The notes under the pieces: generated by a model
Told to the model about the DNA's origin: nothing
Database searches by the model: none
Seen by the model: the letters and a program-made list of their open reading frames with translations, nothing else
Position numbers and translations under genes: made by a program
Shown here: in pieces, positions 1 to 42,375 of the stretch
Layout: each line of letters begins with the position of its first letter
Position numbering within the stretch: position 1 is the stretch's first letter
DNA from: Pelagibacteraceae bacterium AG-325-C03
GTDB taxonomy: Bacteria > Pseudomonadota > Alphaproteobacteria > Pelagibacterales > Pelagibacteraceae
Assembly: GCA_003283025.1 (NCBI GenBank)
Contig: QBYC01000004.1
Coordinates: 1-42,375, forward strand
Reading direction: 5' to 3'
DNA length: 42,375 nt

Positions 1-30
1 GGTCACAAATTGATCACACTCAGACTAGGA

Positions 31-405
31 TTAATTTAATTTTCTTCTTTCGCAATCTCTATCTATTGATTGCCAGTTTCCTTCTTCAAAAGAAATTCCT
101 ACATCATTAAGAATATTTTTAAGTTTTTCTAATCTATCTGATTTCTTTTTTAGATTTTTTAAGTACATATATATCCAATTGAAAGCAGATTTTCCTAGAC
201 CAGTTTTCTTTATATGAATCCAATTTTCATAATCCATACATTCTTTAGTATTATAAATAAATTCGTCATAACTAATTTTTTGATCATCCTCACTTAACGA
301 GTCTAACCAACTACAGAATTTATTATTTCCTTCATCTATAACTTTATATTCTTGATAATGATCCAATAGACTATTATCGCTAAAATTTAGCTTTAGTTGT
401 TTCAT
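31..405 (-). CDS. hypothetical soluble protein (cassette A)
   Basis: 124-aa ORF, unrecognised; stop lies 6 bp after the 1-24 edge motif. Confidence 0.6.
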   Translation of the reverse strand: MKQLKLNFSDNSLLDHYQEYKVIDEGNNKFCSWLDSLSEDDQKISYDEFIYNTKECMDYENWIHIKKTGLGKSAFNWIYMYLKNLKKKSDRLEKLKNILNDVGISFEEGNWQSIDRDCERRKLN

Positions 406-491
406 CTTAGATTGTTGTTGAAGTTTATGTGTTAAAGAACTTTAACAATTATAAATATACACGTTAATAATGGCAAAATATTGTTATTAAG

Positions 492-893
492 TTAAAAATA
501 TTCAAAATATTTTAACCATAGCGCAATAGCCACAACAATATTTATTATAGATAGCGTTTGATAGTTTTTTATAACCCAATCATCAAACTTCGGTCTGCCT
601 CGCACTATATTTTCTAATATTGATGTATTAGATATAATTTTATCTGGCAAAAAACTAATTAATGTTAAAATCGGACCAAATGCAAAAATAATTATAATTG
701 GAACAAAAAAATACCATTTAACAATAAAAAAACCTAAAACTAATATTGTTTGCCAAGAAAGAATACCAAAAAGAATTAAAAAAGGGACTGGAGTTCCATC
801 GCTATGCAAGCCTCTAGCTGTTCTAAAAAAAGAGGCACATAAACACCAGCTAAAATACAAAATAACTAAAAAAATAATTTGCCAAACATTCAT
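492..893 (-). CDS. hypothetical multi-TM membrane protein
   Basis: 133-aa ORF with several hydrophobic segments. Confidence 0.6.
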   Translation of the reverse strand: MNVWQIIFLVILYFSWCLCASFFRTARGLHSDGTPVPFLILFGILSWQTILVLGFFIVKWYFFVPIIIIFAFGPILTLISFLPDKIISNTSILENIVRGRPKFDDWVIKNYQTLSIINIVVAIALWLKYFEYF

Positions 894-935
894 AATTTTT
901 AACCCAGAACCACGATTGCTAAAAGTTTTTTCATT

Positions 936-1157
936 TTAATAATTTTTAACACAAGCTTTAAAAGCTTTTTTAGCGGCATAATCGGTTTGAGCTGATCTGA
1001 CGGCATAAGATTTTGAACAAAATGCTTTAGCATCAGATTTAAAGAACTTGTCCAAATAAGGTGAAGCAATATCAAAAATAAAACTAAGCCAGAATATAGC
1101 TACTAAGCCTCCCACAATCCATTGCCAGGGTTCTATTTTTTCATGTTCATTTTTCAT
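936..1157 (-). CDS. hypothetical single-TM protein
   Basis: Track ORF 936-1211; internal Met (MKNEHEKIEPWQWIVGG) at 1157 avoids overlap with the ORF ending at 1159 and fits tight packing. Confidence 0.5.
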   Translation of the reverse strand: MKNEHEKIEPWQWIVGGLVAIFWLSFIFDIASPYLDKFFKSDAKAFCSKSYAVRSAQTDYAAKKAFKACVKNY

Positions 1158-1158
1158 A

Positions 1159-1356
1159 TTAAAATTTCCACCACTTTCCAAAAATTGGATCTTTAAATTG
1201 TTTTTTAGCACCGATATTTAATGCAATAGTTCCAATTATAAATAGTATCCACCACATTTTGTCGAAAAGATTATATTTCTGAAAATGAGAAATAATTGAA
1301 ACACAAACAAAAGCTACTAGTGCAGATCTTATTAAAATTTTTTGAGAAGCGGACAT
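1159..1356 (-). CDS. hypothetical small membrane protein
   Basis: 65-aa ORF with two hydrophobic segments. Confidence 0.5.
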   Translation of the reverse strand: MSASQKILIRSALVAFVCVSIISHFQKYNLFDKMWWILFIIGTIALNIGAKKQFKDPIFGKWWKF

Positions 1357-1357
1357 T

Positions 1358-1669
1358 TTAATTATTTGAGGAATAATACTTTATTAATCTTGCTTTGTGA
1401 TCTTTATAAACTCTGAGAAATATTCTGTTATAATATTTAATTGTATTATTTTGCCAAAGAGGCATATCTTTTGTCTCCTCGCCGTGCACATCTTGAACTC
1501 TATCTTGTAAAAATTGATCTTTATAATACCAGCTTCCAAGACCTAAAATTAATAAACGCTTTTCATTTTCCTCATGCTTAATCCATTTTTGCTCGTTTTC
1601 TCTAATTAACGTTTCTGTTTCGTTTTCGTTTATAAATTGCTCGACGTCAAACATAACGTATAATATCAT
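1358..1669 (-). CDS. hypothetical protein
   Basis: 103-aa ORF; MFDVEQF is a likely alternative start. Confidence 0.5.
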   Translation of the reverse strand: MILYVMFDVEQFINENETETLIRENEQKWIKHEENEKRLLILGLGSWYYKDQFLQDRVQDVHGEETKDMPLWQNNTIKYYNRIFLRVYKDHKARLIKYYSSNN

Positions 1670-1678
1670 TTATAAATA

Positions 1679-1831
1679 ATGTTTGAAACTATATTAATGG
1701 GTATAGGAATATGGGCGTTGATCATGGGTGTGATTGCCGTTGCGAGAGGCGCCCCCAAAGGTGATGAATTTGCGTGGGGGATAGGGGCTGCGATCGTCAC
1801 TTTGCTTTTAGTTTTAAACCAATTAGATTAG
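1679..1831 (+). CDS. hypothetical 50-aa membrane protein
   Basis: Hand-translated ATG..TAG: MFETILMGIGIWALIMGVIAVARGAPKGDEFAWGIGAAIVTLLLVLNQLD; below the ORF-track cutoff. Confidence 0.5.
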   Translation: MFETILMGIGIWALIMGVIAVARGAPKGDEFAWGIGAAIVTLLLVLNQLD

Positions 1832-1843
1832 AAAAATTTGTTC

Positions 1844-1988
1844 GTCACAAATTGGACTCACTCAGAAGCAAAATATGGTTTCAGGTTGCAAAAAAAGTAT
1901 TGTATAACGTTAAGAAGTGAAGGGTAGTGATCACCGCACAGGACTCATAAGCCTGGGGTCGGCGGTTCGAATCCGCCCCTCGCTACCA
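1844..1988 (+). repeat. 145-nt direct repeat, copy 1 (edge motif + promoter-like segment + tRNA-like element)
   Basis: Aligns without gaps to 2895-3039 and 5440-5584. Confidence 0.9.
1916..1988 (+). tRNA. tRNA-Met(CAT)-like element, possibly degenerate, copy 1
   Basis: Anticodon loop CTCATAA on CAGG/CCTG, T-arm GGCGG-TTCGAAT-CCGCC, encoded CCA; acceptor AGTGAAG/CCTCGCT with one A-C mismatch; D region about 3 nt short. Confidence 0.5.
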
Positions 1989-2055
1989 ATAATTAACTAA
2001 ATTATAAATTCTCGGTCCAATTTCGACACACTCAGAATTGAATTATTTTATTCGT

Positions 2056-2466
2056 TTAATATTTAAGTATTTGATTTTTAATATAATTATAATTTTCTAA
2101 ATTCTTTGCATCATTTCTCTTAATCATATCATAGTGATTTTCACCGTTCCTATCATACATAATTTTATATTTATCTAAATCTACAGCTGAGAGATAACCT
2201 AGTTGATACGTTAAAATTGTATGAACTCTATCGCCTTTAATAAGACAAGGATTAAGATTTGCTTCGAATTCTTTTGGATGAATTTTATTATCTACACAAT
2301 TATTATAATAATTCATTATTTCAGTTCCTTCTTCTAATGTTGGATTAGAGTCTATAGGTTCAAAATAATCTGAGAGATTTAAGTGGAGTTTAAAATTAGT
2401 ATTTCTCAATTTAAAATCTATGTTATTTAAAAAAATTTGGGAATTGATCAGATATTCCCTTAGCAA
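2056..2466 (-). CDS. hypothetical protein (cassette B)
   Basis: 136-aa ORF; N-terminus overlaps the upstream ORF so the true start may be internal. Confidence 0.5.
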   Translation of the reverse strand: MLREYLINSQIFLNNIDFKLRNTNFKLHLNLSDYFEPIDSNPTLEEGTEIMNYYNNCVDNKIHPKEFEANLNPCLIKGDRVHTILTYQLGYLSAVDLDKYKIMYDRNGENHYDMIKRNDAKNLENYNYIKNQILKY

Positions 2467-2872
2467 CAGTCATACAAAAAATAAGGTCTTCTTTTATAAC
2501 ACCTGATATATAATCTCCATTTTTCTTTTTATAATATTTAGCATCCTCTCTATATTTTTTTTCAAAAAGCATCATTTTTTCTAATTGGTTATTTTTTGCT
2601 TCCTCTAAAGGTGTTTTATTTTGTTTATGATCTGTTAAGGCAGCTAATTTGCTAAAACCAATGTTAAGTTTTAAATATGTCTCAGCAACATCTCTCATAT
2701 TTTCATTTAAAATAATTCTCGAATAAACATAGTTAAAAAGTGCAGAGCATCTATTATGAACCATGATGTCGTTTCCTTCATCACCAGTTAATTTATTGAA
2801 ATTTAAATTTTTGGCGGAAACATTTGAGCTAAAAAAGATCAATAAAAATATTTGCAAAAAGACTTTTCTCAT
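2423..2872 (-). CDS. hypothetical secreted protein (cassette B)
   Basis: 149-aa ORF with signal-peptide-like N-terminus MRKVFLQIFLLIFFSSNVSA. Confidence 0.6.
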   Translation of the reverse strand: MRKVFLQIFLLIFFSSNVSAKNLNFNKLTGDEGNDIMVHNRCSALFNYVYSRIILNENMRDVAETYLKLNIGFSKLAALTDHKQNKTPLEEAKNNQLEKMMLFEKKYREDAKYYKKKNGDYISGVIKEDLIFCMTVAKGISDQFPNFFK

Positions 2873-2894
2873 AAAACTATAATACTTTATTTTT

Positions 2895-3039
2895 GATCCA
2901 ATTTGGACTCACTCACAAGCAAAATATTGTTTCAGGTTGAAAAAAAAGTATTGTATAACTTTAAGAAGTGAAGGGTAGATATCGTTGGCCAGGACTCATA
3001 AGCCTGGGGTCGGCGGTTCGAATCCGCCCCTCGCTACCA
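2895..3039 (+). repeat. 145-nt direct repeat, copy 2
   Basis: Gapless alignment to copies 1 and 3; starts GATCCAATTTGGACTCACTCACAAGC. Confidence 0.9.
2967..3039 (+). tRNA. tRNA-Met(CAT)-like element, possibly degenerate, copy 2
   Basis: Same acceptor, anticodon and T-arm as copy 1; D-arm segment diverged (GATATCGTTGGC vs GTGATCACCGCA). Confidence 0.5.
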
Positions 3040-3122
3040 ATGAAATCAACGTTAATTAATTTTGGTAGAATTAAAATTATTTTTTTGGTCACAAATTGAT
3101 CACACTCAGAATGAGATTATTT

Positions 3123-3335
3123 TTATTTTTTTTTAAGATAAGTATAAATAGCAACCCAAATAGTTCCCAATAAAACTAAACTAGGTATACCCATATAGCC
3201 TATAAAACTTTTTAAACTTAAATCAATTTCGTTAGCACCAATGAAGATAAGATAGATCACTAATAAAACAATAAAAAACACACGAGCGTCTTTAAACCCA
3301 GAGCCTTTGAGAATATCTTTGAATTTTTTATTCAT
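3123..3335 (-). CDS. hypothetical small membrane protein (cassette C)
   Basis: 70-aa ORF with two hydrophobic segments. Confidence 0.5.
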   Translation of the reverse strand: MNKKFKDILKGSGFKDARVFFIVLLVIYLIFIGANEIDLSLKSFIGYMGIPSLVLLGTIWVAIYTYLKKK

Positions 3336-3367
3336 ATATTCTATTAACCTAAATAACTAATATACCA

Positions 3368-3913
3368 ATGAATTTTAAAAAATATATATGGAAATGTAGA
3401 TTGTTAGTTTTGAATACGCCAAACTACACTAATCAAGAGTATAAAAATTCAAAAGATATTTATCAAAAACAAATTAAAGAATTTCATAAACGATTTATCA
3501 AATTAGTTACAAGATTAGACAAATCTAAAAACTTTAGTGTTAGTTTAATTGGCTTTGACGGAACTGAAAAAGTACAAATAGATACAATAAATCTCAAAAA
3601 GTTATTTACCTCAATCGATAAAATGCCAATGAATAAAATAATTAAAGATAAAAGTTTTAAACCTTTAAATCTTTCATTATTTTCTGATTATAAACCTGAG
3701 ACAACTTTACATGGCTTAGGTTTTAAGAATAAAGAAAAGGCACTTTATACAGTTAAAGCTATCAAAAAAAGATCAATCAAGTATCAAGTAAATGTTATTG
3801 CTACCATGCTTGGAAGAGCAAAAAATCATCCTAACAAAACAAAAGATATGGATGATGCAATAAGGATCTTTGACAAATGGATGAAAGATTATAAAAAAAA
3901 TAAGAATAGATGA
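3368..3913 (+). CDS. conserved hypothetical protein, photolyase-coupled
   Basis: 181-aa ORF; ATGA overlap with the photolyase gene. Confidence 0.7.
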   Translation: MNFKKYIWKCRLLVLNTPNYTNQEYKNSKDIYQKQIKEFHKRFIKLVTRLDKSKNFSVSLIGFDGTEKVQIDTINLKKLFTSIDKMPMNKIIKDKSFKPLNLSLFSDYKPETTLHGLGFKNKEKALYTVKAIKKRSIKYQVNVIATMLGRAKNHPNKTKDMDDAIRIFDKWMKDYKKNKNR

Positions 3914-5361
3914 AAAAAATACTTTGGTTCAGACATGATTTAAGAATTGATGACAATGAAGCTTTCAATAAAGCTTGCAATGATGGAGAAGTATTACCAA
4001 TTTTTATTTATGATGAAGATTATTGGAAATTAGAAACATCTAGTTCATTTCATTTAAATTTTATGAGGGAAAGCTTAGAGGCATTAAATAATGAATTATC
4101 AAGCAAATATAATTCTAAAATTTCTATATTTTATGGAAATACAATTAAAATTTTAAATAAAATAATAAATCAATTTAAAATTACTGATATTTTTACCAAC
4201 CAAATATTTAGAAATAAATATATACTGGATTTAGATCAACAATGCTCTGAGTTCTTTGTTGAAAAAGGAGTTAATTGGCATCAATTTCAACAATTTGGAA
4301 TTCAACTTGAAAATAGAAAAAGAAATTATTGGGCTAATCAGTGGAATAAATTTATAGATATTGGGCCACAAACTAATAAAGCTAATTGTAAATTTTTAAC
4401 TTTTGAAGCACAAATTAGTGAAGTTAAAACTAATCAAATTGATGGCTCAAATATTCAAAAGGGTGGAAGAACTCATGCTCTCTCATTACTCAATAGTTTT
4501 TTAGAACAAAGATCTGAAAATTACCAAAAAGAAATGTCTTCACCAATCACAGGTGAGGTTGCTTGTTCAAGATTAAGTCCTCACATTACTTATGGAACTA
4601 TTTCATTGAGAGAAATTAATCATGCAATTGATAATACTAAACAAATCAATATGTCTTTTAATAAAGTTAAATCTTTAAGATCTTTTAGAAGTAGACTTGC
4701 TTGGCACTGTCATTTTATACAAAAACTTTATGATGAGCCTGAAATTGAATACCAAAATATGAATAGAGCTTATGACGGTGTTAGAGAAAATGATTTTAAT
4801 GATCAATATCACCAAGCTTGGAAGGACGGTTTAACTGGCTATCCTTTTGTTGATGCTTGTATGAGATATTTAAAATCAAATGGATGGATTAATTTTAGAA
4901 TGAGAGCTATGCTTGTGTCCTTTGCATCATATCAACTTTGGCTTGATTGGAAAAAAACTAGCAAACATTTAGCAAGATTATTTACCGACTATGAACCTGG
5001 AATTCATTATTCCCAGTTTCAAATGCAATCAGGTACAACTGGTATCAATACTATTAGAATTTATAACCCTATTAAACAATCAACAGATCAGGATCCAGAA
5101 GGTGAATTTATTAAAAAATGGGTGCCAGAGTTGAAAGAAATACCCAATAAATTAGTCCATGAGCCATGGAAACTTACTTACATAGATCAAAAGAGTCTAG
5201 GATTTGAAGTAGGAAAACATTATCCAAATCCAATTGTTGACCACCATTCTTCATCAAAGATTGCAAGAGATAAAATTTGGATGGTTAAAAAAACAGAAGA
5301 AGCAAAATTTAACGCTAAGAAAATACTAGAAAAACATGCAAGTGCTAAAGGTAGACATTAA
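3910..5361 (+). CDS. phrB: deoxyribodipyrimidine photolyase / cryptochrome family protein
   Basis: N-terminal KKILWFRHDLRIDDNEAF; C-terminal GRTHALSLLNSFL, SRLSPHITYGTIS, FVDACMRYLKSNGWINFRMRAMLVSF typical of the FAD domain. Confidence 0.9.
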   Translation: MKKILWFRHDLRIDDNEAFNKACNDGEVLPIFIYDEDYWKLETSSSFHLNFMRESLEALNNELSSKYNSKISIFYGNTIKILNKIINQFKITDIFTNQIFRNKYILDLDQQCSEFFVEKGVNWHQFQQFGIQLENRKRNYWANQWNKFIDIGPQTNKANCKFLTFEAQISEVKTNQIDGSNIQKGGRTHALSLLNSFLEQRSENYQKEMSSPITGEVACSRLSPHITYGTISLREINHAIDNTKQINMSFNKVKSLRSFRSRLAWHCHFIQKLYDEPEIEYQNMNRAYDGVRENDFNDQYHQAWKDGLTGYPFVDACMRYLKSNGWINFRMRAMLVSFASYQLWLDWKKTSKHLARLFTDYEPGIHYSQFQMQSGTTGINTIRIYNPIKQSTDQDPEGEFIKKWVPELKEIPNKLVHEPWKLTYIDQKSLGFEVGKHYPNPIVDHHSSSKIARDKIWMVKKTEEAKFNAKKILEKHASAKGRH

Positions 5362-5439
5362 ATCTTTTACAAGAAAATTTTATTTATATTTCCTGCTCCA
5401 TATATGCGTCAATGACATTGGTTCTTGACTAAGACTCTC

Positions 5440-5584
5440 GTCACAAATCAGTCATATCGAGAAGCAAATTATAGTTTTAGGTTGCAAAAAAAGTATTGTA
5501 TAACGTTAAGAAGTGAAGGGTAGTGTTCACCGCACAGGACTCATAAGCCTGGGGTCGGCGGTTCGAATTCGCCCCTCGCTACCA
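5440..5584 (+). repeat. 145-nt direct repeat, copy 3
   Basis: Gapless alignment to copies 1 and 2. Confidence 0.9.
5512..5584 (+). tRNA. tRNA-Met(CAT)-like element, possibly degenerate, copy 3
   Basis: As copy 1; T-arm TTCGAATTCGCC carries one C->T change. Confidence 0.5.
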
Positions 5585-5588
5585 AAGT

Positions 5589-6278
5589 ATGAGTAAAATA
5601 AAAAAAAAATATAAAATAAATTATTTTATTAATTTAGCATTTAAAGAATTTTTTTTTAAAAAAAAAATATCGATCAATTGGGATGATTACCCAAACAGAT
5701 ATGAATTAATAAATAGTATTATTTTAAAAAAAAATTTTAAAAATTACCTTGAAATAGGTTGCTTTAAAAACGAAAATTTTAATAAGATTAAGATCGATAA
5801 TAAAATTGGAGTTGACCCAGTTTGTGGAGGAAATATCCGTAAAACAAGTGATGAATTTTTTGAAAACTGCAAAGATTTTTTTGATATAATTTTTATTGAT
5901 GGTTTGCATCATTACGAACAAGTTAAAAAAGATATAATTAATGCCTTAAAATTTATTAACAAAGATGGTGTTATTTTAGTTCATGATTGCCTGCCCATAA
6001 AAGCCAGAGATCAGATGGTTCCTAGATCTCATGAAAAATGGAATGGAGATGTTTGGAAGTCTATTGTAGAATTTAGGACAAAAGAAAATGTTGATACTTA
6101 TGTATGTTTGGCAGATGAAGGTATTGGATTAATTTTAAATAGAGAAAATAAAAACAAACTAGATTTAGATGTTAATGATTTCAAAAGATTAAAGTTTTCT
6201 GATTATTATAATAATTACAAAAAATTTATGAATATAATTAGCCATAATGATATTTTCAAAATTTTAGATTTAAAGTGA
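5589..6278 (+). CDS. class I SAM-dependent methyltransferase (Methyltransf_24-like), glycan locus
   Basis: NYLEIGCF, KIGVDPVCGGNIRKTSDEFF, FDIIFIDGLHHYEQVKKDI; paralog of 20425-21150. Confidence 0.75.
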   Translation: MSKIKKKYKINYFINLAFKEFFFKKKISINWDDYPNRYELINSIILKKNFKNYLEIGCFKNENFNKIKIDNKIGVDPVCGGNIRKTSDEFFENCKDFFDIIFIDGLHHYEQVKKDIINALKFINKDGVILVHDCLPIKARDQMVPRSHEKWNGDVWKSIVEFRTKENVDTYVCLADEGIGLILNRENKNKLDLDVNDFKRLKFSDYYNNYKKFMNIISHNDIFKILDLK

Positions 6279-7087
6279 AAAATTTAAAAATATTTTGCAC
6301 ATCAATCGATTATTACAAAGTAATTGATAAGTTTCCGAATAATATTATTCCTTTAGGTTTAGGAAAAAATACTTTTCCGTCAAATTGGCTAGATGAAAAA
6401 ATAGGAAAAAATATATCAGAACTTAATTCTTATTATGGCGAGCTTACAGGAATATATTGGATATGGAAAAATAAAATTTCTGATATGAGAAAAGACGACT
6501 TAATTGGCAATTGTCATTATAGAAAACTTTGGTTGGAAAATCTATATATCAAAAAAAAAAAATTTACTTATACAAGTTTATATTCAAATTTATTAAATCA
6601 AAGTGAACTTTTAGGGAACATTGATAGTGTTCAAGTTCAGCCAATTGAATTTAAAGATAAAAATTTATTTACTGACTTTAGAGAAATACATAAAGTAGAT
6701 ATTTTAGAATATTGCGCCAATTTTTTAGAGGAAGATAATAAAAATTTATTTTTAAAACACATGAGTTCAAATATTTTATATCCGCTAAATATGTTTATAA
6801 CAAAAGTAGAATTCTTTGAAAAATACTGTGAATTAATATTTCCATGGCTTGAAAAATGTTTAAACCTTTGTATTAAAAAAAATTTATGTAAAGATTATAA
6901 TGAACGATTACCTGCATTTTTAGCAGAAAGATTTACTTCTTATTGGTTTTCCCAATTTAAAAAAAGAAAAATTTTATCATATGCTAGATTAGGTAAAATT
7001 TTTTTATCAAACAGACTAAATAATTTTGTAAGTCCAATAAAGTTTCCATTCACTTTTAGAATGTATCCAACAACACATAGGTACTAA
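6275..7087 (+). CDS. DUF4422-type putative glycosyltransferase
   Basis: YYGELTGIYWIWKN, IGNCHYRKLW, LAERFTSYWF; GTG start overlapping upstream stop. Confidence 0.7.
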   Translation: MKNLKIFCTSIDYYKVIDKFPNNIIPLGLGKNTFPSNWLDEKIGKNISELNSYYGELTGIYWIWKNKISDMRKDDLIGNCHYRKLWLENLYIKKKKFTYTSLYSNLLNQSELLGNIDSVQVQPIEFKDKNLFTDFREIHKVDILEYCANFLEEDNKNLFLKHMSSNILYPLNMFITKVEFFEKYCELIFPWLEKCLNLCIKKNLCKDYNERLPAFLAERFTSYWFSQFKKRKILSYARLGKIFLSNRLNNFVSPIKFPFTFRMYPTTHRY

Positions 7088-7094
7088 AACTATA

Positions 7095-7910
7095 ATGAGT
7101 AAACTTAAAATGTTTTGCATAACAATAAGAGATCAGGATTTAGACTTAATTAAATCTATAGGTTATATTCCAGTTGGTTTAGGAGATAATATTACTTCAA
7201 AAGGTTTTTTGAGAGATAATAATCAAATAAATATTTCAAGTAAAAATCCATTTTATGGTGAATACACTTTTCATTACTGGTTATGGAAAAATTACTTAGA
7301 TGAACTTGAAGACGGTTGGTTTGGTTTTTGTCAATATAGAAAATTTTGGTCCAGTGAAATTTTATTGGAGGATGATACAAATTTTAATAATTTTAAAAAA
7401 AAGATTAAAACAAAGATTTCAGATGATGACAACAATTTTGAGAGTATTATTGGAGAAACAATAAATATTAATCAATTTAAATTATCAAAATTTTTAAAAA
7501 AAAATTTTTTTAAAATGTTAAAAAAACCTACCCTTTTTTTTAATAAACATAAAAGAACTATTAAATTCCATTTTGATTTAATGCATGGTGATGGAAATTT
7601 GAGCAAAGCAATAAATTTACTAGAACAGACAGAAAAAGAGGATTTCTCAAATTTTGTTAATAAAAATGTAAGTTTTAATCCTCACAATATGTTCATTTGT
7701 AATTCAAAAGGTTTACTAAAAAAATATTATTCTTCAGTTTTTCCTTGGCTTGAAAGATGTGAAAATGAATTTGGATTAAATTTGGAAGGATATGGTTTAA
7801 AAAGATTATATGGGTTTTTAGCTGAAAGATATATGTCATACTGGTTTAAAAAATACACAAATTATAAAACACAAATTATTACTTTTAAGGATTTATCAGA
7901 TTTTTATTAA
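7095..7910 (+). CDS. DUF4422-type putative glycosyltransferase
   Basis: FYGEYTFHYWLWKN, FGFCQYRKFW, FLAERYMSYWF; paralog of preceding gene. Confidence 0.65.
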   Translation: MSKLKMFCITIRDQDLDLIKSIGYIPVGLGDNITSKGFLRDNNQINISSKNPFYGEYTFHYWLWKNYLDELEDGWFGFCQYRKFWSSEILLEDDTNFNNFKKKIKTKISDDDNNFESIIGETININQFKLSKFLKKNFFKMLKKPTLFFNKHKRTIKFHFDLMHGDGNLSKAINLLEQTEKEDFSNFVNKNVSFNPHNMFICNSKGLLKKYYSSVFPWLERCENEFGLNLEGYGLKRLYGFLAERYMSYWFKKYTNYKTQIITFKDLSDFY

Positions 7911-7911
7911 A

Positions 7912-8442
7912 TCAAAGAGCTTTAAATCTTTTTAAAAAGGTTTTGAATGTAAGTAAATTCATGTCTTTTTTAGAAATCTTTATTTTCGAAGGCCATTTTA
8001 TTTTAATAATAGGATCATTATAAATTATTCCATTTTCATACTCAGGTGCGTAGTAATTATCTAATTTATAGTAAATAATATTTTCTTTACTATAACTATA
8101 ATAGGCGTGAGCAAACCCTGCTGGTATATATAATCCTAAAGCATTTTCTTTAGAGAGAATAATTTTAAATGTTTTCCCAAACGTTTTGGAATTTTTTCTT
8201 AAGTCAATCACAATGTCTAATATTTTTCCCTTTAAGACATTTACATATTTTGATTGTTTAAATTTAGATTGGAAATGAAAGCCTCTTAAAACATTGCTTT
8301 TTGATGTGGTGCAATATTCAAAGATGAACTTTTTTCTTAATATCTTATCATTAAAAACCTCTCTTAAACTACCTCGACTGTCAATGTTATTTTTTTGCTT
8401 TACAATTAATAAATCTTTAAATTTAGTTTTCTTTAGTATCAT
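7912..8442 (-). CDS. rfbC: dTDP-4-dehydrorhamnose 3,5-epimerase-like protein
   Basis: DSRGSLREVF, VLRGFHFQ, DIVIDLRKNSKTFGK, IPAGFAHAYY. Confidence 0.8.
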   Translation of the reverse strand: MILKKTKFKDLLIVKQKNNIDSRGSLREVFNDKILRKKFIFEYCTTSKSNVLRGFHFQSKFKQSKYVNVLKGKILDIVIDLRKNSKTFGKTFKIILSKENALGLYIPAGFAHAYYSYSKENIIYYKLDNYYAPEYENGIIYNDPIIKIKWPSKIKISKKDMNLLTFKTFLKRFKAL

Positions 8443-9137
8443 TATTTAATTAATTTGCTTAATTTATTTAAGTTCATGTCTGTTCTTTTAGGAAATTCAC
8501 CTTTAGAAAAAATTTTTTTTATATTTTTTTTATATTTTTGTGCAAATTTAAATATAGTCTGGCTAGGACCACCAACATTAATTATTCCTTTTTTATTAAT
8601 AACTTTTAAAATTAATCTTGCAGCATCCTCTTGAAATATAAAATTTGATTTTACATTCGCGTAAGCTTTTTCGTGAACAAAAGGTTTCTCAGTCATGCAT
8701 AGTCTTATGATTAATGAGTTTTTATACATTTGCACAGCACATTCACCTCCAAGTTTTGACCATGAATAATTGTTCCATGGTTTTAAATAGTCTTGCTCCT
8801 TATAGTTTCCTCTATCACCGGGATAAACATAACTTGTTGACAAATATATAACTTTAATTTTAAATTCAGAGGCTGCTTTGACCACATTACAGCTACCTAT
8901 AATGTTTAAATCAATACTTTTGTTAATTTGTTTATCATGTATTTGCATTGGTCTGGATAAGCCAGCTAAATGCAAAATACAAAAAGGTTTAAATTTTATT
9001 AAATTTTTTTTAATAGAATTAATCGATAAAATATTTAATTCTTTTTTATTTCTAAAAATAAAATTTTTTCCTCTTAATTTTTGTAAAACTCTTCCAAATC
9101 TTCCATCTGAACCTGTGACAAGAATTTTTTTCATCAC
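8442..9137 (-). CDS. NAD(P)-dependent sugar reductase/epimerase (RmlD-like SDR)
   Basis: ILVTGSDGRFGRVL, YLSTSYVYPGDRGNYKE, YSWSKLGGE; shorter than typical RmlD. Confidence 0.7.
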   Translation of the reverse strand: MMKKILVTGSDGRFGRVLQKLRGKNFIFRNKKELNILSINSIKKNLIKFKPFCILHLAGLSRPMQIHDKQINKSIDLNIIGSCNVVKAASEFKIKVIYLSTSYVYPGDRGNYKEQDYLKPWNNYSWSKLGGECAVQMYKNSLIIRLCMTEKPFVHEKAYANVKSNFIFQEDAARLILKVINKKGIINVGGPSQTIFKFAQKYKKNIKKIFSKGEFPKRTDMNLNKLSKLIK

Positions 9138-10003
9138 CTAATTAGAGATTTTAGATATTTTGAATATTCACAGTTACCATAAAAGACTAAAGAATTTTTA
9201 ATATTTTTAAAGTTTATCCATTTATTATTTAAAGCAATTTCCTCTAAACAGGCAATTTTTAATCCTTGTCTATTTTCAATCGCTGAAATAAAATTTGATG
9301 CATCGTAAAAATCACTTATACTCCCAGTATCTAGCCAAGAACCACCTCTACCAATAAATTCTGCTTTAAGTTCATTTTTCTTTTTATATACGTTAAGTAA
9401 ATCGATTATTTCTAATTCTCCTCTTTTTGAAGGCTTTAATTTTTTTGTAAATTTAATAACTTTATTATCGAAAAAATAAAGACCAGTTACTGCAAAATTG
9501 GATTTAATTTTTTTGGGTTTTTCAATTAAATTTATTACTTTTTTATTTTTATTTAATGTAGCTACACCGTAAAGGTGAGGATTTTTTACTGGGTGTATAA
9601 AAATTTTGGCTCCATTTTTTAAATTAATATTTTTTTTTAAAATTTTAGTAAGGCTTTGTCCATAAAAAAAATTATCTCCAAGAATAAGAGCAATACTTTC
9701 TTTGCCGATAAATTTTTCACCTATTGTAAAGGCTTCTGGTAAACCTCCTGGGTTTAATTGTTCTTTATACTCTATTGAAATGCCAAGATTATTTTTCTCA
9801 GGTAAAATTTTTCTAAATTGATTCAATTGACCTTTATTAATTATTATTAAAATTTTTTTTATTCCTGCCAACATCAAAACAGATAATGGATAAAAAATTA
9901 AAGGTTTATCGTATAAAGGCAAGAGTTGTTTATTGACAGCTTTTGTAAGCGGACTCATCCTAGTACCCATTCCTCCCGCTAAAATAATCCCTTTCTTGAT
10001 CAT
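9134..10003 (-). CDS. rfbA: glucose-1-phosphate thymidylyltransferase
   Basis: KGIILAGGMGTRMSPLTKAVNKQLLPLYDKPLIFYPLSVLMLAGI. Confidence 0.9.
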   Translation of the reverse strand: MIKKGIILAGGMGTRMSPLTKAVNKQLLPLYDKPLIFYPLSVLMLAGIKKILIIINKGQLNQFRKILPEKNNLGISIEYKEQLNPGGLPEAFTIGEKFIGKESIALILGDNFFYGQSLTKILKKNINLKNGAKIFIHPVKNPHLYGVATLNKNKKVINLIEKPKKIKSNFAVTGLYFFDNKVIKFTKKLKPSKRGELEIIDLLNVYKKKNELKAEFIGRGGSWLDTGSISDFYDASNFISAIENRQGLKIACLEEIALNNKWINFKNIKNSLVFYGNCEYSKYLKSLIR

Positions 10004-11025
10004 ATTTTAAGACCTAACCTCTTTTCATAATCTTTTTTTAAAATTGATTTTAAAAATTTTTGATTGTTTAAGTACCATATGATTGTTTTTTTAAGACCTA
10101 CTTCAAATTTTACTTTTGGTTTCCAATTAAATTCTTTAAAAATTTTTTTATTATCTAATGCATATCTAAAATCATGGCCTGGTCGATCTTTGACAAATTT
10201 AATTTTTGTTTTTTTTCCAATTTTAATATTCAAAGTTTTACAAATTTTAATTATTTTTTTTACCAAATCTATATTATTTAAATTCAATCCTGAACCAACG
10301 TTATAACTTTCTCCATTTTTACCTTTTAAATAAAGCTTGAATAAGGCTTCACAATGGTCATCTACATGTATCCACTCTCTAGAATTTCTTCCTTTTGCAT
10401 AAATAGGCAGTTCTTTATTATTGAAAATATTCGAAATCATCTTGGGAATTAATTTTTCAGGAAATTGGTATGGACCATAGTTATTACAACAATTTGATAT
10501 TATAGCTTTTAATTTGTAAGTTCTGATGTAAGATTTTACCAAATGATCTGCACTTGCTTTAGAAGCTGAGTAAGGTGAACTAGGCTCATATTTATGCTTT
10601 TCGTCTGATCTTTGACCTATTTTAATATCTCCATAAACTTCATCAGTTGAAATATGTATAAGTTTTGGATTTATATTTTTTTTCTTCAACAATCTTAGGG
10701 ATTCAAGGATACTAAAGGTACCATTAATATTTGTATGAATAAAGTTTTCTGGACCGTCAATAGATCTATCAACATGGGTTTCTGCAGCTAAATTGAAAAT
10801 TACTTTTGGATTATATTTTCTTATTATATTTCTAACTTTATTTCTATCAATTATATCAAGTTTAATAAGTTTATAATTTTTTTTGTTTTTTAGATTATTT
10901 TTGTATTTATTAGAAGAATAAGTTAGTTTATCAAGATTAATTACATAAAAATTTTTTCTGATTAAAAAATTGACAAGGTTACTTCCTATAAAACCAGAGC
11001 CACCTGTTACGATGATTTTTTTCAT
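10000..11025 (-). CDS. rfbB: dTDP-glucose 4,6-dehydratase
   Basis: IIVTGGSGFIGSNLV, HISTDEVYGD, YSASKASADHLV, NCCNNYGPYQFPEKLIP. Confidence 0.92.
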   Translation of the reverse strand: MKKIIVTGGSGFIGSNLVNFLIRKNFYVINLDKLTYSSNKYKNNLKNKKNYKLIKLDIIDRNKVRNIIRKYNPKVIFNLAAETHVDRSIDGPENFIHTNINGTFSILESLRLLKKKNINPKLIHISTDEVYGDIKIGQRSDEKHKYEPSSPYSASKASADHLVKSYIRTYKLKAIISNCCNNYGPYQFPEKLIPKMISNIFNNKELPIYAKGRNSREWIHVDDHCEALFKLYLKGKNGESYNVGSGLNLNNIDLVKKIIKICKTLNIKIGKKTKIKFVKDRPGHDFRYALDNKKIFKEFNWKPKVKFEVGLKKTIIWYLNNQKFLKSILKKDYEKRLGLKI

Positions 11026-11101
11026 TTTTATTAAAGATTTAAAAACTCAATGTGGTAAATTAGTAAAAGAATTGTCTTTTAAAATCAAATAATATTATTA
11101 T

Positions 11102-11935
11102 ATGGAGTTAACGAATCTTACTATTATAATCGTAACATATAAGAGCGAAGAAAAAGTACGTATTTGTCTTAATTCTATTTCTAATAAAATTCCAGTTATA
11201 ATAGTCGAGAACTCAAATGATAACAATTTTAAAAGGGAAATAGAAAAAAATTATAATAACGTAAATTGCATCCTATCTGGAGAAAATAAGGGCTATTCTA
11301 CAGCTAATAACATTGGTTTAAATAAAGTAAAAACAAAATATGCACTTGTATTAAACCCGGACACAATTCTAGAAAAAAATTCAATTAAAAACTTTTTAGA
11401 AACTGCTGAAAAATTTAAAGATTTTTGGTTAATTGGTCCAGGGAACGATCAAAATATCAAATCTAAGTTTACAATTAGACAGGTTACAGAAGTTGATAAT
11501 TTAAAAGGCTTTGCAATTTTTTTCAATATGTCAAATTTTAATAAAAAATTTTTTGATGAAAATTTTTTTCTTTTTTTTGAAGAAATTGATTTATGTAAAA
11601 CAGTAAAAAAAAAAAAAGGGAAAATTTACTTAGATAAAAATATTATTATTAATCATGAAGGAGGAAGTTCAGTCGACTCTATAAACAGTATAAAGCTTGA
11701 AAAGAGCAGAAATTGGCATTGGATGTGGTCAACCTTTTATTTTAAAAAAAAACATTCAGGATTTTTCTTTGCATTGATATTAATAATGCCAAAATTTTTA
11801 TCATCAATCATAAAAGCTATTTTTTATTTTTTGATTTTAAATAAAATTAAAAGGGACATTTATTTTTGTAGATTAAGCGGAATGTTTAATTCTATAATAG
11901 GAAAAAAATCTTGGTATAGACCATCAGAAGATTGA
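11102..11935 (+). CDS. glycosyltransferase family 2
   Basis: TIIIVTYKSEEKVRICLNSI, NKGYSTANNIGL, ALVLNPDTIL. Confidence 0.85.
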   Translation: MELTNLTIIIVTYKSEEKVRICLNSISNKIPVIIVENSNDNNFKREIEKNYNNVNCILSGENKGYSTANNIGLNKVKTKYALVLNPDTILEKNSIKNFLETAEKFKDFWLIGPGNDQNIKSKFTIRQVTEVDNLKGFAIFFNMSNFNKKFFDENFFLFFEEIDLCKTVKKKKGKIYLDKNIIINHEGGSSVDSINSIKLEKSRNWHWMWSTFYFKKKHSGFFFALILIMPKFLSSIIKAIFYFLILNKIKRDIYFCRLSGMFNSIIGKKSWYRPSED

Positions 11936-11966
11936 TTTATTAATTTTTAAAAGATAGAAGACATTA

Positions 11967-12854
11967 ATGAAAAAAAAAAATAAAATTTTAGTTACAGGTG
12001 GCTCAGGTTTTGTCGGAACAAATTTAATAAAATATTTATTAAAGAAAACTAAATTTAAAATTCTAAGCATAGATAATTATTCTTCGGGAACTAAATCAAA
12101 TCATATAAAAGACAAAAGAATTACGTATATCAAAGGTAATACTGTTAATATTTCGAAGCTTATTAAAAAACCTGATGAAATTGAAACAATTTTTCATTTT
12201 GGTGAATTCGCAAGAATATATCAAAGCTTCTTAAAAATGAATGAATGTATAGAATCTAATTCTGTAGGTTCCAATGCTGTATTTAATTTTTGCCTGAAAA
12301 ATAATATTAAATTAATTTATTCTGCAACTTCAGCATCTTTAGGTAATAAAGGTAAAGATAAAAATTTATCACCTTACGCTTTTTCAAAATCAAAAAATTT
12401 AGAGTTATTAGAAAATCTAAAAAAATGGTTTAATTTTAAATATGAGGTAATTTATTTTTACAATGTTTATGGCCCATATCAGATATGTAAAGGTCATATG
12501 TCGACAGTGATTGGAATTTTTGAGGATCACTTTAAAAGAAAAAAACCTTTACCGGTTGTTAAGCCTGGGTCTCAAACTAGAAGGTTTACCCACATAGAGG
12601 ATACAATTTATATTTGTTATTTGGCCTGGAAAAAAAACCTCTGCAGGCATTACAGTATATCTAGTAGAGAGTCATATTCAATTTTAGAAGTTGCTAAAAT
12701 GTTTAATTCAAAAATTAAATTTTTACCAAAACGACCGGGTGAAAGGTATGTATCAGCATTAATAAATAAGAATTTGTCTAATAAGATGTATAAATATTAT
12801 GGAAAAGTTAGCTTAAAAAATTATATAGAGGAATTTTCACAAAAAAATTCTTAA
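11967..12854 (+). CDS. NAD-dependent epimerase/dehydratase
   Basis: ILVTGGSGFVGTNLIKYL, YNVYGPYQ, RRFTHIEDT. Confidence 0.85.
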   Translation: MKKKNKILVTGGSGFVGTNLIKYLLKKTKFKILSIDNYSSGTKSNHIKDKRITYIKGNTVNISKLIKKPDEIETIFHFGEFARIYQSFLKMNECIESNSVGSNAVFNFCLKNNIKLIYSATSASLGNKGKDKNLSPYAFSKSKNLELLENLKKWFNFKYEVIYFYNVYGPYQICKGHMSTVIGIFEDHFKRKKPLPVVKPGSQTRRFTHIEDTIYICYLAWKKNLCRHYSISSRESYSILEVAKMFNSKIKFLPKRPGERYVSALINKNLSNKMYKYYGKVSLKNYIEEFSQKNS

Positions 12855-13390
12855 TGACCAGGGAATTCTATTAAACTTTCAGTTTTATAACCTTTATTTC
12901 TTAATAAGTTGTTTCCAGGCAAATCAAACAAATTAATTACAAAAATAAAAGCAGCTACATTGCCTCCAGAAATTTCAATAAGTTTTGCTGCAGCCTCAGC
13001 TGTGCCTCCAGTTGCAATAAGATCATCTATAATTAAAACTTTTTCATTTTTTTTAATAGAGTCTTTATGCACTTCTATTGTAGCTTTTCCATACTCTAAT
13101 TCGAAGTCAACAGAGTGAGATTCAGCAGGAAGTTTATTTTTTTTTCTTAATAGTATGAATGGTTTATTAAGAAGGTAAGAAACGGTAGATGCAAAAATAA
13201 ATCCTCTTGATTCTATCGCAGCAACTTTGTCAAAATTAACCTTTTTAGCCAATTCAATAATTTTATCATTAGTGTATTTAAATGCTTCAGCATTTTTAAT
13301 TAAAGTTGTTATATCTCTAAACAAAATCCCCTTTTTTGGATAATCAGGTATTGATCTAATATGCTTTTTTAGGTCCATAATTATCTTCAA
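12851..13390 (-). CDS. apt: adenine phosphoribosyltransferase
   Basis: IRSIPDYPKKGILFRDITTLI, AAIESRGFIFAS, VLIIDDLIATGGTAEAA; alternative start MDLKKHI. Confidence 0.93.
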   Translation of the reverse strand: MKIIMDLKKHIRSIPDYPKKGILFRDITTLIKNAEAFKYTNDKIIELAKKVNFDKVAAIESRGFIFASTVSYLLNKPFILLRKKNKLPAESHSVDFELEYGKATIEVHKDSIKKNEKVLIIDDLIATGGTAEAAAKLIEISGGNVAAFIFVINLFDLPGNNLLRNKGYKTESLIEFPGH

Positions 13391-13421
13391 GTCTTAGCAA
13401 AAAAGCATTAATAATTAAATA

Positions 13422-14297
13422 ATGAAAAAAAGAAAACTTGGGATAATTGGTGGAAGCGGTCTTTACAAAATGGAAGGTTTTAACAAAACGAATTGGAAAA
13501 AAGTTAAAACACCTTGGGGCAACCCATCAGACGAAATTTTGATTGCATCATTAAATAAAGAAGAAATATGTTTTATTCCTAGACATTCTAGAGGCCACAA
13601 AATTAATCCTTCAAATATAAACTTTAGAGCAAACATAGATGCAATGAAACAATTAGGAGTCACTGATATAATATCAGTTTCAGCAGTTGGATCTTTAAAG
13701 GATAACTTAGAACCTGGTAAATTTATAATTATAGATCAGTTTATAGATAGAACTTTTTCAAGAATAAAAACTTTTTTTGACGAAGAAATTGTTGCTCATG
13801 TGTCAATGGCAAAACCCACAAGCTCTAGCTTATCAGATTGCTGTGAAGTTGCATTAAAAAAATTAAATATTAAAAATCAAAGAGGTGGAACTTATATTGC
13901 GATGGAAGGTCCTCAATTTTCAACTTTAGCAGAGTCAAATTTGTACAAATCTTGGGGAGCAGATGTGATTGGTATGACCAATATGCCGGAAGCTAAATTA
14001 GCTAGAGAGGCAGAGATAAGATATTGCACTATTGCTATGGTTACTGATTATGATTGCTGGCATCCAGATCATGAAGAGGTAGATGTAAGTATAGTTATAA
14101 AAACATTGATGAAAAACGCAGCTAATGCCCAAAATATGATTAAAGAGGTTATAAAAACATTTAAAGATTTTTCTGCTGATAATGACCCAGCAAATAATTG
14201 TTTAGATGTAGCGATTATTACAGAACCTAAATTAAGATCAAAAAAAACAAAAAAAAAATTATCACATATTGCTGGAAGAGTTCTTAAAAATAATTAA
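13422..14297 (+). CDS. mtnP: S-methyl-5'-thioadenosine phosphorylase
   Basis: LGIIGGSGLY, PRHSRGHKINPSNINFRANI, GGTYIAMEGPQFSTLAES, IGMTNMPEAKLAREAEI. Confidence 0.93.
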   Translation: MKKRKLGIIGGSGLYKMEGFNKTNWKKVKTPWGNPSDEILIASLNKEEICFIPRHSRGHKINPSNINFRANIDAMKQLGVTDIISVSAVGSLKDNLEPGKFIIIDQFIDRTFSRIKTFFDEEIVAHVSMAKPTSSSLSDCCEVALKKLNIKNQRGGTYIAMEGPQFSTLAESNLYKSWGADVIGMTNMPEAKLAREAEIRYCTIAMVTDYDCWHPDHEEVDVSIVIKTLMKNAANAQNMIKEVIKTFKDFSADNDPANNCLDVAIITEPKLRSKKTKKKLSHIAGRVLKNN

Positions 14298-14307
14298 TAC
14301 TTAACTA

Positions 14308-14748
14308 ATGCCAACTTATACGGTCAAATATTCCAATTTAATATTATCACCAAAACAAAAAAAACTTATTGCTGATGGAATAACGAAAAAACATAGTAGA
14401 TTTACGGGAGCGAATACTTTTTTTGCTCAAGTAATCTTCCAGAAAAACGAAAATACCTCTCACTTCATAGGTGGAAAATTAGTTAAAAATAAAGAAATTT
14501 TTCTTAATGGACAAATTAGAGCTGGCAGGACCTTAGCAATTAAAAAGAAGTTAATTTTAGGACTTAGAGAAGTTTTAATTAAAAATACAAAATTAAAAAA
14601 GGATTTTGTTTGGGTTTATTTAGAAGATTTACCTCCACAACAAATGATTGAATATGGAGAAATTTTACCTAAATCAGGTAAAGAAAAAAAATGGTTCAAT
14701 TCATTATCTATTAGTTTGCAAAAAAGACTTAAAAGATTAGAAAAATAA
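14308..14748 (+). CDS. tautomerase-superfamily protein
   Basis: MPTYTVKYSNLILSPKQKKLIADGI with Pro immediately after Met, as expected for the family's catalytic Pro-1. Confidence 0.65.
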   Translation: MPTYTVKYSNLILSPKQKKLIADGITKKHSRFTGANTFFAQVIFQKNENTSHFIGGKLVKNKEIFLNGQIRAGRTLAIKKKLILGLREVLIKNTKLKKDFVWVYLEDLPPQQMIEYGEILPKSGKEKKWFNSLSISLQKRLKRLEK

Positions 14749-15818
14749 TGAAAATTAACGGAAAATCTTACAAGACTATTTGGTTTGAAAATAATTTAGT
14801 AAAGATTATAGATCAAACTAAACTGCCTCATCAATTTATAATAAAAGAATTAAAAACTGCAAAAGACTCAATAAATGCAATTAAACAAATGGAAGTTAGG
14901 GGAGCACCACTAATAGGAGCTACTGCTGCTTATGGATTAGTTTTATCTATTATTGAAAATAATAATATTTCATATTTAAAAAAAACTAGTGAAGAACTAG
15001 TTAATTCAAGGCCGACTGCAATCAATCTTAAATGGGCAGTCGATCGAATGATAAAAAAATTACTAGGAGTAAATAATAATGATATTTTAAAAAAAGCATT
15101 AGATGAAGCAAAAGCTATTACAATTGAAGATGAAAATTTTTGTAAAAATATTGGACTTTACGGTCTAAAAATTATTGAAGAAATAGCAAATAAAAAAAAT
15201 GATACGGTAAACATTCTTACTCATTGTAACGCAGGATGGTTAGCAACGATAGACTGGGGAACAGCAACATCACCGATATATCATGCTCATCAAAAAGGAA
15301 TAAAGGTTCATATTTGGGTAGATGAAACAAGACCTAGAAATCAGGGAGCTAATTTAACTTCTTATGAATTAAATGAAGAAGGAATTCCAAATACAGTCAT
15401 TACGGACAATGCTGGTGGGATTTTAATGCAAAGAGGACAAGTCGATATGTGTATTGTAGGCACGGACAGAACTTTATATAATGGAGACGTATGCAATAAA
15501 ATAGGAACTTATCTAAAAGCATTGGCTGCCAGAGATAATAATGTTCCTTTTTATGTAGCGCTTCCAAGTACAACAATAGATTGGAATATTAAAGACCATA
15601 AAGAAATACCAATTGAAGAAAGAAATACCGAAGAACTTTCCCACGTGGAGGGGATAGATGAAGAAAATATATTAAAAAAAGTAAGAATTTACCCACAAAA
15701 AAGTAAATCTTTAAACTTAGCATTTGATATAACTCCTGCTAAGTTTGTAACAGGATTAATTACAGAAAAAGGAGTTTGCGAAGCTTCAGAAAAAGGTTTG
15801 AAAGGATTATTTAAATGA
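14748..15818 (+). CDS. mtnA: methylthioribose-1-phosphate isomerase
   Basis: MEVRGAPLIGATAAYGL, LTHCNAGWLATIDWGTA, WVDETRPRNQGANLT, VGTDRTLYNGDVCNKIGTY. Confidence 0.94.
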   Translation: MKINGKSYKTIWFENNLVKIIDQTKLPHQFIIKELKTAKDSINAIKQMEVRGAPLIGATAAYGLVLSIIENNNISYLKKTSEELVNSRPTAINLKWAVDRMIKKLLGVNNNDILKKALDEAKAITIEDENFCKNIGLYGLKIIEEIANKKNDTVNILTHCNAGWLATIDWGTATSPIYHAHQKGIKVHIWVDETRPRNQGANLTSYELNEEGIPNTVITDNAGGILMQRGQVDMCIVGTDRTLYNGDVCNKIGTYLKALAARDNNVPFYVALPSTTIDWNIKDHKEIPIEERNTEELSHVEGIDEENILKKVRIYPQKSKSLNLAFDITPAKFVTGLITEKGVCEASEKGLKGLFK

Positions 15819-16945
15819 AAAAAATACTATTAATTTTATTTGCAGTTTTATTTTCAATTAGTCTATTAGCTCATTCACCTCCGCAATTTAACTCTAAGGA
15901 CAATTGTAGGAAGAAATTATCAATGCTTAATGCAATTTCTAAATTGAAAGGATATGGCGGGGGAGAAATAATAAAATTTAATTCATACACTGGATTTGAC
16001 CAAAGAACAGTTTTGACAGATGGTCATAAGAATAATCCTATTGAAATTACGGGATATCTTCGATTGCCAGAAGGAAAAGGCAAAGTTCCCATAGTAATTT
16101 ATACTCATAGTAGTGGAGGACCTGGAGATTATGTCTGGGATGATTTTGTATATCATGCTGCACAAAATCTTTTGAAAGAGGGGATAGGGGTTATGTATAT
16201 TGATAATTTTTGTTCAAGAGGTGCTAGAGAAACTTGGAGAGATCAATCAAGAGTTCCTCTGATAAATGGTGCAATAGATGCACTTATGGCTCTAAAACTT
16301 TTGCAAACTCATCCAAGATCTAATGGAAAATTTGGAACAACTGGTCATTCAAGAGGCGGGACTAATTCTTTTTTCTTAGCAGATGTTAAACTAACTTCTA
16401 AGTTCCTTGGAGGTACAAAAGGTTTTGATGCAATTCTCCCAGAAGCAGCAGAATGTAGGATGGCGGGTTTTTTTGCAGAACCAGAATTAACTTCTAATTC
16501 AACAATGCTTGTAGTGCATGGCGGAGCAGATGATTACACTTTAGCAAAGTTTTGTAAAGAGCATGCAGAGAGAATTAAAGCTCCACCAGGAAAAGTAAAA
16601 ATTGATATTAAAGAGGGCTGGTACCATGCATGGCATGCAGGTAAAAAACCTTGGAGAGAAAAAATGGCAATGACTGTTCATAAGTGTCCTGATTTTTACG
16701 TTGATAACGAAGGTCGATTTACCAATCCTACATGGGTAGAGTGGATGGTAAATAAACATAAAGTTTACCCTTCAGTTGAAGCGTTTTATGAGATGGCTCA
16801 AAAGAATCCAAGAAAAGCGTGGAAATCTGGCTTTAAAATTATGAAAAAAGAAAAATGTATTTCTAAAGGAGTTACTATAGGCGGAGATAATGCTGATGTT
16901 TATATGCCTCAATTCATTAATTTCTTTAAAGACAATTTATTATAG
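15815..16945 (+). CDS. secreted dienelactone hydrolase-like alpha/beta hydrolase
   Basis: Signal-peptide-like N-terminus, YTHSSGGPGDYVWDDF, GTTGHSRGGTNSF, GWYHAWHAG. Confidence 0.75.
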   Translation: MKKILLILFAVLFSISLLAHSPPQFNSKDNCRKKLSMLNAISKLKGYGGGEIIKFNSYTGFDQRTVLTDGHKNNPIEITGYLRLPEGKGKVPIVIYTHSSGGPGDYVWDDFVYHAAQNLLKEGIGVMYIDNFCSRGARETWRDQSRVPLINGAIDALMALKLLQTHPRSNGKFGTTGHSRGGTNSFFLADVKLTSKFLGGTKGFDAILPEAAECRMAGFFAEPELTSNSTMLVVHGGADDYTLAKFCKEHAERIKAPPGKVKIDIKEGWYHAWHAGKKPWREKMAMTVHKCPDFYVDNEGRFTNPTWVEWMVNKHKVYPSVEAFYEMAQKNPRKAWKSGFKIMKKEKCISKGVTIGGDNADVYMPQFINFFKDNLL

Positions 16946-17871
16946 TGAAAAAATTTTTCTTTATTTTAATAATATTTCCTTCTTTAGCATTTGCGAGTAG
17001 TGATGATATAAAAAAAAGCGGCTTCTTAAAAAAACCAATAAGTACTAAAGTAGATAAATTGGAAATTACTGACGCTAAAAATAAAATAATTATTGTTTAT
17101 AATCATGGTCAGTCTTCTAATGATGCTAAAAAAAAGAATAAATGTACTTGGATAGGCAATGTTAGAAATATAGCATCACTTATTGGGAAAAATGTAAAAG
17201 ATAAAGAAATAATGGTGTACAATTTTTGTACTAATCATTTAGAAGGTGATCAAATGTTAGAAAAATACCCTTTATGGCACAAAAAATACGTAGGACCCTA
17301 TAAAGGAAAACATAAACTAGAAAAAAGGGTTGATGCAAACATCAAACTTATAGAGCAATTAATCGGTATGGGTGTTCCAAAAAAACAAATAATAATTACC
17401 GGGCATTCCTGTGGCGGGCTTATGACACTAATGCTTTTTGCTAAACATCCTAATGCAGCAGGTGGAGGTATTTCTTTCAATCAAGCTTGTTTTGGTAAGA
17501 TTACAAAAAAATATAAAGCTGTAAAAGTTGGCCCTGAAGCAGCTTTAGAAAGTTTTAAAAAAAAAAAACCAGGACCCTCAGTTGTTAGACAGTCACAAAT
17601 TGATGAAATAAAAAGTTCTAAAAATTTACCTTTACTTGCATTTACACATCCAAAAGATAGTTACGAAGGATTATTGTCTGACTGGCTTGATAATATACCT
17701 GGTTTAGAAAGAATTATTATTTCAGAAGACTACACAATCAATGGTCAAAAATGTTTTTTAGAATTTACCAATGGAAAAGAACCTGTTAAAGATGGTCATA
17801 GAATGGATCAAGCAACTTGTTTTCAATACTATAATCCAAAAATCTTAGATTATATATCTTCCAAAATTTAA
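16945..17871 (+). CDS. secreted alpha/beta hydrolase-like protein
   Basis: Signal-peptide-like N-terminus; IIVYNHGQSS, IITGHSCGGLMTLM; GTG start. Confidence 0.65.
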   Translation: MKKFFFILIIFPSLAFASSDDIKKSGFLKKPISTKVDKLEITDAKNKIIIVYNHGQSSNDAKKKNKCTWIGNVRNIASLIGKNVKDKEIMVYNFCTNHLEGDQMLEKYPLWHKKYVGPYKGKHKLEKRVDANIKLIEQLIGMGVPKKQIIITGHSCGGLMTLMLFAKHPNAAGGGISFNQACFGKITKKYKAVKVGPEAALESFKKKKPGPSVVRQSQIDEIKSSKNLPLLAFTHPKDSYEGLLSDWLDNIPGLERIIISEDYTINGQKCFLEFTNGKEPVKDGHRMDQATCFQYYNPKILDYISSKI

Positions 17872-18515
17872 TGAGTAAGCAAAAGTCAGAAGTAATAAAA
17901 TATTCTAAAAAATTAAATATAACTAATTTATCCGCTTTAAGATCAGGTAACATTTCTGTGAGAGCTAAAGAAAAAGGAGTGAATGGTTTTTATATAACTC
18001 CATCAGGAAGAAAGTATTCATCTTTAAAAACAAAAGATATTGTATTTGTATCTCTTAAGGGCGTGTACGATAAAAAAAAAGGTAAACCTTCATCAGAATG
18101 GAGATTTCATCAAGATATATATGTGAATAAAAAAGAAGCTAAAGCAATTGTGCACGCACATTCAACATGCGCTACAGCTGTTTCGTCTCATCAAAAAAAT
18201 ATTCCTGCGTTTCACTATATGGTTGCAGTTGCTGGTGGTGAGGATTTAAAATGTACTAAATACGCAACTTTTGGGACAAAACAATTATCAAAAAATATTA
18301 TTAAAGCGCTTAAAAACAGATCAGCTTGTCTTATCGCAAATCACGGACAAGTTGCGTTTGGAGTTAATTTAGAAAAAACTTTTGAGCTTGCTCAAGAAAT
18401 CGAAAATATTTGCCATCAATATATAAATGCTCTAAGAATCGGAATACCTAAGATACTTTCAAAAAAAGAAATAAGAATAGTTTTAGGAAAGTTTAAAAAT
18501 TATAAAAAAGGATAA
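17871..18515 (+). CDS. class II aldolase/adducin family protein (candidate Ald2/MtnB-like)
   Basis: RSGNISVRAKEKGVNGFYITPSGRKYSSL, IVHAHSTCATAVS, LIANHGQVAFG. Confidence 0.85.
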   Translation: MSKQKSEVIKYSKKLNITNLSALRSGNISVRAKEKGVNGFYITPSGRKYSSLKTKDIVFVSLKGVYDKKKGKPSSEWRFHQDIYVNKKEAKAIVHAHSTCATAVSSHQKNIPAFHYMVAVAGGEDLKCTKYATFGTKQLSKNIIKALKNRSACLIANHGQVAFGVNLEKTFELAQEIENICHQYINALRIGIPKILSKKEIRIVLGKFKNYKKG

Positions 18516-18521
18516 TTTTAA

Positions 18522-19562
18522 ATGATCAAAGTAGGTCAACACATCACTTTAGATTTTTTAGGTGTTAAAAAAGACTATACTCCAGAATTTTACGAAAAAG
18601 TTATTTATAAAATTGCAAAAGCAGCAAAAGTAGAAATTTTAAATGTTGCTTCTCATAAATTTGAACCACAAGGTTTTACTTTAGTAGCTTTGTTATCTGA
18701 AAGCCACTTTAGCTTTCACACATTTCCAGAAAGAAGTGTAATAAGTTTTGATTTCTTCACTTGTGGTAAAGTAAATCCAAAAGTAGCATTGAAAATATTA
18801 AGAAATGAAATTCAACATGAAAGAGTTGTAACAAACGCTTTTGATAGAAGTAGCATAGGTCTATATGACGATATTTACAGTACACCTGGTCAAAAAAAAT
18901 ACTATGTTGTTAAAAACGTGCTCGAAAAATTCACTTCAAAAGCAGGTCAATTTGTTGAAGTAATGGATATTGAAGAATTTGGTCATGCTTTATTTATAGA
19001 TCATGAAATACAAGTTGCCGAAAAAGATGAAAAAATTTACAGCTCAACGTTTTTTAAATCTAGTTATGACTTAAGTAAAAAAAATAACAATATTGCTATC
19101 ATTGGTGGTGGCGACGGTGGAGTTGCAAGAGCTTGTTTAGAAAATAACTCAAATTTTATTGATTGGTTTGAACTTGATCCCGAAATAGTTGATGTTTGTT
19201 ATCGACATTTACCTAAAGTTTGTTCAAGAGTTAAAAAAAATAATAGAATTAAAACTTTTTGGGGAGACGCGTTTAAAAGTATCAAGGAAATTGAAGATTC
19301 AAAATATGATAAAATATTTGTAGATTTAAATGATGACCAATATTGTATCGATCTAGCAAAAAAAAATATGAAAAGTTTAAAAAGAATTTTAAAAAAAGGT
19401 GGTATAATAACTGCTCAAGTAGGTAGCAAAGATAAAAAACCTAAACAAGTAGAAAATTGGTGTAAAGTTTTGACAAAAAGTTTTGGAAATGTAAAAATTT
19501 CAGGCTCTTATGTCCCAAGTTTTGACTGTAACTGGAATTTTGCATCATCGATAATGAAATAA
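18522..19562 (+). CDS. speD-speE: bifunctional S-adenosylmethionine decarboxylase-spermidine synthase fusion
   Basis: N-terminal SpeD signature SESHFSFHTFPERSVISFDFFTCG with ESH cleavage context; C-terminal aminopropyltransferase IIGGGDGGVARACLE...WFELDPEIVDVCYRHLP. Confidence 0.9.
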   Translation: MIKVGQHITLDFLGVKKDYTPEFYEKVIYKIAKAAKVEILNVASHKFEPQGFTLVALLSESHFSFHTFPERSVISFDFFTCGKVNPKVALKILRNEIQHERVVTNAFDRSSIGLYDDIYSTPGQKKYYVVKNVLEKFTSKAGQFVEVMDIEEFGHALFIDHEIQVAEKDEKIYSSTFFKSSYDLSKKNNNIAIIGGGDGGVARACLENNSNFIDWFELDPEIVDVCYRHLPKVCSRVKKNNRIKTFWGDAFKSIKEIEDSKYDKIFVDLNDDQYCIDLAKKNMKSLKRILKKGGIITAQVGSKDKKPKQVENWCKVLTKSFGNVKISGSYVPSFDCNWNFASSIMK

Positions 19563-20441
19563 TTAATTTTTTGGCCTATAGTATGAACCCAAACAAGTAA
19601 TTGCAGAAAAAATCCCAAGCAATTCTATTGTATTTATTTTTAAATTTTTAAAATCCATCCTAAAAATATTGATGGTAAAGTTAATAAAAATTTTAATCAT
19701 GCTTGGAAATATTTTTTTCAGGGCATATAAGTAATTAAAATTTTTTTGAAAGTAATAAAATTTTGACCAATTATAATGAAATGCTCTAGTTTTGTTTACT
19801 AAATTCGAATAATTCTTAGGTAAAGAACTTGATCCATAGTGATGAAACTTTATTTTACGAGCTACATATAACTTTTCACCGTTTTTTTGAAGATTTCTGG
19901 TAAAATCTACTGTTTCAAAATACAAAAAAAATCTTTCATCAAATAAATAATTTTTAATAATATTTTTATTAACTAAAAAATTATTATCAATTGTATCTAC
20001 TTCTATAATATCAAATTCTTTAAAAACTTTTCGGGAATAAATATTTTTTAAAGATAAAATATTATAATTCTTGTAACTTTTTTCTTTTTTGTATATTGGA
20101 GATATAACACCAAAATTTTTAATCATTTTAGCACACTTAATAAGATTTTTTATTGCTTTATCATTTATATTTAAATCTGGATTATTTAAAAAAACTAACT
20201 TAGTTTTTGCTTTTTTTATACCTAAATTATAACTTGCAGCTAATCCTAGATTTTTTTTTGGTATCACAACATTAATATTTTTAAAATTATCCTCTAATCT
20301 TTTTTTTATTCTCACATCACATGAATTTTCAATAATTATTGTTTGATATTTATTCTTAAGTTGGTTTAGAATTTTATTTAAAAGATGTTCGCTTTTATAA
20401 GAACTAAAGACTAAAGTTAAATCATTATTCATATTTCTCAA
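19563..20441 (-). CDS. glycosyltransferase family 2
   Basis: LVFSSYKSEHLLNKIL, KNLGLAASYNLGIKKA; paralog of 11102-11935. Confidence 0.8.
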   Translation of the reverse strand: MRNMNNDLTLVFSSYKSEHLLNKILNQLKNKYQTIIIENSCDVRIKKRLEDNFKNINVVIPKKNLGLAASYNLGIKKAKTKLVFLNNPDLNINDKAIKNLIKCAKMIKNFGVISPIYKKEKSYKNYNILSLKNIYSRKVFKEFDIIEVDTIDNNFLVNKNIIKNYLFDERFFLYFETVDFTRNLQKNGEKLYVARKIKFHHYGSSSLPKNYSNLVNKTRAFHYNWSKFYYFQKNFNYLYALKKIFPSMIKIFINFTINIFRMDFKNLKINTIELLGIFSAITCLGSYYRPKN

Positions 20442-21150
20442 TAATTTTTATTAGATCTTCATATTCAATCAAATTTAAATATTCTTTATAATTATTTGCA
20501 TAATCATTAAATTTTAATTTTTTAAAATTATCTAAATTTAATTTTAGAAGATTTCTGTTTGTTCTGTTTAAAATTACTCCTAGGCCTTCGTCTGCGTAAC
20601 AACAATAAGTATCTAAATTATCTTTTGTCCTAACTTCTAAAAATGCTTTCCAAGTATCACCGTTCCAATTTAATTGAGATCTTGGCACTGCTTGATAATA
20701 GTAATTTCGCGGCATACAATCATGCATCATTATCATGCCTCCTTTGTTTAGAAATTTTAAGGAGTTAATAATATCCTTTTTAACTTGTGCATAATGATGA
20801 AGTCCATCAATAAAAATGAAGTCAAATGATTGATTATTTTCAATAAAAAAATTATCACTAGTCTTTCTTACATTGCCACCAGACACAGGATCTACACCTA
20901 TTTTTTTTTCGCATTTTATAAATCCATATAAATCATCTTTAAAGGTTCCAATTTCTAGATAACTTTTATAATTTTTAATATCTATAATATTTTGAACAAT
21001 TTGGGTTCTTTTTTTTTTATTATCAAATGAAATATTTATTTCCTTAGTATTTCTTCCTTCAACTACAAAATGAAAAAAGTATAATATTTTCATAAAATTT
21101 TTACTTATAAATAATCTTTGTATTTTTTTATTTAAATATTTTTTTAACAT
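20425..21150 (-). CDS. class I SAM-dependent methyltransferase (Methyltransf_24-like)
   Basis: YLEIGTF, KIGVDPVSGGNVRKTSDNFF, FDFIFIDGLHHYAQVKKDI; paralog of 5589-6278. Confidence 0.75.
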   Translation of the reverse strand: MLKKYLNKKIQRLFISKNFMKILYFFHFVVEGRNTKEINISFDNKKKRTQIVQNIIDIKNYKSYLEIGTFKDDLYGFIKCEKKIGVDPVSGGNVRKTSDNFFIENNQSFDFIFIDGLHHYAQVKKDIINSLKFLNKGGMIMMHDCMPRNYYYQAVPRSQLNWNGDTWKAFLEVRTKDNLDTYCCYADEGLGVILNRTNRNLLKLNLDNFKKLKFNDYANNYKEYLNLIEYEDLIKIIEKYE

Positions 21151-21220
21151 TGTTTTTTATTCTTATTTTTTAACAATTATTTAGATAGATGAGAATTATT
21201 AATTAAGCTAGAATATATAC

Positions 21221-22018
21221 ATGTTTAAAGTTTCTTGTATACAATTAAAATCTAATAATAGTATTCAACAAAATATAATTAGAACTAAAAAATTAATAAT
21301 TAAAGCCGTTAAACAAAAAACTGATTTTATTTTGACACCCGAGGCATCGTCAGTTTTTTCATTAAAAAAAAAACAACTTTTAAATCATTGCACCTCCATG
21401 TCTAAAGATATTTATTTGAAGTCAATTAAAAACTTAGCAAAAAAATATAAAAAATGGATTTTAATTGGATCACTTATAATAAAGTTGCCAAAAAATAGAT
21501 TGGTCAATAGATCTGTATTAATTGATAAAAATGGAAAAATAAGAACTTTTTACGATAAAATCCATATGTATAATGTCAAATTAAGCAAAAAAGAGAAATA
21601 TTCAGAGTCAAAAATATTTTCGGCTGGAAAAAAATTAAAATCATTTAAACTTCCTTGGGGCAAAATTGGTCTCTCAATTTGTTACGATTTAAGATTTCCG
21701 AATTTATATAGAAAATTATCTAAAGCTGGATCAGTCTTTTTATCAATCCCATCTGCTTTTACAGAAACAACTGGTAAAAGACATTGGCATTCACTTTTGA
21801 AAGCAAGAGCTATAGAAAATTTTTGTTTTGTTTTTGCACCGGCTCAAGGAGGAAAACACTACGATGGTAGAAAAACTTTTGGGCACACAATGGTTATTTC
21901 GCCTGATGGGAAAATTTTAAAAGAGTTAAAAAAATCTGAGGGGGTAATTACAGTTTCTATTGATCCTGCATTACCAAAAAAATTGAGATCTATTATACCA
22001 AGCTTGGAAGCAGATTAA
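21221..22018 (+). CDS. carbon-nitrogen hydrolase family protein (Nit-like)
   Basis: FILTPEASS, YDKIHMYNV, GLSICYDLRFPNLYRKLS, HWHSLLKARAIEN. Confidence 0.9.
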   Translation: MFKVSCIQLKSNNSIQQNIIRTKKLIIKAVKQKTDFILTPEASSVFSLKKKQLLNHCTSMSKDIYLKSIKNLAKKYKKWILIGSLIIKLPKNRLVNRSVLIDKNGKIRTFYDKIHMYNVKLSKKEKYSESKIFSAGKKLKSFKLPWGKIGLSICYDLRFPNLYRKLSKAGSVFLSIPSAFTETTGKRHWHSLLKARAIENFCFVFAPAQGGKHYDGRKTFGHTMVISPDGKILKELKKSEGVITVSIDPALPKKLRSIIPSLEAD

Positions 22019-22414
22019 TTATTTGTAAGATTTTACCTCTTTAATATTAGATCCAAGAATGTTGTTAATAGCTAATTTAATTTTAGCTCTTTCATCATTA
22101 AATTTGTAGACGTTCCTCGCTAAATTTATAAAATTTTTTCCAAATTTGCTATTTTTTTCTGCATCTCGTTTTTTATTCTCCACATCCCAAAGCTTAGAAT
22201 TAATTTTTTTAAGTTCTTTTTTATAGGTTGAAATTGAGGTTTCATCAGGAATAAACTTTTTCATAGTTTCAATTAAAGAAGACAATTCCTTTTCAACATC
22301 AATAAGTTTTACTCTATCTTTTATCTTTTCTTTTTTTATTTCTAAAATTGTAATTTTATCTATGAGTTCCCCAGCTGAAATTTCAGCCAAAATTTTGTTT
22401 AATTTATTGATCAT
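22019..22414 (-). CDS. DUF6165-like small protein
   Basis: EISAGELIDKITILEIKKEKI; near glycosyltransferases. Confidence 0.6.
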   Translation of the reverse strand: MINKLNKILAEISAGELIDKITILEIKKEKIKDRVKLIDVEKELSSLIETMKKFIPDETSISTYKKELKKINSKLWDVENKKRDAEKNSKFGKNFINLARNVYKFNDERAKIKLAINNILGSNIKEVKSYK

Positions 22415-22459
22415 ATTTTACTTTACTATATCACTGTTAAAAATATACTCAGAATTATA

Positions 22460-23392
22460 ATGTCAAATATATTGATAATCAAACATGGATCTTTAGGCGA
22501 TCTAATACAAGCTAATGGAGCCTTTAAGGATATAAAAATCTTTTATTCAAATAGGAAAATTTTTCTACTTACTGTTCAACCTTATTCAATATTTATGTCT
22601 GAATGCCCTTATATAGATGGAGTAATCATAGATAAGAGACTTCCTAGGTGGAACTTATTTTATTTAAAAAATTTAAAAGATAATTTAGCTAGGTTTGACA
22701 TTACAAAAGTTTTTGATTTACAAAATTCTAACAGAACGAAATTTTATAAAAAATTTATAATTAAGAATGTAGAATGGTCATCTTCAGAAACATCCTTAGA
22801 ACCAGGTCAAACAAAAGAGGAATTTAATAAAGAGCCTGTTCTTGATAGAATGAAGATACAGCTTAAAAAAAATGGCATCGAAACAAAATATGTTAAAAAT
22901 ATTGATTTGAACTGGGCCACTAAAAATATTTCAAAGTTAATCAGACAATATGCAAATAATGAATATATCTTATTATTTCCATTCTGTTCAAAAAAACATG
23001 AAAAAAAAAAATGGCCTTATTTCAAGGAATTAATTTTTAAATTAAAAACAGATTATAAAAATAAATATCCGATACTTTTGGCCCCTGGACCAAATGAAAT
23101 TGACGAAGCTAGACAACTTAATGCTAAGGTAGTTTTAGAAAATAACAAACCTGTAGATATTAAAACTTTAATTTCACTTATAAATAATGCTAAATTTATC
23201 ATAGCTAATGATACAGGACCTGCCCATATAGCATCTCATTTAAACAAGAAGGGATTAGTTTTATTCGGTAGCCATACAACTGCAAAAAAAGTAAGTATTG
23301 AGAATCTTAATTTTAAAGCTTTAAGTGTAAAGGATCTTAAAGATTTAAATATTGAAAAAGTTGTAAGTGAAATTAAATCAAGATTAGATTAA
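22460..23392 (+). CDS. glycosyltransferase family 9 (ADP-heptose:LPS heptosyltransferase-like)
   Basis: ILIIKHGSLGDLIQANGAFKDI, FIIANDTGPAHIASHL. Confidence 0.88.
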   Translation: MSNILIIKHGSLGDLIQANGAFKDIKIFYSNRKIFLLTVQPYSIFMSECPYIDGVIIDKRLPRWNLFYLKNLKDNLARFDITKVFDLQNSNRTKFYKKFIIKNVEWSSSETSLEPGQTKEEFNKEPVLDRMKIQLKKNGIETKYVKNIDLNWATKNISKLIRQYANNEYILLFPFCSKKHEKKKWPYFKELIFKLKTDYKNKYPILLAPGPNEIDEARQLNAKVVLENNKPVDIKTLISLINNAKFIIANDTGPAHIASHLNKKGLVLFGSHTTAKKVSIENLNFKALSVKDLKDLNIEKVVSEIKSRLD

Positions 23393-24475
23393 TTCGATAT
23401 ATTTTTTAATAATTTTATTCCAACTAAAATCTTTTGAAAATTCTAATGCATTAGATCCGAGTTTTTTATAGTTATTATTATCTAAAATTTTTAGCGAAGT
23501 TTCATACAGTGAGTTTAGATCATTTCCGTTACAGAGATATCCAGTTAAGCCACTTTTTATTGCATCCTTCTCACCTCCATAAATACCACCTATCGATGGA
23601 GTTCCATATGATGCAGCCTCAATATACGTAATACCAAATCCCTCCACTGATTTTTTATAAATTACAGAGGGCATAACCAAAACATCTGATTTTTTCAATA
23701 AAGCAACTTTTTCTTGTTCGGTAGATTTAAAAATTAATTCTACTTTGTTATCTAAATCTAATTCACTTTTTAATTTTTCAAGATTTTTTCTCTCCTCACC
23801 ATCTCCTATAGAAACATATTTGAGACTTGGAAACTTTGGTAATAAGTTTTTAATTGTCATTATAATATTCCGGTGACTTTTTCTTCCATCTAGTCTAGAT
23901 ACAGTAATTAATTTTGGATTAGCAGCGCCAAAAACCTTTTCAGCAAATTCCATAGCTTCATCATTAATTACAATTGGATAGTTGCAACCAGGGTTTATGA
24001 CTTGAACGTTCTTAATTTTAACACCTATTTTTAAAGAGAGTTCTTTAGTAAATCTTGAGTTAGCTATTATATGGTCAGCTTTAGCTAAAGCTTTTAAACA
24101 TCTTTTATTTAAAGAGGAACCAACTTGATGGTTAATTTCTTTAGAATGTATTAAACAAAATGATTTAGTTTTTTTTAATATTTCCTCATTTATATTCTCA
24201 ATACTTTTCCAGTGATCAAAAAAAGAAGCCCTAGGACTGTTATTTGAAATAAATTCTTTTATTAAATTTGCTTTTCTGTATTTTCTAAATATTTTTAATC
24301 CAGTTACTCTTTCAATATTCAATTTAGAATTTTGATCGTAATTATCTGCATTGTCAAAGTTATCAGCAAAAACTTTTACAGGGCCATGATCAAGCAAAGC
24401 ATTTGATAAACCTTCCATAAGGTTTTGCATTCCCCCTAAGTCTGGAGGAAAATTTCTCGTTGCAACTAAGAACAT
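23384..24475 (-). CDS. glycosyltransferase family 4
   Basis: NFPPDLGGMQNLMEGL, LITVSRLDGRKSHRNIIM, SVEGFGITYIEAASYGTPSIGG. Confidence 0.9.
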   Translation of the reverse strand: MFLVATRNFPPDLGGMQNLMEGLSNALLDHGPVKVFADNFDNADNYDQNSKLNIERVTGLKIFRKYRKANLIKEFISNNSPRASFFDHWKSIENINEEILKKTKSFCLIHSKEINHQVGSSLNKRCLKALAKADHIIANSRFTKELSLKIGVKIKNVQVINPGCNYPIVINDEAMEFAEKVFGAANPKLITVSRLDGRKSHRNIIMTIKNLLPKFPSLKYVSIGDGEERKNLEKLKSELDLDNKVELIFKSTEQEKVALLKKSDVLVMPSVIYKKSVEGFGITYIEAASYGTPSIGGIYGGEKDAIKSGLTGYLCNGNDLNSLYETSLKILDNNNYKKLGSNALEFSKDFSWNKIIKKYIELI

Positions 24476-25032
24476 TAATTAAACCACTTTATGTTACAGC
24501 CCATACTTGGAATTTGTTTATCGGGACCCTTTTGAGTTTTAGCTATTATTTTCATAGCCACTTTTAAATCACTTTCTGAATTATTAATTGGTTTAAAATC
24601 TTTAAGCGCTTTAAAACGACCTCTATACTGTAGCTCTAAATTTATATTATAACCAAAAAAATCGGGTGTGCATACCGCACCATATTTTCTAGCAACTTCT
24701 TGAGATTCATCAAATAAATAATTTATTTCACCAAATGTGTTTGACTTTGCAAACTCAGCCATTTTTTCAAAAGAATCTTCAGGATAATTTCTTACGTCAT
24801 TAGACATTATTGCAACAGAATTTATACCCTTTTTTTTTAATTCATTGCAATCTATTGCAAGGTCTTTGATAATAGCTTTCACGTAAGGGCAATGATTACA
24901 AATAAACATTACTAAAGTAGCTTTTTCACCTTTGATATCATCTAAAGTTATAAATTCATTATTAATTGATTTTAGTTTGAAATTCTCAGCTTTTTTTCCG
25001 AAATCGCATACTGGGGTTTTAGTAAGAGCCAT
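24475..25032 (-). CDS. thioredoxin-like / peroxiredoxin-like protein
   Basis: ATLVMFICNHCPYVKAI, AVCTPDFFGY. Confidence 0.85.
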   Translation of the reverse strand: MALTKTPVCDFGKKAENFKLKSINNEFITLDDIKGEKATLVMFICNHCPYVKAIIKDLAIDCNELKKKGINSVAIMSNDVRNYPEDSFEKMAEFAKSNTFGEINYLFDESQEVARKYGAVCTPDFFGYNINLELQYRGRFKALKDFKPINNSESDLKVAMKIIAKTQKGPDKQIPSMGCNIKWFN

Positions 25033-25073
25033 AATGTATTATAAATTAATTAATTTTATATTACAGCAATATT

Positions 25074-25577
25074 ATGATTTACGATTTTGAGGGACATACT
25101 CCAAAAATAGATCCAGGAAGTTGGCTAGCTCCTAATGCTATAATCATCGGAAAGGTTGAACTTAAAAAAAATTCAAATATTTGGTTTAATACAACCTTGA
25201 GAGGGGACCTTGAACCTATCATCATTGGAGAAAATTCAAACATTCAAGACGGAAGTGTAATTCATACTGACCCAGGTTGTCCAACAATAGTTGGTAATGG
25301 CGTAACAGTAGGACACATGGTTATGCTTCACGGTTGTAAAATTGCAGATGATTGTTTAATAGGAATTGGTTCAACCATTTTAAACAAAACAAAAATTGGT
25401 AAAAATTGTATCATTGGTGCCAACACACTCGTGACAGAAAACAAAATCATACCGGAAAGATCACTGGTTCTTGGAAGCCCAGGTAAAGTAGTGAGACAAG
25501 TTACTGATGAAGAGATTAAACATATAAAAGAAAATGCCAAAGATTATGTCGAAAATTTTAAAAAATATAAGAAATAG
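25074..25577 (+). CDS. gamma carbonic anhydrase family protein
   Basis: Left-handed beta-helix hexapeptide pattern; SNIWFNTTLRGDLEPIIIGENSNIQDGSVIHTDPG, VGHMVMLHGC. Confidence 0.92.
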   Translation: MIYDFEGHTPKIDPGSWLAPNAIIIGKVELKKNSNIWFNTTLRGDLEPIIIGENSNIQDGSVIHTDPGCPTIVGNGVTVGHMVMLHGCKIADDCLIGIGSTILNKTKIGKNCIIGANTLVTENKIIPERSLVLGSPGKVVRQVTDEEIKHIKENAKDYVENFKKYKK

Positions 25578-26355
25578 TTTTTTTTTATTAGTATTTTTAC
25601 ATGCAGGGTTTTCAAATTTGGAAGCAAAGAATAGTAAAGATGTTTCTAATACTGAGGTGAAAAAAAAAACAATTTCCCACAAAAAAAAATATTCTTTAAA
25701 TTTAGTTAATAGTAAAGATGGTCACCCTGTAAGATCAGGAACAAAATCTTATAGATTTGAAGTTAGACTAGGCGATTGTGGCAAAGATAGTAGCCATGAT
25801 GATTGTAAAAAAGATAGACAAAGAACTGAACTTCAGTTTAAAAAACATCAAATGGGTAAAAAAGATCATTGGTATTCTGCATCAATATATTTAACCAAAG
25901 ATTATAAATCAATAGCTCCAGTCAGAACTACTTTTGTACAACTTTATGAAAGAGGCTGGAAACCTATACTTATGTTGACTGACAGAACTGGTGAGTGGTT
26001 TGAGGTTGGAAGAATGTGGAGCGGTGAGTATGTTGAAATGAAAAAGGCATTAAGGATAAATGATATGAGAGGTAAATGGACAGATGTGATAATTAATGCT
26101 CGGTACTCAAGAGAAGAAAGCGGCTATATAAAAGTTTGGGTAAATAATAAATTGATAATGAATGCTGAGAACATAAAAAATATTACACCATATACTAAAA
26201 GAGGTGTTGGATTGGATTTTGGAATCTATCAAACTTTCGTTAGTGGTTGGAAAAGACAACATGGAGAAAAGCTTTATCCAAATATGGTTGTTTATTTTGA
26301 TGAAGTAAATTTAGGTTCGACTAAAGAAAAGGTGATTAAAAATCTAGGGAACTAA
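25546..26355 (+). CDS. secreted heparin-lyase-like polysaccharide lyase
   Basis: Track ORF 25534; MSKILKNIRNSFFLLVFLHAGFSNLEA leader from 25546; RFEVRLGDC, DRQRTELQFKKHQMG, HWYSASIYL, WTDVIINARYS, GVGLDFGIYQ. Confidence 0.65.
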   Translation: MSKILKNIRNSFFLLVFLHAGFSNLEAKNSKDVSNTEVKKKTISHKKKYSLNLVNSKDGHPVRSGTKSYRFEVRLGDCGKDSSHDDCKKDRQRTELQFKKHQMGKKDHWYSASIYLTKDYKSIAPVRTTFVQLYERGWKPILMLTDRTGEWFEVGRMWSGEYVEMKKALRINDMRGKWTDVIINARYSREESGYIKVWVNNKLIMNAENIKNITPYTKRGVGLDFGIYQTFVSGWKRQHGEKLYPNMVVYFDEVNLGSTKEKVIKNLGN

Positions 26356-26952
26356 CCAAGTAAATTTTTTGTATCCATTTAAATCAATTAATGCTCTTCT
26401 ATGACCTTTGGCTGCCAAATAAAGCCATTCAATACTTTTAATCTTACATTTAATTACACAAAAATTTTTATAACCGGCTTCACTTTCTTCTTTAGTAAAA
26501 TTAAAGTTGTCAAATTTATTGTCCAAACCTGATGTCGGTTTCTCCGACTTAGTGCCTGGCCCATTAGCCACTAAATAACATTTTCTGCTAATATGTCCTG
26601 TTTTTTCCCACGACTCTTTCGTAATATCATTTTTATAATTTACTTCACACTCCGATTTAATTCTAATTTGAATTTTTTCTTCTTTACTATAGAATATAAT
26701 TGAACAGTTAGAATTTTTTTTAATTTTTTCTATTTTTGAGGATCTAATATCACTATGATATTGGATAAAATTTTTTTTTTGATCTGCTTTTCTTAATACA
26801 ACAACTCTTCCATCTAAATCTTTATCATTCCCACAAATAAATACAGGAGTTCTAAATTCTGATGACCTATCTTTTACTGCATTAGATAATAGATCCCATA
26901 TTTTTTTTTCAATTTCTTTAGAATTTTCGTAATAACTTACTTTTTCAGACAC
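26344..26952 (-). CDS. pyridoxamine 5'-phosphate oxidase family protein
   Basis: RVVVLRKADQKKNFIQYHSDIRSSKIEKIKKNSNCSIIFYS. Confidence 0.8.
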   Translation of the reverse strand: MSEKVSYYENSKEIEKKIWDLLSNAVKDRSSEFRTPVFICGNDKDLDGRVVVLRKADQKKNFIQYHSDIRSSKIEKIKKNSNCSIIFYSKEEKIQIRIKSECEVNYKNDITKESWEKTGHISRKCYLVANGPGTKSEKPTSGLDNKFDNFNFTKEESEAGYKNFCVIKCKIKSIEWLYLAAKGHRRALIDLNGYKKFTWLVP

Positions 26953-26955
26953 GAT

Positions 26956-27825
26956 TTATTTTCTAAATCTTTTAATTAAGCTTGAGGTATCCCATCTTTG
27001 TCCACCCATTTTTTGAACTTCAGCATAATATTCATCAATAATTTTAGTAATGGGTAAGGGCGAATTATTTTTTTTTGCTTCATCCATTGCAATCTTTAAA
27101 TCTTTTCTCATCCAATCTACAGCAAAACCATAATCAAATTTATCTTCAATCATTGTTTTATGTCTATTTTCCATCTGCCAAGATTGAGCAGCACCTTTTG
27201 AAATTACTTCAATTACATCATACATATTTAATCCAGCATTAACTCCAAAATTAATTGCTTCAGATAAACCTTGAACGAGACCGGCAATGCAAATTTGGTT
27301 AACCATCTTAGTTAATTGACCACTTCCCGAAGGGCCAAGTAATTTTATCTTTTTACTATAGCAATCTATAATGGGCTCGGCTTTTTTGAATGGAGCTTCA
27401 TCACCTCCAACCATAACTGTAAGTATTCCACCTTCAGCCCCAGCTTGCCCACCTGAGATAGGGGCATCTAAGAAATCAAAACCTTTTACTTTCGCTTCTT
27501 GATATAACTCTTTAGCGATATTGGCTGAAGCGGTTGTATTATCAATATAGATCGAACCTTTTTTTGCTGTCTTAAACAATCCCTTATCACCTAAAGTTAC
27601 TTCTTTTAAATCATTATCGTTACCGACACATGTAAAAATAAAGTCACTATCTTTAGCTGCTTCCATAGGAGTATCCGCAACATTACCTTTGTATTCTTTT
27701 GCCCACTTTTCAGCTTTAGCTTTGGTACGATTATATACAGTTACATTGTGATTAGCTTTTGAAATATAACCAGCCATTGGATAACCCATGACTCCTAAAC
27801 CAATGAACGAAATTTTAAATGACAT
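26956..27825 (-). CDS. NAD-dependent beta-hydroxyacid dehydrogenase (tartronate semialdehyde reductase-like)
   Basis: ISFIGLGVMGYPMAGYI, FLDAPISGGQAGAEGGILTVMVGG, KMVNQICIAG. Confidence 0.9.
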   Translation of the reverse strand: MSFKISFIGLGVMGYPMAGYISKANHNVTVYNRTKAKAEKWAKEYKGNVADTPMEAAKDSDFIFTCVGNDNDLKEVTLGDKGLFKTAKKGSIYIDNTTASANIAKELYQEAKVKGFDFLDAPISGGQAGAEGGILTVMVGGDEAPFKKAEPIIDCYSKKIKLLGPSGSGQLTKMVNQICIAGLVQGLSEAINFGVNAGLNMYDVIEVISKGAAQSWQMENRHKTMIEDKFDYGFAVDWMRKDLKIAMDEAKKNNSPLPITKIIDEYYAEVQKMGGQRWDTSSLIKRFRK

Positions 27826-27908
27826 AATTTTTTTCCTTAAATATAATTTGTTGAATTATTATCAAGTTTATAATATTTAGTATTTAATTATAGTATCATA
27901 TTTTATTT

Positions 27909-28700
27909 ATGAGAAAAAACAAACTTAAACAAATGTTTAAAAATGGTGAGCCTATAATTAATGGCTGGCTTCAAATTCCAAGTTCATTTTCATCAGAGGT
28001 AATGGCTCATCAAGGCTGGGATTCATGTACTATTGATATGCAACATGGTGTAGTTGATTATCCCAATGCCCTAGGAATGCTTCAATCAATATCAACAACA
28101 GATGTCACCCCTCTAGCTCGAGTTAACTGGAACGAGCCTGGACAAATAATGAAAATTTTAGATGCTGGTTGCTATGGAGTAATTTGCCCAATGGTTAGCA
28201 ACAAAAAAGAGGCAGAAAATTTTGTTCAAGCCTGCATTTATCCACCTAAAGGTTATAGAAGTTTTGGTCCAATCAGAGGTTTATTATATGGTGGAGTCGA
28301 TTACGCTAAACACGCCGATGATGAAGTTTTAAAGCTTGCTATGATTGAAACTAAAGAAGCTTTGGAAAAGCTAGATGAAATTTTAGATACTGAAAATTTA
28401 GATGGAATTTATATTGGACCTGCAGATCTAAGCTTAGCAGTAGGAGAGGAACCAGGTTTTGATAAACCTGAAAATACAACTGCATATAAAGAAATTTTAA
28501 GAATTTTAGAAGCCGCTAAAAAAAGGAATTTACTTGCTGGGATTCATAATGGATCCGCTGAATATGCCAAAAAAATGATTTCAAAGGGTTTTAATTTAGT
28601 TACGGTTGGATCTGATCAAAGATTTTTAAGTAGCGGTGCTAAAGAAACTATAGAAAAAATCAAAGGCAAAAGAGGCAAAGAAGGCACTAAGGGATATTAA
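27909..28700 (+). CDS. HpcH/HpaI family aldolase
   Basis: INGWLQIPSSFSSEVMAHQGWDSCTIDMQHG, GVICPMVSNKKEAE, GYRSFGPIRG, IYIGPADLSLAVG. Confidence 0.92.
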   Translation: MRKNKLKQMFKNGEPIINGWLQIPSSFSSEVMAHQGWDSCTIDMQHGVVDYPNALGMLQSISTTDVTPLARVNWNEPGQIMKILDAGCYGVICPMVSNKKEAENFVQACIYPPKGYRSFGPIRGLLYGGVDYAKHADDEVLKLAMIETKEALEKLDEILDTENLDGIYIGPADLSLAVGEEPGFDKPENTTAYKEILRILEAAKKRNLLAGIHNGSAEYAKKMISKGFNLVTVGSDQRFLSSGAKETIEKIKGKRGKEGTKGY

Positions 28701-28738
28701 ATATTTAAATTTTTCTAAACTAAAATTATTTTTCAGCA

Positions 28739-29953
28739 ATGTTAAAAAATTTAAATTTTAAAATTATCTCTTTTGGATTTATATTTACTTTCTTTTCGAG
28801 TTTTGGGCAGAGTTTTTTTTTGGGGTTATTTAATACTCCAATAAGAAATGAATTAGGAATTACTCATGGACAATTTGGCACAATATATTCTTTAGCAACT
28901 ATTTGTTCTAGTTTGTTATTAATTTGGGTTGGAAAAAAAATTGATGAATATGGTATTTTAAATTATTCTATTTTTGTAATAGTTTTATTATTTTTTTCGT
29001 CATTATTTTTTTCGTTTATTAATAATGTATATCTTTTGGCAGTTGGAATATTTTTAATGAGATTTTCTGGACAAGGTTTGATGAGTCATACTTCAACAAC
29101 TACTATCTCAAGATTTTTTGATAGATCAAGAGGAAAAGCTTTGAGCACGATCTGGTTTGGTTTATCTACTGCAGAATTTATTTTACCTTTATTTATTACT
29201 TATCTTTTTTTAATTTATTCTTGGAGAACTGTATGGCAAAGTATTGCCATAATAATAATACTATTTTTGCCCTTCGTAGTTTTTAATACGATAAAATCAA
29301 TAAATTTGGACTCAAGAGAAGTAGACCTTAATTTTAAAAATAAAAAAATTAAAATTAAAAATTGGAGAAGAAGAGATGTTTTAAAAGATTTTAGATTTTA
29401 TATTGTATCAATAAATATGCTCGCAATGCCTTGGATAGCAACTGGAGTTTTTGTTTATCAATCTTTTATATCTGACTCTAAAATGTGGGCCATTTACACA
29501 ATACCAAAAGCATTTATGGTTTATTCAGTAACTTCTATAGCTACATTATTTGTTTCAGGTTTTTTAGTTGATAAGTTTACAGGACGAAAATTAATTTTAT
29601 ATATGAACCTTCCATTATTACTTGCCATGATTATTTTATTTTTCTTTACAAATGAAATATTTGCTTATTTTTTTTTAGGATTGATTGGAGTTTCTAATGG
29701 ATTAGCAAACATTTTAGGTTCCTCTACTTGGGCTGAAATATATGGAGTTAAATACATAGGCAGCATAAAAGCTCTGACAACTGCGTTTATGGTTTTTTCT
29801 ACTGCATTCGGAACAGCGGTTTTCGGCCTTTTAATCGACAATGGATTTACTATTGAAAATATAGCTTTTGTAAGCGTTGTATATATCCTTATTTCATTAG
29901 TTCTATTAATTTTGATAAGAAAAACAATAGAACCTTCAAGTTTGTCAAATTAA
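28739..29953 (+). CDS. MFS transporter
   Basis: About 12 hydrophobic segments; GLFNTPIRNELGITHGQFGTIYSLAT. Confidence 0.85.
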   Translation: MLKNLNFKIISFGFIFTFFSSFGQSFFLGLFNTPIRNELGITHGQFGTIYSLATICSSLLLIWVGKKIDEYGILNYSIFVIVLLFFSSLFFSFINNVYLLAVGIFLMRFSGQGLMSHTSTTTISRFFDRSRGKALSTIWFGLSTAEFILPLFITYLFLIYSWRTVWQSIAIIIILFLPFVVFNTIKSINLDSREVDLNFKNKKIKIKNWRRRDVLKDFRFYIVSINMLAMPWIATGVFVYQSFISDSKMWAIYTIPKAFMVYSVTSIATLFVSGFLVDKFTGRKLILYMNLPLLLAMIILFFFTNEIFAYFFLGLIGVSNGLANILGSSTWAEIYGVKYIGSIKALTTAFMVFSTAFGTAVFGLLIDNGFTIENIAFVSVVYILISLVLLILIRKTIEPSSLSN

Positions 29954-29993
29954 ACTTGATTTATCAAATCTAATTGAATAAATAACGTTCATC

Positions 29994-30488
29994 ATGGCGA
30001 GAATCACTGTAGAAGATTGTTTAGAAAAAGTTAAAAATCAATATGATTTAGTTCTTTTAGCGAAAGAAAGAACTGTACAATTAAACGCAGGATCTCCATT
30101 GTTAGTTGAAGAAGATAACGACAAAAGAACTATTATTTCATTGAGAGAAATTGGTGATGGAAAAATTGATGTTAAAGAAATCGAAGCTAGTGCTATTAAA
30201 AGACTTAGAAAAGAACCAGATGAAATTGAACAACAAGATGAAATAGAGGAAGAAACAAATGATGATTTTGAAAATTTATATAAAGGACAGGTTTCTAAAA
30301 GCGGTGTTGCAATTTTACCATCAAAACGAACTAGAAGAATACCTGAGATTAAGAAACCTAGTTTAGTTGATGAAGCTTTATCAGAATTAAAAGCAGAACA
30401 ACCAGAAATTAATGAAGAAAACTTAGATACAGAAGAAGCTCCGCTTGAATTGAGCGAGGAAGCTACAACTGACGATGAAACTAAATAA
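29994..30488 (+). CDS. rpoZ: DNA-directed RNA polymerase omega subunit with acidic C-terminal extension
   Basis: MARITVEDCLEKVKNQYDLVLLAKERTVQL, NDKRTIISLREIGDGKI. Confidence 0.93.
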   Translation: MARITVEDCLEKVKNQYDLVLLAKERTVQLNAGSPLLVEEDNDKRTIISLREIGDGKIDVKEIEASAIKRLRKEPDEIEQQDEIEEETNDDFENLYKGQVSKSGVAILPSKRTRRIPEIKKPSLVDEALSELKAEQPEINEENLDTEEAPLELSEEATTDDETK

Positions 30489-31623
30489 ATTCTTTTATTA
30501 TTTTTTCTCTATGTTCGTCTAAGTCCGGAATGTCACCTCTTGAAATAGAGTCTTTATAGTTAGAAAGCTTAATTGGATTACCAGCCAGTCGAAAATTGCC
30601 AATCCCTTTATGATATGCGCTTACAATCATATTTCTTGCTTTTACTTGATCGTTTTCTACAGCCTCTTTAATATTATTAATCGGTCCGCATGGAATTTTT
30701 TTAGGTGTTAATTCTTTAATCCACTCAGTGGTCGTTTTTCTTACTAAAATATCCTCAAAAATTATTTTTAGTTGATTCATATTCGAACATCTTTTTTCGT
30801 TTGACATAAACCTATCATCTTTAACCAAATCTTTTATTTCTAACGCTGAACATAATTCATTAAATAATTTATCGTTACCTGCAGCAATAATTATATAGCT
30901 ATCTTTTGTTTTAAAAGCCTCAAAAGGAGCTATCGAAGGGTGTCTAGAACCCATAGGCTTAGGAATTTCATTTTTAGATAGATATCTTGCGATCGCATTC
31001 TCTAAAATAGCAATTTGACAATCTAACATTGAAACATCAATAAACATTCCCTTTCCTGTTTTTTTTCTATCATAAAGAGCTGCATTAATACCTATAGCTG
31101 TAAAAAGTCCCGCTGTGATATCACCAATTGAAGTACCTACTCTTGTAGGTTCAGAGTCTGGTTGTCCTGTAACACTCATTAATCCACCCATACCTTGAAC
31201 AACCATATCATAAGCTGGTAAATCTTTGAGAGGTCCAGTTTGTCCGAAACCAGATGCAGAAGCATAAATTAATTTTGGGTTTTTTTTCTTAACATCGTTC
31301 CATCCATAACCCCATTTTTCTAAAGTACCTGGTTTAAAATTTTCTACTAAAATGTCTGCTTTAATTAATATCTTTTCAAAAATTTTTTTATCCTCCTGTT
31401 TTTTTAAATTTAATGCGATACTTTCTTTACCTCTATTTAAAGACATAAAATAGGCAGATTGATTATCAATAAATGGTCCAAATTTCCTAGAGTCATCTCC
31501 TGTATCAGGAGCTTCAACTTTAATTACTCTTGCTCCTAGATCTGAAAGTATCATAGTGCAATATGGTCCGACTAAAACCCTTGTTAAGTCTAAAACTAAT
31601 AAATTTTTTAAAGGGCCATTCAT
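30481..31623 (-). CDS. CaiB/BaiF family (class III) CoA-transferase
   Basis: Track ORF to 31665; internal start MNGPLKNLLVLDLTRVLVGPYCTMILSDLGARVIKVE at 31623 more typical; GLMSVTG, MLDCQIAILENA. Confidence 0.92.
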   Translation of the reverse strand: MNGPLKNLLVLDLTRVLVGPYCTMILSDLGARVIKVEAPDTGDDSRKFGPFIDNQSAYFMSLNRGKESIALNLKKQEDKKIFEKILIKADILVENFKPGTLEKWGYGWNDVKKKNPKLIYASASGFGQTGPLKDLPAYDMVVQGMGGLMSVTGQPDSEPTRVGTSIGDITAGLFTAIGINAALYDRKKTGKGMFIDVSMLDCQIAILENAIARYLSKNEIPKPMGSRHPSIAPFEAFKTKDSYIIIAAGNDKLFNELCSALEIKDLVKDDRFMSNEKRCSNMNQLKIIFEDILVRKTTTEWIKELTPKKIPCGPINNIKEAVENDQVKARNMIVSAYHKGIGNFRLAGNPIKLSNYKDSISRGDIPDLDEHREKIIKEFI

Positions 31624-31710
31624 AATTAAGTATATCAACAAAATACGTCTGTTGACTCTTATCAATATCTTTCATTTAATGGAATATAAATAATATAGGG
31701 GGAACAAATA

Positions 31711-32721
31711 ATGATTAAAAAAATATCTTTATTTTTAACTTCATTAGTTTTTGCATTCTTTACTATTGGAACGTCTTACGCTGAAACTTTAAAAGCTAGT
31801 CACCAATGGCCAGGAACACCAAGAGCTGATGGATCATTCGACCCTCGTCATGAAATGGTACAAATTATAGCTGACGAGGTAAAAAAAGCTAACGTTGGAA
31901 TAGATATAAGAATTTATCCAGCAAAGTCTTTATATAAACCAAAAGAACAATGGAAACCAATGACTACAGGTCAGCTAGATATTTCTGCTTTCCCGTTAGC
32001 ATATGCTTCAAAATTTCACCCAGAGTTTGACGCAACATTGATGCCTGGAACAGTAAAAAATCACAAACACGCACTAAGATTTAATAAAGGTCCTATGATG
32101 ACTGAAATTAAAAAAATTATAAATGATGCTGGCGTTGTGGTTTTATCTGATGCTTGGTTAGGCGGTGGTTTTGCCTCAAAAAGCAAATGTATCAAAAATC
32201 CTAGCGATGCAAAAGGTCAGGTTATGAGAGCAGCAGGAAAAGCATTCAATCAAATGCTAGAAGCTGCAGGCGCAGGAATTCAAAGTATGCCTTCTTCTGA
32301 AATCTATACTGGTCTTCAAACAGGAGTTTTGACTGGGGCAAATACTAGTTCAGGAAGCTTTGTGAGTTATAAAATTTATGAGCAAGTGAAATGTGCTACG
32401 CCTCCGGGAAAATTTGGTTTATGGTTTATGTATGAACCTATTCTAATGTCTAAAAAATCTTATGACGCATTAAGCTCAAAGCAGCAGAAAGCTTTAATGA
32501 AAGCTGGAAAAGTTGCTGAAAAATATATGACTGCTCAAGTAGAAAACTTAGATAAAAAATTTGAGGACGCATACAAAGCTGCAGGTGTAGAATTAGTGTA
32601 CATGGATGCTAAAGATCATGCAGCGTGGGTTGAAATTGCAAAAAAATCTTCCCATAAAGCATTTGCTGAAAAAGTTCCAGGTGGCGACAAGCTAATGGAA
32701 ATGGCTTTAGCAGTAAAATAA
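31711..32721 (+). CDS. dctP: TRAP transporter solute-binding protein
   Basis: Signal peptide; QWKPMTTGQLDISAFPLAYASKFHPEF, GQVMRAAGKAFNQMLEAAGA; SD-like AGGGGGAA upstream. Confidence 0.9.
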   Translation: MIKKISLFLTSLVFAFFTIGTSYAETLKASHQWPGTPRADGSFDPRHEMVQIIADEVKKANVGIDIRIYPAKSLYKPKEQWKPMTTGQLDISAFPLAYASKFHPEFDATLMPGTVKNHKHALRFNKGPMMTEIKKIINDAGVVVLSDAWLGGGFASKSKCIKNPSDAKGQVMRAAGKAFNQMLEAAGAGIQSMPSSEIYTGLQTGVLTGANTSSGSFVSYKIYEQVKCATPPGKFGLWFMYEPILMSKKSYDALSSKQQKALMKAGKVAEKYMTAQVENLDKKFEDAYKAAGVELVYMDAKDHAAWVEIAKKSSHKAFAEKVPGGDKLMEMALAVK

Positions 32722-32735
32722 AATACTATATAAAG

Positions 32736-32770
32736 AACCCCTGTTTAATTTTTAAACAGGGGTTTTTTTT
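32736..32770 (+). terminator. stem-loop plus T-run between dctP and dctQ (terminator/attenuator-like)
   Basis: AACCCCTGTTTAA-(TTTT loop)-TTAAACAGGGGTT-type hairpin followed by 8 T, ending directly at dctQ ATG (32771). Confidence 0.85.
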
Positions 32771-33262
32771 ATGAAAAACAAATATTTAAATTTTTGTAAT
32801 TTAATGTCAAAAGCTTGTGGAACTTTTGCAGTTATAGCTCTACTATTATCTATTTTAATTATAGTGGAACTAGTATTTGAGAGATATTTTTTTCAGAGAC
32901 CAATTACTTGGCAAACAGAATTAGTGACTATGTTATTAGTTGCATCTACTTTTATAGGAAGTGCTTATGTACTCAGTGAGAAAGCTCATGTGAGTATGGA
33001 GTGGATATATGACTTTTTATCTAAGAAAAATATTTTAAGATTAAAAATATTTACTTCTTTTCTAAGTTTAATATTTTTTTTGATTTTGTTTTATTTTGGT
33101 TTTTTAATGGTTGAGGAAGCTTTTACTAAAAATTATTCAACTGGTACAGTTTGGGATCCTCCATTATGGATACCTTATTCTTCTATGATGATTGGAGCAA
33201 TACTGATGATTTTTCAGTATATTGCTGAGATAATAAAATTGATAGATGAAAAGGAGCTTTAA
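32771..33262 (+). CDS. dctQ: TRAP transporter small permease
   Basis: 4-TM protein; RPITWQTELVTMLLVASTFIGSAYVL; between dctP and dctM. Confidence 0.9.
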   Translation: MKNKYLNFCNLMSKACGTFAVIALLLSILIIVELVFERYFFQRPITWQTELVTMLLVASTFIGSAYVLSEKAHVSMEWIYDFLSKKNILRLKIFTSFLSLIFFLILFYFGFLMVEEAFTKNYSTGTVWDPPLWIPYSSMMIGAILMIFQYIAEIIKLIDEKEL

Positions 33263-33265
33263 TAA

Positions 33266-34597
33266 ATGGATCCATTGATTATAGCTATAATTGTTGCAAT
33301 ATTTACTTTAGTAGTTCTTTTCTCAGGAATACCTATCGCTTTTGGTTTAAGTTTTGTCTCTGTTGTTTTACTAATTGCATTTGAAGGTATTCAGATGCTT
33401 GATGTGTTTGCAGAAACGTTCTATGCAGGTCTTAACTCTTTTGTTTTGTTATCTATACCAATGTTTATTTTGATGGGTATGGCAGTTGCTAATTCACCTG
33501 CCGGTAAAGATTTGTATACTGGATTAGATAGATGGTTGTGGAGGTTACCCGGCGGTTTAGTCATATCCAATATAGGGGCATGTTCTGTATTTGCAGCTCT
33601 TAGCGGCTCTAGTCCAGCGACTTGTGCAGCAATTGGAACAATGGGAATTCCCGAAATGCGTAAAAGAGGTTATTCTGATCAAATTGCAACAGGAACAATT
33701 GCAGCAGGAGGTACATTAGGAGTATTAATTCCACCAAGCATAGTTTTAATTGTTTATGGGATCGCAACTGGAACTTCTATAGGTAGATTATTCTTATGTG
33801 GTTTAATCCCAGGTTTTATGTTAGCCGGCATGTTTGCTTTATGGGCTTATATACATAGTTATTTCATCGACAAAGATTCTGCTAGAGCATTGAAAAATAG
33901 AAAACCACCTACTTTAAAAGAAAAAATTGAAGTGTTACCAAGAATTTTGCCATTCTTAGCAATCATATTCGGGGTTCTATATGTTTTGTATGGAGGCGTA
34001 GCCACTCCCTCTGAGGCCTCAGGAGTAGGCGCGTTTTTAGTATTTGTGATGATAGCTTTGGTTTACAAAATTTATCAGCCGAAAAAGATATGGAATATTG
34101 TTAAAGTTTCCATGAAAGAAAGTGTAATGATTATGTTTATCATTGCAGCTTCATATTTATTTGCATTCACATTATCTCAACTATACGTAACACAATCCTT
34201 AGCTCAAAGCATGATAGAATTAAGTTCAAATAAGTGGGTAATTTTTATTCTAATAAATATTTTTTTACTTGTTGCCGGTTTTTTTTTACCACCGGTTGCA
34301 GTTATAGTAATGACTTCTGCAATATTATTGCCTGTGATCACAACACTTGGTTTTGATCCTTATTGGTTTGCAATAGTGTTTACAATAAATATGGAAATTG
34401 GTTTAATTACACCACCTGTTGGACTTAACCTTTACATAATCAAAGGTATCACACCTGATGTAAGTTTATCTGAAATATTGAAAGGCTCAATACCTTTTAT
34501 GATAATAATGGCTATAGCAATTGTTATATTGTGTATTTTTCCAGAAATTGTCACTTGGTTGCCAGATAAAGTAATGGGTAAAGCACTTGGATATTAA
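33266..34597 (+). CDS. dctM: TRAP transporter large permease
   Basis: SIPMFILMGMAVANS, FAALSGSSPATCAAIGTMGIPEMRKRGY, GGTLGVLIPPSIVLIVYG. Confidence 0.95.
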   Translation: MDPLIIAIIVAIFTLVVLFSGIPIAFGLSFVSVVLLIAFEGIQMLDVFAETFYAGLNSFVLLSIPMFILMGMAVANSPAGKDLYTGLDRWLWRLPGGLVISNIGACSVFAALSGSSPATCAAIGTMGIPEMRKRGYSDQIATGTIAAGGTLGVLIPPSIVLIVYGIATGTSIGRLFLCGLIPGFMLAGMFALWAYIHSYFIDKDSARALKNRKPPTLKEKIEVLPRILPFLAIIFGVLYVLYGGVATPSEASGVGAFLVFVMIALVYKIYQPKKIWNIVKVSMKESVMIMFIIAASYLFAFTLSQLYVTQSLAQSMIELSSNKWVIFILINIFLLVAGFFLPPVAVIVMTSAILLPVITTLGFDPYWFAIVFTINMEIGLITPPVGLNLYIIKGITPDVSLSEILKGSIPFMIIMAIAIVILCIFPEIVTWLPDKVMGKALGY

Positions 34598-35591
34598 GCT
34601 CAAAATTAACAGGAAAGTATCTGTTGCGCCAATGATGGATTGCACCGATAGACATGACCGATTCTTTTTAAGATTAATGAGCAAAAATGTAATGCTTTAT
34701 TCAGAAATGGTAGCTACCAAATCTGCTATTTACGGAGATAGAAAAAAAATATTATCTTATAGTCCAGAGGAAAAACCTTTAGCATTACAAGTTGGAGGTT
34801 CAGATAAAAAAGAATTATCAGAGGTAGCTAAAATTGCCGAAGATTTTGGGTACGATGAAATAAACATTAATCTAGGTTGCCCTAGTAAAAAAGTTCAAAA
34901 AAATAAATTCGGCGCATGTTTGATAAAAGAACCTGATTTAGTTGCTGAGTGTATTTATGAAATGATTAATTCTTGCAAAATTCCTGTAACTGCAAAAACA
35001 AGAATAGGTTATGATGAAGTAGAAGATTTTGAATATTTGAATAGTTTTATAAATAAGATGAAATCTGCAGGATGTAAAACTTTCATTTTACATGCGAGAA
35101 AAGCTATTCTTAAAGGACTTACTCCAAAGCAAAATTTACATGTTCCAAAATTAAATTATCAAATGGTATATCAGTTAAAAAAAGAGAACCCTGATTTAGA
35201 GATAATTATAAATGGAGGAATTTCAAAAATAGCAGAAATTCAAAAACATTTAATTATTTGTGATGGAGTTATGATTGGGAGGTCTATATATCAAAATCCT
35301 TACTCTTTAATTGAGATAGAAAGGAGTATTTTTAATACAAAAATCTCTCCTACTAGAGAAGAGGTTGCTGAGAAATTGCTAGATTATCTTGAGAGAGAAG
35401 TAAAATTAGGAACAAAAGTTAATCATATTATGAGGCATACCGTAGGGTTATATCACGGTCAAACTGGCTCAAAAGCTTGGAAAAGATATTTAAGTGACAA
35501 CATGATGGCTAGAGACTCAGATTTTCAAAAAGCAAAACATATAATGACTATTGCCCAAAACAATGAAAAAGCTATACAAGCTGACTCATAG
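34587..35591 (+). CDS. dusA: tRNA-dihydrouridine synthase A
   Basis: VSVAPMMDCTDRHDRFFLRLMS, ININLGCPSKKVQKNKFGACLI, MIGRSIYQNPY; TTG start overlaps dctM. Confidence 0.92.
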   Translation: MDIKLKINRKVSVAPMMDCTDRHDRFFLRLMSKNVMLYSEMVATKSAIYGDRKKILSYSPEEKPLALQVGGSDKKELSEVAKIAEDFGYDEININLGCPSKKVQKNKFGACLIKEPDLVAECIYEMINSCKIPVTAKTRIGYDEVEDFEYLNSFINKMKSAGCKTFILHARKAILKGLTPKQNLHVPKLNYQMVYQLKKENPDLEIIINGGISKIAEIQKHLIICDGVMIGRSIYQNPYSLIEIERSIFNTKISPTREEVAEKLLDYLEREVKLGTKVNHIMRHTVGLYHGQTGSKAWKRYLSDNMMARDSDFQKAKHIMTIAQNNEKAIQADS

Positions 35592-36427
35592 TGGAAAATA
35601 TTATCATATCTGAATTATCAAACTTAATAATCGTATTAACCATTGCAGCCTCAGTAGCAGGATTTATGGCTGGTTTACTTGGTATTGGAGGAGGAATTAT
35701 AATGGTTCCAGCACTTTATTACGCTTTTACTGTTTTAGATTTTGATATCTTAACTAGAATGCATTTGTCAATAGGAACCTCCTTAGCTATTATTATACCT
35801 ACTTCTATAATATCTACTAGAACCCATATGGAATTTGACGCTGTTGATTTCAAGATGGTAAAATCTTTTAGTTTTTTTATTTTATTTGGAGTTTTAGTTG
35901 GTACTTTTTTGGCTGTTAATCTAAAAACTCCTTCACTAGTTTTGTTTTTTTCTATATTTGCTCTTTTAATTGGATTGTTTTTTATTTTTTTAAGAGAGCA
36001 ATTTGTTGATAACCCAAAAAAAATTTCTAACTTTATTAAAAATATGTCAGGAATAATAATAGGAATTATATCGGTTCCGCTTGGTATTGGCGGTGGATCT
36101 TTGATGGTGCCGTTTATGAGAACTTTTGGATATGATATAAGAAAATCAATAGGCACAGCTGCAGCAGTAGGTTTTGTAATCGCTCTTAGTGCTTCTATAA
36201 CAATGATCATTAGTGGAGAAATGGTGAATAATGTTAACTCGCCTTATAGTTTTGGATACGTAAATTTACTTGGTTTTGTTGTTTTTGTCCCAGTTACAAT
36301 GTTAATGGCCAGAATTGGAGCAAAAGCGGTTTATAAAATCAATAAAAAATTATTAAGCAAAATATTTGGTATATTTCTTCTTGTGGTTTCAATAAGATCT
36401 TTTATTGAGTATCTTAATATTAATTAA
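35591..36427 (+). CDS. TauE/SafE family sulfite/anion exporter-like permease
   Basis: GFMAGLLGIGGGIIMVP, SVPLGIGGGSLMVPFMR; GTG start. Confidence 0.88.
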   Translation: MENIIISELSNLIIVLTIAASVAGFMAGLLGIGGGIIMVPALYYAFTVLDFDILTRMHLSIGTSLAIIIPTSIISTRTHMEFDAVDFKMVKSFSFFILFGVLVGTFLAVNLKTPSLVLFFSIFALLIGLFFIFLREQFVDNPKKISNFIKNMSGIIIGIISVPLGIGGGSLMVPFMRTFGYDIRKSIGTAAAVGFVIALSASITMIISGEMVNNVNSPYSFGYVNLLGFVVFVPVTMLMARIGAKAVYKINKKLLSKIFGIFLLVVSIRSFIEYLNIN

Positions 36428-36444
36428 ATCTTTTTAAAATACTT

Positions 36445-37746
36445 ATGCTAGACCTAAAAAAAATTATTTCTTCAATAGCTGATGCCGGAAAAAAAATCTT
36501 TAAAAAGAAGGATATTAAGGAAAATGATTTAGTTTCAATTATATCTTTATGTGATGAACTTTTATCAAATAAGGGAATTGTTTTTGGTATTACTGTTGCC
36601 AGAGATATTACAAATTTATATCGAGTTTTATCGAACGAAAATAAGTTAAATTTTTTTAAAATGATTAATGATAAATATAAGCCTGACTTTTCTAAAGTTA
36701 ACGAAGCTATTGAGAATTTTACCAAATCTCAAAATGAAATAAATTTATCTTATTTGTTTAATGCTGCAGAGGGAAAAAGAAGAGAACTTTTTAGAAGACT
36801 TAACATTGCGCCTAATGGAACATCAATTATTGTTAAGATGAGAGAAGAACTTTTACGATTTTTGAAAGAAAATAAAAATCTTATTGGTTTAGATAATGAT
36901 TTAAGACATTTGTTTAAAGCATGGTTCAATCCTGGTTTTTTAAAGCTCGAGAAAATTACTTGGGAAACAAAGGCTTTAGTATTAGAGAAGATAATTAAGC
37001 ATGAAAGAGTTCATTCAATGAAAGATATGAACGATTTGAAGAGAAGATTAGGTGAAGATAGAAGATTTTTTTGTTACTTTCATCCTGCTCTAGAAGATGA
37101 GCCAATCATATTCGTACAAGTTGCATTAACTGAGGGATTAGGAAAATCAATTCAAGAATTAATGAAGCCAAAATCAAATAGTGAAAAAAAATTAAATACA
37201 GCCACTTTCTATTCCATTAGTAATTGTCAAGAAGGTCTTGCAAGAGTTACATTAGGTCATTTTTTAATTAAAAGAGTTCTATACGAAATACAAGAGGAAC
37301 TACCATATATTAAAAATTTTGGAACGTTATCTCCAATTCCTGGACTAGCAGAATGGTTTTTTCAACAAGATGAGAGCAAAATAAAAAATATTTTAGGTCA
37401 GAATAATGAAAATCTTTCTTTTTTAAAATCAGTTAATTTAAAAATTGGAGAACCAAGAATTGTCTCTAATAAAGACAATATACTTAAGTTAGTTGCTCAT
37501 TATCTAATTAATGAAAAAGACAATAATGGTTTTCCTTTAGGAGATGTAACAAGGTTCCATTTAAGAAATGGCGCAATGATAGATGACATAGTCATAAACG
37601 CAAATATTTCAGATACAGGTTATAAAAGGTCATTCGGGATCATGGTCAACTATTTGTATGAACTAAAAAATATTGAAAAAAATCACGAAGATTTTGTGAA
37701 CAATAAAAAAGTCGTTTATTCAAACAAATTAAAAAATTTTCTTTAG
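36445..37746 (+). CDS. malonyl-CoA decarboxylase
   Basis: FHPALEDEPIIFVQVALTEGL, TATFYSISNCQEGLARVTLGHFLIKRV, FGTLSPIPGL. Confidence 0.95.
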   Translation: MLDLKKIISSIADAGKKIFKKKDIKENDLVSIISLCDELLSNKGIVFGITVARDITNLYRVLSNENKLNFFKMINDKYKPDFSKVNEAIENFTKSQNEINLSYLFNAAEGKRRELFRRLNIAPNGTSIIVKMREELLRFLKENKNLIGLDNDLRHLFKAWFNPGFLKLEKITWETKALVLEKIIKHERVHSMKDMNDLKRRLGEDRRFFCYFHPALEDEPIIFVQVALTEGLGKSIQELMKPKSNSEKKLNTATFYSISNCQEGLARVTLGHFLIKRVLYEIQEELPYIKNFGTLSPIPGLAEWFFQQDESKIKNILGQNNENLSFLKSVNLKIGEPRIVSNKDNILKLVAHYLINEKDNNGFPLGDVTRFHLRNGAMIDDIVINANISDTGYKRSFGIMVNYLYELKNIEKNHEDFVNNKKVVYSNKLKNFL

Positions 37747-37795
37747 GTGGAATTTAACAAAATAATGTAGAAAGCTTATATTAAATTTATTCAAA

Positions 37796-38626
37796 ATGAT
37801 TTCTTTGTTAATTAACGATTATCTATCCTACATAATAATGATGCTTTTAGCAGCAATTCCTGTGGGTTTTTTTGCAGGATTATTTGGCATTGGAGGTGGT
37901 TTAATTTCTGTTCCTTTCCTATTTTTTATATTTGATCTTTTAGAAATAGAAAAAAATTATTTGATGCATTTATCAGTGGGAACTGCTTTTTCAATAACGA
38001 TAATGACTTCTCTAGCTTCTGTTTTAACTCATATGAAACATAATGCAGTTAACTTAGACATTTTAAAAATATATGGTTTAGCAGTGATATTTGGAGTTTT
38101 TGCAGGTACTTTTTTAGCAGCAAATGTTAACACTAAATTTCTAATTTTATTTTTTTCAATTATAGTTTACTTCTTTAGTGTTTATCTTTTTGTCCAAAAA
38201 GAGAAGAATATAAAAATAATTCCTAATTTTAGTTTTTCTATAAAAATTTTCCTCGGATTTGTTTCTGGACTTATTTCAGCACCAATGGGCATAACTGGAG
38301 CAATGATGAATGTTCCAATACTTAAATATTTTGGATATGAAATTAAAATGGCTATAGGCAGCGCTGCAGCCGTAGGTTTTGTTATCTCTTTATTTGGTTC
38401 AATTGGTTTTTTCATTTCTGGATTAGCCTTAGACGCAAATTTACCTTTAAGTGTAGGGTTTATAAACATTCCTGCATTTTTAATTTTTGTTCCAATTACA
38501 ACTTTTATGGCAAGAGTAGGCGCTAATACGGTGCACAATATGGATAGAAGTAAGATACAAAAATATTTTGGAATATTTCTTTTTTTAATAGCCTCAAAAT
38601 TTTTATTTGAGTATTTTAATCATTAA
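37796..38626 (+). CDS. TauE/SafE family permease (paralog of 35591-36427)
   Basis: GFFAGLFGIGGGLISVPFL, SAPMGITGAMMNVPILK. Confidence 0.88.
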   Translation: MISLLINDYLSYIIMMLLAAIPVGFFAGLFGIGGGLISVPFLFFIFDLLEIEKNYLMHLSVGTAFSITIMTSLASVLTHMKHNAVNLDILKIYGLAVIFGVFAGTFLAANVNTKFLILFFSIIVYFFSVYLFVQKEKNIKIIPNFSFSIKIFLGFVSGLISAPMGITGAMMNVPILKYFGYEIKMAIGSAAAVGFVISLFGSIGFFISGLALDANLPLSVGFINIPAFLIFVPITTFMARVGANTVHNMDRSKIQKYFGIFLFLIASKFLFEYFNH

Positions 38627-40065
38627 ATTTTCTGGTCGTATTCACCAATTTTTCCCGTATCTTGAAGCAAATTATCTATAAAATTAAATATTTTTTTTTT
38701 TCGTTCATCTGATGCCGGACTTTCTACAACAACAACTAAAGATGGTTTGTTAGATGATGCTCGAATTAAGCCCCACGATCCATCTAAAAATGTGAATCTT
38801 ATGCCATTAATAGTTAAAACTTCATTAATTAATTGATTATCAATTTTGATATTTTGTTTTTTTAAAGATTTAATTTTTTTCACTATTTCATCTATCACTT
38901 TATACTTCTCCTCGTCTTTACAAAATGGAGCCATCGTCGGTGTTTGAAAAGTTTTAGGAAGATCGCTTATAACCTCGCTCATCTTTTTTCCTTGATTTTC
39001 TAACAAATGACAAATTTGTATTGCCGAGTTGATACCGTCATCATAGCCATATCCTAATGGTTTATTAAAAAAGAAATGACCACTTTTCTCAAATCCAGCT
39101 AAAGCTTTTTCCAAATTCACTTTCCTTTTTATATGTGAGTGTCCAGTTTTCCAATAGATGGTTTCACATTTATTTTTTAAAAGCACTTTATCTTTTGCAT
39201 AGAGACCTGTTGACTTAACATCAACTATAAATTTAGAGTTTTGATGTTCCAACGACAAATTTCTTGCAATTAGTAGACCAACTTTATCTGAAAAGATTTC
39301 ATTTCCTTCATTGTCTATTACTCCGCACCGATCTCCATCACCATCAAAACCAAATCCAATATCTGCATTATGATCTCTAACGGTCTTGGCTATTGCGTGA
39401 AGCATTTTTAAATCTTCAGGATTAGGATTATACTTAGGAAAAGTCCAATCTAATTTACAATCTAATTCAACAACCTCACAGCCTATGCCTCTCAATATCT
39501 CAGGAGCAAAAACACTTGCTGTACCATTTCCGCAAGCAACTACAGCTTTAATTTTTTTTTTAATCTTATTATTTTTTATTAAATTATTTATATAATTTTC
39601 TTTAAAATTATCTATATTTTTTACAAACCCTTTACCTTCAATAAACTTTTTACTTAATGTAATATCTTTGAGCTCACTCATTTCCTCTGGAGCGTGAGTT
39701 AGTCCTTTTTTGATACCCATTTTTACACCTGTCCAGCCATTCTCATTATGGCTTGCAGTGACCATAGCTATTGCATCTGAATTCAAATTAAATTGGGCGA
39801 AATAAACTGTAGGAGAAAGAGACAAACCTATATCTTCAACATTGCATCCTGTTGAGATTAAACCATTTACTAATGCTTTTTTGATAGCTTCACTATAAGA
39901 GCGATAATCATGACCTACAATAACTCTTGGGTTGTTATTATTTGTATGTTTAATTATTTGAGTTCCTAGACCTTTTCCTAAGTTTGTGATTCCATCTAGA
40001 TCAATGTCTTTTTCAAATATCCATCTCGCGTCATACTCTCTAAAACCATTTGGATTGATTTTCAT
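38623..40065 (-). CDS. phosphomannomutase/phosphoglucomutase
   Basis: FREYDARWIFEKDIDL, AMVTASHNENGWTGVKMG, FGFDGDGDRCGVID. Confidence 0.92.
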   Translation of the reverse strand: MKINPNGFREYDARWIFEKDIDLDGITNLGKGLGTQIIKHTNNNNPRVIVGHDYRSYSEAIKKALVNGLISTGCNVEDIGLSLSPTVYFAQFNLNSDAIAMVTASHNENGWTGVKMGIKKGLTHAPEEMSELKDITLSKKFIEGKGFVKNIDNFKENYINNLIKNNKIKKKIKAVVACGNGTASVFAPEILRGIGCEVVELDCKLDWTFPKYNPNPEDLKMLHAIAKTVRDHNADIGFGFDGDGDRCGVIDNEGNEIFSDKVGLLIARNLSLEHQNSKFIVDVKSTGLYAKDKVLLKNKCETIYWKTGHSHIKRKVNLEKALAGFEKSGHFFFNKPLGYGYDDGINSAIQICHLLENQGKKMSEVISDLPKTFQTPTMAPFCKDEEKYKVIDEIVKKIKSLKKQNIKIDNQLINEVLTINGIRFTFLDGSWGLIRASSNKPSLVVVVESPASDERKKKIFNFIDNLLQDTGKIGEYDQKI

Positions 40066-40203
40066 TTATAATAAATACTAAAGAATTAGGATATTTGTTA
40101 TTAAATGTTTATTAACAAAACTTTCCACTTGCAAAATAATTTAAATGTTCATATAATGTTCTATTGATTTAAAAGTTATTTGGTATATTCACTATAATAT
40201 AAC

Positions 40204-40218
40204 ACAACATGTAGTTGT
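40204..40218. promoter_or_regulatory. inverted repeat ACAAC-ATGTA-GTTGT upstream of nrdA; candidate NrdR-like operator
   Basis: Perfect 5-bp arms just downstream of a TATAAT (40193-40198); partial resemblance to the NrdR box. Confidence 0.35.
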
Positions 40219-40251
40219 TTTGTTAATAAATCAAGTAAAAATAGGCAAATT

Positions 40252-42201
40252 ATGAACAAAAACGTATCATTGGCAATAGAGAAAGCTGTCGGCAGTATAA
40301 ATCAAAAGCACCAGAGCGATCAAAAGAGCAACGGTCCAAAAAAACCAGATCTATTTTCTTTAACTGGTGAAACTGAACTATTTCAAAATGAAAGAGGCGT
40401 TACAATAAAAATTGATAGATCTAGAGATGCTAATTTAACTGATTTTGGAAAAGCAACCCTTAAAGATAGATACCTAGGACAGAACGAGAGTTTTCAAGAT
40501 TTATTTGCAAGAGTAGCAAGTGTTTATGCCGATGATAATTTACATGCACAAAGAATTTACAATTACATAAGCAACCTTTGGTTTATGCCAGCTACACCAG
40601 TTTTATCCAATGGAGGCACAGAAAGAGGATTGCCAATTTCTTGTTTTTTAAACGAAGCTAATGACAGTCTAGAGGGCATTACAAATCTTTGGGAAGAAAA
40701 TGTTTGGCTTGCTGCAAGAGGTGGAGGTATTGGAAGTTACTGGGGTAATTTAAGATCAATTGGAGAAAAAATAGGAAAAGTTGGAAAAACTTCTGGTATA
40801 ATTCCGTTTATTAAAGTTATGGACTCTTTAACTCTAGCTATTAGCCAAGGTTCATTAAGAAGAGGATCAGCAGCTTGTTATTTGCAAATAGATCATCCTG
40901 AAATAGAAGAATTTATTGAAATGAGAAGGCCGACAGGTGGTGACGTAAATAGAAGATCTCTTAATTTGCACCATGGAGTACTTGTTACAGATGAATTTAT
41001 GAGAGCCGTAGAAACAGGTGATCAATGGGCTTTAAGAAGTCCTTACGATGGTACAGTTCAATCAACTATACCTGCAAGAAATTTATGGATCAGATTGTTA
41101 ACTGCGAGAGTAGAAACTGGTGAACCATACATTATTTTTATCGACACGGTAAATAGACAAATTCCTCAACATCACAAATTAGCAGGCCTAAAAGTAAAAA
41201 CTTCTAATCTTTGTAGTGAGATTACATTGCCCACAGGTCAAGATAACGACGGTAATCAAAGAACAGCAGTTTGTTGCTTGTCATCCTTGAACATCGATAC
41301 TTATGATCAGTGGAGTGAAGATCCTCAATTTATAGAGGATGTAATGAGATTTTTAGATAACGTCATGACAGATTTTATAAATAGGGCTCCAGATGAATTC
41401 GCTCATGCAAAATATTCAGCTATGAGAGAAAGAAGTGTTGGTCTTGGAGTTATGGGTTTACATTCTTATTTTCAAATGAAAAATATTCCTTTTGGTTCTG
41501 TGATGAGTAAAGTCTGGAATAAAAAAATATTTAAAAACATACAAGAAAAAGTAGATTTAGCTTCAGTTAGCCTCGCAGAAGAAAGAGGAGCTTGTCCAGA
41601 TGCAGATGAGTATGGAATTAAAGAAAGATTTTCAAATAAAACAGCCATTGCGCCAACAGCTTCAATATCAATTATTTGTGGAGGTTCCTCACCGGGGATA
41701 GAACCTATTGCTGCAAACAGCTATACCCATAAAACTCTATCTGGATCTTTTAATGTTAGAAATAAATATCTTAAAAAGATTCTTCAGAAATACGAAAAAG
41801 ATACAGATGATGTTTGGTCTTCTATTACAACCAATCAAGGTTCAGTTGCTCATTTAGATTTTTTAACACTAGAAGAAAAAGATACTTTTAAAACTGCTTT
41901 CGAAATTGATCAAAGATGGATTGTGGAATTAGGTTCCGATAGAACACCTCATATCTCACAAGCTCAATCAATCAATATATTTATACCTGCAGACATTCAC
42001 AAAAAAGACTTACACGATCTACATTTTCAAGCTTGGAAAAAAGGTCTAAAAAGCCTTTATTATTGCAGATCTAAATCAATTCAAAGAGCGGAGAACGTTA
42101 ACAGAGGTTCATCAACAGATGTGACCAAAAATGTTTATTCTCAAGGCCAAGAATCGAATAATAAATCTAACAATTATGAGGAGTGTTTATCATGTCAGTA
42201 G
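40252..42201 (+). CDS. nrdA: ribonucleoside-diphosphate reductase alpha subunit
   Basis: PATPVLSNGGTERGLPISCFLNEA, GGGIGSYWGNLR, SNLCSEITLP, AIAPTASISIICGGSSPGIEP; C-terminal CLSCQ. Confidence 0.93.
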   Translation: MNKNVSLAIEKAVGSINQKHQSDQKSNGPKKPDLFSLTGETELFQNERGVTIKIDRSRDANLTDFGKATLKDRYLGQNESFQDLFARVASVYADDNLHAQRIYNYISNLWFMPATPVLSNGGTERGLPISCFLNEANDSLEGITNLWEENVWLAARGGGIGSYWGNLRSIGEKIGKVGKTSGIIPFIKVMDSLTLAISQGSLRRGSAACYLQIDHPEIEEFIEMRRPTGGDVNRRSLNLHHGVLVTDEFMRAVETGDQWALRSPYDGTVQSTIPARNLWIRLLTARVETGEPYIIFIDTVNRQIPQHHKLAGLKVKTSNLCSEITLPTGQDNDGNQRTAVCCLSSLNIDTYDQWSEDPQFIEDVMRFLDNVMTDFINRAPDEFAHAKYSAMRERSVGLGVMGLHSYFQMKNIPFGSVMSKVWNKKIFKNIQEKVDLASVSLAEERGACPDADEYGIKERFSNKTAIAPTASISIICGGSSPGIEPIAANSYTHKTLSGSFNVRNKYLKKILQKYEKDTDDVWSSITTNQGSVAHLDFLTLEEKDTFKTAFEIDQRWIVELGSDRTPHISQAQSINIFIPADIHKKDLHDLHFQAWKKGLKSLYYCRSKSIQRAENVNRGSSTDVTKNVYSQGQESNNKSNNYEECLSCQ

Positions 42202-42375
42202 CAGAAAAAATTAAGTCAGAAATTATTCAACCAAAAAAGATGGGTCTATTAGTTGAAAATCCTGTTTATAAACCTTTTAGATATCCATGGTGCTATGACG
42301 CCTGGTTAACCCAACAAAGAATTCATTGGTTGCCAGAAGAAGTTCCACTTGGAGATGACGTAAGAGATTGGCAAA
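42192..42375 (+). CDS. nrdB: ribonucleoside-diphosphate reductase beta subunit, truncated by window end
   Basis: Hand-translated MSVAEKIKSEIIQPKKMGLLVENPVYKPFRYPWCYDAWLTQQRIHWLPEEVPLGDDVRDW; overlaps nrdA end. Confidence 0.85.
   Translation, partial: MSVAEKIKSEIIQPKKMGLLVENPVYKPFRYPWCYDAWLTQQRIHWLPEEVPLGDDVRDWQ

Follow-up and report, generated by a model that had tools for sequence, protein, structure and literature searches.

The closest described systems are CIMEs and tandem accretion islands (e.g., ICESt1-related elements and the ssrA islands of Dehalococcoides, PMC3146451), in which att-flanked elements without an integrase are stacked at one RNA gene, integrase-bearing neighbors possess matching sites, and a displaced 3' fragment lies at each boundary; the Dehalococcoides islands use a serine recombinase (PMC3146451). 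Tycheposons, known from Prochlorococcus and reported in Methylophilaceae, span 4-200 kb and are marked by a recombinase gene (PMC10872708). Additive flexible genomic islands, located at tRNA genes and containing partial tRNA repeats, are described for Actinomarinales (PMC7771536) and for fGI-2 of Methylopumilus (PMC10872708).

We analyzed a 42,375-nt stretch (hereafter, the window; contig C4) of the SAR11 genome AG-325-C03 that opens with an array of small cassettes, which are best interpreted as a new variant of the CIME, tycheposon and additive-island elements. As in CIMEs, attL and attR flanks are recognizable (from the comparison of empty and occupied sites and from paired motifs), and integrase and transfer genes are lacking: no recombinase, transposase or conjugation family was reported among the 52 cargo ORFs (at least 65 aa) of the 22 elements catalogued. 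The relative G098 moreover harbors an integrase-bearing element whose att sites match, by which the cassettes are putatively mobilized. In contrast to CIMEs and the Dehalococcoides islands, the SAR11 cassettes are 0.6-2.5 kb long with one to six ORFs, constitute one family whose ends are conserved, insert into the tRNA-Met anticodon loop and, in most cases, have no integrase-bearing element in the stack. With tycheposons, they share streamlined marine hosts, tRNA targets including tRNA-Met, cargo-bearing islands and, presumably, the involvement of a tyrosine recombinase; although tRNA-bound, they are smaller (0.63-2.54 kb each), and the hallmark tyrosine recombinase is absent from all 22. The additive islands, as covered in the available text, are likewise small tRNA-inserted cassettes of streamlined marine or freshwater hosts with partial-tRNA direct repeats, whereas the attP anatomy, alternative attB and candidate integrase resolved for the SAR11 cassettes are not described in that text. 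As in Islander-type islands, the target gene is restored and a displaced fragment is found at the far end; an integrase inside the island is present only in the G098 element. Integron arrays and CALINs similarly consist of small co-oriented cassettes stacked at one site and served by a recombinase in trans (as we infer for SAR11), but the SAR11 cassettes contain a tRNA att core and arm-like direct repeats, apparently in place of attC, and insert at a tRNA end, duplicating the displaced tRNA half each time. Finally, MITEs resemble them in non-autonomy, short conserved ends and (presumably, for SAR11) an enzyme in trans, and differ in that the SAR11 cassettes carry cargo genes and insert site-specifically.

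The array in the window and its continuation

The initial annotation had recognized three 145-nt repeat units, and these are present at 1844-1988, 2895-3039 and 5440-5584. In a genome-wide search with unit 1 as the query, unit 2 was 91% identical across 141 nt and unit 3 was 96% identical across 125 nt, the first ~20 nt of the latter being degraded. Five copies of the edge motif CAAATTGRNCNCACTCAGA are present in the window, all of them on the plus strand (0.17 occurrences expected from shuffled sequences, with 0 shuffles reaching 5); outside the units, the motif is located at the start of the contig (6) and 3' of unit 1 (2018) and unit 2 (3092). The features of the array are as follows.

1-24, plus strand: P' motif, left end of e2 (96% identity to positions 48-71 of the left-end query); the contig starts inside this end
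25-1843, minus strand: e2 cargo, five small ORFs of 65-133 aa (31-405, 492-893, 936-1211, 1159-1356, 1358-1669; ORF list)
1844-1988, plus strand: unit 1, attR of e2 (repeat alignment, ARAGORN tRNA-Met, sub-threshold Rfam match), with P motif at 1848-1866, ~50 conserved nt, and degenerate tRNA-like 5' part from 1916 to ~1935
2012-2036, plus strand: P' motif, left end of e3 (motif match)
2056-2872, minus strand: e3 cargo, ORFs of 136 and 149 aa (ORF list)
2895-3039, plus strand: unit 2, attR of e3 (repeat alignment)
3086-3110, plus strand: P' motif, left end of e4 (motif match)
3123-3335, minus strand: e4 cargo, 70-aa ORF of membrane type, shared with the G049 cassette
3368-3913, plus strand: e4 cargo, DUF4174 protein (PF13778, E=4e-13)
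3910-5361, plus strand: e4 cargo, photolyase-family protein (PF03441, PF00875)
5440-5584, plus strand: unit 3, attR of e4 and array end (repeat alignment)
5589-7910, plus strand: resident flank, a methyltransferase (fam16) and two fam1-family proteins (ORFs, family comparison)

The motif is located at both ends of every cargo block, with the right-end copy of the last block decayed. Each unit begins with a direct-repeat motif of 19-23 nt and ~50 conserved nt, after which come a degenerate 5' part resembling a tRNA and a displaced 3' half of tRNA-Met, from the anticodon loop to CCA; in unit 1, the 53 nt from 1936 through CCA are identical to tRNA-Met. The units are right-hand attachment sites (attR) that resemble tRNAs and are no tRNA genes. 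Where the initial annotation saw whole tRNA-like units multiplied together with promoters, we find junctions between the P-arm end of an element and the displaced tRNA-Met 3' half. Unit 3, with a decayed P motif, one T-arm substitution and no P' motif downstream, is the oldest attR of the window array.

Four of the five e2 ORFs were scanned against Pfam, with no match. The family of the 136-aa ORF of e3 is also represented in G060, G027 and G151, and over its first 71 bp, e3 matches the left end of G060 e1 at 97% identity. Two e4 genes run against the usual cargo direction. The e4 photolyase has no close homolog in the other 168 genomes of the genus (no other hit exceeding 37% identity); it was rejected as a resident core gene because the other photolyase-family gene of this genome is on contig C17 and relatives lack one at this locus. 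In relatives, too, the tRNA-Met locus has the fam1-family flank on its right side.

On contig C24, the authentic tRNA-Met (7326-7402) is followed ~47 nt further by the motif and 1.85 kb of cargo, and the contig ends inside a fourth unit; C4 opens with the motif expected to follow that unit. Joined on synteny and matching ends, as opposed to sequence across the gap, C24 and C4 give the predicted full array, in which four elements are stacked behind tRNA-Met. Motif-like matches with 2-3 mismatches on C10 and elsewhere are partly at the level of the reversed control, and the C10 match, which lies within an apparent coding sequence, was discarded.

Related cassettes and other insertion sites

Over a dozen relatives carry such cassettes. 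The tRNA-Met locus is empty in G126 and G134, holds one element in G007, G033, G039, G046, G049 and G151, and is occupied by stacks in G027 and G060. The motif pair was detected in 10 of 372 genomes, and the reversed control gave no match. The elements have common ends (~70 bp on the left, ~100 bp on the right) and mostly unrelated interiors; one near-identical cassette (693 bp, 97%) is found in two genomes. Nearly all cargo ORFs (49 of 52 in the 22 elements, p=1e-11) lie on one strand, reading leftward from the conserved right end. The proposal that cassettes stack at a tRNA and turn over their cargo is strongly supported, and the opposing possibility, units confined to this genome with invariant cargo, is contradicted by the many relatives and their varied cargo. 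In all three stacks compared, distal tRNA copies are more decayed than proximal ones (0, 0, 1; 0, 7; 0, 1; native copies 0).

In genus g2, the same elements occupy the 3' end of a protein gene, and comparison of empty and occupied sites reveals precise insertion, with the crossover within ACTCAT, which indicates site-specific recombination. The copies in G261 and G255 carry the tRNA allele of genus g1 (0 mismatches in 45 nt), and the native g2 tRNA-Met differs from that allele at four positions within the same stretch; at the sequence level, these alleles demonstrate movement between genera. In genus g6, the same layout is observed at tRNA-Phe.

Scans of IMG/VR for the unit core, for the paired motifs and for the 3' half of tRNA-Met gave no matches, nor did a search of phage and plasmid records with the unit. 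The tRNA-Met 3' half yielded only distant matches in phage records (the best at 90% over part of its length), none of them in pelagiphage; several of these are annotated phage tRNA genes.

Candidate helper and proposed mechanism

As initially noted, the window contains no Phage_integrase gene. A tyrosine integrase with matching sites was found in a relative: in G098, a ~5-kb element at the same tRNA-Met encompasses a tyrosine integrase and is bordered on both sides by the same motifs, with polarity reversed compared to the cassettes, so that the tRNA 5' half is restored. By eye, this element and the second element of G166 are similar at their right ends. No relatives of the integrase were detected in viral contigs. 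This candidate is known from G098 only and is missing from the 79%-complete genome studied here, which has two PF00589 genes, both on C14. Neither was retained as a helper: the 465-aa protein is encoded in prophage-like DNA beside tRNA-Pro, and proteins of the size of the second one, 318 aa, are common at other loci of the genus; the 20 kb examined around them lack the exact motif end. By its sites, an integrase of the G098 type is the likely helper of the cassettes.

The reading that we favor, with high confidence, builds on features documented by the sequences themselves (boundaries, empty sites, stacking, common ends with differing cargo, distal decay and inter-genus movement): the array consists of four stacked cassettes that target a tRNA, are non-autonomous and were inserted by a phage-type tyrosine integrase acting in trans. 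Counting against it are the single occurrence and reversed polarity of the candidate helper and its absence from the genome studied here, the two opposed genes and the decayed P motif of e4, the cassettes with just one common end, and the indirect join of C24 and C4. A cassette comprises cargo genes between two attachment half-sites, on the left the tRNA-Met 3' half (anticodon loop to CCA) with the P' motif, and on the right the P motif, ~50 conserved nt and the degenerate tRNA-like 5' part ending in CAGGACT. Circularization would join the ends into attP (P motif, core CAGGACTCATAAGCCTG..., P' motif), with the predicted junction P motif - CAGGACTCATAAGCC...CCA - P' motif. Crossover in the tRNA-Met anticodon loop (ACTCAT) would insert the cassette, rebuilding an intact tRNA at the left and shifting the former 3' half rightward to decay there; after repeated insertion, the newest cassette would adjoin the tRNA and the oldest would be the farthest off. 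An integrase like that of G098 would act in trans. Binding of the integrase to the motif, the circular intermediate, the helper in trans and passage between cells are all inferred.

Alternative explanations and implications

The cassettes could instead be immobile leftovers of larger islands or satellites that once had an integrase and were deprived of it by internal deletion. The 5-kb integrase-bearing element at the same site, its right-end resemblance to the G166 element and the decay of distal units are in line with this fairly unlikely scenario. However, the ends remain conserved (~77% mean ungapped identity in the unit part, with most pairs higher) despite mostly unrelated interiors, intact ORFs cover 84-98% of every cassette but one, and the displaced tRNA halves are perfect in 7 of the 9 genomes listed as single or unresolved; together, these observations suggest recent, repeated movement without an integrase. 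Purely homologous exchange between repeated units, with no site-specific recombinase now involved, appears quite improbable. It would account for cassettes common in one half only (the right 698 bp of e1 of G000, the genome studied here, and of G046, and the first 306 bp of G000 e4 and the G049 cassette, both at 96%) and for G060 e2, which equals the G087 cassette plus one extra gene, but not for the non-tRNA site in g2, the exact ACTCAT crossover, the foreign tRNA allele or the empty sites beside occupied ones. The g2 site largely refutes such exchange as the sole mechanism. Cassettes with a single common end show that homologous recombination contributes as well; the cargo exchange initially proposed takes place, in a role secondary to site-specific recombination.

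The units could also be additional functional tRNA-Met genes, each with its own promoter and spread by duplication, but this is a very remote prospect, notwithstanding ARAGORN calls for unit 1 and its equivalents in G007, G009, G033 and G046. Units 2 and 3 are not called by ARAGORN and have no Rfam tRNA match; unit 1 scores 28.6 bits against the Rfam cut-off of 29, short of a complete cloverleaf; minimum-energy folds are not cloverleaf-like, the D-arm part differs from unit to unit, and T-arm and anticodon changes accumulate. The 73-nt elements of the initial annotation are accordingly tRNA-like without being whole tRNA genes, and ordinary dispersed functional tRNAs do not explain them. An integron-type array (CALIN) with attC sites has a practically negligible chance of being correct: small, co-oriented, stacked cassettes without their own integrase fit it, whereas recombination takes place within the anticodon loop of a tRNA, with direct repeats on either side, a displaced tRNA half marks each boundary (the 3' half of tRNA-Met with direct-repeat motifs and the ACTCAT crossover, unlike attC in appearance), and the window encodes no tyrosine-type integrase of any kind.

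For the site-specific cassettes that we favor, a broader generalization has, in our estimate, even chances: SAR11 bacteria may possess an integron-like form of gene capture via phage-type att sites, in which ~170 nt of ends (~70 bp left, ~100 bp right) mobilize almost any one to six genes and a shared integrase stacks them at tRNA-Met, tRNA-Phe or the 3' end of a gene, across genera, with no enzyme in the cassette. In practice, annotating tRNA-like units beside islands as tRNA genes should be avoided, and the cassette ends would provide a compact signature by which similar cassettes could be recognized in further streamlined bacteria. Few cells on Earth are as abundant as those of SAR11, whose flexible gene pools are large even though their genomes seem to contain almost no mobile DNA. 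A family of enzyme-free cassettes for which the ends and the insertion point are defined and a helper integrase has been proposed would provide a concrete, testable mechanism of gene gain and loss in SAR11.

A tRNA-bound array of repeat units

The initial annotation had described three 145-nt units that align without gaps, and these were recovered as claimed. The features of this part of the window (contig C4) are:
1844-1988, unit 1
2895-3039, unit 2
2961-3092 (-), 43-aa ORF (GSEGRIRTADPRLMSPGQRYLPFTS) running antisense across the tRNA-like portion of unit 2; where annotated, it is probably a spurious protein
5440-5584, unit 3
5589-11025, to the right of the array, methyltransferase, fam1 proteins and sugar-related genes, a variable surface-type island with a position conserved across the genus

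Unit 1 shows 91-96% identity to the other two positions and has a 53-nt perfect match on contig C24 of the same genome, which covers the 3' portion of a full-length tRNA-Met(CAT) gene (C24:7326-7402). The edge motif has 5 matches in the window compared to 0.17 expected, far in excess of chance. It flanks every unit on both sides except for unit 3, at the far end of the array, where the left (P) motif is decayed and the right side lacks the motif.

On C24, the motif, here TCGGCACAATTTCGGCACACTCAGA, a direct repeat with two copies of about 11 nt, is located about 47 nt past the CCA of the true tRNA-Met, on the downstream side. Beyond it come 1.8 kb containing three minus-strand ORFs, a second motif and another unit (unit 0), within the first nucleotides of which the contig stops. 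C4 starts with the motif, and this start matches positions 48-71 of the corresponding left end in relatives; the families found to the right of the tRNA-Met locus in relatives (methyltransferase, glycan- or sugar-related genes) are the same as those that follow unit 3. From the matching ends and the shared flank, C24 and C4 are almost certainly adjacent, with about 150 nt missing between them. The order of the units and cassettes (e1 to e4) is tRNA-Met, e1, unit 0, e2, unit 1, e3, unit 2, e4, unit 3.

Assuming entry of new cassettes at the tRNA, the most distant tRNA copy would be the oldest. Mismatches to the native tRNA-Met, scored outward along three stacks, are 0, 0 and 1 in this genome (the fourth copy falls in the contig gap), 0 and 7 in G060, and 0 and 1 in G027; all compared native tRNA-Met genes of the genus (g1) have 0.

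Crossover site and insertions in other genera

In another genus, g2, a gene encoding 123 aa has elements that share these ends inserted at its 3' end. The site is empty in related genomes (GCAGATCTTTCTTAGATCTACATATC), and the occupied site of G261 reads GTAGATCTCTCATAAGCC...CCA on the left and ...GACCAGGACTCTTGGATCTACATATC on the right. The exchange point is within ACTCAT, the anticodon loop; TCATAA of the element restores the Ser-stop end of the g2 gene. The tRNA piece in G261 and G255 is that of the g1 gene (0/45 mismatches), whereas native g2 tRNA-Met genes, including that of G255 itself, have four differences across these 45 positions. The match to the g1 allele strongly supports the view that the element brings its own tRNA half and has crossed genera.

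Of 372 genomes, 10 contain the motif pair; the reversed control gave no match. Matches include tRNA-Phe loci of a third genus, g6, and the pairs in G202 and G265 perhaps represent a further family of right ends.

Motif pairs and cassettes at other sites
L178:2235-3934, L179:6592-8364, genus g6: cassettes arranged in the same way at tRNA-Phe(GAA), where the tRNA-Phe 3' half is duplicated
L180:3782-3805, L181:1066 (reverse-complement coordinates), G202, G265: motif pairs ending in CACTCAGC, followed by a conserved AAAGAAATTTGG... stretch

Diversity of cassettes in the genus

The unit or motif is present at the same locus in many genomes of the genus, e.g., HIMB058, AG-349-F22, AG-904-F16 and AG-908-F08.

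State of the tRNA-Met locus (from locus maps)
Empty: G126, G134
One element: G007, G033, G039, G046, G049, G151
Stack: G027, G060, the genome analyzed here

The 22 delimited elements, measured from CCA to the P motif, span 634-2543 bp (median 1.5 kb). Their coding share is 84-98%, apart from a single element at 58%, and of their 52 ORFs, 49 face the tRNA. Left (~70 bp) and right (~100 bp) ends are similar between otherwise unrelated elements. The interiors are mostly unrelated, some being common to two genomes: over 693 bp, the G087 cassette and a portion of the second G060 element have 97% identity, the right 698 bp of e1 are common to G046, and the left 306 bp of e4 to G049. These shared interiors and single ends indicate, at the sequence level, that cassettes both move and recombine with one another. 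At a divergent tRNA-Met, G166 carries a stack of two elements (L105:2015-6163); by eye, the right end of the second resembles that of the integrase-bearing G098 element.

Candidate integrase, related systems and cargo

One relative, G098, contains a ~5-kb element within the same tRNA-Met. At the left junction, the host tRNA 5' half is followed by a degenerate 3' half; at the right, the motif precedes an upstream region and a tRNA-Met 5' half, both supplied by the element, and the latter makes the gene whole again. Both the G098 and the cassette forms would be accounted for by an ancestral attP that included an entire tRNA-Met and later decayed on one side, which may explain why the units are tRNA-like and include a promoter-like part. 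The G098 element carries a gene for a tyrosine integrase of 327 aa (PF00589, E=1.2e-22; phrog_1 integrase, E=2.5e-53), which starts right after the motif pair CCGGCACAAATCCGGCACACTCAGA, along with one for an AAA_25/helicase-like protein and small ORFs. This integrase has matches at E<=1e-10 in 12 of 397 family genomes, including G098, the remaining ones at <=41% identity; in some of these, paired repeats of different sequence are seen by eye just upstream of the integrase. On contig C14 of the genome analyzed here, a prophage-like region (L029:5952-10294) encodes a 465-aa tyrosine integrase beside tRNA-Pro(TGG), and 4-5 kb from it there is a separate tyrosine recombinase of 318 aa; most genomes of the genus contain PF00589 matches close to the latter in size.

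The best account is that a tyrosine integrase acting in trans would insert enzyme-free cassettes site-specifically, with homologous exchange occurring later. The sequence comparisons establish where the cassettes insert, where their boundaries lie and that they have moved in the past; we further infer the identity of the integrase, a putative role of the motif as its arm-type binding site, a circular intermediate stage and transfer between cells. The unit is absent from all virus, plasmid and phage records searched. Among known kinds, the closest are tandem accretion and CIMEs (Dehalococcoides and CIME account, PMC3146451); tycheposons (as described in PMC10872708) and the tRNA-bound cassettes of Actinomarinales (PMC7771536) are ecological neighbors. 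The cassettes fall outside the tycheposons on both size and recombinase. The way of working is integron-like, but the cassettes do not resemble attC-bearing integron cassettes. Similar elements in co-occurring marine microbes are reportedly mentioned in the tycheposon paper of Hackl et al. 2023.

Most of the cargo has no known family. The exceptions include FkbM methyltransferases, a MUG113/T5orf172 protein in e1, a lectin-domain autotransporter in G166, and the DUF4174/photolyase pair of e4; the other 168 genomes of the genus contain no close homologue of the e4 photolyase (best matches <=37% identity), and a second photolyase is encoded on contig C17 of the same genome. The G049 cargo includes a MrcB_N/NucS_C nuclease that matches a PADLOC candidate defence family. 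A putative phage-facing role of some of the cargo is plausible.
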